A DNA stretch of 64,000 nucleotides from Candidatus Neomarinimicrobiota bacterium (GTDB lineage: Bacteria > Fidelibacterota > Marinisomatia > Marinisomatales > S15-B10). Shown here in pieces: positions 1 to 64,000 of the stretch. The stretch lies in NCBI GenBank assembly GCA_012964825.1, contig DTTI01000042.1, forward strand, positions 27,531-91,530, written 5' to 3'. The notes beneath the pieces were generated by a model that was not told the origin of the DNA, did not search any database, and worked only from the letters and a program-made list of their open reading frames with translations. Made by a program: the position numbers and the translations under genes. Position 1 is the stretch's first letter, and every line of letters starts with the position of its first letter.

Positions 1-1
1 A

Positions 2-1120
2 CTCCTTATTCAGAAAACAGCTAGGGAATTCGCCGAGGAACACTTGGCTCCGGGCGTTATCGATCGGGATGAGAAAATGGAGTTCCCATCCAAGCAGATT
101 AAGATGCTGGGTGAAATGGGGTTTATGGGAATGATAGTGCCGGAAGAGTGGGGCGGAGCAGGCTTAGATACTTTAAGCTACTCCCTGGCTCTGGAAGAGA
201 TTGCAAAAGTGGACGCATCTGCTGCTGTCCCTGTTTCTGTGAACAATTCACTTGTTTGTGCGCTTCTGTACAAATACGGTACTGATGACCTGAAAGATAA
301 ATACCTCCGGACTCTTGCCACAGGTGAATGGCTCGGCGCCTTTTCACTCAGCGAACCCCAAGCGGGATCTGACGCATCTAATCTGCTCACCTACGCAGAA
401 AAAAGTGGAGACAAATACATCATCAATGGCACCAAGAACTGGGTCAGTAATGGTATCAACTCTAATATTGTGTTTGTTTTTACTGTTACGAAAAAAGGTT
501 TAGGCCATAAGGGGATCACCGTGTTTGCTGTTGAAAAGGGCATTGACGGTTTTTCCACGGGGAAGAAAGAGAATAAACTCGGTATTCGGGGCTCAGACAC
601 CTGTGAACTCTATTTTGACGATTGCCATGTGCCGGAGGAAAACAGGATTGCCGAAGAGGGGGACGGATTCAGAATTGCCATGTCCGTTCTGGACAGCGGA
701 AGGATCGGTATAGCCTCTCAGGCCCTTGGGATCGCACAAGCGGCTCTAGACAGTTCCATCGATTACGCCAGTGAGAGAAAACAGTTCGGATCAAAGATCA
801 GCACCTTTGGTGCCATAAAAGAGAAAATTGCCAAAATGGCCACTGAAATAACTAGCGCAAGGCTCCTAACCCATTACGCTGCCACCCTTAAAGATGAAGA
901 GAAGCCCTTTTCCAAAGAGGCGGCCATGGCGAAATATTATGCGTCGGATGTGGCAATGTCGGCCGCTACTGAATGTGTTCAGATATTTGGAGGTTACGGA
1001 TATATGCAGGAGTACGGTGTGGAAAGACTTATGCGGGATGCCAAGATTACACAGATTTACGAGGGAACTTCAGAAATACTGAAACTGGTTATAGCAAGAT
1101 CAATGTTGGAGGCAGAATGA
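2..1120 (+). CDS. acyl-CoA dehydrogenase, 5'-truncated by window edge
   Basis: FAD-dependent acyl-CoA dehydrogenase that introduces the alpha-beta double bond in acyl-CoA (fatty acid or branched-chain acyl-CoA oxidation). The frame is open to the left edge and reads LLIQKTAREFAEEHLAPG before the first possible start (TTG at 44), which is normal N-terminal family sequence, so the true start lies outside the window. Family signatures are clear: AFSLSEPQAGSD for FAD/substrate binding, and near the C-terminus IFGGYGYMQEYGVERLMRDA followed by QIYEGTSEI, whose Glu is the catalytic base position in short/medium-chain enzymes. The stop overlaps the ATG of the BCAT gene by 4 bp (ATGA), so the two are probably co-translated. 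With an aminotransferase next door, branched-chain acyl-CoA is a reasonable substrate guess, but this is inference. Confidence 0.95.
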   Translation, partial: LLIQKTAREFAEEHLAPGVIDRDEKMEFPSKQIKMLGEMGFMGMIVPEEWGGAGLDTLSYSLALEEIAKVDASAAVPVSVNNSLVCALLYKYGTDDLKDKYLRTLATGEWLGAFSLSEPQAGSDASNLLTYAEKSGDKYIINGTKNWVSNGINSNIVFVFTVTKKGLGHKGITVFAVEKGIDGFSTGKKENKLGIRGSDTCELYFDDCHVPEENRIAEEGDGFRIAMSVLDSGRIGIASQALGIAQAALDSSIDYASERKQFGSKISTFGAIKEKIAKMATEITSARLLTHYAATLKDEEKPFSKEAAMAKYYASDVAMSAATECVQIFGGYGYMQEYGVERLMRDAKITQIYEGTSEILKLVIARSMLEAE

Positions 1121-2157
1121 AGGATATTGATGTCTTAGAACCTCAGATTAATTGGGACCAACTCACCTTCAGCCACACACCAACCAGAAGCATGTATATG
1201 GCTACCTGCGATGAAGGGCATAAATGGCAGGAAGGGGCTCTTGTCCCGTTTGGCAACATAGAACTTTCCCCGGCTGCCGGAGTATTGAATTACGGTCAGG
1301 GTGTGTTCGAAGGGACGAAGGTGTTCAGGACGGCCAAGAAACGTGTTGTTCTGTTTCGCCCGGAAATGAACGCAAGAAGAATGGAAGGATCAGCTGAAAG
1401 ACTGTGTATCCCCCCAATTCCTGAAAAAATGTTTCTGGAGGCTTTAGAACAGACTGTAAGGGATAATGCTGACTACATACCACCATTTAAAAAAGGAAGT
1501 TTGTATGTTCGTCCCATCGTTTGGGGGACCGGTCCTGTACTTGGGGTACATGCGGCGCCTTCTTATACTTTTATTATATTTGTTTCTCCAGTGGGGCCTT
1601 ACTTCCAGGGCGGGATTCCATGCCTGAATGTTAAGGTAACTAAGTTCTACCATAGAGCTGCCCCAAAAGGCACCGGTTCTGCCAAAGCTATTGGGAACTA
1701 TGCCGCATCCCTCTACCCACTCGAACTGGCAAAGAAGCTTGGCTTCAGCGAAGTAATGTATCTCAATTCTAAGGATGAAAGCTTTGTGGACGAACTGGGT
1801 TCGGCAAATGTATTTGCTCTAAAGGGGGATACCCTTCTGACACCGAAGCTTAGTGGCTCACTCTTACCTGGTGTTACTCGTGACTCAACAATTCAGATTG
1901 CACGGCAGATCTTGGGCCTCGATGTTCAGGAGATTGACGTTACCGTGAACGATTTCCTTACCGCTGACGAAGTATTCTGTGCTGGAACGGCGGTCGTTAT
2001 TTGTCCCATTGGCCGTATTACCACTGATGATGATTCAGTTGAAATAGGTACTGAAATGGGTGCGGTAACAGCGGAATTGCGGAAAATATTGAAGGACATC
2101 CAGCTGGAACGTCGTGAAGATGTTTTTGATTGGTTACGTCCCTTAGATCTTTATTAA
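1117..2157 (+). CDS. ilvE: branched-chain amino acid aminotransferase
   Basis: PLP-dependent fold-type IV transaminase of 346 aa that interconverts Leu/Ile/Val and their 2-oxo acids. Start chosen at ATG 1117, in a 4-bp overlap with the upstream stop; the frame is open further upstream, but that stretch is the shadow of the acyl-CoA dehydrogenase. Visible motifs are NYGQGVFEGTKVFR, the PLP-lysine region GTGSAKAIGNYAASL (Lys of AKAIGN) and FVDELGSANVFAL. Together they match the long, eukaryote-like BCAT subtype rather than the E. coli IlvE subtype. The neighbour relationship with an acyl-CoA dehydrogenase fits branched-chain amino acid turnover. Confidence 0.93.
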   Translation: MKDIDVLEPQINWDQLTFSHTPTRSMYMATCDEGHKWQEGALVPFGNIELSPAAGVLNYGQGVFEGTKVFRTAKKRVVLFRPEMNARRMEGSAERLCIPPIPEKMFLEALEQTVRDNADYIPPFKKGSLYVRPIVWGTGPVLGVHAAPSYTFIIFVSPVGPYFQGGIPCLNVKVTKFYHRAAPKGTGSAKAIGNYAASLYPLELAKKLGFSEVMYLNSKDESFVDELGSANVFALKGDTLLTPKLSGSLLPGVTRDSTIQIARQILGLDVQEIDVTVNDFLTADEVFCAGTAVVICPIGRITTDDDSVEIGTEMGAVTAELRKILKDIQLERREDVFDWLRPLDLY

Positions 2158-2591
2158 TGATTCTTGTCAAGATGCGGCGTTTTGCCCGTGAATTGGTTCT
2201 TCAAGGGCTCTATGCCGCCGAAATGACCGAAGATTCTCCCAATAAAATAATTGAGGATTTGGTGCGTCGTCACAACGTCGATGCTGAAACGAGAGAGTTT
2301 ATTGAGAGGCTTTTCAATACCACTTTGAAACATAAAGATTGGACTAGAAAGCAAATCGAAGAACGATTAGAGAACTGGGAAATCAGTCGTGTGGCCATTA
2401 TTGACCTTCACGTGCTCCAGATGATGATGACCGAAATGGTCTTTTTTGAGGATATTCCGCCGAAAGTTTCCATCACGGAAGGTGTTGAAATAGCCAGAAA
2501 GTACAGTACCGATGAGAGCAGTTCTTTCGTGAATGGTATTCTCGATTCAGTTTATCACTCACTGGAAGATTTGTCTGTTCCCGGTGAGTAA
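2157..2591 (+). CDS. nusB: transcription antitermination factor NusB
   Basis: Small all-helical RNA-binding protein of about 144 aa that acts with NusE/S10 in rRNA antitermination. The N-terminal RRFARELVLQGLYAAEM matches the NusB start pattern (R-x-ARE-LxLQxLY). The second half has ISRVAIIDLHVLQMMMTEM and the C-terminal helix region PPKVSITEGVEIARKYSTDESSSFVNGILD (quoted here only as its two blocks: VSITEGVEIARKYS and SSFVNGILD), both typical. ATG 2157 shares one base with the ilvE stop; ATG 2172 (MRRFARE) is an equally plausible start and would give 139 aa. No strong ribosome-binding site decides between them. Confidence 0.9.
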   Translation: MILVKMRRFARELVLQGLYAAEMTEDSPNKIIEDLVRRHNVDAETREFIERLFNTTLKHKDWTRKQIEERLENWEISRVAIIDLHVLQMMMTEMVFFEDIPPKVSITEGVEIARKYSTDESSSFVNGILDSVYHSLEDLSVPGE

Positions 2592-2634
2592 TATCAAGGT
2601 AATTTTTAAACTTATTGGAGTTTCCTGAAGATTT

Positions 2635-5600
2635 ATGGCAACTGGACTGTTAAAAAAGGTATTCGGCACCAAGTCTGAGCGAGAGGTGAAAAGTCTCTAC
2701 TCGATTGTAGAAAAAATTAACGCCATCTTCAAAACCCTTGATGGAAAGTCTGATGAGGAACTGGTTACCCGTACCAGAGAATTCCAGGAGATGGTCCGTG
2801 CCGCTGGCAGTCAGGCTGCCGATGAATCGAGGAAGCAAGACCTCTCAAGGGAAGAGGTGGATAAAATGGCTTACGAAGTGGAGGTTGCTGTTCTGGAAGA
2901 AATTCTCCCGGAAGCCTTTGCCATGGTAAAGGAGACATGTCGCCGGCTCACAGGTGAGCAGTGGAAAGTGGTTGGCCAGTCCATCACATGGGATATGGTA
3001 CCGTATGATGTTCAGCTCATCGGTGCTGTAGTCCTTCACACCGGGAAGGTGGCTGAAATGAAAACGGGAGAAGGAAAAACACTCGTTGCCACCATGCCAA
3101 TATACTTAAACGCCCTCACGGGCCGGGGCGTTCATATCGTTACAGTGAACGACTACCTTGCTCAACGGGATGCTGAATGGATGGGCAAGATTTATGAAAG
3201 GTTAGGACTTACTGTAGGTTCTATGCTTAACCAGATGAATAATGATGAACGCCGTGAGATTTACCGGCGGGATATAACCTATGGTACTAATAATGAATAC
3301 GGTTTTGACTATCTCCGGGACAACATGGCTCTTTCTCAGGAAGAACAGGTTCAGCGGGGTCACGCATATGCCATCATAGATGAGGTCGATTCAATTCTCA
3401 TAGATGAGGCAAGAACACCTCTAATTATTTCTGGTGCTGTAGATCATCCTACTGACTCAAAATACAAAGAGCTTAAGCCCCTTATTCAAAGATTGATCAG
3501 GAAACAGACTTCCCTTGCTAATTCGCTGGTTGGTGAAGCGGAGCAACTGTTGGAGGAAGGGAAAGAGAGTGATGCCGGTTACAAACTGTTGCAATCATCG
3601 AGGGGCGCGCCTAAGAATCGGCGGCTTCAAAAGGTTTTTCAAGAACAAGGTACACGCAAGCTGGCACTAGATGTAGAGTCAGAATACATGCGTGATAAGC
3701 GACTCCATGAAGTGGATGAAGACCTTTATTTTTCTATCGATGAGAAAAGTAACGTTATCGATCTTACTGAAAAAGGCAGGACAGCTTTGGCTCCGGAGAA
3801 TCCGGAGATGTTTGTTATTCCTGATCTTGGTGAAATACTGCACGATATTGATACAAATTCTGCATTGGACGTACAACAGCGCGGTGAGGCGGCTGAGGAG
3901 GCGCGCCTTTTACACAGCTCCCGGAGCGAACAGATACATAATTTAACACAGCTCCTTCGGGCCCATTCCTTATATGAGAAGGATGTGGACTACGTAGTAC
4001 AGGATGGCAAAGTGCTCATCGTGGATGAGTTCACCGGACGTATCCTTGCGGGGCGACGCTACAGTGAAGGCCTTCACCAGGCATTAGAGGCCAAGGAAAA
4101 TGTGACCATCGAGCGGGAGACGCAGACACTCGCTACCATCACCATCCAGAACTATTTCAGGCTATATAATAAACTGGCTGGTATGACGGGAACAGCTGAG
4201 ACAGAATCGGAAGAGCTTCACTCCATTTACGGTCTGGATGTAACAGTTATTCCAACTGACCAAAAGGTTGTGAGGGATGACCGAGATGATCTCGTTTACA
4301 AGACGAGGCGAGAAAAATTTAACGCTGTTCTGGATGAGATCGGTGACTGCCATCAGCGGGGCCAGCCTGTGCTTGTGGGTACCATTACTGTGGAGGTATC
4401 AGAGACTCTTTCCAGGATGCTAAAGAGGAAGGCAATTCCTCACAATGTTCTGAATGCTAAACAGCATCAGCGCGAGGCAGAGATTGTGACGTTGGCCGGG
4501 AATAGGGGAGCGGTGACAATTGCCACAAACATGGCGGGACGTGGCACCGATATCAAACTTGGTGAAGGCGTTGTAGAATTAGGCGGTCTCCATATCGTTG
4601 GAACAGAACGTCACGAATCACGCAGAATTGATCTGCAGCTTAGGGGACGGTCAGGGCGTCAGGGAGATCCCGGTTCTTCAGTCTTTTACCTCAGTCTTGA
4701 AGATGATCTTATGCGTCTTTTCAACAGCGAGCGGATTGCCTCAATCATGGACAAACTTGGTGTCGAAGAGGGTGAGGTTATCACTGCCGGTATGGTGACA
4801 CGATCCATTGAGCGTGCTCAAAAAAAGGTGGAAGCCCGAAACTTCTCTATCCGGAAGCGGCTTCTTGAGTATGATGATGTGATGAATCAGCAGCGCGAGG
4901 TGGTGTATGCCCGAAGGAATGAGGCCCTTCACGGTGATGATATTCGCGATGAGATCACCGCCATACAAGGCGAGTTTGCAGATGAGTTGGTGGACCATTT
5001 AACTGAATTTGGAGATGAAAGTCACGATTGGAATTGGGATTTATTTGAAAGCGATATCTCTTCCGTATTTACCATCGAAGTGGATGATGAATTCAAGTCT
5101 CTGGAATCAGCGGATCAGTTGAAGGGAAAAATCCTTGAGAAAGCAGAAAATATCTATGCTGTTCGGGAAAGTTTTGTTCCGGTGGAGGTCATGCGTGGGT
5201 TTGAGAGGTATGTTGTCCTCCGAACGATTGATGAAATGTGGAAAGACCACCTTTACAGCATGGATCAGCTTCGGGAAGGAATCAACCTTCGCGCCTACGG
5301 TCAGAAAGATCCTCTTTTGGAGTACAAGTCAGAGGGTTTTGACATGTTCATGGAGTTCTTACGAGATGTAAACAAGAATACTGTCCAGCGTCTTTACAGA
5401 ACCCGACTTCACGGAATGGATGAGGCACCTACACTTGCTCAAAGAAAGCCCAGTGGGCCCGTAAAAGTCCAGCATGATGAGGCAGTGGGCATGGGTTTTG
5501 CTGCCCAGCCCACAAATGGGCAGGATGGTCAACCAAATGCTGCACCTACACCTGGTAAGGCAGAACCTGTCCACGTGGGTAAGAAGGTTGGGAGGAATGA

Positions 5601-5652
5601 GCCTTGTCCCTGCGGCAGCGGAAAAAAATATAAGAAGTGTCATGGTAAATAA
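2635..5652 (+). CDS. secA: preprotein translocase ATPase SecA
   Basis: Motor ATPase of the Sec pathway, 1005 aa, which drives unfolded preproteins through SecYEG. Walker A is MKTGEGKTLVA (from about residue 142) and the DEAD-like Walker B is IIDEVDSILIDEARTP. The helicase-2 region carries NMAGRGTDIKLGEGV and QLRGRSGRQGDPGSS. The C-terminus is a SEC-C zinc-binding tail with CPCGSGKKYKKCH. It is about 100 aa longer than E. coli SecA (901 aa). The extra sequence lies between the two nucleotide-binding folds (about residues 275-370, rich in Lys/Glu/Arg), as in Bacteroidetes-type SecA. Start at ATG 2635, 43 bp after nusB. Confidence 0.98.
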   Translation: MATGLLKKVFGTKSEREVKSLYSIVEKINAIFKTLDGKSDEELVTRTREFQEMVRAAGSQAADESRKQDLSREEVDKMAYEVEVAVLEEILPEAFAMVKETCRRLTGEQWKVVGQSITWDMVPYDVQLIGAVVLHTGKVAEMKTGEGKTLVATMPIYLNALTGRGVHIVTVNDYLAQRDAEWMGKIYERLGLTVGSMLNQMNNDERREIYRRDITYGTNNEYGFDYLRDNMALSQEEQVQRGHAYAIIDEVDSILIDEARTPLIISGAVDHPTDSKYKELKPLIQRLIRKQTSLANSLVGEAEQLLEEGKESDAGYKLLQSSRGAPKNRRLQKVFQEQGTRKLALDVESEYMRDKRLHEVDEDLYFSIDEKSNVIDLTEKGRTALAPENPEMFVIPDLGEILHDIDTNSALDVQQRGEAAEEARLLHSSRSEQIHNLTQLLRAHSLYEKDVDYVVQDGKVLIVDEFTGRILAGRRYSEGLHQALEAKENVTIERETQTLATITIQNYFRLYNKLAGMTGTAETESEELHSIYGLDVTVIPTDQKVVRDDRDDLVYKTRREKFNAVLDEIGDCHQRGQPVLVGTITVEVSETLSRMLKRKAIPHNVLNAKQHQREAEIVTLAGNRGAVTIATNMAGRGTDIKLGEGVVELGGLHIVGTERHESRRIDLQLRGRSGRQGDPGSSVFYLSLEDDLMRLFNSERIASIMDKLGVEEGEVITAGMVTRSIERAQKKVEARNFSIRKRLLEYDDVMNQQREVVYARRNEALHGDDIRDEITAIQGEFADELVDHLTEFGDESHDWNWDLFESDISSVFTIEVDDEFKSLESADQLKGKILEKAENIYAVRESFVPVEVMRGFERYVVLRTIDEMWKDHLYSMDQLREGINLRAYGQKDPLLEYKSEGFDMFMEFLRDVNKNTVQRLYRTRLHGMDEAPTLAQRKPSGPVKVQHDEAVGMGFAAQPTNGQDGQPNAAPTPGKAEPVHVGKKVGRNEPCPCGSGKKYKKCHGK

Positions 5653-5666
5653 TGGAGACTATTTAA

Positions 5667-5750
5667 GCCGCGGTGGTGGAATTGGTAGACACGCTAGCCT
5701 TAGGAGCTAGTCTCCTCTTGGAGGTGCGAGTTCGAGTCTCGCCCGCGGCA
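5667..5750 (+). tRNA. tRNA-Leu (anticodon UAG)
   Basis: A 84-nt class II tRNA. The acceptor stem is GCCGCGG (5667-5673) with CCGCGGC (5743-5749), and the discriminator A is at 5750. The anticodon stem CTAGC/GCTAG encloses the loop CTTAGGA, giving anticodon TAG at 5701-5703, which reads CUA leucine codons. The long variable arm (CTCCTCTTGGAG-like hairpin) and the T-arm GTTCGAGTC fit tRNA-Leu. CCA is not encoded. It lies 14 bp after secA. Confidence 0.97.
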
Positions 5751-5929
5751 CTTTCTCTATCATTAGACTTGGTTCCAATTCTGATTAGAACATTTAATGC
5801 CTACAATTAGCTGGTGAGCCAAGTTTTTGTCACAAAATCATTGAATTCCCTTTGGCGGAAACTTGGGCAGGATTGTAAATTGGTCTCCTTGGATTCTTAG
5901 GAATTCTCAGCAATTTCATAGTTAGAATA

Positions 5930-6772
5930 ATGGAAGCGGAACAGAAAAATTCAACAGTGCGAGTCATCGTACACTCGTTTTTTGTTGTACCATTTCTAAT
6001 TGCTGCTTTTGGAGTTCTCATATTTTTCATGTGGCGGCTTCTTACATATGAGCCGAAGGGTGCTGAAGAATACCTGGCTGATGTGAAGATCGGCAGTGCT
6101 ACCAAAAGATGGCAATCTGCTTTTGAGTTATCAAGATTGTTGGCTAATCCCGACATGCCGCAAATCTCAGATAGATTTGTATCTGAAATGCACTCAGCTT
6201 ATGAATATGCATTGCGAGATCCGGATACACGTGTCCGGCAGTATCTCATTCGAGCGATGGGTCAGACAGCCAACCCTTCTTTTGTAGTAACAATTCAAAA
6301 TGCATTGAATGAATACAATGAAGATGTTGTGGCTGATGCAATATATTCCCTCAGTTATTACAACGAAATTGAAAATGTCAAACTTATTGTTCAACAAACT
6401 GATCACCCATCCGCCTTGGTGAGGAATCGGGCGGCTATTGCACTTGGTGCGATGAGTGCGGATGATTCCTTCACGGGTCTCCGGTCTCTCCTATCTGATC
6501 CTGAGCCCAACGTACGGTGGAATGCCGCTGTGTCCCTGGCAAAACATGGTGATCCATCTGGCCGCACTGTATTGTTAAACCTTCTTGACAGGTCTTACCT
6601 GGCAAGATTTGAAGGGGTTGATCGATACGAAAGTGAGCAAGCTATGATGGTTGCAATTCAGGCTGCCGCTATGCTGGATGATTCCGAAATTGATGAAGTT
6701 TTGAGAGTTCTCAGCGATACTGATGAAAACTTGAAGCTTCGAGATTTGGCAAAAAAGGCACTGAAATTGTAG
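5930..6772 (+). CDS. membrane-anchored HEAT-repeat protein
   Basis: 280 aa. One N-terminal membrane segment (about residues 16-39, FFVVPFLIAAFGVLIFFMW) is followed by a mostly helical domain with HEAT-like repeats. Repeat cores include DTRVRQYLIRAMGQ, HPSALVRNRAAIALGAMS and DPEPNVRWNAAVSLAKHGD, each an Arg/Ala-rich helix pair of about 31 aa. Such repeats are protein-binding scaffolds. The gene begins the respiratory cluster and sits 9 bp before the Rieske gene, so an assembly or scaffold role for the bc-type complex is inferred. No cofactor motif is visible. The exact partner is unknown. Confidence 0.8.
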   Translation: MEAEQKNSTVRVIVHSFFVVPFLIAAFGVLIFFMWRLLTYEPKGAEEYLADVKIGSATKRWQSAFELSRLLANPDMPQISDRFVSEMHSAYEYALRDPDTRVRQYLIRAMGQTANPSFVVTIQNALNEYNEDVVADAIYSLSYYNEIENVKLIVQQTDHPSALVRNRAAIALGAMSADDSFTGLRSLLSDPEPNVRWNAAVSLAKHGDPSGRTVLLNLLDRSYLARFEGVDRYESEQAMMVAIQAAAMLDDSEIDEVLRVLSDTDENLKLRDLAKKALKL

Positions 6773-6781
6773 GAGAGACTT

Positions 6782-7345
6782 GTGACGGAAGAAGTACTAA
6801 AGGAAAAAATTAAAGAAAAACAACCCGTAGCATCTGTTGGCGAAGGATCTATTAAGGAAAAAGTACAGCGGCGTTCATTTATTTCTTGGCTTGCTATAGC
6901 TTGGGTAGCTTTTGCTGCTGCAACAGGCGGATTCTTTACTATGGTGTTGAGAATTTTCTTTCCCAATGTACTTTTTGAACCTCCACAGACATTCAAAATA
7001 GGCTTTCCTGAGGATTATGAAATTGGCTTAGTAGATATACGATGGCAGGAAAAATTCGCAACATGGATTATTAGGAGTACAGAATATATTTATGCTCTCT
7101 CCACCACCTGCACTCATCTTGGCTGTACACCCAATTGGTTGGAAAATGAAAACAAATTCAAATGCCCATGCCATGGTAGCGGCTTCCGAAAGTCGGGAAT
7201 AAATTTTGAAGGGCCTGCTCCCCGGCCTCTCGAGCGTTATAGGATTGTTCTAGCGGATGATGGACAGATCCTTATTGATAAAAATAGAAAATTTCAGTAT
7301 GAAAAAGGACAATGGTCGGACTCTGAGTCATTCTTGGTTGTATAA
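6782..7345 (+). CDS. Rieske iron-sulfur protein of a bc-type complex
   Basis: 187 aa subunit that takes electrons from quinol via a 2Fe-2S cluster and passes them to cytochrome c. The cluster motifs are CTHLGCTP and CPCHGSGF, the classical Cys-His pairs with both disulfide cysteines. The N-terminus has a twin-arginine-like sequence QRRSFISW directly before a single membrane helix, as in Tat-inserted Rieske proteins. Start is GTG 6782, with AGGAGAG about 6 bases upstream. Immediately followed by the two cytochrome b genes. Confidence 0.95.
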   Translation: MTEEVLKEKIKEKQPVASVGEGSIKEKVQRRSFISWLAIAWVAFAAATGGFFTMVLRIFFPNVLFEPPQTFKIGFPEDYEIGLVDIRWQEKFATWIIRSTEYIYALSTTCTHLGCTPNWLENENKFKCPCHGSGFRKSGINFEGPAPRPLERYRIVLADDGQILIDKNRKFQYEKGQWSDSESFLVV

Positions 7346-7383
7346 AATAGTTAACATGAAAAGGAGTGACTAAAAACTGTCTC

Positions 7384-8169
7384 ATGAGCGATAAAAAGAA
7401 CATATTTGAACGGTTCGGAGATTCCCAGGTATGGAAATCTATTATCCGATCTGGTGTCCCCAGAACTCGCAGGCAAAGGATGATGTCTGTCCTTAATAGT
7501 GTTTTTTTGCATCTTCATCCGGTCAGATTACCCAGACATGCGGTTAAACTGAAATTCACATGGTGCATGGGAGGTCTTACATTTTTCTTGTTTCTGGTTT
7601 TGACCATATCTGGCATACTTCTTATGTTTTATTATCGGCCTACTGTAGAGTATGCATATACGGATATGATCGATCTTGGGGAGCAGGTGCCTCTCGGCAT
7701 CATGCGGGAGATTCACCGTTGGGGGGCTCATGCTATGGTTATTACTGTATGGCTGCACATGTTCCGTGTTTTTATGACGGGATCCTATAAACCTCCCAGA
7801 GAATTCAATTGGTCTATTGGGGTAATTCTTCTTGTTCTTACACTCCTTTTAAGTTTTACTGGTTATCTTTTGCCTTGGGATCAGTTAGCCATGTGGGCAA
7901 TTACTGTTGGTTCCAATATGGCAAGAGCTGCTCCTTTCCTTGGACATGAAGGTCCAGGTGCATCATTATTGTCCATTGGTGACATCAATTTTGTAAACAT
8001 GGGCGCTGATGCAAAGTTTGCTTTGCTCGGCGGACGGTTCGTGGGAGAAGCAGCTTTATTGAGGTTTTATGTTCTGCACTGTATAGGTCTTCCTTTCATA
8101 GTGATGATTCTTATGGCCGTTCACTTCTGGAGAGTTAGAAAGGATGGCGGAATCTCGGGGCCCACTTAG
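7384..8169 (+). CDS. cytochrome b, N-terminal (b6-like) subunit
   Basis: 261 aa, four-helix haem-bearing half of a quinol:cytochrome c reductase. Four haem-ligand histidines can be placed: H111 (MREIHRW) and H125 (VWLHMFRV) in the second helix, H232 (YVLHCIGLP) and H247 ([10 protein letters not shown]) in the fourth. The second pair has 14 intervening residues, the spacing of b6-type proteins rather than the 13 of mitochondrial-type cytochrome b. The Qo region [16 protein letters not shown] is present. Start taken at ATG 7384; an in-frame GTG at 7366 inside the AAGGAG sequence is less likely. The distance from AAGGAG to the ATG is long (17 nt). Confidence 0.93.
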
Positions 8170-8192
8170 TCCCGATAATAAGAGCAACTCAA

Positions 8193-9308
8193 ATGGATAG
8201 TTTTAAGGATTTAATCAATTTTATTACTCGACCTACGCTGATGCTCACATTTGCTATGTTCAGCTTTCCATTCTTCTTTCCTGTAAATGATTGGTTTGAC
8301 AAATGGAACAAGCGGTTGAAATTTAATTTGCTCTGGTCAAATGGGGGGCTGGTCGTAGTAATGACGGGCCTGGTTTTGTTTTTCTTGGTGGGCCTGGAAG
8401 ACAGTGATTTTCGTCTTATTGTTTTCAAACCAGACAATGTTCCCATTGTAGGCCTTATTTTTCTGGTTTATTTCTTTCTTTGGGTGAGTATGAAACAGGC
8501 TGTGGATAATGATGCTCAACTTCAGTCTGGAAATAAACCAAATGAATACAATGATCCTGAAGACAAAGTTTTGGTTTGGCCTGACCTTGTCTATGTTGAA
8601 TTCATTTGCCTCATCTTATGTACCTGTCTATTGCTGGTTTGGTCCATTGGATTAGATGCTCCCCTTGAAGAACCGGCCAATCCGGCTTCTACACCGAATC
8701 CTTCCAAAGCACCTTGGTACTTCCTTGGGCTTCAGGAGATGTTAGTCTATTTTGATCCCTGGCTTGCTGGTGTTGTTTACCCAACCATAATTGTTGTTGG
8801 CTTAATGGCAATTCCTTATCTGGATAGGAATCCGGAAGGTTCTGGTTTTTTCCAGTTCAAGAATAGAAGATTCGCCATTTCGATATATATATTTGGCTGG
8901 ATCATTCTCTGGGTAATGTTGATTGTTATCGGAACTTTCTTAAGAGGCCCAAATTGGAATTTCTTCGGGCCATTTGAATATTGGGATTTGCATAAACTTG
9001 AGCCTTTGACTAATATCAATCTTTCAGAGATCATTTATATCAAATACCTTAATACTGGATTACCTCAAAATATTCTACTTAGAGAAATTTTTGGTATTCT
9101 ACTGGTTGTTGGATATTTACTGATTCTCCCTCCTTTATTTGCAAAAACTATCTTCAAGCGAATCTATGAGAAACTGGGAAGTTTTAGCTTTGGTGTATTT
9201 GTTTTTCTTGTTTTGAGCATGTTGTCTCTACCTATAAAAATGTACTTGCGATGGATTTTTAATCTTAAGTACATAATAGCTATTCCTGAGTTTTTCTTCA
9301 ATATCTGA
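8193..9308 (+). CDS. cytochrome b, C-terminal (subunit IV-like) protein
   Basis: 371 aa polytopic membrane protein that completes the split cytochrome b. The quinol-site region is recognisable as NPSKAPWYFLGLQEML, the counterpart of the PEWY segment in this split family. It is much longer than chloroplast subunit IV (about 160 aa) and has roughly seven to eight hydrophobic segments, with extra helices at both ends. It lies 23 bp after the N-terminal half and 9 bp before the multihaem cytochrome. Sequence is notably AT-rich. Confidence 0.88.
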   Translation: MDSFKDLINFITRPTLMLTFAMFSFPFFFPVNDWFDKWNKRLKFNLLWSNGGLVVVMTGLVLFFLVGLEDSDFRLIVFKPDNVPIVGLIFLVYFFLWVSMKQAVDNDAQLQSGNKPNEYNDPEDKVLVWPDLVYVEFICLILCTCLLLVWSIGLDAPLEEPANPASTPNPSKAPWYFLGLQEMLVYFDPWLAGVVYPTIIVVGLMAIPYLDRNPEGSGFFQFKNRRFAISIYIFGWIILWVMLIVIGTFLRGPNWNFFGPFEYWDLHKLEPLTNINLSEIIYIKYLNTGLPQNILLREIFGILLVVGYLLILPPLFAKTIFKRIYEKLGSFSFGVFVFLVLSMLSLPIKMYLRWIFNLKYIIAIPEFFFNI

Positions 9309-9317
9309 TATACCGGA

Positions 9318-12302
9318 ATGGATAAGCAAGAGAGACATTATAACATTTTCAGTCTGAACCGGCTTTTTGCCATTTCCAGTATATTTTTCTTTGTCCTCAT
9401 TGTTTGGACCTTTATAGATGATTATGATAGAAACTGGAAATATTATCAGCGTGAATTCAGAAAACTGGAATCTGATCAAACACAAAACTTACTTTCAGCG
9501 GAAAGAGAGCGAATTCAAGAGTTAGAAGAATATCAAAATGCGGAAGCCGAATTGGAGCTTGCTAAGAGTAGCCTTGATTCAAGGAAAGAAGACTTGTCTG
9601 TATTGGGGAAACAAGAAAGAAAATTGCAGGCGGTCAATTATAAAGCAGAGCAAGAATTATCGTTTATAAAGTCAGACTATGATGCCACACGTTACCGTTA
9701 TGAAGATGCTGTAACCAGAGGCAATGGAAAAGTAGACAATTTGAAACGCCAGCTAGATGAACTTGAGGCTGATGTTTCCCAAAAGAATTTGATAGTTCAA
9801 GAGGCTTCAGCATCCCTTTCTTCTAAGTCTGCTGAGATTGATGAATTGAGGAAACAGGCTGATGATGCCATGGATGAGATCGGGAAGTTCTCACGGCAGG
9901 CCGATCTTTTTGAAAGAAAGCTGCGAAATATTGATCCGAGTGCCATGACGATTTCAAATCGTGTTGCCGCAGCTGTGCGCGACCTGCCCGTAATCGATTT
10001 TTTAAATCCGTACATAAAGATAAAACAGATAATTCTTCCTGAGCTCAGGGATGAATTGAATTTTATGAGAATGCCAAAAGTTGACAGATGTACCACATGT
10101 CACTTGGGCATTGACCAAGCAGGTTTTGAAGATGTACCTCAGCCATACACAACTCATCCCAATCTGGACCTATTCCTAACAAGTTCTTCTCCGCATCCTA
10201 TTGAAGAATACGGGTGTACCAGTTGCCATGCAGGACGGGGAAGAGGAACTGATTTTACCACAGCATCTCATTCTCCCAGCTCTCACGAGCAAGAAGAAGA
10301 ATGGGTTGAAAAATATGACTGGCATGAAATGCATCACTGGGACACTCCAATGTATCCGGCCCAATACACTGAAGCAGGATGCTTAAAGTGCCATGTAGAC
10401 CAACCTTTCATTCGTGGAGCTGATGATTTGAATATGGGCTTAGCACTGTTTGAAAAGACGTCTTGCAACAGCTGTCATTATATTGAAAGGTACGATGAGA
10501 CCTATGCACAAAGAGTGGGTCCCAATCTGACTTATATTTCTTCCAAAACAACAAAAGATTGGACTTACCGCTGGGTCCAAAATCCGCGTAGTTTCAGGCA
10601 CAATACCTGGATGCCACACTTTTTTGACATAAAAGATGAAAACGATGATGAGGAAAAATTAAGATCAAGCCAGGAAGTACATGCTATAGTAAGCTATTTA
10701 TTTAGTCGCAGTGAAAATTTCTCGCTTACATCTTTGCCAAGAATGGGTAATACGGACCGTGGTGAATACTTATTTAATAATCTCGGATGTGAAGGTTGTC
10801 ATAAAATTCAGGATGAACCTGATAATAATCCTTATACCCTGGCTTCACTTCGGCAGGAACATGGGCCGAATCTTATTGGCCTTGGTTCAAAGACCACACA
10901 AAAATGGCTATATAGTTGGTTAAAAAATCCTAAAGACTATCATCCTGAGAGCCGGATGCCAAACCTTAGACTTTCGGATGTTGAAGCAACAGATTTGGCA
11001 AGTTATTTATTTAGTCTTTCGGAAGATGAGTTTATGTCTTCATCAATCCCTTCTTTTGATGAGAAGATGCAATCAGATATAGCTTTCCAGTTTTTGTCTA
11101 AAATGAATTCTGACAAAGTTGCTCGGTCTGAATTGGCTTCCATGGACATGGTTGAAAAGCTTGAATACAATGGTTCGAAGCTTATTCAGCACTATGGATG
11201 TACTGGATGTCATCTTATTCCTGGTTTTGAAGATGCTAAACGTATTGGGGTAGCTCTTGATGGCGAAGGTAGCAAACCGTTAAATAAGCTGGATTTTGGT
11301 TATTTGGACATTCCGCATTCTAAGATCAACTGGTTTACTCAAAAAGTAAAGGATCCCAAAAGCTTCGATAAAAATAAGGTGGTAGGACCTTATAACGGAT
11401 TAAGGATGCCAGACTATGGATTAAGTGATGAAGAAATCGAAAGAATCGTAACTGTTATTTTGGCATTGAATAAAGATGATACCAAGAAAAAACCTAATTC
11501 AGCCCACAAAACATTTGTTGAAGCTGGGCAGTGGGTGGTTAGGAACAACAATTGTCAAGGATGTCATATCATTGAAGAACGGGGTGGAGATATTCTATCC
11601 AATTTTGTTGCCATGGAATACGGACCGCCGAACTTAAATACGGAAGGCGAAAAAGTTCAGCCTGGTTGGCTTCTTTCCTTTTTTGATAACCCTACAACAA
11701 TAAGGCCGAATCTTCTGGTTCGCATGCCTTCATTCGAGCTTGGGGATGAAAAATGGAACAACCTAATCAAGTATTTTCAATATTGGGATGGGCAGACCAC
11801 ACCATATGAAGGTGATTATACACCTCAAAAAAACAATGTTGGCTACCGCGCTGGTATAAAGCTCCACGAAATGGGTGCTTGTAACAATTGCCATTATTAT
11901 GGCACTACCCAACCTCTTCAGACTCCTCAAACATGGGCTCCAAATATGGCGCTAACCAAAGAACGTTTAAGACCTGACTGGGTTATGGAATGGTTACGTG
12001 ATCCTCAAAAAATTATGCCAGGCACAAAAATGCCGAAGCCATATATCCCGGCGCCTGAGGAATTAACTTCATCCGATGCTTCAGAAATATTTGGGACAGA
12101 GATAATGAAACTTTCTGGCGATGATGAGGCCATGCTTAGAGGACTTACAGATTATGTTTATGCTATTCCTGGAAAGGTTGATATTTCGTCTGAAATAGCA
12201 ACTTTCTTCAGCAAAAATGGTTACGATTTCCTTGAGGACTTAGAGGAAATTGATGATTGGGATGATGAGGAGTGGGAAGACGAAGAAGAGTGGCAAAATT
12301 AA
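9318..12302 (+). CDS. membrane-anchored octahaem cytochrome c
   Basis: 994 aa electron-transfer protein, probably replacing cytochrome c1 in the bc-type complex. A single N-terminal membrane helix (about residues 14-32) is followed by a long charged coiled coil (about 40-205). Eight CxxCH haem-attachment motifs have their first Cys at residues 258, 300, 355, 383, 491, 628, 746 and 855. From the fourth on, each is followed by a Met-ligand-like RMP/KMP motif (for example SRMPNLRLSD, LRMPDYGLSD, VRMPSFELGD), so these look like five class-I cytochrome c domains in a row. The first three are more closely spaced and lack it. The C-terminus is an acidic tail ending DDEEWEDEEEWQN. Located between cytochrome b and a cupredoxin gene. 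Confidence 0.92.
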   Translation: MDKQERHYNIFSLNRLFAISSIFFFVLIVWTFIDDYDRNWKYYQREFRKLESDQTQNLLSAERERIQELEEYQNAEAELELAKSSLDSRKEDLSVLGKQERKLQAVNYKAEQELSFIKSDYDATRYRYEDAVTRGNGKVDNLKRQLDELEADVSQKNLIVQEASASLSSKSAEIDELRKQADDAMDEIGKFSRQADLFERKLRNIDPSAMTISNRVAAAVRDLPVIDFLNPYIKIKQIILPELRDELNFMRMPKVDRCTTCHLGIDQAGFEDVPQPYTTHPNLDLFLTSSSPHPIEEYGCTSCHAGRGRGTDFTTASHSPSSHEQEEEWVEKYDWHEMHHWDTPMYPAQYTEAGCLKCHVDQPFIRGADDLNMGLALFEKTSCNSCHYIERYDETYAQRVGPNLTYISSKTTKDWTYRWVQNPRSFRHNTWMPHFFDIKDENDDEEKLRSSQEVHAIVSYLFSRSENFSLTSLPRMGNTDRGEYLFNNLGCEGCHKIQDEPDNNPYTLASLRQEHGPNLIGLGSKTTQKWLYSWLKNPKDYHPESRMPNLRLSDVEATDLASYLFSLSEDEFMSSSIPSFDEKMQSDIAFQFLSKMNSDKVARSELASMDMVEKLEYNGSKLIQHYGCTGCHLIPGFEDAKRIGVALDGEGSKPLNKLDFGYLDIPHSKINWFTQKVKDPKSFDKNKVVGPYNGLRMPDYGLSDEEIERIVTVILALNKDDTKKKPNSAHKTFVEAGQWVVRNNNCQGCHIIEERGGDILSNFVAMEYGPPNLNTEGEKVQPGWLLSFFDNPTTIRPNLLVRMPSFELGDEKWNNLIKYFQYWDGQTTPYEGDYTPQKNNVGYRAGIKLHEMGACNNCHYYGTTQPLQTPQTWAPNMALTKERLRPDWVMEWLRDPQKIMPGTKMPKPYIPAPEELTSSDASEIFGTEIMKLSGDDEAMLRGLTDYVYAIPGKVDISSEIATFFSKNGYDFLEDLEEIDDWDDEEWEDEEEWQN

Positions 12303-12341
12303 AGCCACTTAATTGTTCTAATTAAGAAGGAGGATACTCTC

Positions 12342-13067
12342 ATGAGTTATCGGTCAAGAGCAACATTTATTTTGACAACAGGGCTTATATTTTCCAGCAT
12401 TCTCACTGCTGGTGGCATAAAGGGTACAGTAAAGTATGAAGGTAAAGTACCAAGGATGAAGCCAATCAAGATGGCCGCTGATCCAATTTGTGACGGTAAA
12501 CACGCTGAAGGCCCAGCTCGTTTAGAATGGCTTCTGGCTGGCAGTGAAGGAGAGTTAAAGAACGTTTTTGTCTACGTGAAAGAAGGGCTTGGCGACAAAA
12601 AATTCGCCGCTCCTGAAAAGGTAGCAACCATCGATCAGAACGGTTGTGTTTACAAACCACACATTCTCGGTGTTCAAGTTGGACAGAAAATAGAGATATT
12701 GAATAGTGACGGTACCCTCCACAATGTTCATGCGATGCCCAAGAAAAAAAATAATGTTGCTTTTAATGAGGCTATGCCAGGCGCTCGTAAGAAAGTCACG
12801 AAGAAATTTGATGAAGCCGAAATCATGGTAAGAGTGAAGTGTGATGTTCATCCATGGATGGGAGCCTTTATTGGTGTCCTCGATCATCCTTTCTTTTCAG
12901 TAACTGATGAAAATGGCAATTTTGAAATAGAAAATTTGCCTCCCGGCACGTATACTGTCGAAGCTTGGCATGAGCGATTACCAGCGAAGACCGTTACGGT
13001 TACAGTTCAGGCTGATGGAGATGCTACAGCTGACTTTGTTCTTAAGCGTCCACCAAAAAAAGAATAA
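12342..13067 (+). CDS. secreted cupredoxin with carboxypeptidase-regulatory-like domain
   Basis: 241 aa exported protein with an N-terminal signal sequence (about residues 1-24). The middle part looks like a blue-copper (plastocyanin-like) fold: SDGTLHNVHA supplies a His, and KCDVHPWMGAFIGV supplies the Cys-His-Met set expected of a type 1 copper site. The C-terminal part (FSVTDENGNFEIENLPPGTY) is a carboxypeptidase-regulatory-like beta-sandwich. A strong AAGGAGG lies just before ATG 12342. Its place between the multihaem cytochrome and CoxA suggests a soluble or periplasmic carrier, or a copper donor to the oxidase. Which of the two it is cannot be decided from the sequence. Confidence 0.85.
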   Translation: MSYRSRATFILTTGLIFSSILTAGGIKGTVKYEGKVPRMKPIKMAADPICDGKHAEGPARLEWLLAGSEGELKNVFVYVKEGLGDKKFAAPEKVATIDQNGCVYKPHILGVQVGQKIEILNSDGTLHNVHAMPKKKNNVAFNEAMPGARKKVTKKFDEAEIMVRVKCDVHPWMGAFIGVLDHPFFSVTDENGNFEIENLPPGTYTVEAWHERLPAKTVTVTVQADGDATADFVLKRPPKKE

Positions 13068-13120
13068 TCTGAAATAATTTGTGTTTAAAATATATTTGAT
13101 CTAATGATTAGGAGAGTGTA

Positions 13121-14851
13121 GTGGCAGAGCATCATCACCACGAGCCTTTCTGGCGGAAATATATATTTTCTGTTGATCATAAAGTAATCGGTCTACAGTA
13201 CGCTATCACGGCTATGTTTTTCCTTTTGTTTGGATTCTGCTTGATGTTGATAATGAGATGGAATCTGGCTTACCCCAGCGAAGTTGTTCCTATTGTTGGC
13301 AAACTTCTTTCTGAAGAGGGAATGCTGACCCCCGATGGGTATAACTCATTTGGTGCTATGCACGGAACGATCATGGTGTTTCTTGGTGTGGTGCCTTTGG
13401 CTGTGGGTGGATTCGGTAACTATGTTCTACCTCTTCAGATTGGTGCTCCTGACATGGCTTTTCCGAAAATTAATATGGCCAGCTATTGGTCATTTTTTGT
13501 GGGTGGTGTACTCATGCTGGCCAGTTTTTTCATGCCTCAGGGCACTGCGAGCTCCGGCTGGACTATGTATGCACCCCTTTCGATCATTGCTGAAACTGGA
13601 GAAACCATCTGGCTCTTTGGCATGATATTTCTGATCACATCATCCCTTTTAGGTTCGGTTAATTTTATTGCAACTGTCATCCAGTTGCGTACAAAAGGTC
13701 TTACTTGGATGAGACTGCCCTTTTTTGTCTGGACTCAGTTTGTTACAGCATTTTTACTCCTGCTTGCATTCCCTCCTTTGGAGGTAGCGGCAGTTTTTCA
13801 ATTGATGGATAGATTGGCTGGTACAAGTTTTTTCCTTCCATCGGGGCTCTACGTGGGGACTGAAGTGCTGAATGTAGCAGGAGGTGGAAGCCCTCTTTTA
13901 TGGCAACATCTTTTCTGGTTTCTTGCTCATCCCGAGGTTTATGTTCTGGTTCTCCCAGCCATGGGGATAGTGGCAGAGGTGCTCGCAAATAACACCAGGA
14001 AGCCTCTTTGGGGTTATCGTTCCATGGTCTATTCGTTGATTTTCCTCGGCTTTATGTCATTTGTTGTCTGGGCCCATCACATGTTTCTCACAGGAATGGG
14101 AACTACCATGGCTGCATTCTTTCAGACGACTACCATGATTATCTCCATCCCCTCTATCATTATTCTGTCGGCATTTTTCATTTCACTCTGGGGCGGTTCC
14201 ATCAGGTTTAACACACCCATGTTGTTTGCCCTGGGGTTTCTGCCCATGTTTGGGATAGGCGGACTGACGGGTCTCCCTTTGGGATTAGCTTCAGCCGATA
14301 TTCATCTTCATGATACATATTATGTTATTGGCCATTTCCATTATGTTGTAGCACCGGGAACCATCTTTGCTCTCTTTGCCGGAATTTATTACTGGTTCCC
14401 AAAGGTAACTGGAAAACGGATGAACGAAGGACTCGGCAAGATCCACTTCTATGGTTCTTTCATCTGTATGAATGGAGTTTTCAGTCCCATGTTCATCCAA
14501 GGTCTGGCTGGTGTCTCAAGACGATTGTATGATGGTGGAACCACTTATCTACATGCTCAACCTGTTCTCCAATGGAATGAATTCATGACCATGGCAGCAT
14601 TGGGGCTAGGGTTATTCCAGTTTTTCTTTATTGCGAATCTGTTTATCAGTCTTGCTAAGGGTGAGAAAGTCTCCAGCAATGCATGGGACGCTACCACATT
14701 GGAATGGGCTGCTGCGCCATCTCCACCGCTGCCTCATGTCAACTTTGAGAAAGTACCGGATGTCTACCGTGGACCTTATGAGTACAACACGGATGGAGCT
14801 AACGGTCAAAATCGTGACTTTACTCCACAACATGAAGCTGTAAAGGGTTAG
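13121..14851 (+). CDS. coxA: cytochrome c oxidase subunit I
   Basis: 576 aa, twelve-helix catalytic subunit of an A-type haem-copper oxidase that reduces O2 and pumps protons. The haem a ligand region is [12 protein letters not shown]. The CuB/cross-linked tyrosine motif is [11 protein letters not shown], with the D-channel Glu. CuB histidines are in [12 protein letters not shown], and the high- and low-spin haem ligands in [19 protein letters not shown] makes it A-type rather than cbb3. Start is GTG 13121, with AGGAGAG upstream. Followed 4 bp later by subunit III. Confidence 0.97.
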
Positions 14852-14855
14852 ACTG

Positions 14856-15449
14856 ATGCAGATTCCGTACACTGTCAAGGCTCGACCAGATACAGGACTT
14901 TACAACGCCAAGATCGGTATATGGCTTTTCCTGGCATCAGAAGTGATGCTATTTGGTGCATTGTTCTCATCATACATTCTTTTGCGGACTGGAGCCACTA
15001 CTTGGTTTGTGGGATCGGAGGAACTCAGTGTTCCTATAGGTACTTTCAATACAATGGTACTTATTGTTTCAAGTGTAACTGTGGTGATGGCGTGGGCTTC
15101 CCTTAGAATGGACGACTTCAAGAAATATAGACTTTACATGGGTCTCACCATACTTCTTGGACTGACTTTTCTGGTTGTAAAGATTATGTTTGAGTATATG
15201 CCAAAAATTGAACATCATCATATACCAAGTACCCATAATTTTTATGCTACCTACTTTGTGTTGACGGGTCTTCATGCTCTCCACGTGGTTGGAGGCCTCA
15301 TTGTTAACGCTTATTTCTGGGGCCCAGGTGCCAAAATGTGGGAGACAGCCCCGGAGCAGTTTACTAACCGCATTGAGATTGCTGGTCTTTACTGGCATTT
15401 TGTTGACATTGTATGGATTTTTCTTTTTCCTACAATCTATCTCTTATAA
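14856..15449 (+). CDS. coxC: cytochrome c oxidase subunit III
   Basis: 197 aa membrane protein with five helices, the short bacterial form. Family sequence is seen in [21 protein letters not shown] near the start (quoted in part: [15 protein letters not shown]) and in [12 protein letters not shown] and [13 protein letters not shown] at the end. It stabilises subunit I during turnover. It lies between coxA and the subunit IV gene in the same operon. Confidence 0.95.
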
Positions 15450-15457
15450 GGTGAGGT

Positions 15458-15790
15458 ATGAACGCGACACAAGATATCAAGAACGAGATTAATAGTTACA
15501 TAAAAGTGTTCGGTGCCTTGGCCGTTTTGACGGTAGTAACTGTAGCTGTGGCTTCGCTTAAGTTCAGTATTGGTTTGGCTGTACTTGTTGCCATGGTGAT
15601 CGCCACGGTAAAAGGCTCGCTTGTAGCAAGTTTTTTTATGCATTTGGCTCACGAAAAAAAATTGATTTATCTATTGCTCTTTATCACGCTTGTTTTTTTG
15701 ATGTCGCTATTGTTCATAACATTTGGAACAATAGGCGATCAAGTTGGAGTGAAAATTGTCCCTGAAAGCATTTCATCTGGCGTTCATTAG
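15458..15790 (+). CDS. coxD: cytochrome c oxidase subunit IV-like protein
   Basis: 110 aa with three hydrophobic helices. The middle helix KGSLVASFFMHLAHEKKL is the recognisable prokaryotic subunit IV (CyoD/COX4_pro type) motif. Small accessory subunit of the oxidase. Its 3' end overlaps the next small gene by 35 bp in another frame. Confidence 0.88.
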   Translation: MNATQDIKNEINSYIKVFGALAVLTVVTVAVASLKFSIGLAVLVAMVIATVKGSLVASFFMHLAHEKKLIYLLLFITLVFLMSLLFITFGTIGDQVGVKIVPESISSGVH

Positions 15791-15950
15791 TCTTTCCACA
15801 GCACTGACTTTTGGGTTTGGAGTTTGGACCTTCATTGAAGGTAGTGGAAACTTTACTGTGTACGGGTTGCTCTCTTTCCTTTTCGGAGTGGCTTTAATAG
15901 TTTATGGAGTCAAATTTCTGAAAAAGTTTCGTGACGTAAGTTATTTATGA
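15756..15950 (+). CDS. small two-helix membrane protein in oxidase operon
   Basis: 64 aa with two hydrophobic helices (about 6-26 and 32-52) and a basic C-terminal end. TTG start at 15756 with GGAG (15746-15749) six bases upstream, inside the end of coxD. The stop overlaps the next ATG by 4 bp. The overlaps at both ends and the good ribosome-binding site argue for a real gene. Not recognised as a named family; probably an accessory subunit or assembly factor of the oxidase. Confidence 0.65.
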   Translation: MSLKAFHLAFISLSTALTFGFGVWTFIEGSGNFTVYGLLSFLFGVALIVYGVKFLKKFRDVSYL

Positions 15951-16219
15951 AAAAAATCTCTAGACTTGCATTTGTCTTTGCTTCAATTTTTTGTCTGATT
16001 CCTGGAATTGCATCAGCATGTTCGGTCTGTTTTGGTGCACCTGCAGACCACCCCATGACTGAAAGTCTTAATTTGGCAATCATTGCTCTCATAGGTGTTA
16101 CGGGAACCGTTCTCGGTGGAATTTCCACCTTTTTTATCTTCTTGGCACGTCGTGGGAAAAAGTTTAGCGAGATCATGGAAATATATGATTCACATAATGG
16201 AAATGGGAGAGCACATTAA
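15947..16219 (+). CDS. small exported membrane protein with CxxC motif
   Basis: 90 aa. Signal-like N-terminus ending IASA, then ACSVCFG just after the predicted cleavage point, and one further membrane helix (about 47-70). A CxxC pair placed at the outer membrane face could bind a metal or be redox active. ATG overlaps the previous stop (ATGA), and its own stop shares one base with the coxB start. No named family was recognised; the context implies an oxidase accessory protein. Confidence 0.72.
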   Translation: MKKISRLAFVFASIFCLIPGIASACSVCFGAPADHPMTESLNLAIIALIGVTGTVLGGISTFFIFLARRGKKFSEIMEIYDSHNGNGRAH

Positions 16220-17163
16220 TGCTTGATTTGCTCCGCAATCTTGGGTTGGCTGAAGGTTATTCAGCGCAGTCGCCAGCCGTGGATAGTGTCATTTCATGGA
16301 GTCACATTCTGATGTTAATTTTATTTGTCGGATGGGGATCTTTTTTCATCTATACATTAATCCGATTTCGACAGAAAAAGAATCCTGAAGCTGATCCAGT
16401 AGGTGTTACAAATCATTATTCCACGTATGCAGAAGTCGGTGTAGCAGTGTTTGAAATTGTCCTTCTCATTATTTTTTCTTTTCCGGTTTGGGCAAGCCGT
16501 GTAGAGGAAGTGCCTGACAGAGCTGAGGCAGAAGTCATTAGGGTTGTGGGACAGCAGTTCAAATGGAATATTCACTACCCAGGTGATGATGGTGTTTTTG
16601 GCCGAACGTCGGCTCATCTTATTGATGATCAGGCACTGAACTTTATCGGTTTTGATAAAAAAGATGAGGCAGGTCAGGATGACATTATCCCAACGCAGGG
16701 GCATCTTCACTTGCCTGTGAATAAAGATATCCTGATAGAGATTTCTACAAGAGATGTTATCCACAGCTTTTCTATCCCTGTCATGCGTGTGAAGCAGGAT
16801 GCCATTCCAGGGATTCGAATCCCAACATGGTTTACCCCTATAAGAACAGGTTCATGGGAGATTGCCTGTGCCCAACTTTGCGGAAACAGCCATTATGAAA
16901 TGAAAGGGTATGTTCACGTCCACACCCAGCAGGGATATGATGCATATATGAAAACATTGGCCGTCGTAAGGGATGTGGATGACTACGACTATACTTTTGA
17001 AGCGGAAAGCACACTAAGTAAAGCCATCAATGCTCTAAAGGAAGGTAACGCAGGGCAGGCTGAAGATCTGGCATTACAAGCATTGTCGCAGGCTGAAGAA
17101 GCCAAAGTAGAGAAGGAGGCAGCTGGGGACGACGAAGATGATGATTGGGGAGAAGAGTGGTAA
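16219..17163 (+). CDS. coxB: cytochrome c oxidase subunit II
   Basis: 314 aa subunit that accepts electrons from cytochrome c through the binuclear CuA centre. Two N-terminal helices, then the cupredoxin domain with DVIHSFSIPVM and the CuA loop CAQLCGNSHYEMKG, which contains the two Cys, His, Glu and Met ligands. There is no fused cytochrome c domain. It has an additional C-terminal stretch of about 60 aa, helical and Ala/Glu-rich, ending in the acidic tail DDEDDDWGEEW, which resembles the end of the octahaem cytochrome. In this operon coxB comes after, not before, coxA. Confidence 0.95.
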   Translation: MLDLLRNLGLAEGYSAQSPAVDSVISWSHILMLILFVGWGSFFIYTLIRFRQKKNPEADPVGVTNHYSTYAEVGVAVFEIVLLIIFSFPVWASRVEEVPDRAEAEVIRVVGQQFKWNIHYPGDDGVFGRTSAHLIDDQALNFIGFDKKDEAGQDDIIPTQGHLHLPVNKDILIEISTRDVIHSFSIPVMRVKQDAIPGIRIPTWFTPIRTGSWEIACAQLCGNSHYEMKGYVHVHTQQGYDAYMKTLAVVRDVDDYDYTFEAESTLSKAINALKEGNAGQAEDLALQALSQAEEAKVEKEAAGDDEDDDWGEEW

Positions 17164-17195
17164 CTTTTACCTGACACACCCACCTCAATTTCAAG

Positions 17196-19133
17196 GTGGC
17201 TTCTACTTTTTCTTACATTAAAAACTCACAGACTTGGTTAAGGCGGTACTCTAAGTTCACCGCCTTTTCCACTTTAGGGCTCATCTTTGCAGGTGGTTTG
17301 GTTACAAGTACAGGTTCGGGACTCGCCGTACCAGATTGGCCCAATACTTATGGTGAATTCATTTTCACCTTTCCTTATTCAAAATGGGTGGGTGGAATAT
17401 TCTACGAACACCTCCATAGACTACTCGCGTCTTTTGTCGGTTTTTTAACGCTTGTTCTTTCAATTTGGCTTTGGAGAACTGAGCCGCGGCCGTGGATGAA
17501 AAAGCTCGGTTTGTTTGCTCTTGGGGCGGTCATTGCACAGGGAATTCTGGGTGGACTTACAGTGTTATTTCTACTCCCCACGGCCATATCCATGACACAC
17601 GGTATCCTAGCACAGACATTTTTCTGTATCACCATCTTTATCGCCTATTCTCTTTCAAAAGAGTGGAACTCCTCTCGTTCATCCTTGGCCAGAGTTGAAA
17701 ATGAATCGTTTGTTTGGTGGAGCATAACTCTGACAGGGTTGATTTATGCTCAGCTGATTTTAGGTGCTCTCATGCGCCATACAGGTTCGGGGCTGGCAGT
17801 GCTTGATTTTCCTTTTGCAAACGGGAAAGTAATCCCAATACTTAGCGACCTACTGCTCTTAAACATAAACTATGCTCGTTTTGATCTGGGGCTGGAGCCC
17901 GTCACAATGGGTCAAATTATAGTTCATATGCTTCATCGGTTAGGGGCGGTTTTGGTATTGGTTACAGCTGCGGGACTGACAGTTCAGACAATAAGACATC
18001 AGCGCGGGGAAGATAAAATCTTTTTGCCTGTACTGTTCTTCGATCTTCTACTGCTGACTCAAATAGCGCTGGCTGCTTTTGTTATTTGGAGCATCAAGGC
18101 GCCCATCATTACCACCTTCCACGTCTGGACAGGTGCTCTGCTTCTTGGAACATCATTTTTCCTTACCCTCCGTTCTTTGCGGGTACTCATCCCCGAAGGA
18201 AGATTGCAATTGATTTTTCAACGTCAACCTTTAACAGTAGAAAAATCCAACGGGTTAAAGGGTTATCTCTTAAGTCTTTGGGAAATGATGAAACCGAGAA
18301 TTGTTTCATTGGTTTTGGTGTCAACTGTAATTGGGTATTACCTCGGTGCCGTGGAATCGGGAAAGTCGATCTTGACTGAGCCGTGGATGTTAATTCATAC
18401 TCTAATAGGGACAGCTTTTGTGGCGGGAGGCGCTGGTGTTCTCAATCATTATCTTGAGCGAGACCTGGACAGGCAGATGAAAAGGACAATGAAACGGCCC
18501 ATACCTTCCGGCAGAGTTAAGCCCAATGCAGCAAGGAGGTTCGGGATTTACATATCTGTTATGGGAATTATCTATCTGTTTTCAGTCGTCAATATCCCTA
18601 CGGCAGCTGTGGCCTTTCTCACACTTTTTCTCTATTTAATCATTTATACGCCACTGAAAATGAAGACCACTTGGAACACGTTAATAGGTGCCATTCCCGG
18701 CGCATTGCCAACTCTGGGTGGTTGGCTTGCTGCCAGTGGGAGTCTTGAAACTGGCGGATGGATTCTTTTCGGGATTCTTTTCCTTTGGCAGATACCCCAT
18801 TTTTTTGCCATTGCCTGGTTATACAGACATGACTACGGGCGGGTCGGTTTTAAAATGCTTCCTTCGGTAGATCCTTCAATGAGAAAAACGTCCGCTTTTT
18901 CTGTTTTATTCTGCGTACTATTGATTCTTTGTACAACATTATTGCATTTGAATGGTAGTGCCGGCAAGGTTTTTATGTGGGGATCGCTATTGCTTGGCTT
19001 CACCTTTCTTGCGCTAGCCATAGATGCTTCCAGAGGGTGGACAGAGGTGAGAGCACGCCGCCTTCTGGCGGGATCCATCATCTATCTCCCGCTTTTACTC
19101 GTAATCATGGTAATTGACCAAAGTTTATTGTAA
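17196..19133 (+). CDS. haem A synthase / haem O synthase fusion (CtaA-CtaB)
   Basis: 645 aa polytopic membrane protein with two enzymes in one chain. Residues about 1-330 are CtaA (haem O to haem A), with conserved histidines in EHLHRLLA, SMTHGILAQ, HMLHRLGAV and TTFHVWTGA. Residues about 350-645 are the UbiA-type CtaB (protohaem farnesyltransferase), with NHYLERDLDRQMKRT holding the Asp-rich metal site and the second region WQIPHFFAIAWLYRHDY. Fusion puts the two consecutive steps of haem A synthesis together. GTG start at 17196, since the next ATG lies well inside CtaA. Directly downstream of the oxidase that needs haem A. Confidence 0.93.
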   Translation: MASTFSYIKNSQTWLRRYSKFTAFSTLGLIFAGGLVTSTGSGLAVPDWPNTYGEFIFTFPYSKWVGGIFYEHLHRLLASFVGFLTLVLSIWLWRTEPRPWMKKLGLFALGAVIAQGILGGLTVLFLLPTAISMTHGILAQTFFCITIFIAYSLSKEWNSSRSSLARVENESFVWWSITLTGLIYAQLILGALMRHTGSGLAVLDFPFANGKVIPILSDLLLLNINYARFDLGLEPVTMGQIIVHMLHRLGAVLVLVTAAGLTVQTIRHQRGEDKIFLPVLFFDLLLLTQIALAAFVIWSIKAPIITTFHVWTGALLLGTSFFLTLRSLRVLIPEGRLQLIFQRQPLTVEKSNGLKGYLLSLWEMMKPRIVSLVLVSTVIGYYLGAVESGKSILTEPWMLIHTLIGTAFVAGGAGVLNHYLERDLDRQMKRTMKRPIPSGRVKPNAARRFGIYISVMGIIYLFSVVNIPTAAVAFLTLFLYLIIYTPLKMKTTWNTLIGAIPGALPTLGGWLAASGSLETGGWILFGILFLWQIPHFFAIAWLYRHDYGRVGFKMLPSVDPSMRKTSAFSVLFCVLLILCTTLLHLNGSAGKVFMWGSLLLGFTFLALAIDASRGWTEVRARRLLAGSIIYLPLLLVIMVIDQSLL

Positions 19134-19175
19134 TGGAAGATCCAATGTGCTTCTTTGGAGTTTAGGAGGAATGAC

Positions 19176-19766
19176 ATGTCTTTATTGAAAGATAAACGTT
19201 TCTGGCTTTTCGTCACTTTTGGTGTCATTATCCTTGTGGTGAGTCTGAGACGCCAAGACAGCAAAAAGAGTGAGTTGCCCATTCTTGGAAAGCTCATTGA
19301 TTTCCAATTGACGGATCAAAATGGAGAGATTTTCAGTAAGGAAGATTTATTAGGGAAAGTTTGGGTGGCTGACTTCATCTTCACCACCTGTGCTGGGCCG
19401 TGCCCCGTTATGTCAGGCCAGTTCGCCGAGCTTCAGTCACGGTTTTCAAATGCACCAGATTTAAATCTTCTATCGATTTCTGTGAATCCAGATTATGATT
19501 CACCGGAGATCCTCCGTGAATACGGCGGCCGGTACGGAGCAAACTACAACAAGTGGCGTTTCCTCACAGGGGACAGAGAAGCAATACACGAACTTGCTGT
19601 TGACGGATTCAAAGTTGGTTCGGTTGAGGATCCCATCTTTCACAGCACCCGATTCATCCTTCTCGATGACAAAGCGAGGATCAGAGGTTATTACATCAGT
19701 TCAGAGCTTGAGGAGATGCAACAGTTATGGCGCGATGTTGAACTTCTGGCGGTAGTAACACCTTGA
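19176..19766 (+). CDS. Sco1/SenC-type copper chaperone
   Basis: 196 aa membrane-anchored thioredoxin-fold protein that loads copper into the CuA site. The metal motif is TTCAGPCPVM (CxxxC), with the distal His in FHSTRFILL. A single N-terminal helix is present. ATG 19176 is chosen because AGGAGG (19164-19169) sits six bases upstream; the frame is open to 19155. Overlaps the following TTG start. Confidence 0.93.
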   Translation: MSLLKDKRFWLFVTFGVIILVVSLRRQDSKKSELPILGKLIDFQLTDQNGEIFSKEDLLGKVWVADFIFTTCAGPCPVMSGQFAELQSRFSNAPDLNLLSISVNPDYDSPEILREYGGRYGANYNKWRFLTGDREAIHELAVDGFKVGSVEDPIFHSTRFILLDDKARIRGYYISSELEEMQQLWRDVELLAVVTP

Positions 19767-20296
19767 CAACACTTCCCGTTCTCGGCGAGAAGTTTTGGCT
19801 CAGGATTATCTACATCTTTTCAGCCGTTCTCGCTTTTGCAGTCGCTTTCCTCATTCTCGGGCCGCGGCCGGATGGTATGGAAGCGGCCGTTGATGTTTCC
19901 GGGCTTCCTACAATCAATGCTATTTTGAATCTGACAACGACAGTTCTCCTGGTGGTAGCCTACGTTTTTATCCGGCAGAAAAAGATTTCTCTTCACAAAA
20001 ATACGATGTTGACCGCTTTTGGCACTTCAGCTCTTTTCCTAGTGACTTATGTGATCTACCACTGGTTCAAGAGTGGCCCAGCCCATTATGCCGGAGAGTG
20101 GCATACGGTATATTTCTTTATCCTTTTTACGCACATCATTCTTGCGGCGGTTATCTTGCCTCTGGCCATGGTTACTCTGTATCGCGGCTGGACAATGAAT
20201 GTCCGGAAGCACCGTAAGATTGCCAAAATAACCCTACCGATCTGGCTCTACGTTAGTGTTACAGGCGTTATAATCTATTCGATGCTCTACCTTTAG
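19763..20296 (+). CDS. DUF420 membrane protein
   Basis: 177 aa with five hydrophobic helices, resembling the DUF420 (YozB-like) family often found beside ctaA/ctaB/sco genes. Histidines lie near helix ends (SLHKNTML, IYHWFKSG, FTHIILAA, KHRKIAK), as in that family. TTG start at 19763 overlaps the sco stop (TTGA). Probably last gene of the respiratory operon and linked to oxidase assembly; its exact role is not known. Confidence 0.8.
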   Translation: MTTLPVLGEKFWLRIIYIFSAVLAFAVAFLILGPRPDGMEAAVDVSGLPTINAILNLTTTVLLVVAYVFIRQKKISLHKNTMLTAFGTSALFLVTYVIYHWFKSGPAHYAGEWHTVYFFILFTHIILAAVILPLAMVTLYRGWTMNVRKHRKIAKITLPIWLYVSVTGVIIYSMLYL

Positions 20297-20406
20297 GTTG
20301 AGCTCTGGCTCACACGTTAAGAAATCTATTTCTTTCGCTATTTTGTGACAATTCTACTAGGTGGCTCGATTTGATTTCAGTAGGGAGTTGACTAATTTCC
20401 CTCTGC

Positions 20407-22680
20407 ATGAAGACTCTTATCTTTACCACCGCACTTCTATTTTTCCCGCAGATTGCTCTTGCTGAAGATGTTTATCAACTGGTGCGAGTTTATTATACTG
20501 GACCTCAACAGTTGAGGACAATTGCTGAAACGGGCATTCCCATGGATCATATCCGACACAAGAGGGGTGTTTACGTAGAATTGACAGCCAGTGAGGTGGA
20601 AGTGGCCAGGCTGGAATCGCAAGGTTTTGAGGTAGAGGTGATGGAGCCAAATCTTCTTGAATTCTATCAGTCCCGTTTTGACCGAAGATTTCGGGCTTAT
20701 GACGATTTCAAACTGGGATCCATGGGTGGGAATTACACCTTTGCGGAAATGGAGGCCGAACTCGACACACTTCATTTTCTCTATCCCAATCTTGTCTCCG
20801 AGAAGATGAGTATCGGAAAATCAGTAGAGGGCAGGGACATCTGGACCGTGAAAGTTTCTGATAACGTTGATCTTGATGAAAACAGCAACGAGGAGTTGGA
20901 ATCGCGCATTCTTTACACGGGACTTACCCATGCCCGTGAACCATTAGGTATGATGAATCTTATCTATTTTATTCATCACCTTTGCAAAAACTACGGTATA
21001 GAAAAATTACCTACTGATATTCTCAATAACCGCGAGTTATGGTTCGTACCTTGCGTTAATCCTGATGGTTACGTCTATAACCAGACTATAGCACCAGAAG
21101 GGGGTGGAATGCACAGAAAAAACAGAAAGGATACTAACTGTGGAGAAGGGACAACCCGCGGAGTTGACCTGAATCGGAACTTCAGCTATAGGTGGGGCAC
21201 CGACAACGAAGGATCGAGTCCCGATCCGTGCTCTCCATCATATCGGGGCAGTGAAGCCTTCTCTGAACCGGAATCGTCTGTTCTAAGAGATTTCATGGCA
21301 TCCATGAGATTCAGGAATGTACTTCATTATCACTCGTACAGTAATCTGTTGATTCATCCGTACGGCGACGGCTCTTATCCTCCTGAACCGGACCTGTCAA
21401 TGTTCAGGGCGTTTGGCAGAGAGATGACAATGTTCAATCAATACCATGTGGGTACAGGTATTGAGACAGTCGGCTATACTGTTAATGGCGACGCTGTGGA
21501 CTACTCCTACGTGAAAGAACAGATGGTCGCTTTTACACCTGAGGTAGGTGACTGGGAAGATGGTTTTTGGCCGTCCAGCAATAGAATTGGCCCATTGTGC
21601 CAAGAAAATCTCTGGCCAAACAGCTATTTTGCAAAGATGGCAGGAACGGTTATGCAGGCCAACCTTATTGGAATAGATGGTGTCTATTTTCAGTCTGGTG
21701 AGACGACGTCAAGGAAAGTGTCCTTCCGAAATGCAGGTCTCAGAAAAAGTCTGGGCAATGTCACTGCTACTGTCAATCCTCTTGACAGCGCTGTGAGAAT
21801 CGATGCCATATCCATTAATCTAGGTCTTGTTGAAAGGCGTCAATTTTTAGCTGATACGTCGACTGTGCCAATAAGTGTGACCGCCGACGTTCCACGCGGC
21901 TGTTCAAGTGGACTGGTTTTTCATTTTATTGATGACAACAGAGAAGTGCAGATTGATACTATAGGTTTTGTCATCGGAGCGCCTGACATCAGTTTTAATG
22001 AAGATGGTGAGTCGGATATGAATCAATGGCGTCAGTCGTCGTGGGGTTCCTCGAATGAGGCATACAGTGGCTCAGCATCCATCACGGACAGCCCCGATGG
22101 TAACTACAGTGCCAACAGTGTCAAGAGTCTGGTGATCGATTCACCCATCGATCTGACTAACGTCTCCAACAGCCGACTGGTTTTCTGGGCAAAATGGGAC
22201 ATTGAAGATGATTACGATGGTGTCTCCATTGAAGTGCAGGCAAATGGCGGTCCTTGGATTTCCTTACCGGGTAAATACACCAAGAAATCCTCAGGTTCAG
22301 GTAGTGGGCAGCCCAAAGGTAGTTTTGTTTATGACGGAAAGCAGATAGATTGGGTCAAAGAATCCATTGATCTTGATGCCATCGAAGGATTCGGTGAAGT
22401 TCTCATCCGTTTTGTCTTCAGATCTGACGAATACACGGAAGAGGACGGTTTCTATTTTGATGATCTTCAACTTTTGACCTATCCTGCTCTTGATGTGGCT
22501 TCAGGTGATCTAACGGGTGATTGCCTCATCGATGTTGCTGATTTGTTGAAATTGGTGGATCTGGTGATGTGGCCTAGTTCCGCATCAGATAATGAAAGGT
22601 CCAGAGCTGATATGAATCACGATTCACTCTTGAATGTTCTCGACATCGTCAAGCTAGTAGACAAAGTTCTGGGGTCATGA
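20407..22680 (+). CDS. secreted M14 zinc carboxypeptidase with C-terminal dockerin-like repeats
   Basis: 757 aa. Signal peptide of about 19 aa (cleavage after ALA), an N-terminal pro-region, then an M14 carboxypeptidase domain. Zinc ligands are in GLTHAREPLGM (HxxE) and LHYHSYSN, and the catalytic Glu is likely in FTPEVGDWE. A beta-sandwich region follows (about 520-690). The last 60 aa contain two Asp-rich 22-residue segments, GDLTGDCLIDVADLLKLVD and ADMNHDSLLNVLDIVKLVD, which look like a type I dockerin. The dockerin suggests tethering to a cohesin-bearing partner, which is not in this window. The first gene after a 110-bp gap, so probably its own transcript. Confidence 0.9.
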   Translation: MKTLIFTTALLFFPQIALAEDVYQLVRVYYTGPQQLRTIAETGIPMDHIRHKRGVYVELTASEVEVARLESQGFEVEVMEPNLLEFYQSRFDRRFRAYDDFKLGSMGGNYTFAEMEAELDTLHFLYPNLVSEKMSIGKSVEGRDIWTVKVSDNVDLDENSNEELESRILYTGLTHAREPLGMMNLIYFIHHLCKNYGIEKLPTDILNNRELWFVPCVNPDGYVYNQTIAPEGGGMHRKNRKDTNCGEGTTRGVDLNRNFSYRWGTDNEGSSPDPCSPSYRGSEAFSEPESSVLRDFMASMRFRNVLHYHSYSNLLIHPYGDGSYPPEPDLSMFRAFGREMTMFNQYHVGTGIETVGYTVNGDAVDYSYVKEQMVAFTPEVGDWEDGFWPSSNRIGPLCQENLWPNSYFAKMAGTVMQANLIGIDGVYFQSGETTSRKVSFRNAGLRKSLGNVTATVNPLDSAVRIDAISINLGLVERRQFLADTSTVPISVTADVPRGCSSGLVFHFIDDNREVQIDTIGFVIGAPDISFNEDGESDMNQWRQSSWGSSNEAYSGSASITDSPDGNYSANSVKSLVIDSPIDLTNVSNSRLVFWAKWDIEDDYDGVSIEVQANGGPWISLPGKYTKKSSGSGSGQPKGSFVYDGKQIDWVKESIDLDAIEGFGEVLIRFVFRSDEYTEEDGFYFDDLQLLTYPALDVASGDLTGDCLIDVADLLKLVDLVMWPSSASDNERSRADMNHDSLLNVLDIVKLVDKVLGS

Positions 22681-22758
22681 CCGCTCCTGTTTGGGAATCA
22701 TATTGTCTGGATGTAGATTTGAAAACAATGGATTACTATTATTGAGGAGTAGGTAATA

Positions 22759-23289
22759 ATGAGTGAATTTCTTGATGAAGAATCTCAGCAAATGGATGAA
22801 CAAGAGTTTAAAGTAGAAAAAGAATTGGGAGAAGGCATCTCAATCCATGATTCGATTAATACTCTTAGTCTCCGAAAAATGGTTTTGGCCAAGAGTGGAA
22901 CTACGATTCAGTCTGTCATTGAACTATTTCAGTCAAAGAGGGTAACCTGCGTTCTGGTTGGTGACGAAAAACTCCAGGGTATTTTTACTGAGAGAGATGT
23001 CATTATGAAGCTGGCGGGTAAAGGGTTTGACTACAATAAGGAGATTGTTGACGATTATATGACACATTCTCCGGAAAGTTTGCGCGGACGTGACTCTATA
23101 GCCTTTGCCTTAAACAGGATGACAGAGGGTGGTTTCCGACATGTTCCAGTAATAGATGATGAAGGAAAACCTGTTGCTATTGTTAGTGTTTTAGATATTG
23201 TGCGCCATCTTGCTGAATTTTTCTCAGCGGATGTACTTAACCTTCCCCCAACACCACTGAGAGAGCAGAAAAGCGCGGAGGGCGGATAA
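22759..23289 (+). CDS. CBS-domain pair protein
   Basis: 176 aa with an acidic N-terminal part and two CBS motifs, VIELFQSKRVTCVLVGDEKL with GIFTERDVIMKLAG, and ALNRMTEGGFRHVPVIDDEG with AIVSVLDIVRHL. Such pairs bind adenine nucleotides and usually regulate a partner; no partner domain is fused here. GAGGAG at 22744-22749 precedes ATG 22759. The substrate or partner cannot be told. Confidence 0.88.
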   Translation: MSEFLDEESQQMDEQEFKVEKELGEGISIHDSINTLSLRKMVLAKSGTTIQSVIELFQSKRVTCVLVGDEKLQGIFTERDVIMKLAGKGFDYNKEIVDDYMTHSPESLRGRDSIAFALNRMTEGGFRHVPVIDDEGKPVAIVSVLDIVRHLAEFFSADVLNLPPTPLREQKSAEGG

Positions 23290-23306
23290 ACTTCCGTTAA
23301 CTAAAA

Positions 23307-24014
23307 TTGCGCCGTCTCGCGCCTATTCTTTCACTCACTCTTGTTTCACTTTATTTAGGATGCGCTGCTCATCCTACCATCGCAGACCATACATTGAAAA
23401 AAGGTGAGAAGTATTATGGTTATACGCTGTCGACGGAAAATATTTTCCCTGTAATGTTTTATCGTTTCGGCCTTTCAGATGTGAGTGATCTTGGTCTTCG
23501 CGTTGGTGTGCCCATCTATGGTTCAGGTATTGATTATTCGAGGACGCTGTTTGAAAAAGGTAAGAAACGAGATGTTCTTAATGTGGGTTGGAGTTTATCA
23601 CCAAATTCGAGCTATGACTTCACCTATTTTAAATTCCGGGACGGAAAGAAAGAAGGAGACACAATCTACTGGGCTTTTCGGAGTATGATCATACCAGATG
23701 GTTCCTATGCTGAAAGTGGTCAGAGTACGCGTATAGGTTTTCTCATGGGCCTCTATCGGAAGAGTAGATTTGGAATAGAGGCTGGCTATTTTCACGATTT
23801 TGCTAGTATGCCTCTTTCAAAAATTTATGTGTCTTCGTGGGATGAATATATCAATAAGGATAAGAATAAGGCCAAGTATGGTAGATTTGATGTTCCCCAC
23901 GTATCTCCTGGCGGTTGGCCGACGCAACATTCGCGTCTGGTAGGGTTCTCTTTGAGGGTCACTTTCCCTCTGGGTTATAAGGCACAGAAAGAAGCGGAAG
24001 AAAAAGAGCAATAG
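23307..24014 (+). CDS. outer-membrane-type lipoprotein, unknown function
   Basis: 235 aa. The N-terminus MRRLAPILSLTLVSLYLGC is a lipoprotein signal with lipobox LYLGC. The rest alternates polar and aromatic residues (for example YRFGLSDVSDLGLRVGVP), as in beta-sheet outer-membrane proteins, and ends in a charged KEAEEKEQ tail. Start is TTG 23307, needed to include the signal. Not recognised as a named family. It follows the CBS gene by 17 bp. Confidence 0.7.
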   Translation: MRRLAPILSLTLVSLYLGCAAHPTIADHTLKKGEKYYGYTLSTENIFPVMFYRFGLSDVSDLGLRVGVPIYGSGIDYSRTLFEKGKKRDVLNVGWSLSPNSSYDFTYFKFRDGKKEGDTIYWAFRSMIIPDGSYAESGQSTRIGFLMGLYRKSRFGIEAGYFHDFASMPLSKIYVSSWDEYINKDKNKAKYGRFDVPHVSPGGWPTQHSRLVGFSLRVTFPLGYKAQKEAEEKEQ

Positions 24015-24059
24015 CAGACTTATCCCCGTCCGTCCCGGTTTTAGATTATAACTGGCTCA

Positions 24060-25157
24060 ATGAACACTACATCTGAAAAACCGGCCCTCAGTCCACTCTT
24101 CCAAGACAACGACCTAAACGGGCTGAAAAATGAGATAGATAAAACTGTATCCAGCAAAACCGCTCTTAAACACTTTTTTTTGGATCTTTTTCAATTTTCC
24201 GCATCCAATCACCGCACTTATACGGCGCCGGATGATAATAGTGCACACCCCCTCAGAACATTCAATTCTCTCAAGAACTTGGCGGCTCTTAGACTGGAAT
24301 CTCCTTCCAGACCCATCGTAGAGAAGTCAATAGAGATCTGCCACCAATTTGAGAGAAGTGGTGACAGGCCGGTGAAGCCTGAGTTGAAAGAAGAAGAGCT
24401 GCAACAGCCGCTCTTCACCCAGGATTTTCTATGGGCGTTGACTGAAGGTGAGACTGAAAAAGCGAGGCATGAGGCTGCCAAGATAGTGGTTGTTTCGGAC
24501 AATCCTTCTGCTGTCATGGAAATGGTTATGGAAGTGACAGCCCATCATATGGACGAACTAGGCGCCTTTGTATATGGTGTCTACCGTTCGGCGGTTTTTT
24601 GCGGAGGGAAAAAACTGGAACCTTTTTTGGATTTAGTTCTGACAGAAGTGACGAAGCGGACTCGACCCATGGAAGTATCGGATTCACTTCAATACGACAG
24701 TTTGCACCCATTTTTGGATGATGTTTTGAGAAATGGCGATGACAGGATTGTCTCTCTTTTCTCCACGGCTTTACGGCTGTGGGACATGGACAGCGTCCGG
24801 CAAAGCGGCTACCGGAAAGGGCTAAAGGTGTGGGCTGACAGGAAGTTCAAGCCTAAATCTTTCACAGAAGATAATGGAGTCTCATGGAAAGGTTCACCCG
24901 CCGATTCTGTGGTCACAGCTATCGAAGGCAATAATCTATCTCAGTTGGCTCACACTCTTCTCCGGGTCCGTTCCACAGATGATTGGTCTTGGGCCACAGA
25001 TCTGGCTGAAAAGTGGATCGAATCATTCGAGACCGAAGAATCAGATTTTCTGATGCTTGATTCACTTCAATCTTTTACCAGAGTTGTTCCTGAACAATTT
25101 ATGCCTTTACTGGCGGTGAGACTTCTCAAAGTGAATGAAACAATCAGTGATAGATGA
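24060..25157 (+). CDS. hypothetical protein (unrecognised, helical)
   Basis: 365 aa, no signal peptide or membrane segment, predicted mostly helical. No motif I recognise. Histidines and cysteines are scattered (ICHQFERSGD, TAHHMDELGAFVYGVYRS). The repeated pattern of helix blocks beginning FLDLVLTEV and PFLDDVL suggests an alpha-solenoid-like fold. It leads a tight cluster: the next start (ATG 25154) overlaps its stop by 4 bp. The function is unknown; co-expression with the metallo-beta-lactamase protein is likely. Confidence 0.75.
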   Translation: MNTTSEKPALSPLFQDNDLNGLKNEIDKTVSSKTALKHFFLDLFQFSASNHRTYTAPDDNSAHPLRTFNSLKNLAALRLESPSRPIVEKSIEICHQFERSGDRPVKPELKEEELQQPLFTQDFLWALTEGETEKARHEAAKIVVVSDNPSAVMEMVMEVTAHHMDELGAFVYGVYRSAVFCGGKKLEPFLDLVLTEVTKRTRPMEVSDSLQYDSLHPFLDDVLRNGDDRIVSLFSTALRLWDMDSVRQSGYRKGLKVWADRKFKPKSFTEDNGVSWKGSPADSVVTAIEGNNLSQLAHTLLRVRSTDDWSWATDLAEKWIESFETEESDFLMLDSLQSFTRVVPEQFMPLLAVRLLKVNETISDR

Positions 25158-26008
25158 AACTAGGAAACTATAAAGTTACTTCTCTCGTAACTAGCCGTTT
25201 CGGCCTAGACGGCGGCTCAATGTTCGGAGTAATTCCTAAAAGCATGTGGGAAAAGGAGATCACCCCGGATGAAAAAAATAGGGTTCCGATGGTGACGCGA
25301 TCTCTTTTTCTACAAGGAGAAGGGAAGACCATTCTGGTGGATACAGGCAATGGCGATAAGTGGGATTCAAAAATGAAGGACATCCTAGCCACGGATCCTT
25401 TCGCAGTGAACCTTCAAGCAGCTTTGAGCGAATTATCTGTAAAACCCGATGACATTACTGACATCATCTGTACTCATCTCCATTTTGATCACGCCGGCGG
25501 GAACACGCGGTTGGATGGCCAGGAGATTGTGCCCGCTTTCCCTAACGCCACCTACTGGCTCCAACGCTCGAACTGGGAGTGGGCCAACGCACCGACAGAA
25601 AAAGACCAGGGTAGCTACCGTTCAGAAAACTGGGAAGTGTTAGCCGCAAATGATATGTTCACTTTTCTGGACGGTGAAGAGGAATTTATCGCCGGCATTC
25701 AGATTAGAATGTCCCACGGTCACACTCCCGGGCAGATGCATCCTCTCATTTCGGACGGAAATACTACCATTTTCTTTGGCGGCGATCTTTTTCCAACACG
25801 ACTCCATTTTCGAATCCCTTGTATCATGGCATTTGATAACGAACCTCTCAGGACGCTGGAAGAAAAAAAATTGTTTCTGAATCAGGCCGCAGATGAAGAT
25901 TGGGGGATCATTTTAGCACATGATCAGAGTACTGAAAGTATTCGGGTGAATCGTGACGGGGAAAAGCATAACATTGAACAAATGACATTAGGCGGTAGAG
26001 AAAAGTGA
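25154..26008 (+). CDS. metallo-beta-lactamase fold hydrolase
   Basis: 284 aa, with the binuclear metal motif CTHLHFDHAGG (HxHxDH), the second His in MSHGHTPGQMH, and GGDLFPTRLH supplying the bridging Asp. The arrangement (N-terminal strand block, then IILAHDQSTESI) is like the lactonase-type MBL proteins (AHL lactonase/AttM group), but the substrate cannot be read from the sequence. Translationally coupled at both ends (ATGA overlap upstream, GTGA downstream). Confidence 0.9.
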   Translation: MKLGNYKVTSLVTSRFGLDGGSMFGVIPKSMWEKEITPDEKNRVPMVTRSLFLQGEGKTILVDTGNGDKWDSKMKDILATDPFAVNLQAALSELSVKPDDITDIICTHLHFDHAGGNTRLDGQEIVPAFPNATYWLQRSNWEWANAPTEKDQGSYRSENWEVLAANDMFTFLDGEEEFIAGIQIRMSHGHTPGQMHPLISDGNTTIFFGGDLFPTRLHFRIPCIMAFDNEPLRTLEEKKLFLNQAADEDWGIILAHDQSTESIRVNRDGEKHNIEQMTLGGREK

Positions 26009-26343
26009 GCAAAGTAGCTGTATTTGTCCGGGACTTTGAACTGGGGACACGAATTGCCGACACCCTTACGTTATTAGGTGAGGCATGCGTTTTCCCCGAT
26101 GCAGAATCTGACGACACACAAGACGCCAGGGTGGTGATTATCGATCTTGATGATGTTGATCTGAAACCGCTGAATCTGGTTTACAAACTGACAGGTGAAT
26201 CGCCTGAATTGTCGGTGGTAGGGTGCGCCATCCGAGTATCGAAAAGGTTAATGTATGAAGCGAAAGAGGCCGGGTGCCGATGGGTGTTTCCAAAATCTTC
26301 CCTGGTGAGGAACCTACCTGCAGTGCTGGAAAGCGGAGCCTGA
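26005..26343 (+). CDS. stand-alone receiver-like protein
   Basis: 112 aa with a CheY-like alternating beta/alpha pattern: KVAVFVRDFELG (strand 1), VVIIDLDDVDL (strand 3, where the phospho-accepting Asp would be) and CRWVFPKSSL (strand 5 with the conserved Lys). Only one acid follows strand 1, instead of the usual pair, so it may be a degenerate receiver. There is no output domain. GTG start at 26005 overlaps the MBL stop, and its stop overlaps the nth ATG. Confidence 0.65.
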   Translation: MSKVAVFVRDFELGTRIADTLTLLGEACVFPDAESDDTQDARVVIIDLDDVDLKPLNLVYKLTGESPELSVVGCAIRVSKRLMYEAKEAGCRWVFPKSSLVRNLPAVLESGA

Positions 26344-26990
26344 TGCTGAAAGAATCACAACAGTCAAAGCGGGAGCGCATGGTTCAAGTCATTGACCGAT
26401 TGAAAAAAGAGTATCCTTCAGCCAAGTGCAGCCTCGATTACAGGGATGCCCACCAGTTATTGGTGTCGACCATCCTTTCGGCACAGTGCACAGACAAGCG
26501 AGTAAATATGGTGACACCCGGTCTGTTCAAAAAATATAAGACAGTGGCGGCCTTTGCTTACTGCGACGTCAATGAACTGTCTGAAGATATCCGCTCTACA
26601 GGCTATCACAATCAAAAGGCGAAATCTATTCAAGGTACCAGCCTCATGATCCAGGAGGAGTATGAAGGTGAGGTGCCCAGTACCATGGAAGATTTGCTTC
26701 AGTTGCCCGGCGTGGGGCGCAAAACAGCCAACTGTGTCCTTGGGACAGTGTTTAATGTCCCTTCCATGGTCATTGATACACATATGGTCAGAATCATGAA
26801 TCTGCTGGGGTTCACCCAAAAGAAAAATCCTGTCAATATTGAGTTTGAAATTGTTGATATCGCAGAGGAAAAAAATTGGGTTATTCTGACTCATCTTATC
26901 ATTGAACACGGCCGCAATGTCTGTATAGCCAGACGGCCTCAGTGCTCCGATTGTTGTTTAAGTGATATTTGCCCGTCGTCACTGGTATAG
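26343..26990 (+). CDS. nth: endonuclease III (DNA glycosylase/AP lyase)
   Basis: 215 aa base-excision repair enzyme for oxidised pyrimidines. The helix-hairpin-helix LPGVGRKTANCVLG contains the catalytic Lys, VIDTHMVR contains the catalytic Asp, and the 4Fe-4S loop has spacing C-x6-C-x2-C-x5-C in CIARRPQCSDCCLSDIC. ATG 26343 overlaps the previous stop by one base, and the frame extends upstream only as a shadow of the receiver-like gene. Confidence 0.95.
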   Translation: MLKESQQSKRERMVQVIDRLKKEYPSAKCSLDYRDAHQLLVSTILSAQCTDKRVNMVTPGLFKKYKTVAAFAYCDVNELSEDIRSTGYHNQKAKSIQGTSLMIQEEYEGEVPSTMEDLLQLPGVGRKTANCVLGTVFNVPSMVIDTHMVRIMNLLGFTQKKNPVNIEFEIVDIAEEKNWVILTHLIIEHGRNVCIARRPQCSDCCLSDICPSSLV

Positions 26991-27093
26991 ATTAGCGTTT
27001 ATTTAACGTGGAATTCTTTCCCCCATACTGGCCGCTGACTGTAAATTCACGGAAGCATATTTCAAGGATTAAATTATAGAAATCGGGTTATCA

Positions 27094-27504
27094 ATGCCCT
27101 ACCTGACAAAAAAATTCAAATATTGCGCTGCTCACCAATATGGCCATTCTGATTGGAGTAACGAAAAAAACAGAGAAGTTTTCGGGGAAGATGCGCGATT
27201 GCATGGTCACAATTACGAACTTGAAGTGACCGTTACAGGTAAGATCAATGAAGATACAGGCTTTCTAGCTGACCTTGTTGCACTAAAGAAAATTGTTAAC
27301 AAAAAAGTGATCGATGTTATTGATCACTCAACCATCGAAAAAGATATTCCCTGGTTTCGGAATAAACAACCTTCCACAGAACATATGGTCATTTGGATGT
27401 GGGAGCAGATAGAGCCGGAACTTGAGGATACGAAACTTCATCGGATACGGGTTCGGGAAACACCTACCATATACACTGATTACTACGGCCCCGCCTCTGA
27501 ATGA
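27094..27504 (+). CDS. queD: 6-carboxy-tetrahydropterin synthase (QueD/PTPS family)
   Basis: 136 aa zinc enzyme that turns dihydroneopterin triphosphate into the queuosine precursor CPH4. Zinc histidines are in YCAAHQYG and LHGHNYELEV, and the pterin-binding Glu is in VRETPTIYT. The cysteine usually found near the catalytic site may be the C before AAHQ. The neighbours are a queuosine-precursor transporter and folE, the enzyme that makes its substrate. Confidence 0.92.
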   Translation: MPYLTKKFKYCAAHQYGHSDWSNEKNREVFGEDARLHGHNYELEVTVTGKINEDTGFLADLVALKKIVNKKVIDVIDHSTIEKDIPWFRNKQPSTEHMVIWMWEQIEPELEDTKLHRIRVRETPTIYTDYYGPASE

Positions 27505-28172
27505 GTTTTAAAGAGAGACTTTTTTTATTCCTCAGTGGAGTATTTCTCACTGCGCTGATTTTAGGTAATGTTATCGGTACAACCAAATTTGTAAACGTTT
27601 TTGGGCTCACTGTTCCCGCTGGGGTACTGGCCTATCCATTTACCTTCCTCGCCACTGATCTCATCTGTGAGCTTTACGGCAAGAAGCGTGCCCAGACACT
27701 TGTCTGGACAGGATTTGCCATGAACTTTTTCATGCTGGGCCTCATGACCTTAGGACATTTTTTTCCAGATGCCGGGGGCGTCTCCGGTGCTACGTCCACT
27801 TTTGAATCGGTTTATCAGTTTATGGTGGGGAATGTGATTGCTTCCATGATCGCTTATCTTGTGGCGCAGACAGTGGATGTGCATATGTTTCATTTTTGGA
27901 AAAAATTGACCAAAGGGAAGCATCTCTGGCTGAGAAACAATCTTTCCACGACGGCCAGTCAGCTGGTTGATACTACCGCAATACTAACAATCTTGTATTA
28001 TGCAAATAATTTGGGAAACAATGTAAATACCCTTGGCGATCTCCTGCCACTCATCTATTATTCCTACTTGTTCAAGTTCTTTTTTGCTCTTTTTGATACA
28101 CCACTGTTTTACCTTGGGGTCTGGGCCTTGAAGCCGAAAGTCCATGAAGATCCGGAAGAGGTATGGAGTTAA
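27501..28172 (+). CDS. queuosine precursor transporter (YhhQ/VUT family)
   Basis: 223 aa with about six membrane helices. Family motifs are ALILGNVIGTTKFVNVFGLT, PAGVLAYPFTFLATDLICE and the C-terminal region YYSYLFKFFFALFDTPLFYL. It imports preQ0/preQ1-type bases. ATG 27501 overlaps the queD stop by 4 bp. Having both a synthesis gene and an importer side by side implies the cell can make or salvage the precursor. Confidence 0.92.
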   Translation: MSFKERLFLFLSGVFLTALILGNVIGTTKFVNVFGLTVPAGVLAYPFTFLATDLICELYGKKRAQTLVWTGFAMNFFMLGLMTLGHFFPDAGGVSGATSTFESVYQFMVGNVIASMIAYLVAQTVDVHMFHFWKKLTKGKHLWLRNNLSTTASQLVDTTAILTILYYANNLGNNVNTLGDLLPLIYYSYLFKFFFALFDTPLFYLGVWALKPKVHEDPEEVWS

Positions 28173-28195
28173 AAACGTTTTGGTGAGGAAGCCAT

Positions 28196-28771
28196 ATGAA
28201 AGGTGATAATCTGGAAAAAATTGAATCGATCATTTCGGATTTGCTGAAAGAGATAGGTGAAAATACCGAACGTGAAGGGCTTATAAAGACGCCGCACAGG
28301 GTAGCAAAATCGTGGGTCACATTTGCAAAAGGTTATAATCAGACAGCTGAAGAAATTGTGGGTGATGCTGTGTTCAATGAGAAATGTGATGAGATTATCA
28401 TAGTCAAAGACATCGATTTTTTCTCACTTTGCGAACACCATTTACTTCCATTCAAAGGGGTCGCCCATGTGGGCTATCTGCCCAAAGATAAGATTATAGG
28501 TTTGTCAAAAATTCCCCGGATCGTGGACGTCTATGCCCGAAGGCTTCAGGTTCAGGAAAGATTGACTCAGCAAGTGGCTGACGCACTGCAGAATGTATTG
28601 AGCCCCAAAGGTGTGGCAGTAGTTATTGAGGCTGAACATCTTTGCATGCAAATGAGAGGTGTGGAAAAGAAGGCTTCATTTATGATTACATCTGCTGTTC
28701 GCGGTGCCTTTCGCAAAAACAATAAGACTCGAGAAGAATTTCTTTCAATCATTGGAAAAGGAAGTACCTGA
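28196..28771 (+). CDS. folE: GTP cyclohydrolase I
   Basis: 191 aa; converts GTP to dihydroneopterin triphosphate, feeding folate and queuosine synthesis. Zinc and active-site motifs are [20 protein letters not shown] (as CEHHLLPF) and [13 protein letters not shown]. Third gene of the queD-transporter-folE unit. Its stop overlaps the nfo ATG by one base. Confidence 0.97.
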
Positions 28772-29634
28772 TGGGCCTACTGGGTGCACATGTGAGTGCG
28801 GCGGGAGGCGTTGAAAACGCACCAGCAAGAGGTACAGCCATTAATGCTGACGCTATTCAGATCTTTACCGCCAATCAGAACCAGTGGTTCCCCAAAGAAC
28901 CTGATGAAGAGAACTCAAAAAGGTACCAGCAGGCGATGGAGAAGGAGCGCCCGCAGATGACTGTTAGTCACGCGTCTTATCTATTAAACATGGGTTCTCC
29001 TGAAGAAAAAAAATTGAATATGTCACGGCAGGCGTTCCTCAGTGAGCTGAATCGATGCGATGCCTGCGGTGTTGAATATGTAGTCTTTCATCCCGGTTCT
29101 CACATGAAGACTGATGAAATGGAATGCCTTTCACGAATTGCAGAGAGCCTCAATTACTGTATGGGTAAAAGACCCGATGGAAAAGTGATTGTTCTAATCG
29201 AGAATACTGCTGGTCAAGGGACGAATGTTGGTTATAGGTTTGAACACCTCATCGAAATCATAGAAAATGTAGACCTGAAAGACCGTGTTGGCGTTTGCTT
29301 CGATACTCAGCACGGTTTTGCCTCTGGTTATGATATCAGGACTGAAGAAAGATGGAAAGAGACCTTTAAGGAATTCGATAAAACGGTGGGTTTGGAGTGG
29401 CTCAAAGTGTTCCATATTAATGATTCTAAGAAAGAGTTTGGTTCTCGAGTGGACCGGCACGAGAATATCGGGAAAGGGCTTCTTACCATGGAAACGTTTT
29501 GGTGTCTTGTTAACGATGAAAGGTTTTCAGCGTTACCCATGCTTTTGGAAACACCCGTTGAAGATCCTTCTGGCTATGCGGTGGAACTGGAACTTTTGCG
29601 AAAACTGGAAGGATCGAAGAAGCCGGCAAGGTAG
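28771..29634 (+). CDS. nfo: endonuclease IV (AP endonuclease)
   Basis: 287 aa trinuclear-zinc AP endonuclease with TIM-barrel fold. Signatures are LLGAHVSAAGGVENAP at the N-terminus, VVFHPGSH, LIENTAGQG, VCFDTQHGFASGYD and KVFHINDSKKEFGSRVDRHE. ATG 28771 overlaps the folE stop. The second base-excision repair enzyme in the neighbourhood of nth. Confidence 0.97.
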   Translation: MGLLGAHVSAAGGVENAPARGTAINADAIQIFTANQNQWFPKEPDEENSKRYQQAMEKERPQMTVSHASYLLNMGSPEEKKLNMSRQAFLSELNRCDACGVEYVVFHPGSHMKTDEMECLSRIAESLNYCMGKRPDGKVIVLIENTAGQGTNVGYRFEHLIEIIENVDLKDRVGVCFDTQHGFASGYDIRTEERWKETFKEFDKTVGLEWLKVFHINDSKKEFGSRVDRHENIGKGLLTMETFWCLVNDERFSALPMLLETPVEDPSGYAVELELLRKLEGSKKPAR

Positions 29635-29636
29635 TT

Positions 29637-31034
29637 ATGAGCAACAAGTTTGACATCGTGGTTGTGGGTGGCGGTCCCGGCGGCTATGTGGCCGCCATCC
29701 GGGCGGCGCAACTGGGTAAATCGGTGGCAGTGGTGGAAAAGGATGCCCTTGGTGGCATCTGTCTGAACTGGGGATGTATTCCAACAAAGTCCCTGCTTAA
29801 AGATTCAGAAGTGCTTTATTTAATAAAGAATGCCGACAAATACGGCATTAATGTTAACGGTTATTCTGTCAATTTCGGCACTTCCGTGAAACGAAGCCGG
29901 AGAGCTGCCAAGCGCCTTTCCAAAGGGGTCGAATATCTGCTCAAGAAAAACAAGGTTGAATTAATGATCGGGACAGCATCATTAAAGTCGGCCGCAGAAG
30001 TGGAAGTCGCAGGCGCCAAAGGCAAGAAGAAGACAGTTATTCGGAGCGATAATGTGATCATCGCTTCAGGGGCTCGCGATCTGGAGCTTCCGGGGCTTGA
30101 ACCAGACGGGAAACGTGTGATTTCATCCAAAAAGGCCATGGTTTTGGATGATATACCGAAAAGTATTATTATAATCGGTGGCGGTGCTATAGGTGTGGAA
30201 TTCGCCAGTTTTTTCAGAGAATACGGTACGGAGGTGCATCTGGTTGAAATGCTGCCTGACTTACTTCCGGTGGAAGATGCGGAAGTCTCCATCCTTTTAA
30301 AGAAGTCATTTGAGGAGCGTGGAATGTATGTTCATACCTCAACAAAAGTGGAGAAAATTAACCGCCTAAAGACGAAAGTGAAGGTACAGGTCACAAAAGA
30401 GAGTGGTAAGGAGGGGTTAGAGGCACAGCTGGCCCTGGTTGCCATTGGTGTTCAAGGAAATGTTGAAGGACTCGGGCTTGAAAAAGTTGGCGTTAATGTG
30501 GACGAGAGTTACATCCAAGTGAATGAAGTTTGCCAAACATCGGTACCTAACATCTATGCTGTCGGCGATGTAATCGGCCCACCGTGGCTTGCCCATGTGG
30601 CCTCGGCGGAGGGCCGCGTGGCGGCGGAGCATATTTGTGGCAAGCAACCTAAGCCTTTAGATTATGGAAACATCCCTGGTTGTACCTACTGCCGTCCCCA
30701 GGTAGCATCAGTGGGGATGACTGAAAAAGCAGCCACGGATACTGGGTACAGTTTAAGGATTGGCCGGTTTCCCATGAAGGCCAGCGGGAAAGCCTTGGCG
30801 GTGGGAGAGTCGGAAGGAATGGTTAAGGTTATATTTGATGAACAATACGGCGAGTTGCTGGGATGCCATATCATTGGTCCTGAAGCGACGGAACTTATTG
30901 CTGAAGCGGGAGCTGTGAGGACGTTAGAGACGACCTATGAAGAAATTCTCAATACAGTACATGCCCACCCCACGATCTCTGAATGTTTCATGGAAGCGGT
31001 GGCGGATGCCTATGATGAGGCCATTCATATCTGA
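29637..31034 (+). CDS. lpdA: dihydrolipoyl dehydrogenase (E3)
   Basis: 465 aa flavoprotein that reoxidises the lipoyl groups of the 2-oxoacid dehydrogenase complex. FAD motif VVVGGGPGGYVAAIRAAQLG, redox disulfide GGICLNWGCIPTKSLL, NAD motif IIIIGGGAIGVEFASFF, and the C-terminal active-site pair HAHPTISE. First gene of an E3-lipB-E1-E2-lipA cluster, with lipB only 2 bp downstream. Confidence 0.97.
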   Translation: MSNKFDIVVVGGGPGGYVAAIRAAQLGKSVAVVEKDALGGICLNWGCIPTKSLLKDSEVLYLIKNADKYGINVNGYSVNFGTSVKRSRRAAKRLSKGVEYLLKKNKVELMIGTASLKSAAEVEVAGAKGKKKTVIRSDNVIIASGARDLELPGLEPDGKRVISSKKAMVLDDIPKSIIIIGGGAIGVEFASFFREYGTEVHLVEMLPDLLPVEDAEVSILLKKSFEERGMYVHTSTKVEKINRLKTKVKVQVTKESGKEGLEAQLALVAIGVQGNVEGLGLEKVGVNVDESYIQVNEVCQTSVPNIYAVGDVIGPPWLAHVASAEGRVAAEHICGKQPKPLDYGNIPGCTYCRPQVASVGMTEKAATDTGYSLRIGRFPMKASGKALAVGESEGMVKVIFDEQYGELLGCHIIGPEATELIAEAGAVRTLETTYEEILNTVHAHPTISECFMEAVADAYDEAIHI

Positions 31035-31036
31035 GC

Positions 31037-31699
31037 ATGATAGACTTGAATGAAAAGACACTTGATGTAGTTCGCCTTGGTAGGCGGAAATATGATGAAG
31101 TGTGGGAGAAGCAAAAAGAACTGGTTAATCAGCGGCGTTTTGGTACAGTTTCTGACACTCTGATCCTGGTGGAGCACGATCCCGTTTACACTCTGGGGAA
31201 AAATTCTAATGAAAATCATCTGTTGCAAACAAGGGACAGGCATGTTCCCGTTTACCAAATTGAGCGGGGAGGAGACGTCACTTTTCACGGGCCGGGGCAG
31301 TTGGTGGGGTATCCCATCCTGGACCTCCACCACCACCACCTCAGCGTCAGCTGGTATATGCGAACGCTGGAAGAAATACTGATTCAGACTCTGGGACAGT
31401 TTGGTATTGAGGCCCGGTGCAGAGAGGGACTCACCGGTGTCTGGGTGAGAGAAGAGAAGATCGCAGCCTTGGGCGTTCGGCTTTCCAGATGGATTTCCAT
31501 GCACGGATTTGCACTGAACGTGAATACAGACCTCAAATTCTTCGACGGCATCATCCCTTGCGGGATTTTTGAATATGATGTCACATCCATGTCACAAATC
31601 CTTGGGGAAGAGGTGAGCTTAGTGGAAGTAGAAGAGACCCTCATTACAATTTTTCGTTTATTGTTCAGTTTTCAAGAATGTGAGGCGGCCCTTGCCTAG
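31037..31699 (+). CDS. lipB: octanoyltransferase LipB
   Basis: 220 aa enzyme that moves octanoate from ACP to lipoyl domains. Motifs are ERGGDVTFHGPGQLVGYP, the catalytic Lys in REEKIAALGVR and the catalytic Cys in IIPCGIFEYDVTSM. The 3' end overlaps the E1 start by 20 bp, which suggests translational coupling with the complex it modifies. Confidence 0.96.
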   Translation: MIDLNEKTLDVVRLGRRKYDEVWEKQKELVNQRRFGTVSDTLILVEHDPVYTLGKNSNENHLLQTRDRHVPVYQIERGGDVTFHGPGQLVGYPILDLHHHHLSVSWYMRTLEEILIQTLGQFGIEARCREGLTGVWVREEKIAALGVRLSRWISMHGFALNVNTDLKFFDGIIPCGIFEYDVTSMSQILGEEVSLVEVEETLITIFRLLFSFQECEAALA

Positions 31700-33698
31700 G
31701 CTACACGGATTTACCAAAAAGCGCCTCCTTGATGTTTACCATCTCATGGCTCAGTCTAGAAAATTAGATGAGAAGATGCTCATCCTTTTGAGGCAGGGCA
31801 AAAGCTTTTTCCACATCGGTGGATCCGGACATGAAGCGGCCCAGTTGGCAGCAGCTGAAGTGATGCGGCCTGCGGAAGACTGGGCCTATCCCTACTATCG
31901 TGATTTAGCACTCTGCCTCGGACTTGGAATGACCGGCAGGGAACAGTTCCTCAGCTCTCTGGCTCGGGATGAGGATCCCAATTCGGGTGGAAGGCAGATG
32001 CCTGCTCACTATTGCAAAAAAGACTTGAGGATTGTCAGTCAATCCAGCGCAACCGCCAGTCAGTTTCTCCAGGCTGTAGGTTGTGCCATGGCCGTTGTGC
32101 GAGAAGGGACCAAAGAGGTTGTTTATGTTTCGTCGGGGGAGGGATCCACCAGCGAGGGAGATTATCACGAAGCTCTGAACTGGGCGAGCCGGGAAAGGCT
32201 GCCTGTCATATTTCACATTGAGGATAACAAATATGCCATTTCTGTTCACGTCAGTGAGCAGACCGCCGGGTCGGTACACGACTTGGCTGCCGGTTATGAA
32301 CATCTGGCACGATTCCAGGTTGACGGTACAGATTTCTTCGAGTCTCACCTTGCTTTCCAAAAGGCGGCTGACCGGGCCAGAAAAGGGAAGGGTCCCAGCG
32401 TTGTTGTGAGTGATGTGGTGCGACTACTTTCCCACTCATCCTCAGATGACCAGCGGAAATACAGAAGCAAAAAGGAGCTGGAAGCTGATAGGAAGCGCGA
32501 CCCCATTCTCCGTCTCCGCAAAGAGTGCATTGAAGTTGGTATTGCTACAGAAAAAGATTTCGACAAGATTGATGCAGAGATAGCGGCACAGGTGGACGCT
32601 GATGCCGAGTGGGCTGAAAGCCGTCCGCACCCGGCTCCGGAGACCGCCACGGATCACGTTTACAGCAACAATACGCTGCCTGAGTCAGGTGAGAAAAAGA
32701 GTATTTCGGAAAAGATTGTAATGGTGGATGCCATCAACCACGCCCTCCACGAAGAGATGGCCAACAATGATAAAATGGTCATCTACGGGGAAGATATTGC
32801 TGATGACAAGGGGGGCGTCTTTACTGCCACGAAAGGGCTTACGAAAAAGTTTGGTAAGCAACGTGTCTTCAATTCACCGCTAGCTGAATCCTCCATTGTG
32901 GGTACCGCCATTGGTATGGCTTGTGCCGGATGGAAGCCGGTGGTGGAGATTCAGTTCTGTGATTACATCTGGTACGCCATGATGCAGATCCGGAACGAAC
33001 TGGCCTCCATCCGTTATCGTTCCAACAATACGTGGAGCTGCCCGGCGGTCATTCGTGTTCCCGTGGGTGGCTACATCCATGGCGGTCTCTGTCACAGCCA
33101 GTCTATTGATGGGTTTTTTCTTCACATGCCGGGTGTTCGCCTGGCGTACCCCTCTAACGCGGAAGATGCGAAAGGTCTCTTGAAGATGGCGTGCCGGATG
33201 GACGATCCGGTCATTTTTATGGAGCATAAGGGGCTGTACCGCTACGCCCCGGCCACAACGCCTGAACCTGATAAGAATTATCTGCTCCCGTTCGGCCAGG
33301 CTCGTGTTGTGCAGGAGGGAAATGATTTAACCATCGTCACCTTAGGGATGATGGTTTATAAGAGTCTTGAGGCGGCGAAAACAGTGGCTTCCACCGTTGG
33401 TGCTTCGGTAGAAATCATTGATCTTCGTACTCTGAATCCCATGGACATGGAGACAGTCCGGGCGTCCATCGAAAAGACCAACAAAGTGATGGTTGTTCAT
33501 GAAGATAACCTAACAAACGGCCCTGGCGCCGAGATTTCGGCCATTATTGCCGACGAATTTTTTGAACTATTGGATGGTCCGGTCCGCCGGGTGGCATCGA
33601 AGGACAGTCATATTGGGTTCAGCCCAATGTTGGAGGATGCCATTTTACCGCAAACCGAAGAGATTGTGCAGGTCGCGGAGGAGTTACTGGAATACTAA
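31680..33698 (+). CDS. 2-oxoacid dehydrogenase E1, fused alpha and beta subunits
   Basis: 672 aa thiamine-diphosphate enzyme that decarboxylates a 2-oxoacid and acylates E2. Residues 1-330 are the alpha part with the ThDP motif from SGEGSTSEGDYHEALNW to HIEDNKYAIS. Residues 345-672 are the beta part, with VIYGEDIADDKGGVF, FNSPLAESSIVGTAIGMA and RVPVGGYIHGGLCHSQS. Sequence resembles 2-oxoisovalerate/pyruvate-type E1. Substrate is not decided; ilvE is 30 kb away, but lipoate genes are adjacent. GTG start at 31680 inside lipB; no better start exists without losing the conserved N-terminal helix. Confidence 0.93.
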   Translation: MRRPLPRLHGFTKKRLLDVYHLMAQSRKLDEKMLILLRQGKSFFHIGGSGHEAAQLAAAEVMRPAEDWAYPYYRDLALCLGLGMTGREQFLSSLARDEDPNSGGRQMPAHYCKKDLRIVSQSSATASQFLQAVGCAMAVVREGTKEVVYVSSGEGSTSEGDYHEALNWASRERLPVIFHIEDNKYAISVHVSEQTAGSVHDLAAGYEHLARFQVDGTDFFESHLAFQKAADRARKGKGPSVVVSDVVRLLSHSSSDDQRKYRSKKELEADRKRDPILRLRKECIEVGIATEKDFDKIDAEIAAQVDADAEWAESRPHPAPETATDHVYSNNTLPESGEKKSISEKIVMVDAINHALHEEMANNDKMVIYGEDIADDKGGVFTATKGLTKKFGKQRVFNSPLAESSIVGTAIGMACAGWKPVVEIQFCDYIWYAMMQIRNELASIRYRSNNTWSCPAVIRVPVGGYIHGGLCHSQSIDGFFLHMPGVRLAYPSNAEDAKGLLKMACRMDDPVIFMEHKGLYRYAPATTPEPDKNYLLPFGQARVVQEGNDLTIVTLGMMVYKSLEAAKTVASTVGASVEIIDLRTLNPMDMETVRASIEKTNKVMVVHEDNLTNGPGAEISAIIADEFFELLDGPVRRVASKDSHIGFSPMLEDAILPQTEEIVQVAEELLEY

Positions 33699-33713
33699 AC
33701 ATAAGAGCGAGTT

Positions 33714-34994
33714 ATGCTAGTTGATGTCATAATGCCAAAGCTCGGTGAGTCCATCACCGAAGGGACCATTATTCAGTGGCGAAAAAATGTGGGTGATACC
33801 ATCGAAAAGGATGAGATACTTCTTGAAATCGGTACCGACAAGGTCGATTCAGAAATTCCCTCACCTGCGGTTGGAATTATTAAAGAGATACTTGCCCAGC
33901 CCAATGATATTCTCCCCGTTAATGAAGTAATAGCACGGATCGAAACGGACGGCAACGGATCGGCAGAATCTGCCATGGCTGAAGAAGTACCAAAAGTTGA
34001 AGAGGTGCCTACTATTGAGACGCCGTCTGTTTCTTCCGATCCACCTGCCCCTCCACCGCCCGTTGCAGTTAACGGTAGTAAGAGGACTTTCTACACACCT
34101 CTTGTGCGGGCTATCGCCCGCCGGGAGGGCGTTTCCGATTCAGAGCTTACCTCAATCTCTGGTACAGGCAGGGGCGGTCGGGTAACGAAGGGAGATATAA
34201 TGGTCTATCTGCAGGCGCGGACTGCATCGCCACCTGTCCCGGGGCCACTTCCTCCGGCCGCTCCCACCCCACCCCCTGCTGTGATTATGGATGACCGGGT
34301 GGAGGAGATGGATCGCATGCGCCAGATAATCGCAGAACATATGCGGCACAGCATTGACACTTCCGCTCATGCCTACATTGTTTCTGACTGTGATGTGACA
34401 AACATTGTTGAGTACGTCAAAAGTAGACAGGATGCTTTTCTCGCCAGAGAGGGCTTTAAGCTCACCTATACACCCTTTATTGTATTAGCGGTGGTGAAGG
34501 CCATTCAAACTCTTCCCAAAGTCAACGCTTCTTTGGACGGGACGAATGTTGTCTTTAAGAAAAACATCAACATCGGTATGGCGGTGGCCATGGAAAAGGG
34601 ACTCATAGTTCCGGTGATCCCGAATTGCGAGGAGCTGAATTTCCTCGGCCTTTGCCGAAAGGTGAACGATCTTGCTATCCGGGGACGGGCCAACAAAATT
34701 ACGCCTGACGAACTTCAGGGGTCCACATTCACCGTTTCCAATTTTGGAGTTTTCGGCAATGTCTTTGGCATGCCCATTATTAATCAGCCGAACTCTGCCA
34801 TTTTGGGTGTAGGTGCTATAAAGAAACAACCTGTGGTGAGGGAAACTGCAGTCGGAGACGCCATTGTGATCCGCTCAATCTGCTACCTTTCTCTCGGGAT
34901 CGATCACCGGCTCCTGGACGGCGCTGACGGCGGCCGGTTTCTCCAAACTTTAGTGGACGGATTGGAATTTATGGACACTTCCGTACTTTTATAG
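33714..34994 (+). CDS. 2-oxoacid dehydrogenase E2 (dihydrolipoyl acyltransferase)
   Basis: 426 aa core of the complex. One lipoyl domain (1-77) with the lipoylated Lys in EIGTDKVDSEIPSPAVG, a Pro/Val-rich linker, a peripheral subunit-binding domain (TPLVRAIARREGVS to GRVTKGDIMVYL), a second linker, and the catalytic domain (about 195-426) ending in the His-Asp motif GIDHRLLDGADGG. The gene is full length and intact. Its last 409 bases are exactly repeated downstream as part of a 469-bp tandem duplication. Confidence 0.96.
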   Translation: MLVDVIMPKLGESITEGTIIQWRKNVGDTIEKDEILLEIGTDKVDSEIPSPAVGIIKEILAQPNDILPVNEVIARIETDGNGSAESAMAEEVPKVEEVPTIETPSVSSDPPAPPPPVAVNGSKRTFYTPLVRAIARREGVSDSELTSISGTGRGGRVTKGDIMVYLQARTASPPVPGPLPPAAPTPPPAVIMDDRVEEMDRMRQIIAEHMRHSIDTSAHAYIVSDCDVTNIVEYVKSRQDAFLAREGFKLTYTPFIVLAVVKAIQTLPKVNASLDGTNVVFKKNINIGMAVAMEKGLIVPVIPNCEELNFLGLCRKVNDLAIRGRANKITPDELQGSTFTVSNFGVFGNVFGMPIINQPNSAILGVGAIKKQPVVRETAVGDAIVIRSICYLSLGIDHRLLDGADGGRFLQTLVDGLEFMDTSVLL

Positions 34995-35054
34995 GGACTG
35001 ATGTCAAATTTTATCACCCAACCAAAGTCCATTGCCAACAGCCGAAAACCGTAC
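34586..35054 (+). repeat. tandem duplication, unit 1 (469 bp)
   Basis: First copy of a direct repeat. It begins inside E2 at GGCCATGGAAAAGGG, covers the rest of the E2 catalytic domain with its stop, the intergenic spacer, and the first 18 codons of lipA, and ends at CCGAAAACCGTAC. By eye it is identical to 35055-35523 over the whole unit. The bases outside the two ends do not match each other, so no microhomology is seen at the junction. Confidence 0.95.
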
Positions 35055-35177
35055 GGCCATGGAAAAGGGACTCATAGTTCCGGTGATCCCGAATTGCGAG
35101 GAGCTGAATTTCCTCGGCCTTTGCCGAAAGGTGAACGATCTTGCTATCCGGGGACGGGCCAACAAAATTACGCCTGA
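35001..35177 (+). pseudogene. lipA 5' fragment fused out of frame to duplicated E2 sequence
   Basis: ATG 35001 starts the first copy of lipA with its native upstream region. After 18 codons (ending RKPY) it crosses the duplication junction at 35054/35055 and runs in a wrong frame through E2 sequence to TGA at 35175, giving a 58-aa chimeric peptide with no function to be expected. The radical-SAM cysteines are not included. Confidence 0.85.
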
Positions 35178-35463
35178 CGAACTTCAGGGGTCCACATTCA
35201 CCGTTTCCAATTTTGGAGTTTTCGGCAATGTCTTTGGCATGCCCATTATTAATCAGCCGAACTCTGCCATTTTGGGTGTAGGTGCTATAAAGAAACAACC
35301 TGTGGTGAGGGAAACTGCAGTCGGAGACGCCATTGTGATCCGCTCAATCTGCTACCTTTCTCTCGGGATCGATCACCGGCTCCTGGACGGCGCTGACGGC
35401 GGCCGGTTTCTCCAAACTTTAGTGGACGGATTGGAATTTATGGACACTTCCGTACTTTTATAG
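35032..35463 (+). pseudogene. duplicated C-terminal fragment of E2 acyltransferase
   Basis: Open frame of 143 codons containing the last 135 codons of the E2 catalytic domain, including GIDHRLLDGADGG. The lipoyl and subunit-binding domains and the first part of the catalytic domain are absent. The possible starts are a TTG at 35032 (inside lipA sequence) and ATG 35059 (MEKGLIVPVI). There is no independent ribosome-binding site of quality. Probably untranslated or a truncated, inactive chain; listed as a fragment, not as a gene. Confidence 0.85.
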
Positions 35464-35523
35464 GGACTGATGTCAAATTTTATCACCCAACCAAAGTCCA
35501 TTGCCAACAGCCGAAAACCGTAC
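35055..35523 (+). repeat. tandem duplication, unit 2 (469 bp)
   Basis: Second, apparently identical copy, directly abutting unit 1. It restores a complete lipA at its right end and leaves the complete E2 at the left, so the duplication breaks no gene but adds one partial E2 and one partial lipA in between. Perfect identity means that it is recent, kept identical by conversion, or an assembly error. Confidence 0.95.
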
Positions 35524-36369
35524 TGGTTGAAGACGCAGGTCAGAACGGGTGAGAATTTCAAGGAGTTGAAGCAGATGGTGAAACAGGGCAACCTCAACAC
35601 CGTTTGTGAAGAGGCGCTCTGTCCCAATATTTACGAATGCTGGGAGCGTCGTTCAGCCACACTAATGATCTTGGGTGACGTCTGTACTCGTTCCTGCGGT
35701 TTTTGCAGCGTCATCACCGGTAAGCCGATCTGGGATGATCCGGATGAACCACGCCGCACCGCCTTGGCTGTTAAACAGATGGGGTTGAAACACTGTGTCG
35801 TCACATCCGTCAATCGGGACGAACTACCGGATAGCGGTGCCGCTATCTGGGCCGAGACCATCAGATTGATCCGCCGCGTCAATCCCCATTGCAGTGTGGA
35901 AGTGCTGATTCCTGATATGCGCAATGAGGACTGGCCACTCCAGACTGTTTTTGAGGCGAGGCCTACAATCCTTGGGCACAATATGGAGACGGTACCGCGG
36001 ATGTACAGTATCGTAAGACCGCAGGCAAAATATGAATGGTCACTGTCCGTCTTGAAGAAATCAAAAGGGTTTGGTCTCAGAACCAAGACGGCGATCATGC
36101 TGGGCCTCGGTGAACAAGCTGAGGAAATCTTTGCCCTTATGGAAGATATTGCTCAGACGGGTTGTGATATTCTGGCGATTGGGCAATACCTTCAGCCCAC
36201 AAAAGAGCATCATCCTGTGGAACGCTACGTTCATCCTGATGAATTTGATGTTTACAGAAAAACGGGTCTGGAGATGGGCTTCAGCTGGGTGGAGGCGGGT
36301 CCCCTCGTTAGAAGCTCATATCATGCCGATGAACAGGCTACCATGAGTACCATAACCACCCGTGTCTGA
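35470..36369 (+). CDS. lipA: lipoyl synthase LipA
   Basis: 299 aa radical-SAM enzyme that inserts two sulfurs into octanoyl groups. The auxiliary-cluster cysteines are in CEEALCPNIYEC (CX4CX5C), the radical-SAM cysteines in CTRSCGFC (CX3CX2C), and the C-terminal serine ligand region is VRSSYHADEQ. The start region is supplied by the second copy of the tandem duplication and is therefore intact. Completes the lipoate/2-oxoacid dehydrogenase cluster. Confidence 0.97.
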   Translation: MSNFITQPKSIANSRKPYWLKTQVRTGENFKELKQMVKQGNLNTVCEEALCPNIYECWERRSATLMILGDVCTRSCGFCSVITGKPIWDDPDEPRRTALAVKQMGLKHCVVTSVNRDELPDSGAAIWAETIRLIRRVNPHCSVEVLIPDMRNEDWPLQTVFEARPTILGHNMETVPRMYSIVRPQAKYEWSLSVLKKSKGFGLRTKTAIMLGLGEQAEEIFALMEDIAQTGCDILAIGQYLQPTKEHHPVERYVHPDEFDVYRKTGLEMGFSWVEAGPLVRSSYHADEQATMSTITTRV

Positions 36370-36982
36370 ACAGAAGCTTTTTACATACGGTATCATTCTT
36401 GCCGGGGGGATCGCCATGGCCTGGTTGATCAATTCCCTCTCGGCACCTTCCCCATCTTTGGCACCACAACCGGCACCGGCCCAACCGGTTTCCGCAATGG
36501 CCAGTTCGAGAGTGCGGATTGGTGAGTTGACGGCAAGGGTTAATGAAGGGTGGATCCGGGAAGCGCCATCTTCCTCCATGCGGTTGACACAGTTTCGACT
36601 TCCTTCCATTGAGGGAGTCGTTGATGATGCAGAACTGGCGGTCTTTTCAAGCATCGGGGGAAGTATTCAGGATAACCTCAGCCGCTGGTTCGGTCAATTC
36701 AGCCAGCCCGACGGCTCTGACTCTCAGGAGAAGGCCCGGGTACAGGAATTTTCCGTTGACGGTATGTCCGCGACCATCGCTGACCTTACTGGGACATTCA
36801 CGGGAGGTGGCATGCCCATGTCTCAACCGGTGGAGAAAAAAAACTATCGCCTTTTGGCGGCTATTGTGGTGGGAGTGTCCGATGTTTACTATTTTAAACT
36901 GGTGGGTCCAGAAAAGACAGTGGAACGGTGGGCCACCAGTTTCGGCGAGTTCATCGGGAATCTTCGTGCTCTAACTCAATAA
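36362..36982 (+). CDS. exported/membrane-anchored protein of unknown function
   Basis: 206 aa. GTG start at 36362 overlaps the end of lipA by 8 bp. N-terminal hydrophobic segment (about 8-26), then a Pro/Ala-rich linker and a globular part with GWIREAPSSSMRLTQFRLP, DAELAVFSSIGGSIQDNLSRW and YYFKLVGPEKTVERW. I have a faint memory of similar exported proteins in other environmental bacteria, but no named function. Not obviously related to lipoate metabolism. Confidence 0.75.
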   Translation: MSEQKLFTYGIILAGGIAMAWLINSLSAPSPSLAPQPAPAQPVSAMASSRVRIGELTARVNEGWIREAPSSSMRLTQFRLPSIEGVVDDAELAVFSSIGGSIQDNLSRWFGQFSQPDGSDSQEKARVQEFSVDGMSATIADLTGTFTGGGMPMSQPVEKKNYRLLAAIVVGVSDVYYFKLVGPEKTVERWATSFGEFIGNLRALTQ

Positions 36983-37032
36983 AACAGACATTTTGGCATT
37001 ATTTTCTGACAAATGTTGCTATTGAGTGGTCG

Positions 37033-37048
37033 TGGCACACTCTTTGCT
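37033..37048 (+). promoter_or_regulatory. sigma-54 (-24/-12) promoter of lon
   Basis: TGGCAC at 37033-37038, five bases, then TTGCT at 37044-37048. The GG and GC dinucleotides are exactly 12 bases apart, as in the consensus TGGCACG-N4-TTGCA. The transcription start would fall near 37059, about 32 bases before the lon ATG at 37091. No other site of this quality was noticed elsewhere in the window. Activator sites were not identified with confidence. Confidence 0.72.
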
Positions 37049-37090
37049 CTCCCTTTTTATGTCCGTAAATTGTAATGAAAGGAATGTGCC

Positions 37091-39523
37091 ATGACAGTTA
37101 AGAAGGCAACAGAGAGCATCGAAAACAACGGAACAGTAAGCGGATCACCGGAAACTTATCCGGTGATGCCCCTCCGAAACACCGTTCTTTTCCCTCAGCA
37201 GGTAATTCCCACCTATATCGGCCGTGACCGATCGCTCAAGCTTATTGAGGATCTCCCCACTGGAAAGAAAATGATTGTTGTGGTGGCACAGCAGGATGGT
37301 GCACTGGAAAATCCCGGAACCGATGAACTCTATGAATGGGGTACTCTGGCCATGGTGTTGAAAGTTTTTGACATGCCGGATAACAGCAAATCAGCCATTA
37401 TTCAGGGTGTGGATCGTGTAAAGGTGCTGTCGTTCATTCAGCAAGAGCCTTATTTCAAGGCGGCTATTCAACGTGTGGAAGACACGGAGATCGAGGGGAT
37501 AGAATCGGAGGCCATGTCTAAGTCCATTCGAAACGTATTTCAAGATCTGGTGAAGGTGGCACCTTACCTCACCGAAGAACATTCAGGCGTCCTCAGCTCC
37601 ATTTCAAAACCAGGACGGCTGGCCGACAGAGTTATTTCGCTGGTGACCATCCCTACCTTGGAGAAGCAGGAAATTCTCGAAGAGATGGATGTGAAGGAAC
37701 GTCTGGAAAAAGCGACGCTTTTGTTAAACAGGGAAATTCAGCGAATCAACCTTGGTGAAAAGATCCAGACGGAAGTTCAAGATGAAATATCCAAATCTCA
37801 GCGGGAGTACTACCTCCGCGAACAACTCAAAGCCATCCGTCGAGAATTGGGAGAAGAGGATGAAACGGCAGAACTGACGGAACTAGAAGAGAAGATCAAA
37901 GATGCGAAAATGAGTGAAGAAGCGGAAAAAGTCGCCATGAAAGAGCTGGATCGCCTCAGCAAGATACCGCCACAATCACCTGAGTATTCCGTTTCCAGGA
38001 CATATTTGGACTGGTTGCTGGAGGTCCCGTGGAGCACATCCACGAAGGATCGTGTTGATACGAAGGAGGCGAAAAAGATCCTCGATGACGATCACTATGG
38101 TTTGGACGATGTGAAAGAGCGAATCGTTGAATACTTGGCTGTCCGAAAGCTGAAAAAAGAAAAGACTGATGACGGCCGCGTCAAAGGTCCTATCCTCTGT
38201 TTTGTAGGCCCTCCAGGGGTTGGAAAAACATCTCTTGGCCGGTCCATTGCTCGTTCCATGGGGCGTGAATTTGTGAGAATTTCCCTCGGCGGCGTCCGGG
38301 ATGAAGCTGAAATCCGCGGCCACCGTCGGACCTACATTGGTGCACTGCCCGGAAGGATCATCCAGAGCCTTAAAAGAGCGGGGACGAATAACCCCATATT
38401 TATGCTGGATGAAATCGACAAAGTGGGGGCCGACTTCCGCGGTGATCCTTCATCGGCGCTTTTGGAAGTGCTAGATCCGGAACAGAACTTCTCCTTTAGT
38501 GACCACTACCTTGAGGTACCGTTTGATCTGAGTAATGTGATGTTCATCTCCACTGCGAACTTGCAGGACCCCATTATCCCGGCACTTCGTGACAGGATGG
38601 AGATTCTCGAATTTTCCGGCTATATCGAACAGGAGAAGATTCAGATTGCACGACAGTATCTTATCCCAAAGCAGTTGGAGGAGAACGCTCTCAGTAAAAG
38701 CGATTGCAGCTTCACTGAAGCGGGAATCAAGGAGCTGATCCGATCTTATACCCGAGAGGCGGGTGTCCGTAATCTGGAGCGGGAAATTTCCAACGTCTTT
38801 CGCAAGGTGGCCCGGAAACGGGCGGACGGGATGACCAAATCTGTGAAAATTACTAAGTCGGCTGTGGAGAAATATCTCGGTGCACCACGGTTCTACGCTG
38901 AGATGGCCGAGAGGATGAAAAAAGCGGGTGTTGTTATTGGCCTCGCCTGGACTTCTGTCGGAGGCGATATTCTTTTTATTGAAGCATCTAAGATGCCCGG
39001 AAAGGGCGGCCTTACACTCACAGGAAAGTTGGGTGATGTCATGAAAGAATCGGCTACTGCGGCCCTGTCGTACGTGCGGGCTAATGCGCAACAACTGGGA
39101 CTCGATCCCAAGTTTCATGAGACAACTGACATTCACGTCCATGTTCCGGCCGGTGCCATTCCAAAGGACGGTCCTTCGGCAGGAACAGCAATTTTCATTG
39201 CCATCCTTTCTCTTCTTACAAAACAGCCCGTTAAGAATATACTCGCCATGACCGGGGAGATCACGCTCCGTGGGGTAGTATTACCTGTAGGTGGTATCCG
39301 TGAAAAGGTGACAGCGGCACACCGTTCTGGAATACGAGAAATAATCCTGCCTCACTTCAATCAGAAGGATTTGGAAGAAATACCTGAAAAGGTGGTTAAG
39401 GATATAAAGTTCCACTTCGTCAAAGATCTGAGCGAGGTGATCAAACACGCTTTTCCGACACAACTAGTAAAACGGAGAAAGAGGCGGCCTTCCGCCACAG
39501 CCACGCAAGTGGCAGAAGCTTAA
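37091..39523 (+). CDS. lon: ATP-dependent protease Lon
   Basis: 810 aa AAA+ serine protease. N-terminal LON substrate-binding domain (about 20-220, starting [15 protein letters not shown]), a helical middle part with [19 protein letters not shown], Walker [12 protein letters not shown] near residue 373, Walker [12 protein letters not shown], and a protease domain with the catalytic Ser696 in [10 protein letters not shown] and the catalytic Lys in [14 protein letters not shown]. The C-terminus has a short basic extension (RRKRRPS). AAAGGA precedes ATG 37091. Likely under sigma-54 control, see the promoter entry. Confidence 0.98.
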
Positions 39524-39527
39524 ATTT

Positions 39528-39602
39528 GGACGCTTAGCTCAGCTGGTTCAGAGCATCGCCCTTACAAGGCGGGGGTCACTGGTTCGAATCCAGTAGCGTC
39601 CA
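39528..39602 (+). tRNA. tRNA-Val (anticodon UAC)
   Basis: 75 nt. Acceptor stem GGACGCT (39528-39534) with AGCGTCC (39595-39601), discriminator A 39602. The D-arm is AGCTCAGCTGGTTCAGAGC. The anticodon stem TCGCC/GGCGG encloses loop CTTACAA with anticodon TAC at 39563-39565. T-arm is CTGGTTCGAATCCAG. CCA is not encoded. It starts 4 bp after the lon stop codon, so it may be read through from lon as well. Confidence 0.97.
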
Positions 39603-39778
39603 CGCTCCTTGATATATTATTTCATTATTCCACCTAGCGCGGAGCTCTCTGCTGACTCTATTCAAAACTGATCCTAATTCTAGCTCACAAGCCGTAAGTT
39701 TAGAAAGTTAAGTTCGATTATGTTTCACAAACACATTTACAAGGGGAACCTCGGAAAGTCCAAACTAGGGAGGATAAG

Positions 39779-40036
39779 ATGAAAGAGCAGGAAATCGGCT
39801 ATGTTTCCAACTTCATGGGGAACATATCAGTAGCAATTATAGAAATGACAAAAGGTACTTTGAAAACAGGTGATACTGTACATTTTAAGGGCAATACCAC
39901 AGATATTACTGAGATAGTTTCATCTATGCAGATCGATCATGAAAGTGTGGACAAAGTGAAAAAGAAAGACAGTTTAGGTCTCAAACTCAAGAAGAAAGTC
40001 CGGAAAAGAGACAAAGTGTACAAAGTTGCAGACTAA
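39779..40036 (+). CDS. small EF-Tu domain-2-like protein
   Basis: 85 aa. The pattern IGYVSNFMGNISVAIIEM, TKGTLKTGDTVHFKG and a basic C-terminal part (KLKKKVRKRDKVYKV) matches the beta-barrel domain 2 of translation GTPases, standing alone without a G domain. Similar small proteins are sometimes annotated as translation elongation factor-like. AGGGAGGA lies about 6 bases before ATG 39779. The role is unknown; an RNA- or ribosome-related role is an inference from the fold. Confidence 0.75.
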   Translation: MKEQEIGYVSNFMGNISVAIIEMTKGTLKTGDTVHFKGNTTDITEIVSSMQIDHESVDKVKKKDSLGLKLKKKVRKRDKVYKVAD

Positions 40037-40332
40037 TTAACCTTAATGTGGGATTTAAAAACAAAATAAATCCCAGGAGTCTAATTGAGTTGATTTATAA
40101 TTGTTTAAAATCTAGAGATGCTGTATTGGCCATATTGATTTACTGAAAATTTCCCCCTTTTTTGAGATTGAAGGTAAATATGAAACTCAACTGATTAAGT
40201 CTACAAAAAGAAAAATTATTAAGGAATTCCTTTGTTGATTGAAACTGCAAAGGAGAGACCACTTCATACTTTTAATTCAAAAACTATTTATAAAAGAAAA
40301 AATAACCGAACCAAAAGAAGAAGAAAATAAAA
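40037..40332 (+). other. AT-rich intergenic stretch
   Basis: About 296 bp with very high A+T content and no coding frame of length. It probably contains the promoter of the NYN gene (many TATAAT-like hexamers, so none can be singled out). No repeat, hairpin terminator or known riboswitch pattern is seen. Confidence 0.6.
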
Positions 40333-40836
40333 ATGACTGAATTAATTATTAACCAGTCCGTTGCTATTTTATGTGATGGAAACAATATTGAGCGAAGTAT
40401 TCATGAAATGTCAAAATTGACAAATGCTATGATTAACTTTGATACACTTATACCTAAGCTCTTAAATGGAAGGGGTTTAAACAGGCTAATCTATTTTCGT
40501 GAAGGGAAATCTATATCTGAAAAATTTGCTGATCGTCTTCATGAAAATTATTATGGATCAGTAGTTCCTTGTCATAAATCTGCTGATATCCCACTTACAA
40601 TTAAAGCTACTCAATTAGCTTCTAAGGTTGATACAATAATAATCATGTCAGGTGATTCAGACTTTGTTGAGTTGGTTATTCATTTGAAAGCAGAAGGAGT
40701 AAGAGTTGAAATTGCTTCGGTAAGAAAAACTACAGCTAAAATATTATTAGATGAATCTGATCATTATCACGAAATTAAAAGTGATGATTGGTTTGTTTAC
40801 AAAGGATCAAAAAAAGCGGTATATAATAAAAAGTAA
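40333..40836 (+). CDS. NYN-domain (LabA/DUF88-like) putative nuclease
   Basis: 167 aa PIN-like fold protein. Acidic active-site residues are visible in VAILCDGNNIE (strand 1) and IIIMSGDSDFVELV (strand 4), the NYN signature; KTTAKILLDESDHYHEI follows near the end. Such proteins are RNA-processing or regulatory nucleases. The gene is much more AT-rich than its surroundings and sits next to the EF-Tu domain-2-like gene, suggesting separate origin. Followed by a strong terminator. Confidence 0.87.
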   Translation: MTELIINQSVAILCDGNNIERSIHEMSKLTNAMINFDTLIPKLLNGRGLNRLIYFREGKSISEKFADRLHENYYGSVVPCHKSADIPLTIKATQLASKVDTIIIMSGDSDFVELVIHLKAEGVRVEIASVRKTTAKILLDESDHYHEIKSDDWFVYKGSKKAVYNKK

Positions 40837-40885
40837 ATAAAGTAATTAGTATTTCCTGAATAAGTATAGAATACCCACTACTATC

Positions 40886-40922
40886 ACACAAAAAAGGGCG
40901 ATTTGATCGCCCTTTTTTGTGT
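40886..40922. terminator. bidirectional rho-independent terminator
   Basis: Perfect 17-bp inverted repeat: ACACAAAAAAGGGCGAT (40886-40902) and ATCGCCCTTTTTTGTGT (40906-40922), with a 3-base loop TTG. The GC core is flanked by A6 and T6, so it works in both directions. It lies between the convergent NYN gene (plus) and the lipoprotein gene (minus). Confidence 0.95.
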
Positions 40923-40942
40923 CGTTTAAAGATTATTCAGGT

Positions 40943-41932
40943 TTATCCGCCTCGGCCTCCTCTTTCTCCGTTTTTGCCGCCTCTTTCTTTACTATGCCGC
41001 CATCTCATTTCGAGGTACTCATGAATTTTGATGATCTCCAGCTGTGTGGTGGTTAGGATATTTCCCATCACAGCTTTATTGGCCTCGAAAATGGCCTTTG
41101 CAGCCTCACCGGCTTGTTCTTTTTCCAATTCACCGGATTCAACCTGGGCCTTTAGGGCTTCCAGTTCAGCTTTCATGCTTTCCCTGGCGGCATCTAAAGC
41201 GGCAATCTGATCATCGGTAAGTCCGAGAGCTTCGGTCTTTGCCTGGCGGACGGCTTCCATGTAGGCTTTCAATTCTGCTTCCCGGTCCGCTTTCATCTGC
41301 TCCAGCTGTGCTTTTTGGTCATCTGTTAACAGGGCATCAATGGCGGCCTTCATAGCCTCTTCCATTGACTCAATTTCCGCTTTCGCTTCTTCCCGGGTAA
41401 CCTCGCCGGCCTTGATACTGGCAAAAAGGGCGTCCATGCCCGCTTTGAATTCTTCCATAATGGCGTCGAATTCAGGTTTCTGGTCTTCCGTGAGAACAGA
41501 GTATATAGCCCTCAGGGCGCCCCGATCTTTTCCCTTCCGGTCTTTGTCATCATCTTTGCCCCGACCTCTATCAGAATCTTTATCACGACCAACGCCTCTA
41601 TCTTTCCCCTTTTCCTTCGCATCTTCGAGTCTGGAAAAGATCTTATTTTTCTCTTCCTCAGTCAGTGTCTGCTGAAGCTCAGCGGCCAGTTTCCATAGGA
41701 AACCGGGATCCCTGTCTCTTTCGCCGCCCCTGCCGTGCCTGCTCAGGGCAGAACGGAGGTTCTTGATACTGTTGTCAGACAGATTTAAATCATTTTCCAG
41801 TTCACTGGAAAACATTTCCAGCTCAGGCGAATCGAGCTGAATTTCATCATTGTGCGCAAAAGGGTTCTCGCAGCCAGCGAGGAAGATTGCAACTGCTGCT
41901 ACAAGTGAGAAAGTTACAAATTGCCGTTTCAT
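40943..41932 (-). CDS. lipoprotein with Spy/LTxxQ-like helical repeats
   Basis: 329 aa. Lipoprotein signal with lipobox FLAGC at about residue 21. The rest is highly charged and helical. Several segments resemble the LTxxQ motif of Spy/CpxP-type proteins: LTEEEKNKIF, LTEDQKPEFDAIM, LTDDQKAQLEQM, LTDDQIAALDAA and LTTTQLEIIKIHE. A basic/acidic low-complexity segment (RGRGKDDDKDRKGKDRG) lies near residue 125, and the C-terminus is Gly/Arg-rich. Ribosome-binding site GGAG upstream of the ATG on the minus strand. A periplasmic chaperone-like or metal-stress role is possible by analogy only. Confidence 0.85.
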   Translation of the reverse strand: MKRQFVTFSLVAAVAIFLAGCENPFAHNDEIQLDSPELEMFSSELENDLNLSDNSIKNLRSALSRHGRGGERDRDPGFLWKLAAELQQTLTEEEKNKIFSRLEDAKEKGKDRGVGRDKDSDRGRGKDDDKDRKGKDRGALRAIYSVLTEDQKPEFDAIMEEFKAGMDALFASIKAGEVTREEAKAEIESMEEAMKAAIDALLTDDQKAQLEQMKADREAELKAYMEAVRQAKTEALGLTDDQIAALDAARESMKAELEALKAQVESGELEKEQAGEAAKAIFEANKAVMGNILTTTQLEIIKIHEYLEMRWRHSKERGGKNGERGGRGG

Positions 41933-42150
41933 GTTTTCTCCTTACTGTTTTGCCCTTTAGACGTCCTGGGGCTGGAAAAGGTTAAATATACGCCGGCTTT
42001 ATTACGATAGAAAGGCTTGCTTATTAATCACAGCCTGGTGTATCCTCCGGAAGCCGATCGAGTTCAAAATCATCGATTCTTTCAAGGATTAATTCGGTGA
42101 AGTTTACCGGGAAAAGAATTGCTTTAATGCTTATTCATAGGAGTAGCAGC

Positions 42151-45100
42151 ATGCGTACTTTTTTTACTTTCAGACGGCCTATAGGTTTCAGAGTTCTTTC
42201 TTGGGGTCTTCTTTCCCTTTCGGGCTTTTCCTTTGCCCAGATAATTACACCAGATGTTTATCAAAACCTAGACTACAGGTATATCGGGCCCCCGGGTAAC
42301 AGGACATCCGCTGTGGTGGGAGTTCCCGGTGACCCGTTGACCTATTACGTTGGTGCCTCTTCTGGAGGGGTCTGGAAAACTGAAGACGGTGGACGGAACT
42401 GGGAACCACTATTCGATGATCAGCCGGCACAGTCAATTGGTGCTTTGGCTATAGCGCCGTCTGACCCCCACGTCATTTGGGCCGGTACGGGAGAGGCCTT
42501 TATCAGGAGTAACGTCTCTATAGGAAATGGTGTATATAAATCAACGGACGGTGGTAAAACCTGGAACCACATGGGGCTGGAAAAAACTGGCAGGATCGGC
42601 CGGGTGGTCATCGATCCAAGGAATCCCGACATTGTTTTCGTAGCAGCCGTGGGACACGGATATGGGCCTCAGAAGGAAAGGGGCGTTTTCCGCACTAAAG
42701 ATGGAGGAAAAACGTGGGAGCATGTCCTTTTTGTGGATGAGGACACCGGTTGTTTCGAGATCGCCATGAATATGGATAATCCCCGGATACTCTTTGCGGG
42801 AATGTGGCCCATCGTTATCAAGACCTGGGGCAGGGAGAGTGGTGGTCCCAACGGCGGCGTTTGGCGTTCCACTGATGGCGGATCGACCTGGAAAAGGCTG
42901 GAAAAGGGTCTTCCTAAGCCGCCCATTGGCAAAGTGGGTCTTGCCATTGCACCAACTAATCCGGATGTGGTTTATGCACTTATTGAAACAGGTTCTCCCA
43001 ATAGGGGCGTTCTGTGGCGCTCCAATAACAGCGGTGACTCATGGCGGTTGGTGAGCTATGACCGCATCTTGAATGAAAGGCCTCACTACGCCTCCCGTAT
43101 TGTTGTCTCTTCGGCCAGTGAAAATGAGGTTTATTTTGCCGCCAACAGTCACAGCGTCACCTATGACGGGGGACTGACCAGTGAGCGGTCAGGGTGGAGC
43201 GGCGATACGCATGATCAGTGGGTGGATCCTCTTAATCCCGACCGGATAATCCTTTCTGACGACGGCGGTATTGTCATCAGCAACAACCACGGTGAGACCT
43301 GGGAGCGGATCCGGCTGCCTATCGCCCAGATGTACCACGTGGCGGTGGACACTCAGATTCCCTACTACGTTTACGGTGGGATGCAGGACGGCTCCGGTTA
43401 CAGAGGACCTAGCACTGCTGCTCCTGGCCGCGGCGGATGGGGTTTTGTAAGCAGTGAATGGGAGAACACAGCCGGAGGTGAATGTGGGTTTATTGTCCCC
43501 GATCCTGTGAATCCTAACATTGTCTGGGGTGGGAGCTTCAGTTCCAACTTCTCAAAAGTGAACTATAGCACTGGGCACGAACGAACGGTAAGGGTGTGGC
43601 CTGAATCGTCATACGGTGCCTCTGCCAGTGAGGCGAAATATCGTTTCAATTGGACGTTCCCTATTACCATTTCTCCCCATGACAATAACAAGGTCTATGT
43701 GGGTAGTCAATTTGTCCATCAAACGACGGACGGAGGTGAAAGCTGGGAGATCATTTCTCCTGATCTAAGTACCAACGACATGAGTCGAATGGGTCCCTCC
43801 GGCGGACTTACTAAAGACAATATCGGTGTGGAATATGCTTGTGTGGTATTCGCCATTGCTGAATCCCGAGTGGAGCCCGGTGTTGTCTGGGCCGGCACGA
43901 ACGATGGTCTTGTCCATGTGACCCGGGACGGCGGCAAGAAGTGGACGAACGTTACAAAAAATATCCCCAGCCTTCCTGAGTGGGGAACCATCAGCAACAT
44001 TGAGCCGTCACCCCACAATGCCGGTACAGCCTACATCACCGTAGATTTTCACCAGATGAACGACCGCAATCCTTACATCTACAAAACGACCAATTACGGA
44101 AAAAGATGGCGGTCCATCAGCAACGGTATACCGAAAAGTGTTTTCAGCTATGCACATTGGATTCATGAAGATCCCGTCCGGAAAGGGATGCTCTATGTGG
44201 GGACGGAAAATGCTATCTACGTCTCTTTTGATGACGGCAAGAACTGGCTGCCGCTTCAGAATAACCTGCCCTATGCACCGGTACACCACATGGTCACCCA
44301 GGAGCACTTCAATGATCTGGTGGTAGCCACCTACGGCCGGGGTTTCTGGATACTTGATGATGTGACACCGCTGAGACAGCTGAATGAGAAAGTTCTGGCA
44401 AGGAATGTTCACCTGTTTGATCTCCGGCAGGCATACCGCATGCATCCCTTGAGAAACGGTCCACGTCCCAATGCCCGTGCCCTGATCAATTATTACCTAA
44501 AAGATGAGCCTGAGGGAGATGTTAATATCGCAATCTTGGATAATAATGGAGACATTGTGAGATCTCTGAAGGGGACCAAGAAAAAGGGGATCAATCGTGT
44601 AGCGTGGAATTTGAGATACGAGGGAGCAAGGGAGGCCAAACTTCGGACCAAACCGCCACACAATCCTCATCTGGTTGAAGAAAAGCGCTTCAGGAAAACC
44701 TGGGAGCGGGAAGGGTGGTATCCTATCCGGAGCTGGGGAACTTACGCCGGTTTCCGAGGATTCATGGTGGCCCCGGGAATTTATTCTGTCAAGCTGATGG
44801 TCGAAGAGACCGAACTGACAACCGATCTCGAGGTCCTCAAGGACCCCCGGTCGGAAGGGACCCTGGCTGACATTAATGATCAGGTGGCACTTCTACTCCG
44901 GATTCGTCAAGACCTCAACACTGTTTCGGATATGATCAGCAATATCGAATGGATGAAGCGTCAGATCGAAGATCTGAAGGCTGTTATGAAAGGCGATGAA
45001 ACGAGCATGGATATTGTTGAAAAGGGGGACGCTCTTAATAAAAAACTACAGGAACTGGAAGACAAAGTATTCCAGCCGGTTCTCGCTGAGGGTGACTCAA

Positions 45101-45366
45101 AGTCATTCAGATATACCAATAAGCTCTACAGCAAACTTTCTGTTCTTACGGGAGATCTGGCCAGCGGAGATGGATTTCATCCCGGCTCCGTCGATTTTTC
45201 GCCGAATAGGCAACAGGAGGAAGTGTATAAAGTGCTCAAGGGACGAGTAGATCAGTATCAGTCTGAATTCAACAGGCTGATAGAAAAAGATGTGGCTGAC
45301 TTCAACCGACTGGCTGCCAGCCGTGATAAAGGCGGCGTGGTTGTGCCAAGTTCTCAGCAGCAATAA
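42151..45366 (+). CDS. secreted Asp-box (BNR/sortilin-like) repeat protein
   Basis: 1071 aa from ATG 42151, which has AGGAG (42139-42143) seven bases upstream and is followed by a signal peptide ending FSFAQ. Many Asp-box turns (S/T-x-D-G-G-x-x-W) mark a beta-propeller: KTEDGGRNWEP, STDGGKTWN, TKDGGKTWEH, STDGGSTWKR, TTDGGESWE, TRDGGKKWTN. The last 300 aa form a separate domain with a coiled-coil-like helical tail. This family (VPS10/sortilin-like, glycosyl-hydrolase-named) is common in Bacteroidetes, Acidobacteria and Gemmatimonadetes; its substrate is unknown. The S9 peptidase follows by 20 bp. Confidence 0.9.
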   Translation: MRTFFTFRRPIGFRVLSWGLLSLSGFSFAQIITPDVYQNLDYRYIGPPGNRTSAVVGVPGDPLTYYVGASSGGVWKTEDGGRNWEPLFDDQPAQSIGALAIAPSDPHVIWAGTGEAFIRSNVSIGNGVYKSTDGGKTWNHMGLEKTGRIGRVVIDPRNPDIVFVAAVGHGYGPQKERGVFRTKDGGKTWEHVLFVDEDTGCFEIAMNMDNPRILFAGMWPIVIKTWGRESGGPNGGVWRSTDGGSTWKRLEKGLPKPPIGKVGLAIAPTNPDVVYALIETGSPNRGVLWRSNNSGDSWRLVSYDRILNERPHYASRIVVSSASENEVYFAANSHSVTYDGGLTSERSGWSGDTHDQWVDPLNPDRIILSDDGGIVISNNHGETWERIRLPIAQMYHVAVDTQIPYYVYGGMQDGSGYRGPSTAAPGRGGWGFVSSEWENTAGGECGFIVPDPVNPNIVWGGSFSSNFSKVNYSTGHERTVRVWPESSYGASASEAKYRFNWTFPITISPHDNNKVYVGSQFVHQTTDGGESWEIISPDLSTNDMSRMGPSGGLTKDNIGVEYACVVFAIAESRVEPGVVWAGTNDGLVHVTRDGGKKWTNVTKNIPSLPEWGTISNIEPSPHNAGTAYITVDFHQMNDRNPYIYKTTNYGKRWRSISNGIPKSVFSYAHWIHEDPVRKGMLYVGTENAIYVSFDDGKNWLPLQNNLPYAPVHHMVTQEHFNDLVVATYGRGFWILDDVTPLRQLNEKVLARNVHLFDLRQAYRMHPLRNGPRPNARALINYYLKDEPEGDVNIAILDNNGDIVRSLKGTKKKGINRVAWNLRYEGAREAKLRTKPPHNPHLVEEKRFRKTWEREGWYPIRSWGTYAGFRGFMVAPGIYSVKLMVEETELTTDLEVLKDPRSEGTLADINDQVALLLRIRQDLNTVSDMISNIEWMKRQIEDLKAVMKGDETSMDIVEKGDALNKKLQELEDKVFQPVLAEGDSKSFRYTNKLYSKLSVLTGDLASGDGFHPGSVDFSPNRQQEEVYKVLKGRVDQYQSEFNRLIEKDVADFNRLAASRDKGGVVVPSSQQQ

Positions 45367-45386
45367 AAAGTGGAGGATTATTCAAA

Positions 45387-47807
45387 ATGAGAACCCAAAA
45401 AACAGTTTTTTCAATACTGGTGGTTTTTTTCGGAGGGTGGTCTTATGCCCAGGAACCCCTCACCTACCAGACACCTCCGAAGGCTATTGCGGACTTGGTG
45501 AACGCTCCTTTGACTCCCAACACTATGTTAAGTCCATCAAAGGAGCAGGTTGTTTTTATGGAGCGACCAGCTATGCCCGGCATTGATGAATTGTCCCAGC
45601 CGGAGCTAAGAATCGCTGGGCTAAGAATTAACCCACGGACAAACGGCCGTAGTCGGAGCAGTCACTACATTGGCCTATCCATCAGGCCCGTCATGGGAGG
45701 TAAGGAGGTAAAAGTTACCAGACTGCCCGCCAACCCGATAATTTCCAGAGTCTCCTGGTCACCTGACGGTAAGCAATTGGCATTCGCCGTCACCTCAAAT
45801 GAAAACATTTCACTTTGGATCGCCGACACCAAAAGAGGGAAAGCGAAACAGGCGATGAAAAATTCATTGAATGACACATACGGTACGCCGTTCAGGTGGC
45901 TGTCTGACAATAAAGGATTGGTGGCTCTCACAGTTCCGGCTGGACGAGGCCCGGCCCCAGCTGAGAGTACGGTGCCGAAAGGCCCCGTGGTCCAGGAGAA
46001 CCTGGGCGAAAAGGCGCCGGCCAGAACCTACCAGGATCTGTTAAAATCTCCCCATGATGAGACGCTGTTTGATCATTATCTCACCTCGCAGGTTGTCCAT
46101 GTAACGGTGAAGGGGAAAGTGACAAACTTGGGTAAGCCGGCCATCATTCGCCGGGCCGAGCCTACCCCAAACGGTAAGATGCTGCTGGTGGAGACGGTTC
46201 ACAGGCCGTACTCCTACCTGGTGCCCGTTTACAGGTTTCCCACCCTTGTGGAGGTGTGGGACCTGAGTGGAAAAGTCGTTCATACTGCCACGGATATGCC
46301 CCTTGCGGAGCAGCTGCCCCTGGGTTTCGGTGCCGTCCCTACGGGACCCCGGTCCTACGGGTGGCGTTCCGACGCGCCGGCCACCCTTTACTGGACGGAA
46401 GCCCAGGACGGCGGTGATCCTCGAGCGGAAGCGAAAGTTCGAGATAGGATTTTTATTCACCCGGCACCCTTTTCTGGTAACCCAACGACCCTGGTGGATC
46501 TCGATCTGAGATACAGTTACATTCTCTGGGGAACGGGCGATTTAGCCCTGGTCACCACCCGGGAATGGAGCAGCCGAAAGACCAAGACCTGGGCAGTCAC
46601 CCCGAACAGCCCAAGTAAATCACTTAAGCTGGTCTTCGACCGGCTCTACGAGGACAGGTACAGTGATCCGGGCTCACCTGTAACGAAAATGAACAATAAT
46701 GGTGCTTATGTCCTCCTTACCGGAAATAACGATAAAACCATCTATCTTACAGGAAACGGCGCCTCGCCTGAGGGAGACCGCCCCTTCCTGGATGAACTCA
46801 ATATAGAATCGGGAAATACAACTCGGTTGTTCCGGTCAGAATCACCCTATTATGAACGCCCCGTGGCCATTCTGGATGTGGATAATTCTGTTATTATCAC
46901 TATCCGTGAATCCATGGACGACCAGCCCAATGTCTTTGTCAGGAATCTTAAAACAGGCAGTGTTGATCAAATGACAGATTTTCCTCATCCTTATCCCCAG
47001 ATGAAGGGTGTCTACAAAGAGTTGGTCAAATACAAACGAAGTGATGGTGTGGACCTAACGGCGACTCTCTATTTGCCTCCGGGACACACTCCTGAAGATG
47101 GCCCCGTCCCCATGATTGTCTGGGCCTACCCCCGGGAGTTCAAAACCTCGAAAGCGGCCTCCCAGGTGACTGGCTCTCCTTACAGATTTGTGAGGATCAA
47201 CCCAACCTCTAGTTCCACGTCGGTCCTGGCCATGCTGGTTCACGGTTACGGGGTGCTTTTCAACGCCACTATGCCCATCGTTGGGGAGGGAGATGCCCAG
47301 CCCAATGATGGTTTTGTTGAACAACTGGTGGCCAGTGCCCAGGGTGCGGTTGACTATATGGTGAGCAGGGGCGTGGCGGACAGGGATCGGGTGGCCATCT
47401 CCGGTCACTCCTACGGTGCCTTTATGACGGCCAACCTACTTGCCCATTCCGATATTTTTAGGACGGGAATCGCCCGGAGCGGCGCCTACAACAGGTCACT
47501 CACACCTTTCGGCTTCCAGGCGGAGGAGAGGACCTTCTGGGAGGCACCGGAAATCTACTTTGCCATGTCACCCTTCATGCATGCGCAAAAAGTGAACGAA
47601 CCGTTATTGATGATTCACGGTGAGGCCGATAACAACTCAGGAACATTTCCCATTCAGAGCAGACGATTCTACCACGCCCTGAAAGGGCACGGCGCCACCG
47701 TACGGTTAGTGATGCTTCCTCACGAGAGTCACGGTTACCGGGCCAGGGAATCGGTCATGCATTCACTGTGGGAGACGGCCGTCTGGCTGGACACCTATCT
47801 GAAATAG
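45387..47807 (+). CDS. secreted S9-family prolyl oligopeptidase-like peptidase
   Basis: 806 aa with a signal peptide (MRTQKTVFSILVVFFGGW to YAQ). The N-terminal half is a beta-propeller with WSPDGKQLAFAV. The C-terminal alpha/beta-hydrolase has the catalytic Ser in AISGHSYGAFMTANLL, Asp in IHGEADNNSGTFP and His in LPHESHGYRARES. Overall layout (GHSYGAFMTANLLAHS, EADNNSGTFPIQS) resembles the glutamyl-peptidase branch of the family. It follows the Asp-box gene and ends 9 bp before a convergent minus-strand gene. Confidence 0.92.
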   Translation: MRTQKTVFSILVVFFGGWSYAQEPLTYQTPPKAIADLVNAPLTPNTMLSPSKEQVVFMERPAMPGIDELSQPELRIAGLRINPRTNGRSRSSHYIGLSIRPVMGGKEVKVTRLPANPIISRVSWSPDGKQLAFAVTSNENISLWIADTKRGKAKQAMKNSLNDTYGTPFRWLSDNKGLVALTVPAGRGPAPAESTVPKGPVVQENLGEKAPARTYQDLLKSPHDETLFDHYLTSQVVHVTVKGKVTNLGKPAIIRRAEPTPNGKMLLVETVHRPYSYLVPVYRFPTLVEVWDLSGKVVHTATDMPLAEQLPLGFGAVPTGPRSYGWRSDAPATLYWTEAQDGGDPRAEAKVRDRIFIHPAPFSGNPTTLVDLDLRYSYILWGTGDLALVTTREWSSRKTKTWAVTPNSPSKSLKLVFDRLYEDRYSDPGSPVTKMNNNGAYVLLTGNNDKTIYLTGNGASPEGDRPFLDELNIESGNTTRLFRSESPYYERPVAILDVDNSVIITIRESMDDQPNVFVRNLKTGSVDQMTDFPHPYPQMKGVYKELVKYKRSDGVDLTATLYLPPGHTPEDGPVPMIVWAYPREFKTSKAASQVTGSPYRFVRINPTSSSTSVLAMLVHGYGVLFNATMPIVGEGDAQPNDGFVEQLVASAQGAVDYMVSRGVADRDRVAISGHSYGAFMTANLLAHSDIFRTGIARSGAYNRSLTPFGFQAEERTFWEAPEIYFAMSPFMHAQKVNEPLLMIHGEADNNSGTFPIQSRRFYHALKGHGATVRLVMLPHESHGYRARESVMHSLWETAVWLDTYLK

Positions 47808-47816
47808 AGTCGCCTG

Positions 47817-48485
47817 TCAAGCTATGAAGGTGTGGTTTTTGCCTTCGATACCGTGGAAAAGCTGTCTGATGTCCGCCATATCTTTTTCTCTGTTACCGGT
47901 GGTGTAAAACGGTTCCAAAAGATTAAAACGGCGATTCTTGTAGTCGAATTGAATAGGGAGAATGGGAAGATCCAGTTTGGAGCTCAGTACATAAAAGCCG
48001 GATTTGAACTTCTCGGAAGGTTCTGTTCCCCCTTCTGGAGCAAGCATAAGAACTATTTTCTCCATTTCGTTGATTGTTGCTACAAGCTTGTCCACAGCAC
48101 CTGCTGCCGAAGATCTTTCAACAGGAATCCCGCCTAGTCGTCTCATCAAAATGCCCTGAAGCCAACCGAGCGGCCACCGGACGCCGTATACGTCAGGATT
48201 GTTGTGAGAACTGGGGAAAAGGCTGTCAAGGATGGGTAGCCGGGAAAATGTCCACACCGCTGCTAAAAACTTTACTTTGACATCCAGTGAGAGTACAGCC
48301 AGCATCACATAATAACCATCTATCATTGAGGAGTGGGGAGCACCAATTACAATTATTTTCGGTTCATCGGGTACAACTCCGGTAACACGCCACTTGGATA
48401 GTCGGAGCAATATCCGCGCAATTATTGGAAGGATCTTTCGATTTCTTTGCGGAATAGAAGGGCTGATAGTGATTTGGGATGTCAT
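47817..48485 (-). CDS. PlsC-type acyltransferase
   Basis: 222 aa. 1-acylglycerol-3-phosphate acyltransferase family signature HSSMIDG (HX4D) at about residue 51, the substrate motif LGGIPVERSSA, and the APEGG motif. A hydrophobic stretch around residues 58-75 suggests membrane association. Related enzymes move acyl chains to lysophosphatidate, ornithine or other lipids, so the acceptor is not certain. The gene is convergent with the S9 peptidase and divergent from the YfiM-like gene. Confidence 0.85.
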   Translation of the reverse strand: MTSQITISPSIPQRNRKILPIIARILLRLSKWRVTGVVPDEPKIIVIGAPHSSMIDGYYVMLAVLSLDVKVKFLAAVWTFSRLPILDSLFPSSHNNPDVYGVRWPLGWLQGILMRRLGGIPVERSSAAGAVDKLVATINEMEKIVLMLAPEGGTEPSEKFKSGFYVLSSKLDLPILPIQFDYKNRRFNLLEPFYTTGNREKDMADIRQLFHGIEGKNHTFIA

Positions 48486-48605
48486 TTTGATTTTTTTGAG
48501 ATGAAGCTCTTTCCCCAGCGATAGAAAATAAGATCAAGCACGCCCAATTTCAAACAGTGCTGCGAAACGTTGTCCAAGGGAAGAACTTAAATTACATTAT
48601 GACGA

Positions 48606-49046
48606 ATGAGCAGTGTTGAAAACAGACAATTTCCTTTTTGGAGGAATTACAAAGTAGCTTTATTTGTAATAATCCTGTCTTCTTCCCTTTTTGGCGAAAA
48701 ACATTATACAGAACAAAAGGGATTGTACGGTGATTCAACAAAAAGTGTAAAATATACACAGAATATGAATTTTAATGATTCCTGGGTCTCCGAGGACAAG
48801 TTTCACCATTTTACGGCAAGCCTTCTGGGAACTCTCTTCTTGTCGCAAGCCTGTTTAGCTGTGGTTGACAACGATTCCGGTGATGCTTCTGCTGTGGGAT
48901 CGTCAACCATGTTTTCTATTGGTGTTGGAAAGGAATTTGCTGATGCCAAACAGCTCAATAATCATTTCTGCTGGAAAGACCTGACAGCAAATCTTTTTGG
49001 AGCAGCCTTCGGTATAGTCCTATTTCTGAAGCTGAACGGAAACTAA
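48606..49046 (+). CDS. YfiM/DUF2279-like membrane-associated protein
   Basis: 146 aa with an N-terminal hydrophobic segment, then DKFHHFTASLLGTLFLSQA, a Gly-rich helix with SIGVGKEFADAKQ and KDLTANLFGAAFGIVLF. The D-K-x-x-H-F, G-x-G-K-E and D-L-x-A-N-x-x-G pattern matches the YfiM-type family (lipoproteins or membrane proteins of unknown function). No clear lipobox. Expressed upstream of the GH109-like gene. Confidence 0.68.
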   Translation: MSSVENRQFPFWRNYKVALFVIILSSSLFGEKHYTEQKGLYGDSTKSVKYTQNMNFNDSWVSEDKFHHFTASLLGTLFLSQACLAVVDNDSGDASAVGSSTMFSIGVGKEFADAKQLNNHFCWKDLTANLFGAAFGIVLFLKLNGN

Positions 49047-49098
49047 ACAAAATGTGTTCACAAAGAGTGTATAAAATTTATTGGAAAGGAAAGTTAAC

Positions 49099-50466
49099 AT
49101 GAGTGAAAAAAATGTGAATCGCCGAGAATTCATGAAAAGTGTCGCTATCTCTGGTGTGGCGGTCGCAGTTTTGCCCAAAGTTGCATTGGGTAGTTCTACC
49201 ATGAAAAGTAAAATGAGAATCGGCGTCATTGGTACTGGTCTCAGGGGCCAGTGGCATATCAAGTTGGCGCTGAAAAGAGAGGATGTGGAGATTCCCGTCA
49301 TTTGCGATATTGATGAACAGATGATTGGTATGGCATTGTCTGTTTATGATGAAGCTGAACGCCCGCATCCGAAAATCTATAAAAATGGGGAGAAGGATTA
49401 TCAAAACCTCCTGCAAAAGGAGGATTTGGATGGGGTGATTATTGCCACCCCGTGGCACTGGCACGCCTCCATGGCCGTTGCTGCCATGGAGACTGGGAAG
49501 CATGTAGGTGTGGAGGTACCTGCCGGCCTTACTGAGAGTGAATGCTGGGATCTTGTTCGTACCTCAGAAAAAACGGGTCAATTTTGCATGATTCTCGAGA
49601 ATGTATGTTACCGACGGGATGTGATCGCTGTCCTTAACATGGTTCGAAAGGGGATTTTCGGTGAACTTTTGCACTGTCAGGGCGGTTATCAACACGATCT
49701 TCGCCACGTAAAGTTCAACGATGGTCAAGGGCCCTATGGTAACGGCGTGGAATTTGGTGAAAAGGGATTCAGCGAGGCCAAATGGCGTACACAGAACTCC
49801 GTTGATCGAAACGGTGATCTCTATCCCACCCACGGTGTGGGTCCGGTGAGCACCATGCTGGATATTAACCGTGGAAACCGATTTGTCCATCTTACCTCCA
49901 CGGCGACTCAAACCAGGGGCCTCCATAAATATATCGTTGATCAAGCCGGCCCGGACCATCCCAATGCATCGGTAAAATTTCGGCTGGGCGATATTGTTAC
50001 CACGGTCATCAAGTGCGCCAATGGCCAGACGGTCATTCTGAGCCATGATACAAACTCCCCGCGACCTTACTCTCTCAATTTCCGTGTTCAGGGAACTCGG
50101 GGGCTCTGGATGAAGGACAACAACTCCATTTACATAGAAGGGGTAAGTCCCGAAGATCATCGGTGGGAACCGGATGAGCCTTACCTAAAGAAGTATGACC
50201 ATCCCGTCTGGAAGCGGTTTGAGGATGAAGCCACCGGCGCCGGCCACGGCGGCATGGACTTTTTCATCGTCCGTGCGTTTTTGGAATCCATCAAGCGGGG
50301 TGTATCGCCACCCATTGACGTCTATGATGCCGTTTCCATGAGTGTCATCAGCCCCCTCTCCGAGAAATCCATCGATAGGGGGAGCGCTTCAGTGAAATTT
50401 CCCGACTTTACCCGGGGAAAATGGAAAACAAATAAACCTATTTTCGCCCTGAACGACGAGTATTAA
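49099..50466 (+). CDS. Tat-exported Gfo/Idh/MocA oxidoreductase, GH109-like
   Basis: 455 aa from ATG 49099 (AAAGGAAA upstream). Twin-arginine signal NRREFMKSVAISG, then a Rossmann fold MRIGVIGTGLRGQWH, and ATPWHWHASMAVAA with VEVPAGLTE. The block ENVCYRRDVIAVLNMVRKG resembles GH109 NAD-dependent alpha-N-acetylgalactosaminidases. It would remove alpha-GalNAc or similar residues in the periplasm. With the GH20 enzyme and the kinase below it suggests amino-sugar glycan use. Exact linkage specificity is inferred. Confidence 0.85.
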   Translation: MSEKNVNRREFMKSVAISGVAVAVLPKVALGSSTMKSKMRIGVIGTGLRGQWHIKLALKREDVEIPVICDIDEQMIGMALSVYDEAERPHPKIYKNGEKDYQNLLQKEDLDGVIIATPWHWHASMAVAAMETGKHVGVEVPAGLTESECWDLVRTSEKTGQFCMILENVCYRRDVIAVLNMVRKGIFGELLHCQGGYQHDLRHVKFNDGQGPYGNGVEFGEKGFSEAKWRTQNSVDRNGDLYPTHGVGPVSTMLDINRGNRFVHLTSTATQTRGLHKYIVDQAGPDHPNASVKFRLGDIVTTVIKCANGQTVILSHDTNSPRPYSLNFRVQGTRGLWMKDNNSIYIEGVSPEDHRWEPDEPYLKKYDHPVWKRFEDEATGAGHGGMDFFIVRAFLESIKRGVSPPIDVYDAVSMSVISPLSEKSIDRGSASVKFPDFTRGKWKTNKPIFALNDEY

Positions 50467-50495
50467 ACTCTCTTCAGGATTAACCTCGGAGTGAT

Positions 50496-52238
50496 ATGCT
50501 TCTTTCCTCGCTGGATTGGTCGTTCATTGTTCTTTATTTTCTCATAAGTCTCGCCATTGGCATCGCCGTAACGCGGCGGGCCGGCCAGGATTCTACAGAG
50601 TTTTTTGCTGCCGGGAAGCAAATGCCGTGGTGGCTTCTGGGCATCTCCATGGTGGCTACCACTTTCTCCACGGACACACCGAATTTGGTGACCGATATCG
50701 TCCGCCGGGATGGTGTGGCCGGCAACTGGATCTGGTGGTCCTTTCTATTGACGGGAATGCTAACCGTCTTTGTCTACGCCCGGTTGTGGAAACGATCCGG
50801 CGTTCTGACGGACATTGAGTTTTACGAACTGAGGTACAGCGGTAAACCTGCTGCCTTTCTCCGTGGGTTCCGGGCTGTCTATCTCGGTTTTTTCTTCAAT
50901 GTGGTCATTATGGCATCGGTCTCACTGGCGGCGGTGAAGATCGGTGCTGTTCTTCTGGGTCTGTCACCTATTCAGACTATTCTCATTGCCGGCACGGTGA
51001 CGGTGATTTACAGTTCCTTGGGCGGCCTGCGCGGTGTTCTCATCACAGATATGATCCAGTTCGCCATGGCTATGGTAGGGGGCGTCAGTGCCGCCGTGGT
51101 GGCGTTGCGGCTGCCGGAAGTGGGAGGCCTTACTGGGCTCTTGACCCACAAAAATGTGGCGGATAAACTTGATCTTATCCCTGATTTTTCCGATCCGACC
51201 CACGCCATGGCTGTGTTCATTATACCGCTGGCGGTTCAATGGTGGAGTGTCTGGTATCCAGGCGCTGAGCCCGGGGGCGGGGGATATATCGCCCAGCGTA
51301 TGCTGGCGGCGAAAGATGAGAATAATGCGGTGGGTGCAGTTTTTCTGTTTAATGCGGCTCATTATGCCCTCCGGCCGTGGCCGTGGATAATTGTTGCACT
51401 CTGTTCACTCATCGTCTTTCCTGAACTGGATGACCTTCGCGTAGCCTTTCCTGACGCAGCGGGCATTGTGAACCACGATCTCGGCTATCCCGCCATGCTC
51501 ACTTTCCTACCGGCGGGCCTGATGGGACTGGTGGTCTCTTCTCTCATCGCCGCCTACATGTCTACCATCTCAACACATCTTAACTGGGGAGCATCTTACC
51601 TGGTTCACGACGTTTATAAACGGTTTTACCGACCTGCTGCACCGGAGAAGGAGTTGGTCCTCATGGGGCGTGTTTCCACCGTTATACTTATGGTCTGCGC
51701 CGGTGCACTTGCGCTCTGGCTGGAGACTGCGCTGGAAAGTTTCTGGATCATGCTTCAGATCGGTGCCGGTACAGGGTTGTTATTTATTCTCCGTTGGTTC
51801 TGGTGGCGTATTAATGCCATCAGCGAAATCACAGCTATGACAGTCTCATTCGGGGTGGCGATCTACTTCCGTTTCATTCATCAATCTACAGGCTTTGGTC
51901 CACTGGGCGACTGGCAGCAGCTAGTGGCGGGTGTAGGTATTACCACATTGGCTTGGGTATCGGCCACATTTCTATCCCGGCCTACCAGTGAATCAGTACT
52001 TACCAGTTTTGTCAGTAAGATCAATCCCGGCGGACCAGGATGGGCACAGTTCGAAAAGAGTACGGGCGGAGAATGGCCGGTACCCAGAGGGATTCTCTCA
52101 ATGGCGCTGGGGTGTGTGGCCATTTATGCATTCCTGTTCGGAACAGGCTATATGATTTACGGAAACGTTTTTCTTTCTGTTACCATCTTTGGTGTGGGAG
52201 CGGCGGCAGCATTTGGGCTCTTTAAGACTTGGAGATAA
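50496..52238 (+). CDS. sodium:solute symporter (SSS family)
   Basis: 580 aa with about 14 membrane helices. N-terminal SSS motifs include STEFFAAGKQMPWWLLGIS followed by STDTP, and the conserved LTDIEFYELRYSGKPA and the helix GGLRGVLITDMIQFAMAM. Likely imports the sugar released by the neighbouring glycosidases. It starts 29 bp after the oxidoreductase gene and ends 7 bp before the kinase. Confidence 0.93.
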   Translation: MLLSSLDWSFIVLYFLISLAIGIAVTRRAGQDSTEFFAAGKQMPWWLLGISMVATTFSTDTPNLVTDIVRRDGVAGNWIWWSFLLTGMLTVFVYARLWKRSGVLTDIEFYELRYSGKPAAFLRGFRAVYLGFFFNVVIMASVSLAAVKIGAVLLGLSPIQTILIAGTVTVIYSSLGGLRGVLITDMIQFAMAMVGGVSAAVVALRLPEVGGLTGLLTHKNVADKLDLIPDFSDPTHAMAVFIIPLAVQWWSVWYPGAEPGGGGYIAQRMLAAKDENNAVGAVFLFNAAHYALRPWPWIIVALCSLIVFPELDDLRVAFPDAAGIVNHDLGYPAMLTFLPAGLMGLVVSSLIAAYMSTISTHLNWGASYLVHDVYKRFYRPAAPEKELVLMGRVSTVILMVCAGALALWLETALESFWIMLQIGAGTGLLFILRWFWWRINAISEITAMTVSFGVAIYFRFIHQSTGFGPLGDWQQLVAGVGITTLAWVSATFLSRPTSESVLTSFVSKINPGGPGWAQFEKSTGGEWPVPRGILSMALGCVAIYAFLFGTGYMIYGNVFLSVTIFGVGAAAAFGLFKTWR

Positions 52239-52245
52239 CGAAAAA

Positions 52246-53307
52246 ATGATCGTTTCTTCCCCTGGCCGTATTTGCCTTTTCGGCGAACACCAGGATTACC
52301 TTGGCCTACCTGTCATCGCCGCCGCCATTTCGCTGCGTGTCACTATAGAGGGTCAAACCCGGGGGGACATGACTGTAAATGTCGACCTACCTGATGTGGG
52401 CGGGAAAGAGACATTTTCCATGAAAGGTGACCTTACCTACACGAAAGCGGCTGATTATTTCAAAAGCGGCATCAATACACTTAGAAAAGACGGATTTACC
52501 TTTTCGAACGGCTGTGACTGCGTAGTTAATGGGAATATTCCCGTTCAGGCAGGGACGTCCAGTTCCTCAGCCATGGTGGTGTCTTGGATCAATTTTCTGT
52601 CCGCCATGAGTGACCAAGTGGTGGACTTGGAGCCGAGAGTATTGGCGGATCTGGCATACCGGTCAGAAGTAAAGGAATTCGACGAAGCCGGAGGTATGAT
52701 GGATCACTACACAAGTGCGGTGGGTGGTGTTGTCTATATCGCGTCTGAGCCTGAAATGGTTGTGGAAAAATTGCCGTGCTGGTTGGGTTCATTTGTACTG
52801 GGTGACTCACTGGAGAAAAAAGATACCCAGGCGGTTCTTTCACGATCGAAGGAGCGGGTGATAGATCTGGTTGCCAAAGTACAGGCAGAAAACAGGGATT
52901 TTTCTCTTCACACAGCAACGGTCAATGAGGTTGCCGAAATAGAGAGTCTGTCGGAAGAAGAGATGGCCCTTCTAACTAAGACCCTCCTCAACAGGGATAT
53001 CACTTCTGAAGGGATGGATTTATTACAAAAGAAAGAGGTGGCCGGAGCACGGCTGGGGGATCTGTTGAACCGGCAACACGTCATTCTCCGAGATGCGCTT
53101 GGCGTTTCAACAGACAAGGTTGAAACAATGCTGGAGGCGGCCATTGCGGCCGGTGCATACGGTGGCAAGATCAATGGCTCAGGAGGCGGTGGTTGTATGT
53201 TCGCTTATGCGCCTAATGCCGCAGATAATGTGGCCACTGCTATCGAGGAAGCAGGAGGAAAGTCCTATATTGTTCATGTGGATAAAGGGTCGGTAAAAGA
53301 TGGATAG
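52246..53307 (+). CDS. GHMP-family sugar kinase (galactokinase-like)
   Basis: 353 aa from ATG 52246. Signatures: PGRICLFGEHQDYLGLPVIA (galactokinase-type sugar site), the ATP loop PVQAGTSSSSAMVV and the third motif YGGKINGSGGGGCMFAY. The combination with a downstream nucleotidyltransferase suggests anomeric phosphorylation of a sugar followed by activation to NDP-sugar. Substrate likely an amino sugar or galactose-type hexose, by context only. Its stop overlaps the next ATG by 8 bp. Confidence 0.9.
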   Translation: MIVSSPGRICLFGEHQDYLGLPVIAAAISLRVTIEGQTRGDMTVNVDLPDVGGKETFSMKGDLTYTKAADYFKSGINTLRKDGFTFSNGCDCVVNGNIPVQAGTSSSSAMVVSWINFLSAMSDQVVDLEPRVLADLAYRSEVKEFDEAGGMMDHYTSAVGGVVYIASEPEMVVEKLPCWLGSFVLGDSLEKKDTQAVLSRSKERVIDLVAKVQAENRDFSLHTATVNEVAEIESLSEEEMALLTKTLLNRDITSEGMDLLQKKEVAGARLGDLLNRQHVILRDALGVSTDKVETMLEAAIAAGAYGGKINGSGGGGCMFAYAPNAADNVATAIEEAGGKSYIVHVDKGSVKDG

Positions 53308-54151
53308 GAATCTGATGATCATGGCAGCGGGTGTCTCTTCCCGGATGAAGAAATCAGCGGAGGCGGAAGGGGGCTCTGAGTTGGCGAAAAAGGCCCTGGC
53401 CAAGCCGAAAATGATGCTGGAATTGGGGGAGGACTCCCGGCCGTTCCTGGACTACCATCTCTTCAACGCACGGGACGCCGGCTACCGGGATGTGTTACTC
53501 ATTGTAAATGACAAAGATGATTCTGTACGCAACTATTACACCGCTCACGCCGGGGATCCCGATTTTGAGGGCCTTTCATTTTCCTTTGCGGTGCAGACAA
53601 TCCCAGAGGGGCGGACCAAACCGTTAGGGACTGCCGATGCTGTACTGTCTGGACTGGAAGCCCAGCCGGACTGGGAAGGGCAGAAGTTCACTGTTTGTAA
53701 CAGTGATAACCTCTATTCCGTTTATGCCCTAAGCCTGCTGCTAAAAGATGAGCACCTTTCCGCCCTCATTGACTACGACAGGAACTCCCTGGGTGTTGAA
53801 CCTGAACGGGTGAACGCCTTCGCCGTCATCTGGAAAAGTGACGATGGTTACCTAACGGATATTGTGGAGAAGCCCGGTCAGGAGGAGGTGCTGAAGGCCA
53901 CCGATAAAAACGGAAGGGTAGGCGTCAGCATGAACATTTTCAGATTGGACACCGATGTCATGCTGCCTCTGCTGAGAGAGACACCGCTCCACTCTGAAAG
54001 GAATGAAAAGGAACTGACGGAAACGGTCCGCATGCTTGTTAAAGAGAAATCGGATGGCATGTTTACAGTGCCGCTGTCGGAGCCTGTTCCTGACCTTACC
54101 AGTTTGAAAGATATTTCAATGGTTCAGTCGTTCATTTTTCCAAACCGCTGA
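53300..54151 (+). CDS. nucleotide-sugar-forming nucleotidyltransferase
   Basis: 283 aa, NTP-transferase (GT-A) fold. The start MIMAAGVSSRMKK is a variant of the L-A-A-G-x-G-x-R-M signature, followed by KPMMLELG-like PKMMLELG, VLLIVND, GTADAVLSGL and VCNSDNLYS in the role of the metal Asp. It would form an NDP-sugar from the sugar-1-phosphate made by the kinase with which it overlaps. The next gene starts within its stop (CTGA). Confidence 0.85.
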   Translation: MDRNLMIMAAGVSSRMKKSAEAEGGSELAKKALAKPKMMLELGEDSRPFLDYHLFNARDAGYRDVLLIVNDKDDSVRNYYTAHAGDPDFEGLSFSFAVQTIPEGRTKPLGTADAVLSGLEAQPDWEGQKFTVCNSDNLYSVYALSLLLKDEHLSALIDYDRNSLGVEPERVNAFAVIWKSDDGYLTDIVEKPGQEEVLKATDKNGRVGVSMNIFRLDTDVMLPLLRETPLHSERNEKELTETVRMLVKEKSDGMFTVPLSEPVPDLTSLKDISMVQSFIFPNR

Positions 54152-55044
54152 AACGACTGGTCATCACACTTTCTCTTCTCATCGTTATCATGGCGGTGGG
54201 ATGTTACAAGGCGCCCACTGAACAGCATGAGATCAGTGTGGCTTATCTGAACCTCGGTTCAGGCTCCACATTCTTCCACAATGGGAAAACAGTTTTCCAC
54301 GCTGCCAGCACCATGAAAACGCCTGTAATGTTTCAGCTCTACTACATGCATGATGAGGGTGAGCTCAGTTTGGAAGATTCCCTCGTGGTCCGAAACGAGT
54401 TTAAGAGTATCGTGGATGGTACTCCTTTCTCCATCCCCCTGGATGAGGATGAAGACAAGACACTGATTGAGAATGTGGGTAATAATATGACTATCCGTGA
54501 TCTTATTGAGGCCATGATCACCACCAGCAGCAACCTGGCCACCAATATTCTCATCGAGCTGGCGGATCCGGAAGCTGTCATGTCAACCCTGAAAGAGGTG
54601 GGTGCCGAGGGCGTCTCGGTCATAAGGGGTGTGGAGGACCTGAAAGCGTTTGATCAAGGTTTGAGCAACCGGACCGATGCTTACGGCATGATGATGGCCA
54701 TGAAAGCAGTCTATGAATCTGAACTCGTTAGCGCCAAATCCCGAGAGGAAATGATCGGAATTCTCAAGCGCCAAGAATTCAATGAAATGATCCCCGCCGG
54801 TTTGCCACTCGGAACCGCCGTGGCCCACAAGACAGGGTGGATCACTGGCATTACCCATGACGCCGCCATTGTTATGCCGAGGAACGACTCTCCTTTTGTT
54901 CTTGTGATTCTGACACGGGGCTGGGCCGAGCACGACTCTGCTGTTGACGCGGGTGTAAAGATTAGTAAATCTGTTTACAGATATCACCGTGGAGAGATTG
55001 TGGCCGACGGATTAAGGGAAGTGATCGCCCGTTTGGAACTGTAA
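54148..55044 (+). CDS. lipoprotein serine hydrolase (class A beta-lactamase-like), CTG start
   Basis: 298 aa. The motifs are STMKTPVMFQ (SxxK), TTSSNLATNIL (SxN) and AHKTGWITG (KTG), the active-site set of penicillin-recognising serine hydrolases. The first ATG (54190) would begin at MAVGC, inside the lipobox. The codon stretch before it, from CTG 54148, reads MKRLVITLSLLIVIMAVGC, a complete lipoprotein signal. CTG 54148 overlaps the preceding stop (CTGA), as in coupled starts. There is no ATG, GTG or TTG in frame between. It could be a beta-lactamase or a peptidoglycan/ester hydrolase; full beta-lactamase activity is not certain. Confidence 0.85.
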   Translation: MKRLVITLSLLIVIMAVGCYKAPTEQHEISVAYLNLGSGSTFFHNGKTVFHAASTMKTPVMFQLYYMHDEGELSLEDSLVVRNEFKSIVDGTPFSIPLDEDEDKTLIENVGNNMTIRDLIEAMITTSSNLATNILIELADPEAVMSTLKEVGAEGVSVIRGVEDLKAFDQGLSNRTDAYGMMMAMKAVYESELVSAKSREEMIGILKRQEFNEMIPAGLPLGTAVAHKTGWITGITHDAAIVMPRNDSPFVLVILTRGWAEHDSAVDAGVKISKSVYRYHRGEIVADGLREVIARLEL

Positions 55045-55108
55045 GGAGCTAGGATTAAATGAGGATCTGTTGCCTCACTCTTGGACGTTAAGTAAACTCA
55101 GTGCAACA

Positions 55109-55672
55109 ATGTTGTCTGTCCGTTCACGCCTGATTATCACCTCTCTGATGCTTCTAATCTCAAGCTGCGTCGTCCGATCGATTTATCCATGGCTTGGGGA
55201 TAAATCACTGAAGCAAGAATCACGTCTCGTGGGTGCATGGATTGACAGCAAATCAAAGATGGAAGTTTACATCTCCAACGAAGGCGGAGGAATTTATCAA
55301 GCGATGGTGATGGAGGAGGAGAATAAGACTACGCATCTAATCTTGAAGCACTATGCCGTCGGTCAGGATGCCTTTCTTGTCGTGAGCCCTACAGAAAAGA
55401 AATCGGTGGAAGACTTTGTTACGATCCCGGGATATGTTCTGCTCAAAGTAGTTCTATCGGAAAATAAAATGAGTCTTTTCTCACTTAAAATGGGCGATGT
55501 CGAAAAGAGAATCAGATCATCTCAGATTGAGCTTAAAGCGGTGGGAAATGAGAAGGATGGGGTTATCATTTTTTCTGAGACGGAAGACCTTGAAATGTTT
55601 GTGAATGAGCAGATGGAGATAGGGGAATTCTTTGATGAGGATCCAGCCTACCGTTTCGCTCGCTCACGATAA
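55109..55672 (+). CDS. small lipoprotein, unknown function
   Basis: 187 aa from ATG 55109; the signal MLSVRSRLIITSLMLLISSC fits a lipoprotein. An upstream TTG at 55070 (GAGGA four bases before it) would add 13 residues and has better ribosome-binding sequence, so the start is open. The mature part is beta-rich (LVGAWIDSKSKMEVYISNEG) with acidic end. No family was recognised. Confidence 0.7.
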   Translation: MLSVRSRLIITSLMLLISSCVVRSIYPWLGDKSLKQESRLVGAWIDSKSKMEVYISNEGGGIYQAMVMEEENKTTHLILKHYAVGQDAFLVVSPTEKKSVEDFVTIPGYVLLKVVLSENKMSLFSLKMGDVEKRIRSSQIELKAVGNEKDGVIIFSETEDLEMFVNEQMEIGEFFDEDPAYRFARSR

Positions 55673-55700
55673 ACTCTAAAAACAGGCTAAGGAGATGATC

Positions 55701-57323
55701 ATGAAGCGTATCAGGTTGACGGCTATTGCTGCTTTAGTGTGGTGGAGTTGTGCTTCCATAACGGATCTCAAAGATAAGTCTTTGAATCTCGGGCTTATTC
55801 CTTTTCCACAAAAGGTTGAAGTACGTGATGGATACTATCAGTTCAGCGACGAAACGACCTATTCCATCAATTCATCAGCTCCCGAGATAGATTACGTTGT
55901 TGCCTATTTCTCAGATCACCTTAACCTGAGATACGGGATTAATGTCAGAAAAACCGAAAACAATGCGGCCCTGCGTCTCAACATTTCGAATGAATTTGAT
56001 AGTCCGGAGGGATATCATCTGGAGACTTCACCTTCAGGAGTTTCTATCACGGCCCCAGATGCTTCTGGTCTATTTTATGGTGTAGTAACGCTCATTCAAC
56101 TTTTTGACGAAGGTGAGAATAAAGGGCTCTCCAGTTCCGTGCCTTCCGTGAATATTGTTGATTCTCCCCGCTATAGTTGGCGGGGCATGCATCTGGATGT
56201 AGGAAGGCATTTTTTTCCTATTCAGTTCATCAAGCGATATATAGATCTCATTGCCATGCACAAGATGAACAGATTTCACTGGCACCTCACGGAGGATCAG
56301 GGATGGCGGATTGAGATCAAAAAATATCCGAAACTGACTGAGGTGGGCGGTTGGCGGTCTGAAACGCTGGCGGGTCATTATTCTGACGAACCCCGGAAGT
56401 TTGATGGCGTCCGTTACGGTGGATTTTATACGCAAGATGAAATTAGAGAAGTTGTTCAATATGCCGAAAGTCGGTTTGTTACGGTAGTGCCTGAGATTGA
56501 GATGCCTGGTCACAGCGTGGCGGCTCTTGCGGCATATCCGGAACTGTCTTGCACAGGGGGACCTTTTAATGTGGCAAAGATCTGGGGAGTTCATGAAGAT
56601 GTCTATTGTGCCGGCAAGGAGGAAACTTTTGAATTCCTTATAGATGTGCTAACTGAAGTGATAGAGCTATTTCCATCCACTTTTGTACATATTGGTGGTG
56701 ATGAATGCCCGAAAGTGAGGTGGCAAGAGCATGATTTGGACCAGAAGCGAATAAAGGAAGAGGGTCTTAAGGATGAACATGAACTACAGAGCTATTTCAT
56801 AAAAAGGATTGAACGCTTTCTTCTTTCAAAAAACAAACGGCTCATAGGGTGGGACGAGATCCTGGAAGGTGGCCTTGCTCCGGAAGCGACAGTTATGTCT
56901 TGGCGGGGAGTTAAAGGTGGTATTGAAGCAGCCAACAGTGGTCACGATGTAGTTATGACACCGACTTCGCACTGTTACTTTGATTACTATCAGTCCGAAA
57001 ACAAGGAGGCTGAGCCGATAGCCATCGGTGGTTTTCTCTCCTTAGAGAAAGTATACGAATTTGAGCCCATGCCCCCAGACATAGATCCTGAAAAAGCACA
57101 CCACATTTTAGGTGGTCAGGGAAATGTCTGGACAGAGTATATAAGCAGTGAAGATTATGCGGAGTATATGATTTTTCCCCGCATGTGTGCCATGGCGGAA
57201 GTTCTCTGGACACCGGAGAAAATACGGTCCTTTGAAAAATTTATTCACCGCCTTAGAACAGTACATTTTAAACGTTTGGACAGGTTAGGAGTGAACTACC
57301 GGACACCTAAGGAGAATATTTGA
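55701..57323 (+). CDS. lipoprotein beta-N-acetylhexosaminidase (GH20)
   Basis: 540 aa. AAGGAG (55689-55694) is six bases before ATG 55701, which is preferred to ATG 55695. Lipoprotein signal ends ALVWWSCAS. An N-terminal GH20b-like domain comes before the barrel. Catalytic Asp-Glu is D334-E335 in HIGGDECPKVRW; substrate-site motifs are MHLDVGRHFFP, FHWHLTEDQGWRIEIKKYP and GHSVAALAAYPELS. Releases terminal GlcNAc/GalNAc, in line with the salvage genes upstream. Stop overlaps the next ATG. Confidence 0.95.
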   Translation: MKRIRLTAIAALVWWSCASITDLKDKSLNLGLIPFPQKVEVRDGYYQFSDETTYSINSSAPEIDYVVAYFSDHLNLRYGINVRKTENNAALRLNISNEFDSPEGYHLETSPSGVSITAPDASGLFYGVVTLIQLFDEGENKGLSSSVPSVNIVDSPRYSWRGMHLDVGRHFFPIQFIKRYIDLIAMHKMNRFHWHLTEDQGWRIEIKKYPKLTEVGGWRSETLAGHYSDEPRKFDGVRYGGFYTQDEIREVVQYAESRFVTVVPEIEMPGHSVAALAAYPELSCTGGPFNVAKIWGVHEDVYCAGKEETFEFLIDVLTEVIELFPSTFVHIGGDECPKVRWQEHDLDQKRIKEEGLKDEHELQSYFIKRIERFLLSKNKRLIGWDEILEGGLAPEATVMSWRGVKGGIEAANSGHDVVMTPTSHCYFDYYQSENKEAEPIAIGGFLSLEKVYEFEPMPPDIDPEKAHHILGGQGNVWTEYISSEDYAEYMIFPRMCAMAEVLWTPEKIRSFEKFIHRLRTVHFKRLDRLGVNYRTPKENI

Positions 57324-58396
57324 TGAAGTTGCTTGTCTTTACTTTGACACTTCTTACAACATTATGTGCCTCAGGACTTCAAACGAGGAATATTGTTTTA
57401 ATAACATTGGATGGGGTTAGGTGGCAGGAGGTTTTTTCGGGAGCCGACAAAGCTATATTGAATAACAAGAGTTTTGTAGAAAATGAGGAAGCGACTCAAG
57501 ACAGGTTTTGGGCTGATTCCCCGGAAAGACGAAGGGAAAAGCTTATGCCCTTCTTTTGGGGAACCATTGCAAAAGAAGGTCAGCTTTACGGGAATCACCG
57601 CATTGGGAGTACCGTTCAGCTAACCAACAAGGAGTGGTTTTCCTACCCGGGCTACAATGAGATACTCGTTGGATATGCAGATCCTGCCATCAACAGCAAT
57701 GACAAAGTGTGGAATAAGAATGTGACTGTGTTAGAATTTCTTAATAGACAGAAACAGTTCAGAGATAAGGTAGTTGCATTCTGTTCCTGGGATGTTTTTC
57801 CCTATATCATCAACAGTAAGCGTAGTGGGATTTCTGTCAGTGCTGGTGAAGATGGTGCCGTGGGGAAGAATCTCACAGAGAGGGAAAATCTATTAAATGA
57901 ACTGATCTCAGAAATGCCCAAACCCTTCGATACAGTGCGGTGGGATGCTTTTACCTTCCACCTGGCTATGGAATATCTACAGAAAGAAACCCCCAGAGTC
58001 ATATATATTTCATTTGACGCCACGGACGACTATGCACACCAGGGGAAGTATGACCGCTATCTTACTGCAGCTAATGTGCAAGACGCCTTTATGGAAAAAT
58101 TGTGGGAATTTCTCCAGTCCCACCCGTTTTACAAGAATAAAACTACACTCATGATATCTACTGATCATGGCAGGGGAGAAGGTGATAAATGGACAAGCCA
58201 CGGAAGCTCAATTGTAGATGCAGATCGAGTATGGCTTTCGGTCATGGGTCCGGATACGCCTGCGGGAGGAGAAATGAGGGATCATCCTACGGTGTACTCA
58301 AATCAGTTCGCTGCGTCGATCTCGGCTTTTCTGGGTATTGAGTATAGTAGCATTCACCCCGTTGGGGAAATAATCGAATCAATTTTTTTGAAATAG
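57323..58396 (+). CDS. exported type I phosphodiesterase / alkaline phosphatase-superfamily protein
   Basis: 357 aa from ATG 57323 (AAGGAG eight bases upstream). Signal-like N-terminus ending CASGLQ. The metal-site pattern is visible in NIVLITLDGVRWQEVFSGAD (nucleophile region Thr-Leu-Asp-Gly-Val), in STDHGRGEGDKWTSHG, and in FDATDDYAHQGKYD. A metal-dependent hydrolase of phosphate/sulfate esters; the substrate is unknown. Part of the same run as the GH20 gene. Confidence 0.82.
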   Translation: MKLLVFTLTLLTTLCASGLQTRNIVLITLDGVRWQEVFSGADKAILNNKSFVENEEATQDRFWADSPERRREKLMPFFWGTIAKEGQLYGNHRIGSTVQLTNKEWFSYPGYNEILVGYADPAINSNDKVWNKNVTVLEFLNRQKQFRDKVVAFCSWDVFPYIINSKRSGISVSAGEDGAVGKNLTERENLLNELISEMPKPFDTVRWDAFTFHLAMEYLQKETPRVIYISFDATDDYAHQGKYDRYLTAANVQDAFMEKLWEFLQSHPFYKNKTTLMISTDHGRGEGDKWTSHGSSIVDADRVWLSVMGPDTPAGGEMRDHPTVYSNQFAASISAFLGIEYSSIHPVGEIIESIFLK

Positions 58397-58430
58397 AAAT
58401 AAGAATCATCATTTAATGAGGAGACTATAG

Positions 58431-60107
58431 ATGAAACGCACTACACTATTATTATTCTCTGCTCTTTTCTTTTGGAGTTGTGCACCGACAGCAAACACAG
58501 CTGATAATACTAACTCTGCCTACGATGTAGTGGTCCGAAACGGTACGGTCTACGATGGTTCAGGATCGGAGGGATTTATAGCGGATGTAGCCATTTCGGG
58601 CGACCGAATCGCTAAAATAGGTCCCAAACTTTCGGGTAAAGGGAAAAAAGAGATAGATGCTGCCGGCATGGCAGTTACCCCCGGGTTTATTAATATGCTC
58701 AGCTGGGCTTTCAATTCTCTCCTCCGAGATGGCCTTTCCCAGAGCGATATCCGCCAGGGGGTGACCCTGGAAGTATTTGGTGAAGGGAATTCACCGGGTC
58801 CTTTAAGCGACGCCATGAAAAGTGAGATGCTGGATTGGAACTCAGGAGACGATTCAGATATACCTTGGGTCACACTGGGTGAAGCCTTGACTCATCTTGA
58901 GAATAAAGGTGTTTCTACCAACGTCGCCTCATTTGTAGGGGCAACCACGGTCAGGATTCACGTGGTGGGGTATGAAAACCGAAAAGCGACCCCAGAAGAA
59001 ATCTCCGAGATGCAGGCTCTGGTCCGAGAAGCCATGGAGGAAGGGGCCGTGGGCCTAGGCAGCAGCCTTATATACGCTCCTGCTGATTATGCAGATACGG
59101 ATGAACTTATTTCCCTGTCAAAAGTGGTAGGGGAGTACGGTGGACGGTATATCTCTCATATGCGAAGTGAAGATAAAGATTTGCTGAAAGCCTATGGTGA
59201 GTTGGAACGCATTGCCCGGGAAGCAGGTGTAGGGGCGGAGATTTATCATCTGAAAGCGTCTCGAGAGCCCTACTGGAAACTACTGGACGACCTGATTGAC
59301 TTGGTGGATAAAGCTAGGGAAGATGGGTTAGACATTTCCGCCGACATGTATACCTATAACGCCAGCTCTACGGGGCTCACTGGCGTTATTCCCACCTGGG
59401 TTCAGGAAGGGGGGCATGAAGCTTGGATGGCTCGGATGCAGGATCCGGTCGTTAGGCCGCGCCTCATGAAAGATCTTGAGGCGGAGTTGGCCGTTCAGCC
59501 TCCGGAGGGAATATTACTGGTAGGGTTCCGGAATGAAAAGATGGGTGAAAAATATGTGGGAATGACCCTGGCGGAGGCTGCCGAAGAACGGGGACAGGCT
59601 CCTGCCGATGCACTCATCGATATGGTGGTGGAGGATGACAGTCGGATTCAGTGTGTCTATTTCAGTATGTCAGAAGACAACATTCGAAAAAAGATTGCTC
59701 TACCGTGGGTAGCCTTTTGTTCAGATGCTGGCTCCGTGGATCCTTCCTGGTCTACGGGAATGAAGCATCCAAGAGCCTACGGTAGTTTTATCAGAGTTTT
59801 GGGGAAATATGCCCGGGATGAGGGTGTCATCACGGTAGGGGAAGGTGTCCGGAGACTAACGTCTTTCCCTGCAGATAATCTGAAACTAAAGAACCGTGGA
59901 AGGCTTAAGGCGGGATATTACGCTGATGTGGTTGTTTTTGATCCTGAAACCATCCAGGATCACGCCACATTCCGCGAGCCGAACCAATACTCAACTGGCG
60001 TAGACCATGTCTTTGTGAATGGGGACCATGTATTAAAAGAAGGTGAGCATACTGGGGCAACTCCTGGCCGCTTCCTGAAAGGTCCAGGATACAGGGAAAA
60101 TCCCTAA
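58431..60107 (+). CDS. lipoprotein D-aminoacylase-like amidohydrolase, paralog 1
   Basis: 558 aa. Lipoprotein signal ending FFWSCAPT. Amidohydrolase layout with the small sheet domain (VVRNGTVYDGSGSEG) and barrel. The usual PGFIDxHTHxD motif reads PGFINMLSWA, so the HxH pair is L90-x-W92. H243 (YISHMRSE), H273 (IYHLKAS) and D432 (CSDAGS) are kept. The Cys of the N-acyl-D-amino-acid deacylase metal site is not evident; TLEVFGEG stands in its place. Probable hydrolysis of N-acyl-D-amino acids or D-peptides, but the metal centre must differ. Paralog directly downstream. Confidence 0.85.
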   Translation: MKRTTLLLFSALFFWSCAPTANTADNTNSAYDVVVRNGTVYDGSGSEGFIADVAISGDRIAKIGPKLSGKGKKEIDAAGMAVTPGFINMLSWAFNSLLRDGLSQSDIRQGVTLEVFGEGNSPGPLSDAMKSEMLDWNSGDDSDIPWVTLGEALTHLENKGVSTNVASFVGATTVRIHVVGYENRKATPEEISEMQALVREAMEEGAVGLGSSLIYAPADYADTDELISLSKVVGEYGGRYISHMRSEDKDLLKAYGELERIAREAGVGAEIYHLKASREPYWKLLDDLIDLVDKAREDGLDISADMYTYNASSTGLTGVIPTWVQEGGHEAWMARMQDPVVRPRLMKDLEAELAVQPPEGILLVGFRNEKMGEKYVGMTLAEAAEERGQAPADALIDMVVEDDSRIQCVYFSMSEDNIRKKIALPWVAFCSDAGSVDPSWSTGMKHPRAYGSFIRVLGKYARDEGVITVGEGVRRLTSFPADNLKLKNRGRLKAGYYADVVVFDPETIQDHATFREPNQYSTGVDHVFVNGDHVLKEGEHTGATPGRFLKGPGYRENP

Positions 60108-60117
60108 AGGAGGAAAA

Positions 60118-61791
60118 ATGAAAAAATTTACTCTTTCATTTCTATTGCTGTGGAGCTGTACTCCGGGACCTGGCCCTTCTGTTCCAGGAACTCCCGTTTA
60201 CGACTACGTCATACGAAACGGCACCATTTATGATGGTTCCGGATCGGAAGGGTATGTAGCGGACGTGGCCATTTCCGGTGACCGTGTCGCCAAGATCGGG
60301 CTCAACCTGCCCGGGAAGGGAAAAAAAGAAGTGGATGCCTCGGGTATGGCTGTTACTCCTGGTTATATCAACATGCTTAGCTGGGCTACAGAATCGCTTC
60401 TCATCGATGGGCGGTCACAAAGTGACATCCGCCAGGGGGTGACCCTGGAGGTGTTTGGCGAAGGCGGTTCGGGAGGACCTCTAAGCGAAATAATGAAGGC
60501 AGAGTACGACACGCCACCAGAGTGGACTACTCTGGGGGAATACCTTGAATTCCTGGAGACAAAGGGTGTTTCTCCCAACGTGGCTTCTTTCATTGGCGCC
60601 ACTACACTGCGCATTCACCAGGTGGGCTATGAAGATAGGGCACCTACCGATGAAGAGATGGAGAATATGAGGGTTTTGGTCAAGGAGGGGATGGAAGAAG
60701 GAGCCATGGGTATCGGTTCATCCCTTATTTATGCACCTGCTTTTTATTCCTCAACAAAAGAACTAATCGAACTTTGCAAAGTGGCTTCCGATTACGGCGG
60801 CATGTATATCTCCCACATGCGGAGTGAGAGTAACCGCCTGCTACAGGCGCTGGATGAGCTGATACTAATCGCTGATGAGGCGAATATCCCGGCTGAGGTA
60901 TACCACCTGAAAGCCGGCGGGAAACAGAACCACTACAAGATGGACTTGGCCATTGCAAAAATGGATTCGGCTCGCGCCGCGGGACTTTACATCACCGCCG
61001 ATATGTACACATACACCGCTGGTGCCACGGGACTGAATGCCTCCATGCCGCCGTGGGTTCAAGAGGGGGGATATGATAAATGGGCAGAGCGTCTTAAGGA
61101 TCCTGAGATACGTACCCGGGTGAAAGCGGAGATGCAAGAAGACACAGACGACTGGGAAAATCTCGGCCTCCTAGCCGGTTATGATAAAGTTCTTTTGAGC
61201 GGTTTCCGGAACTCCGATCTACGTCAGTACATCGGCATGACGCTGTCGCAAGTGGCCGAGATGCGCGGCACCCCACCGGAAGAGACAGCTATGGATCTGG
61301 TATTGGAGGACGGAAGCCGGGTGGGTGTGGTCTATTTCCTCATGTCAGAGGAGAATGTGAGAAAGCAGATCCGGGTCCCGTACGTTAGTTTTGATTCGGA
61401 TGCCGGATCAATTGCACCGGAGGGTGATTTCCTCAAATACAACCCCCACCCTCGGGCTTACGGCAACTTCGCGCGGCTATTGGGCAAGTATGTACGAGAT
61501 GAGAAGGTAATCCCACTGAACGAGGCCGTTTACAGGCTGTCGGGCCTTCCGGCGTCAAACCTGAAAATCAGGGACCGGGGCCTGCTTAAGGAAGGGTATT
61601 ATGCCGATGTGGTTGTCTTTGATCCGGCCACCATCCAGGACCACGCAACCTTTGAGGAGCCTCATCAATACTCCACAGGTGTATATCATGTATTTGTGAA
61701 CGGAGAACAGGTACTCAAAGATGGTGAACATACCGGCGCTACACCGGGTCGGGTTGTCCGGGGCCCCGGATGGACAGGTTGGAAAAATTAA
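60118..61791 (+). CDS. lipoprotein D-aminoacylase-like amidohydrolase, paralog 2
   Basis: 557 aa, closely similar to the gene just upstream over its whole length, 10 bp apart, so a tandem duplication that has diverged. Lipoprotein signal ending LLWSCTPG. It shares PGYINMLSWA (HxH lost), YISHMRSE, VYHLKAGG and the SDAG motif (FDSDAGS). A few loops differ, such as a longer segment KAEMQEDTDDWENLG. AAAGGAGG precedes ATG 60118. Two copies imply either dosage or different substrates. Confidence 0.85.
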   Translation: MKKFTLSFLLLWSCTPGPGPSVPGTPVYDYVIRNGTIYDGSGSEGYVADVAISGDRVAKIGLNLPGKGKKEVDASGMAVTPGYINMLSWATESLLIDGRSQSDIRQGVTLEVFGEGGSGGPLSEIMKAEYDTPPEWTTLGEYLEFLETKGVSPNVASFIGATTLRIHQVGYEDRAPTDEEMENMRVLVKEGMEEGAMGIGSSLIYAPAFYSSTKELIELCKVASDYGGMYISHMRSESNRLLQALDELILIADEANIPAEVYHLKAGGKQNHYKMDLAIAKMDSARAAGLYITADMYTYTAGATGLNASMPPWVQEGGYDKWAERLKDPEIRTRVKAEMQEDTDDWENLGLLAGYDKVLLSGFRNSDLRQYIGMTLSQVAEMRGTPPEETAMDLVLEDGSRVGVVYFLMSEENVRKQIRVPYVSFDSDAGSIAPEGDFLKYNPHPRAYGNFARLLGKYVRDEKVIPLNEAVYRLSGLPASNLKIRDRGLLKEGYYADVVVFDPATIQDHATFEEPHQYSTGVYHVFVNGEQVLKDGEHTGATPGRVVRGPGWTGWKN

Positions 61792-61814
61792 TTATAACCA
61801 AGGGAGAACGATTC

Positions 61815-63098
61815 TTAGGCTGTAGCCACTGCCTCCAGCAGTCGATCGATCTCAGTCATGGTGTTGTAAACGTGGGTTGAGATCCGGATTGCATTGTGGC
61901 CGTCCCGTTGGTGCTCGTCAATGTGTGTTTTAATACGCTCCTCCATCAAGGGGACAGAGGCCATGGCGTCCAGCCCCTCTTTTTCAAAGATGGTTGAGCC
62001 AGGTGCTGAGGTCTCCTCAGCGGGACTGCTCAACAGTTTCACACCTTTAATATCAGCTAATCCTGCCTTTAGATAATCCGAGAGGGTGCGGCACCTTTTC
62101 TCAATGTTTTCCAGTCCCAGGGTGTTCACAAACTTTAGCGCGGTGCCGATGGCGGCCCGGACGGGGAAATCCATGGTACCGGGTGGATCGAAGCCGGGTG
62201 CTTCTACCGTGGCGCCGGGGCTGAAGGCTGATCTGATCCTGTCTCTTGCATCCTCTCGGACGTATAGAAAACCTGTTCCGGCAGGGGCCAGGATCCACTT
62301 GTGAAGGCTCACGGTGTAGGCGTCGCACCCCAGGTCGTGGAGATTAATGGGGAACTGGCCCGCCGCCTGTGCGCCGTCCACCAGAGTGAGAAGTCCTTGG
62401 TCCCGGGCCATGGCTGCCAGTTTTTTCACAGGGTACCGGTGACCGCCCCGGGTGATATGGCAGAAACTGAGTGCCTTGGTTTTTCGGGTAACGGCCGCTT
62501 CCAAGCGGTTTACCACATCATCGCCGCTTTCTAGGGGGCTTGGGATGAATACTTCTTTAACCACAATGCCGTCCCGCTCTTTTCGGAACATCCACGGTCG
62601 GTGCCCGGCGGGGTGTTCCTGGGTCGTGATGATCACTTCGTCGCCAGGGTTCAGTTCAAGGCCAATTGTCTGGAGATGAAGCGCTTCCGAAGCGTTGCGG
62701 GTCAGGACCATCTCATCAGCCTCAGCGCCAAACATCCTGGCCAGGCCGGGGATCACTTCCTTGGCAATTTTGTCCTGGAGGTCGTGCTTTCCGTGGAGTG
62801 GTTCTCTGGAGATGGCTTCGTAGCCGTCACAGACAGCTTTCACCACTACCGATGGTGGCATGCCGAGGCTGGCGTTATTCATGTAGGTGACACCCCGTTT
62901 CAAAATGAACTGGCCCCGGATATTTTTCCAGGCAGCGTCACTGGTGCCTATCGGTTTTTTCAGTCCCCGGCGGATATTGATACTCACTGAAGTGTCGCAC
63001 CCCGGTAAGGCCGCAGCCGCGGCACCCATCAGGCCTGTTTTCATGAACGCGCGGCGTGAAAATTTTGATTGTGTTTTTTCAGGAAGTCGGTTCAGCAC
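61815..63098 (-). CDS. Tat-exported class V aminotransferase
   Basis: 427 aa on the minus strand. Tat signal with SRRAFMKTGLMGAAAAALPGC; the Cys may also make it a lipoprotein. PLP fold-type I, isopenicillin-N-epimerase/cysteine desulfurase-like, with RNASEALHLQTIGLELNPGDE, TQEHPAG, LVDGAQAAGQFP and the PLP Lys in YTVSLHKWILAPAGTG. Periplasmic location of a PLP enzyme is unusual but known in this family. Possibly acts on amino acids or D-amino acids from the aminoacylases, which is only inference. Confidence 0.88.
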   Translation of the reverse strand: MLNRLPEKTQSKFSRRAFMKTGLMGAAAAALPGCDTSVSINIRRGLKKPIGTSDAAWKNIRGQFILKRGVTYMNNASLGMPPSVVVKAVCDGYEAISREPLHGKHDLQDKIAKEVIPGLARMFGAEADEMVLTRNASEALHLQTIGLELNPGDEVIITTQEHPAGHRPWMFRKERDGIVVKEVFIPSPLESGDDVVNRLEAAVTRKTKALSFCHITRGGHRYPVKKLAAMARDQGLLTLVDGAQAAGQFPINLHDLGCDAYTVSLHKWILAPAGTGFLYVREDARDRIRSAFSPGATVEAPGFDPPGTMDFPVRAAIGTALKFVNTLGLENIEKRCRTLSDYLKAGLADIKGVKLLSSPAEETSAPGSTIFEKEGLDAMASVPLMEERIKTHIDEHQRDGHNAIRISTHVYNTMTEIDRLLEAVATA

Positions 63099-63255
63099 TT
63101 TCGTCTCCTTTTGTTTCTGTCTCGCTTTTCAATCTAGCATAATTAGCAGTGATTTGCCACATAGGCCGGAAATTTGGAAGAAAGGTCTTCGATGCCTAAC
63201 ACTGATAATAATGTCATCCAGGCACTATTAAGATAATTGAAAAATTGTTAATTGA

Positions 63256-63334
63256 AAAAAAATAATAGGGCCGGTCCGGCCTGAGGGACTCCGCTCGCGG
63301 GAACGGGCCCCCAAGGCACAAGAGCCGGCCCTAT
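63256..63334 (-). terminator. large structured terminator after the minus-strand gene
   Basis: Read on the minus strand, a 10-bp stem (ATAGGGCCGG with CCGGCCCTAT, plus-strand arms 63266-63275 and 63325-63334) closes a GC-rich internal region with nested stems (including CCG-CGAG-CGG). Eight U residues follow shortly after (A8 at 63256-63263 on plus). This is a rho-independent terminator for the gene ending at 63371, but its 69-base length is far more than needed, so a structured small RNA or regulatory leader is also possible. The remaining bases up to 63098 hold the promoter of the aminotransferase. Confidence 0.75.
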
Positions 63335-63370
63335 GGTATCAAGACGCGAGGAGGGGAACGCCTTGAACTA

Positions 63371-63856
63371 CTATTCTTCTTCTGAAGACGTGGTGTCTGC
63401 TTTTTCTACTGGCTGAAGGCTGTCTGCCACAGCAAGTCGATCGCCGGCCAGTATGGATAGCTCTTCAGCATAAAAGGTGGTAAAAGGCCGGGAATTCCAG
63501 ATGAATGTCTGGCCTGGTCCTAGTTTCAAGCGGGCGTCGGCAAAAGCTTCTGGAAATGTCCAGCCCACTGCACCCTGACCGTTGTATTCCGGCGAGAGAT
63601 TATCAACCGGTTCAACTGTCTCAATGACTGTCTCATGGGGCTCGATGGGAACAGGTTCTTCGAAAGCTGTTTTCACGTGTGAAATAAGGACACTTTCCAC
63701 TTCTGAGGTAGGGGCGAATCTGTCTACGGCCTGTTCAGTAGCTTTGGTCGGTCCCGATTTGCGGGCTTGGTTCCTGATGACACCGATGCCGATGGCGGCC
63801 ACTGCAACTATTGTAACGGTCAAGAGGGCAATGATCTCTTTTTTTCTGGAATCCAT
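63371..63856 (-). CDS. small membrane-anchored protein, unknown function
   Basis: 161 aa. Cytoplasmic KK start, one membrane helix (about 8-25, IIALLTVTIVAVAAIGIG), then a Pro/Glu-rich extracytoplasmic part with GQGAVGWTFPEAFADARLKLG and FIWNSRPFTTFYAEE, and an acidic end SSEEE. GGAGG (GGAGGTCCATTATGG) precedes the ATG on the minus strand. No family was recognised. Confidence 0.72.
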   Translation of the reverse strand: MDSRKKEIIALLTVTIVAVAAIGIGVIRNQARKSGPTKATEQAVDRFAPTSEVESVLISHVKTAFEEPVPIEPHETVIETVEPVDNLSPEYNGQGAVGWTFPEAFADARLKLGPGQTFIWNSRPFTTFYAEELSILAGDRLAVADSLQPVEKADTTSSEEE

Positions 63857-63894
63857 AATGGACCTCCGTGGTTTGATGTTTCAGTTGGGCGAAT

Positions 63895-63928
63895 AAAAAA
63901 GGAGGAAATGTCGTGGGACATTCCCTCC
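63895..63928 (-). terminator. rho-independent terminator or leader attenuator
   Basis: On the minus strand, GGAGGGAATGTC pairs with GACATTTCCTCC (11 of 12 pairs, loop CCAC; plus arms 63901-63912 and 63917-63928), followed by U6. It lies 40-70 bases upstream of the minus-strand gene start at 63856. It is either the end of a gene beyond the window or an attenuator in the leader of this gene. Confidence 0.75.
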
Positions 63929-64000
63929 TCTCACGAATTCGCCGGAGACTCAACGCCGTGCGAGCCTCTATATGATTAATTACTTTATTGTAACGAAATA

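What the first reader, a model, noticed from the sequence alone, without database searches (positions are those of the whole stretch)
5930..20296. A complete quinol-to-oxygen module with an octahaem replacement for cytochrome c1
HEAT protein, Rieske, split b6-like cytochrome b, a 994-aa membrane-anchored cytochrome with eight CxxCH motifs, a cupredoxin and a full aa3 oxidase lie in one plus-strand run with mostly short gaps or overlaps. No mono-haem c1 or cytochrome f gene is present, so electrons would go from Rieske through eight haems (and perhaps the cupredoxin) to CuA. A one-piece haem wire between complex III and IV suggests an obligate supercomplex. Basis: motifs are seen; the supercomplex is inference.
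Basis: partly seen in the sequence, partly recalled or inferred. Interest (0 to 1): 0.72.

Follow-up and report, generated by a model that had tools for sequence, protein, structure and literature searches.

The report
Widespread eight-haem stand-in for complex III
Bacteria from several little-studied phyla share a respiratory gene set in which a membrane-anchored protein with eight haem-binding motifs sits where cytochrome c1 or f is usually found, with a HEAT-repeat protein nearly always encoded beside it, and together they likely carry electrons from quinol towards an oxygen-reducing enzyme.

Summary
In what is, by its relatives, a Marinimicrobia (Fidelibacterota) genome, one plus-strand run encodes a HEAT protein, Rieske, split b6-type cytochrome b, a 994-aa eight-CxxCH cytochrome, a type-1 copper protein and a CuA haem-copper oxidase with assembly genes. 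Searches of the held genome (97.6% complete) found one cytochrome b, one COX1, no c1, no cytochrome bd. The five-gene core is not local: of 80 loci fetched by the octahaem protein, 57 have enough upstream sequence, and Rieske, b6 and subunit IV are there in 57, HEAT in 56, over eight named groups. All eight CxxCH, three histidines and five methionines are invariant in 81 of 81 cytochromes: one candidate distal ligand per haem (3 bis-His, 5 His/Met, inferred). Eight other Rieske/b loci lack HEAT, and the seven cytochromes readable there lack the helical stalk. Octahaem beside a split b6 is in print (Nitrospina, Kuenenia, Methylomirabilis); a HEAT + stalk version was not seen in the papers searched. 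'Obligate supercomplex' is not supported: COX1 is near in 37 of 62 Marinimicrobia genomes and 21 of 42 loci (Acidobacteriota 1 of 12); a cupredoxin is near in 30 of the 42.

The parts
5930..6772 (+). HEAT-repeat protein (280 aa), one N-terminal TM, HEAT domain likely periplasmic; near-constant first gene of the unit
   Evidence: Pfam HEAT_2 5e-21; TM 8-42; present in 56 of 57 loci with enough upstream sequence; flank charges summed over the 63 of 65 sequences with a TM: N side KR 132/DE 119, C side KR 90/DE 167
6782..7345 (+). Rieske [2Fe-2S] subunit, CTHLGC and CPCHGS motifs, TM 33-61
   Evidence: best NCBIfam match b6f Rieske 3.7e-20, 72 bits, below its cut-off 250
7366..8169 (+). cytochrome b6-like subunit; haem b ligands H117/H131 and H238/H253 (spacing 14 and 15), Cys67 aligned with Cys35 of solved b6
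   Evidence: PDB best hit cytochrome b6 7e-41 with alignment; conservation in 71 sequences; only PF00033 protein found in the genome
8193..9308 (+). long subunit IV-like protein (371 aa against about 160 in b6f), extra TM segments outside the matched core, Qo motif APWY
   Evidence: Pfam 1.1e-7, PDB b6f subunit IV 6.5e-7; hydropathy scan; APWY 77 of 77
9318..12302 (+). octahaem cytochrome c, 994 aa, membrane anchored; takes the place of c1/f
9435..9932 (+). helical stalk, residues 40-205 of the octahaem protein
   Evidence: AlphaFold helices 40-68, 70-88, 90-134, 139-191, 193-205, pLDDT mostly 80-92; 133-179 aa long in 79 of 81 sequences, the other two (L113, L119) shorter or cut off
10089..10394 (+). 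haems 1-3 (CxxCH at 258, 300, 355) with invariant H280, H293, H318 as candidate distal ligands
   Evidence: 81 of 81; ligation inferred
10464..12032 (+). haems 4-8 in class-I-like domains, CxxCH at 383, 491, 628, 746, 855 with candidate distal Met 432, 547, 697, 803, 905
   Evidence: 81 of 81; Pfam Cytochrom_C 2.3e-29
12342..13067 (+). likely periplasmic type-1 copper protein (cupredoxin domain plus CarboxypepD_reg-like domain), candidate electron shuttle
   Evidence: H127, C167, H170, M173 invariant in 32 of 32; AlphaFold pLDDT 90.9 with amicyanin, pseudoazurin and plastocyanin among the best PDB matches; Pfam Copper-bind only 19.7 bits, below cut-off 21.2; N-terminal hydrophobic segment 8-28
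13121..14851 (+). haem-copper oxidase subunit I, aa3-like
   Evidence: Pfam COX1 6e-134; TIGR02891 CtaD 573 bits, below its cut-off 671; only PF00115 protein found in the genome
14856..15449 (+). oxidase subunit III
   Evidence: Pfam COX3 6e-18
15458..15790 (+). oxidase subunit IV
   Evidence: Pfam COX4_pro 8e-13
16219..17163 (+). oxidase subunit II with CuA-type motif (CAQLCGNSHYEM), no CxxCH
17196..19133 (+). haem O synthase with an N-terminal half that is likely haem A synthase-like
   Evidence: TIGR01473 263 bits, above cut-off 210, residues 361-641; N-terminal half named from recall
19155..19766 (+). Sco-like assembly protein (name from recall; no NCBIfam match, Pfam not run)
   Evidence: found with many of the clusters
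19763..20296 (+). DUF420-like membrane protein (name from recall; no library run)
   Evidence: four TM segments; found with some of the clusters

Best explanation
Five adjacent genes encode a HEAT-repeat protein, a Rieske protein, a split b6-type cytochrome b and a membrane-anchored cytochrome with eight CxxCH motifs, which likely form one quinol-oxidising complex that would pass electrons along the haem chain and, probably through the neighbouring cupredoxin, to the CuA site of the adjacent aa3-like oxidase. Shown: gene order, motifs, their conservation, and that searches of the held genome found no c1 and no second cytochrome b. Inferred: quinol is oxidised at the cytochrome b/subunit IV Qo site; one electron recycles over the b haems and a b6f-like haem cN at Cys67; the other goes from Rieske to the three bis-His haems next to the stalk, then over five His/Met haems. 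The order of haems, the quinol type and the cupredoxin step are untested. The HEAT protein likely sits on the periplasmic side and holds the helical stalk, because HEAT and stalk occur together and are absent together.
For: Core unit: 20 of 20 Marinimicrobia stretches keep HEAT-Rieske-b6-SUIV-octahaem in order, all with 8 CxxCH; of the 80 loci (which include some of the same Marinimicrobia contigs), the 57 with 4.8 kb or more upstream have Rieske, b6 and SUIV in 57 and HEAT in 56, with the five genes seen together in eight named groups, two of them by one genome each; the miss, L106, has a HEAT ORF about 3.4 kb before its Rieske. Loci were found by octahaem patterns alone, so the neighbours are not built in. 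Co-occurrence: 65 of 150 genomes have the octahaem protein and the same 65 the close b6 (b6 only partial in G084, G086, G093; octahaem only in pieces in a few, e.g. G098). Haem ligands 81 of 81. HEAT/stalk: no HEAT-profile hit at E<=10 in 8 other Rieske/b loci, and no stalk in the 7 cytochromes readable there. Oxidase link: COX1 in 62 of 65 octahaem genomes against 42 of 85 others (genomes are not independent); COX1 downstream on the same strand in 24 of 80 loci, in 6 named groups and one unnamed bacterium. Cupredoxin: near in 20 of 21 loci with COX1 and 10 of 21 without; type-1 Cu ligands 32 of 32, cupredoxin fold. No cyd gene found.
Against: In 11 of 42 loci neither cupredoxin nor COX1 lies near; COX1 is near in only 1 of 12 Acidobacteriota loci with enough sequence; in 22 of 62 Marinimicrobia genomes COX1 is on another contig and in 3 of 65 none was found (drafts). 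A small mono-haem cytochrome c exists in the genome and could be the carrier. The octahaem model is of moderate confidence (pLDDT 71, pTM 0.61) and poor at haems 1-3. No redox potential, complex or activity is known. Nothing shows that HEAT touches the stalk; the charge bias for its topology is modest.
Confidence: 0.5

Rival explanations
1. One reading: the octahaem protein hands electrons directly to CuA in a fixed complex III-IV supercomplex, with no mobile carrier.
For: COX1 lies within 13 kb on the same strand in 37 of 62 Marinimicrobia genomes, 36 of them downstream, and downstream in 24 of 80 loci over several groups; cox2 has no fused haem c; octahaem distances track cox2 given cox1 and b6 (partial r 0.56, permutation p 0.001, 18 loci plus window).
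Against: No COX1 near in 21 of 42 loci, in Acidobacteriota 11 of 12; the partial correlation falls to 0.26 when SUIV and HEAT are added; a type-1 copper gene sits between octahaem and cox1 here, and a mono-haem c exists.
Confidence: 0.25
2. The octahaem complex is a general quinol-to-periplasm hub that feeds several acceptors (other reductases, outer-membrane routes), oxygen being only one.
For: 11 of 42 loci have neither COX1 nor cupredoxin near; 3 of 65 octahaem genomes show no COX1; further multihaem cytochromes in the genome.
Against: COX1 in 62 of 65 octahaem genomes; in this genome no cyd and one COX1 found. Other reductases were not surveyed.
Confidence: 0.17
3. It is a Kuenenia-type bifurcating Rieske/b complex that makes NAD(P)H.
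For: Published Kuenenia complexes share split b6, lengthened SUIV and a multihaem cytochrome, one with long helices (PMC12954380, passages).
Against: No NAD(P) oxidoreductase gene in the run; oxidase genes instead.
Confidence: 0.03

Closest known systems
Octahaem cytochrome next to split cytochrome b: Nitrospina gracilis, Kuenenia, Methylomirabilis (PMC3578206, passages seen)
   Same: Rieske, b6, subunit IV and an octahaem cytochrome in one operon, no c1/f
   Different: The passages seen mention no HEAT subunit, stalk, cupredoxin or oxidase in the operon; those sequences were not in hand, so homology of the octahaem parts is untested
Kuenenia Kustd1480-1485 and Kuste4569-4574 (PMC12954380, passages seen)
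   Same: b6-like cytochrome b, lengthened subunit IV (five TM), hexa- or octahaem cytochrome instead of f, long helices that wrap the complex (Kustd1485), haem cN
   Different: Kuenenia operons carry a putative NAD(P) oxidoreductase; here none, but HEAT and an oxidase
Cytochrome b6f complex
   Same: Split b6/SUIV, haem-ligand spacing 14 and 15, cN cysteine, Rieske
   Different: No cytochrome f beside it; eight-haem cytochrome, 371-aa SUIV, HEAT protein, Qo motif APWY
Actinobacterial bcc-aa3 supercomplex (e.g. PMC4505504, PMC5040959; starts of abstracts in the listings)
   Same: More than one haem in the c1-type subunit, aa3 oxidase, no or little need of soluble cytochrome c
   Different: The diheme QcrC model gives only a 22-bit local match against a cut-off of 200; a supercomplex is unproven here
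Type-2 octahaem Rieske/b6 operons found here (L078-L080)
   Same: Rieske, b6 (about 50% identical), SUIV, eight CxxCH
   Different: No stalk, no HEAT hit, short SUIV (242-251 aa)
Alternative complex III
   Same: Quinol:electron acceptor reductase with multihaem subunits (recalled)
   Different: The one PF03916 (NrfD) hit of the genome is an Fe-S/NrfD fusion elsewhere

Membership tests
Rieske/cytochrome b (bc/b6f) superfamily | Rieske cluster motifs | tested here: met
   CTHLGC at 110, CPCHGS at 128
Rieske/cytochrome b (bc/b6f) superfamily | four haem b histidines in cytochrome b | tested here: met
   H117, H131, H238, H253 in 71 of 71
Cytochrome b6f | split b6 and subunit IV | tested here: met
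Cytochrome b6f | cysteine for haem cN | tested here: met
   Cys67 aligns with Cys35 of 1vf5_A; 70 of 71, one gap; the haem itself is untested
Cytochrome b6f | cytochrome f | tested here: inconclusive
   none next to the only b6 found; no PF01333/PF16639 search was run
Canonical bc1 | cytochrome c1 (PF02167) | tested here: not met
   0 hits in own genome, 0 of 150 in phylum
Octahaem-bearing Rieske/b6 complexes (Nitrospina, Kuenenia, Methylomirabilis) | octahaem cytochrome beside split b | tested here: met
Octahaem-bearing Rieske/b6 complexes (Nitrospina, Kuenenia, Methylomirabilis) | homology of the octahaem protein to the published ones | not tested
   no sequence so named among the rows listed (capped lists, most rows of 8, 39 and 65 unnamed)
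Kuenenia R/b complexes | NAD(P) oxidoreductase in the operon | tested here: not met
Complex III-IV supercomplex | co-purification with the oxidase | not testable with these tools
   only gene linkage is available
Ext (selenite/tellurite) operon proteins ExtP/ExtQ/ExtS | NCBIfam equivalog cut-offs | tested here: not met
   267 of 290, 64 of 150, 51 of 100 bits
Alternative complex III | NrfD-type membrane subunits | tested here: inconclusive
   PF03916 only: one hit, an Fe-S/NrfD fusion at C44; other ACIII subunits not searched

The most novel reading that the evidence does not exclude
A distinct, old class of complex III, with HEAT-repeat protein, helical stalk and eight ligand-fixed haems as obligate parts, serves respiration across six to eight bacterial phyla: the HEAT solenoid clamps the stalk so that the 3+5 haem chain is held out over the membrane as a fixed wire to a cupredoxin or straight to CuA, making a freely diffusing small cytochrome c needless.
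Probability: 0.35. Interest if true: 0.72.

Novelty: new variant of a known kind. Interest (0 to 1): 0.52.

Why it matters
It gives a sharply defined, multi-phylum class of putative quinol-oxidising complex (Acidobacteriota, Gemmatimonadota, Latescibacterota, Omnitrophota, Planctomycetota, Marinimicrobia and others) in which the most variable part of complex III, the cytochrome c, is fixed at eight haems and one extra subunit is nearly always there. It makes testable how electrons leave complex III in uncultured ocean, soil and groundwater bacteria, and gives annotators a marker (HEAT + stalked octahaem) for a protein that sources now name 'c-type cytochrome' or 'cbb3-type cytochrome oxidase cytochrome c subunit'.

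Tried and rejected
Marinimicrobia-only family: rejected, the same protein is found in other phyla. Haem loss in one relative (L087 counted 2 CxxCH): an artefact of ambiguous bases (X) in that draft. Alternative complex III: one NrfD hit, a ferredoxin-NrfD fusion; the wider stretch around it (L178) was fetched but not analysed. Fold search of the octahaem model against PDB: 0 matches at E<=0.001, the top rows are mostly long-helix and coiled-coil proteins; a profile search of PDB gave short matches only (single-haem domains and two coiled-coil stretches), so no solved structure of the whole was found. Co-evolution of octahaem with the oxidase: r 0.599 with cox1 (21 rows) rose to 0.855 (19 rows) after L128 was dropped and score thresholds raised; the partial correlation with cox2 (0.56) shrank to 0.26 with more controls, so I give it little weight. 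Search for Kuenenia/Nitrospina octahaem sequences through the short paralog: 120 of 1359 hits are listed, most unnamed; the named ones are Marinimicrobia, Calditrichaeota, Zixibacteria, Glassbacteria, Bacteroidota or plain 'bacterium'. Papers: in the Marinimicrobia papers looked at, PMC5688066 has one passage, a legend entry 'cytochrome bc1 complex', and PMC5596340 discusses the oxidases (passages); neither passage set describes this complex. HEAT with Rieske complexes: no paper listed (8 of 8; 12 of 64) holds 'HEAT repeat'; only open-licence PMC text is held. Rows dropped before counts: G054 and G055 (weak hits, E about 1e-4) from the octahaem count; L113 and L119 from the stalk lengths; loci with too little flank.
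Full report
What is there. The window is G000:C42:27531-91530 of a 2.21-Mb, 84-contig genome, 97.6% complete. SecA ends 277 bp before HEAT; after that, gaps are 4-53 bp or a 4-bp overlap, save 428 bp before cox2, which holds two small ORFs.

The octahaem protein. It has one TM segment (about residues 9-37), a helical stalk of about 165 residues (AlphaFold helices at 40-134 with two short breaks and 139-205; pLDDT mostly 80-92) and eight CxxCH. Over the 80 loci plus the window, every cysteine and histidine of the eight CxxCH, H280, H293 and H318, and M432, M547, M697, M803 and M905 are invariant, 81 of 81. That is eight candidate distal ligands for eight haems: three bis-His and five His/Met (ligation inferred). 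The loci were found by two patterns that fix parts of haem 1 or of the last Met region, so those two spots are partly selected for; the other positions are not. The model is poor at haems 1-3 (stretches of pLDDT below 50), and no haem distances were measured.

The core unit. In 20 of 20 Marinimicrobia stretches the order HEAT-Rieske-b6-SUIV-octahaem is kept with eight CxxCH. In the 11 stalked-octahaem stretches it is kept too; one (L087) counted only two CxxCH because of ambiguous bases. One search scanned GTDB genomes: 338 of 375 pattern matches encode a relative and the best 80 were kept: Acidobacteriota 23, Marinimicrobia 21, Omnitrophota 16, Gemmatimonadota 5, Latescibacterota 4, Planctomycetota 3, one each of PVC group, Lindowbacteria, Spirochaetia and Poribacteria, and 4 unnamed (groups from record titles of metagenome-assembled genomes, single ones may be misbinned; some Marinimicrobia loci are the same contigs as). 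Of the 57 with 4.8 kb or more upstream, Rieske, b6 and SUIV are present in 57 and HEAT in 56: all five genes in Marinimicrobia 18 of 18, Acidobacteriota 13 of 14, Omnitrophota 10 of 10, Gemmatimonadota 5 of 5, Latescibacterota 3 of 3, Planctomycetota 2 of 2, Lindowbacteria 1 of 1, Spirochaetia 1 of 1, unnamed 3 of 3. The miss, L106, has a HEAT ORF about 3.4 kb before its Rieske. All 80 have eight CxxCH.

Co-occurrence. In 150 genomes of the phylum (200 asked, completeness 85% or more), 65 have the octahaem protein (two weak hits left out) and the same 65 have the close b6; in 62 they lie within 6 kb on one strand, in 3 on split contigs. No genome of the 150 has a c1 hit. COX1 is found in 62 of the 65 against 42 of the 85 others (Fisher p 2e-10, but the genomes are related, so this overstates it). 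COX1 lies within 13 kb on the same strand in 37 of 62 (36 downstream, 1 upstream), further off on the same contig in 3, on other contigs in 22. Among the 42 loci with 9 kb or more downstream, COX1 is within 10 kb in 21; cupredoxin and COX1 both near 20, cupredoxin alone 10, COX1 alone 1, neither 11. By group COX1 is near in Gemmatimonadota 4 of 4 and Omnitrophota 6 of 7 but Acidobacteriota 1 of 12, where the cupredoxin is still near in 8 of 12. So the five-gene core is the fixed unit, the oxidase a frequent neighbour, the cupredoxin a more frequent one.

HEAT and stalk. HEAT has one TM; the flank charges over 63 of 65 sequences suggest N-in, HEAT outside (modest). In the same phylum other Rieske/b operons with multihaem cytochromes exist: type 2 (L078-L081; three with a readable octahaem of 658-707 aa frame, without stalk) and type 3 (L082, L083, L084, L092; a cytochrome b of 350-361 aa frame and a 514-546 aa cytochrome with 8, 7, 8 and 8 CxxCH, first haem motif within about 100 residues of the frame start). 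None of these eight loci gives a HEAT-profile hit even at E 10. HEAT and stalk thus come as a package, from which I infer that they touch.

Cytochrome b part. The b6 protein is nearest to solved b6 (7e-41), and its Cys67 aligns with Cys35 of 1vf5_A, the haem cN cysteine (the role of that cysteine is established b6f knowledge, recalled). His spacing 14 and 15 is b6-like (recalled rule). SUIV is 371 aa with extra TM segments and an APWY Qo motif in 77 of 77.

Electron exit. In the own genome no cyd, one COX1 and one cytochrome b were found. The copper protein has type-1 ligands in 32 of 32, a confident model and amicyanin, pseudoazurin and plastocyanin among the best structural matches. A small mono-haem cytochrome c sits beside a gene that reads by eye like a PQQ dehydrogenase; it could also serve. 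I therefore commit to Rieske, octahaem, cupredoxin, CuA, with direct transfer as the main rival. Mirror-tree figures show the whole block inherited together and do not decide.

What is known. The Nitrospina genome paper (PMC3578206, passages) reports an 'atypical octaheme cytochrome c' beside a split b6-type complex, the same in Kuenenia and Methylomirabilis. The 2025 Kuenenia paper (PMC12954380, passages) describes hexa- or octahaem cytochromes in place of f, five-TM SUIV and a Kustd1485 whose long helices wrap the complex, which resembles the stalk here. The NAD(P) oxidoreductase of those operons is missing here. I could not test sequence homology with them. No paper in the listings, nor the passages looked at, was seen to describe a HEAT subunit; most of these papers were seen only as listings.

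Verdict. Observation confirmed; interpretation partly supported; new variant of a known kind, of good but not extreme interest, its most novel part being the near-constant HEAT subunit and stalk across phyla.

Noticed in passing
window 15756-15950 and 15947-16219 (+): Two small ORFs (64 aa membrane-like; 90 aa with a signal-like start and a CSVCFG motif) fill the 428-bp gap before cox2; similar readings in L031 and L034.
   Followed up: partly
b6 residues H49, H51 and R258 (window 7366-8169): Invariant in 71 of 71 sequences, H49/H51 upstream of the cN cysteine; may match the His/Arg site for an extra dimer-interface haem b that AlphaFold3 predicted in Kuenenia (PMC12954380, passages). Not aligned to Kuenenia.
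   Followed up: partly
L078-L081 and L082, L083, L084, L092: Second and third kinds of multihaem Rieske/b operons in the same phylum: Rieske-b6-short SUIV-octahaem, and Rieske-longer cytochrome b-octahaem; type 3 also lies on one contig with the main type in L169.
   Followed up: partly
G000:C84:166473-170422 (L070:6474-10423): A 557-aa five-CxxCH cytochrome next to a 783-aa eight-CxxCH cytochrome with TPR-like repeats, by eye.
   Followed up: no
G000:C32 (L071:5101-6225) and G000:C35 (L175:2474-3685): Proteins that join a single CxxCH domain to what reads by eye like an outer-membrane beta-barrel (375 and 404 aa frames).
   Followed up: no
window 17196-19133: Likely haem A synthase-like and haem O synthase parts in one 645-aa protein; matched by two ORFs in some relatives (L045, L049).
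   Followed up: no
L035 (G006): The octahaem operon is followed by a less similar oxidase set (cox1 44%, cox2 34% identical).
   Followed up: no
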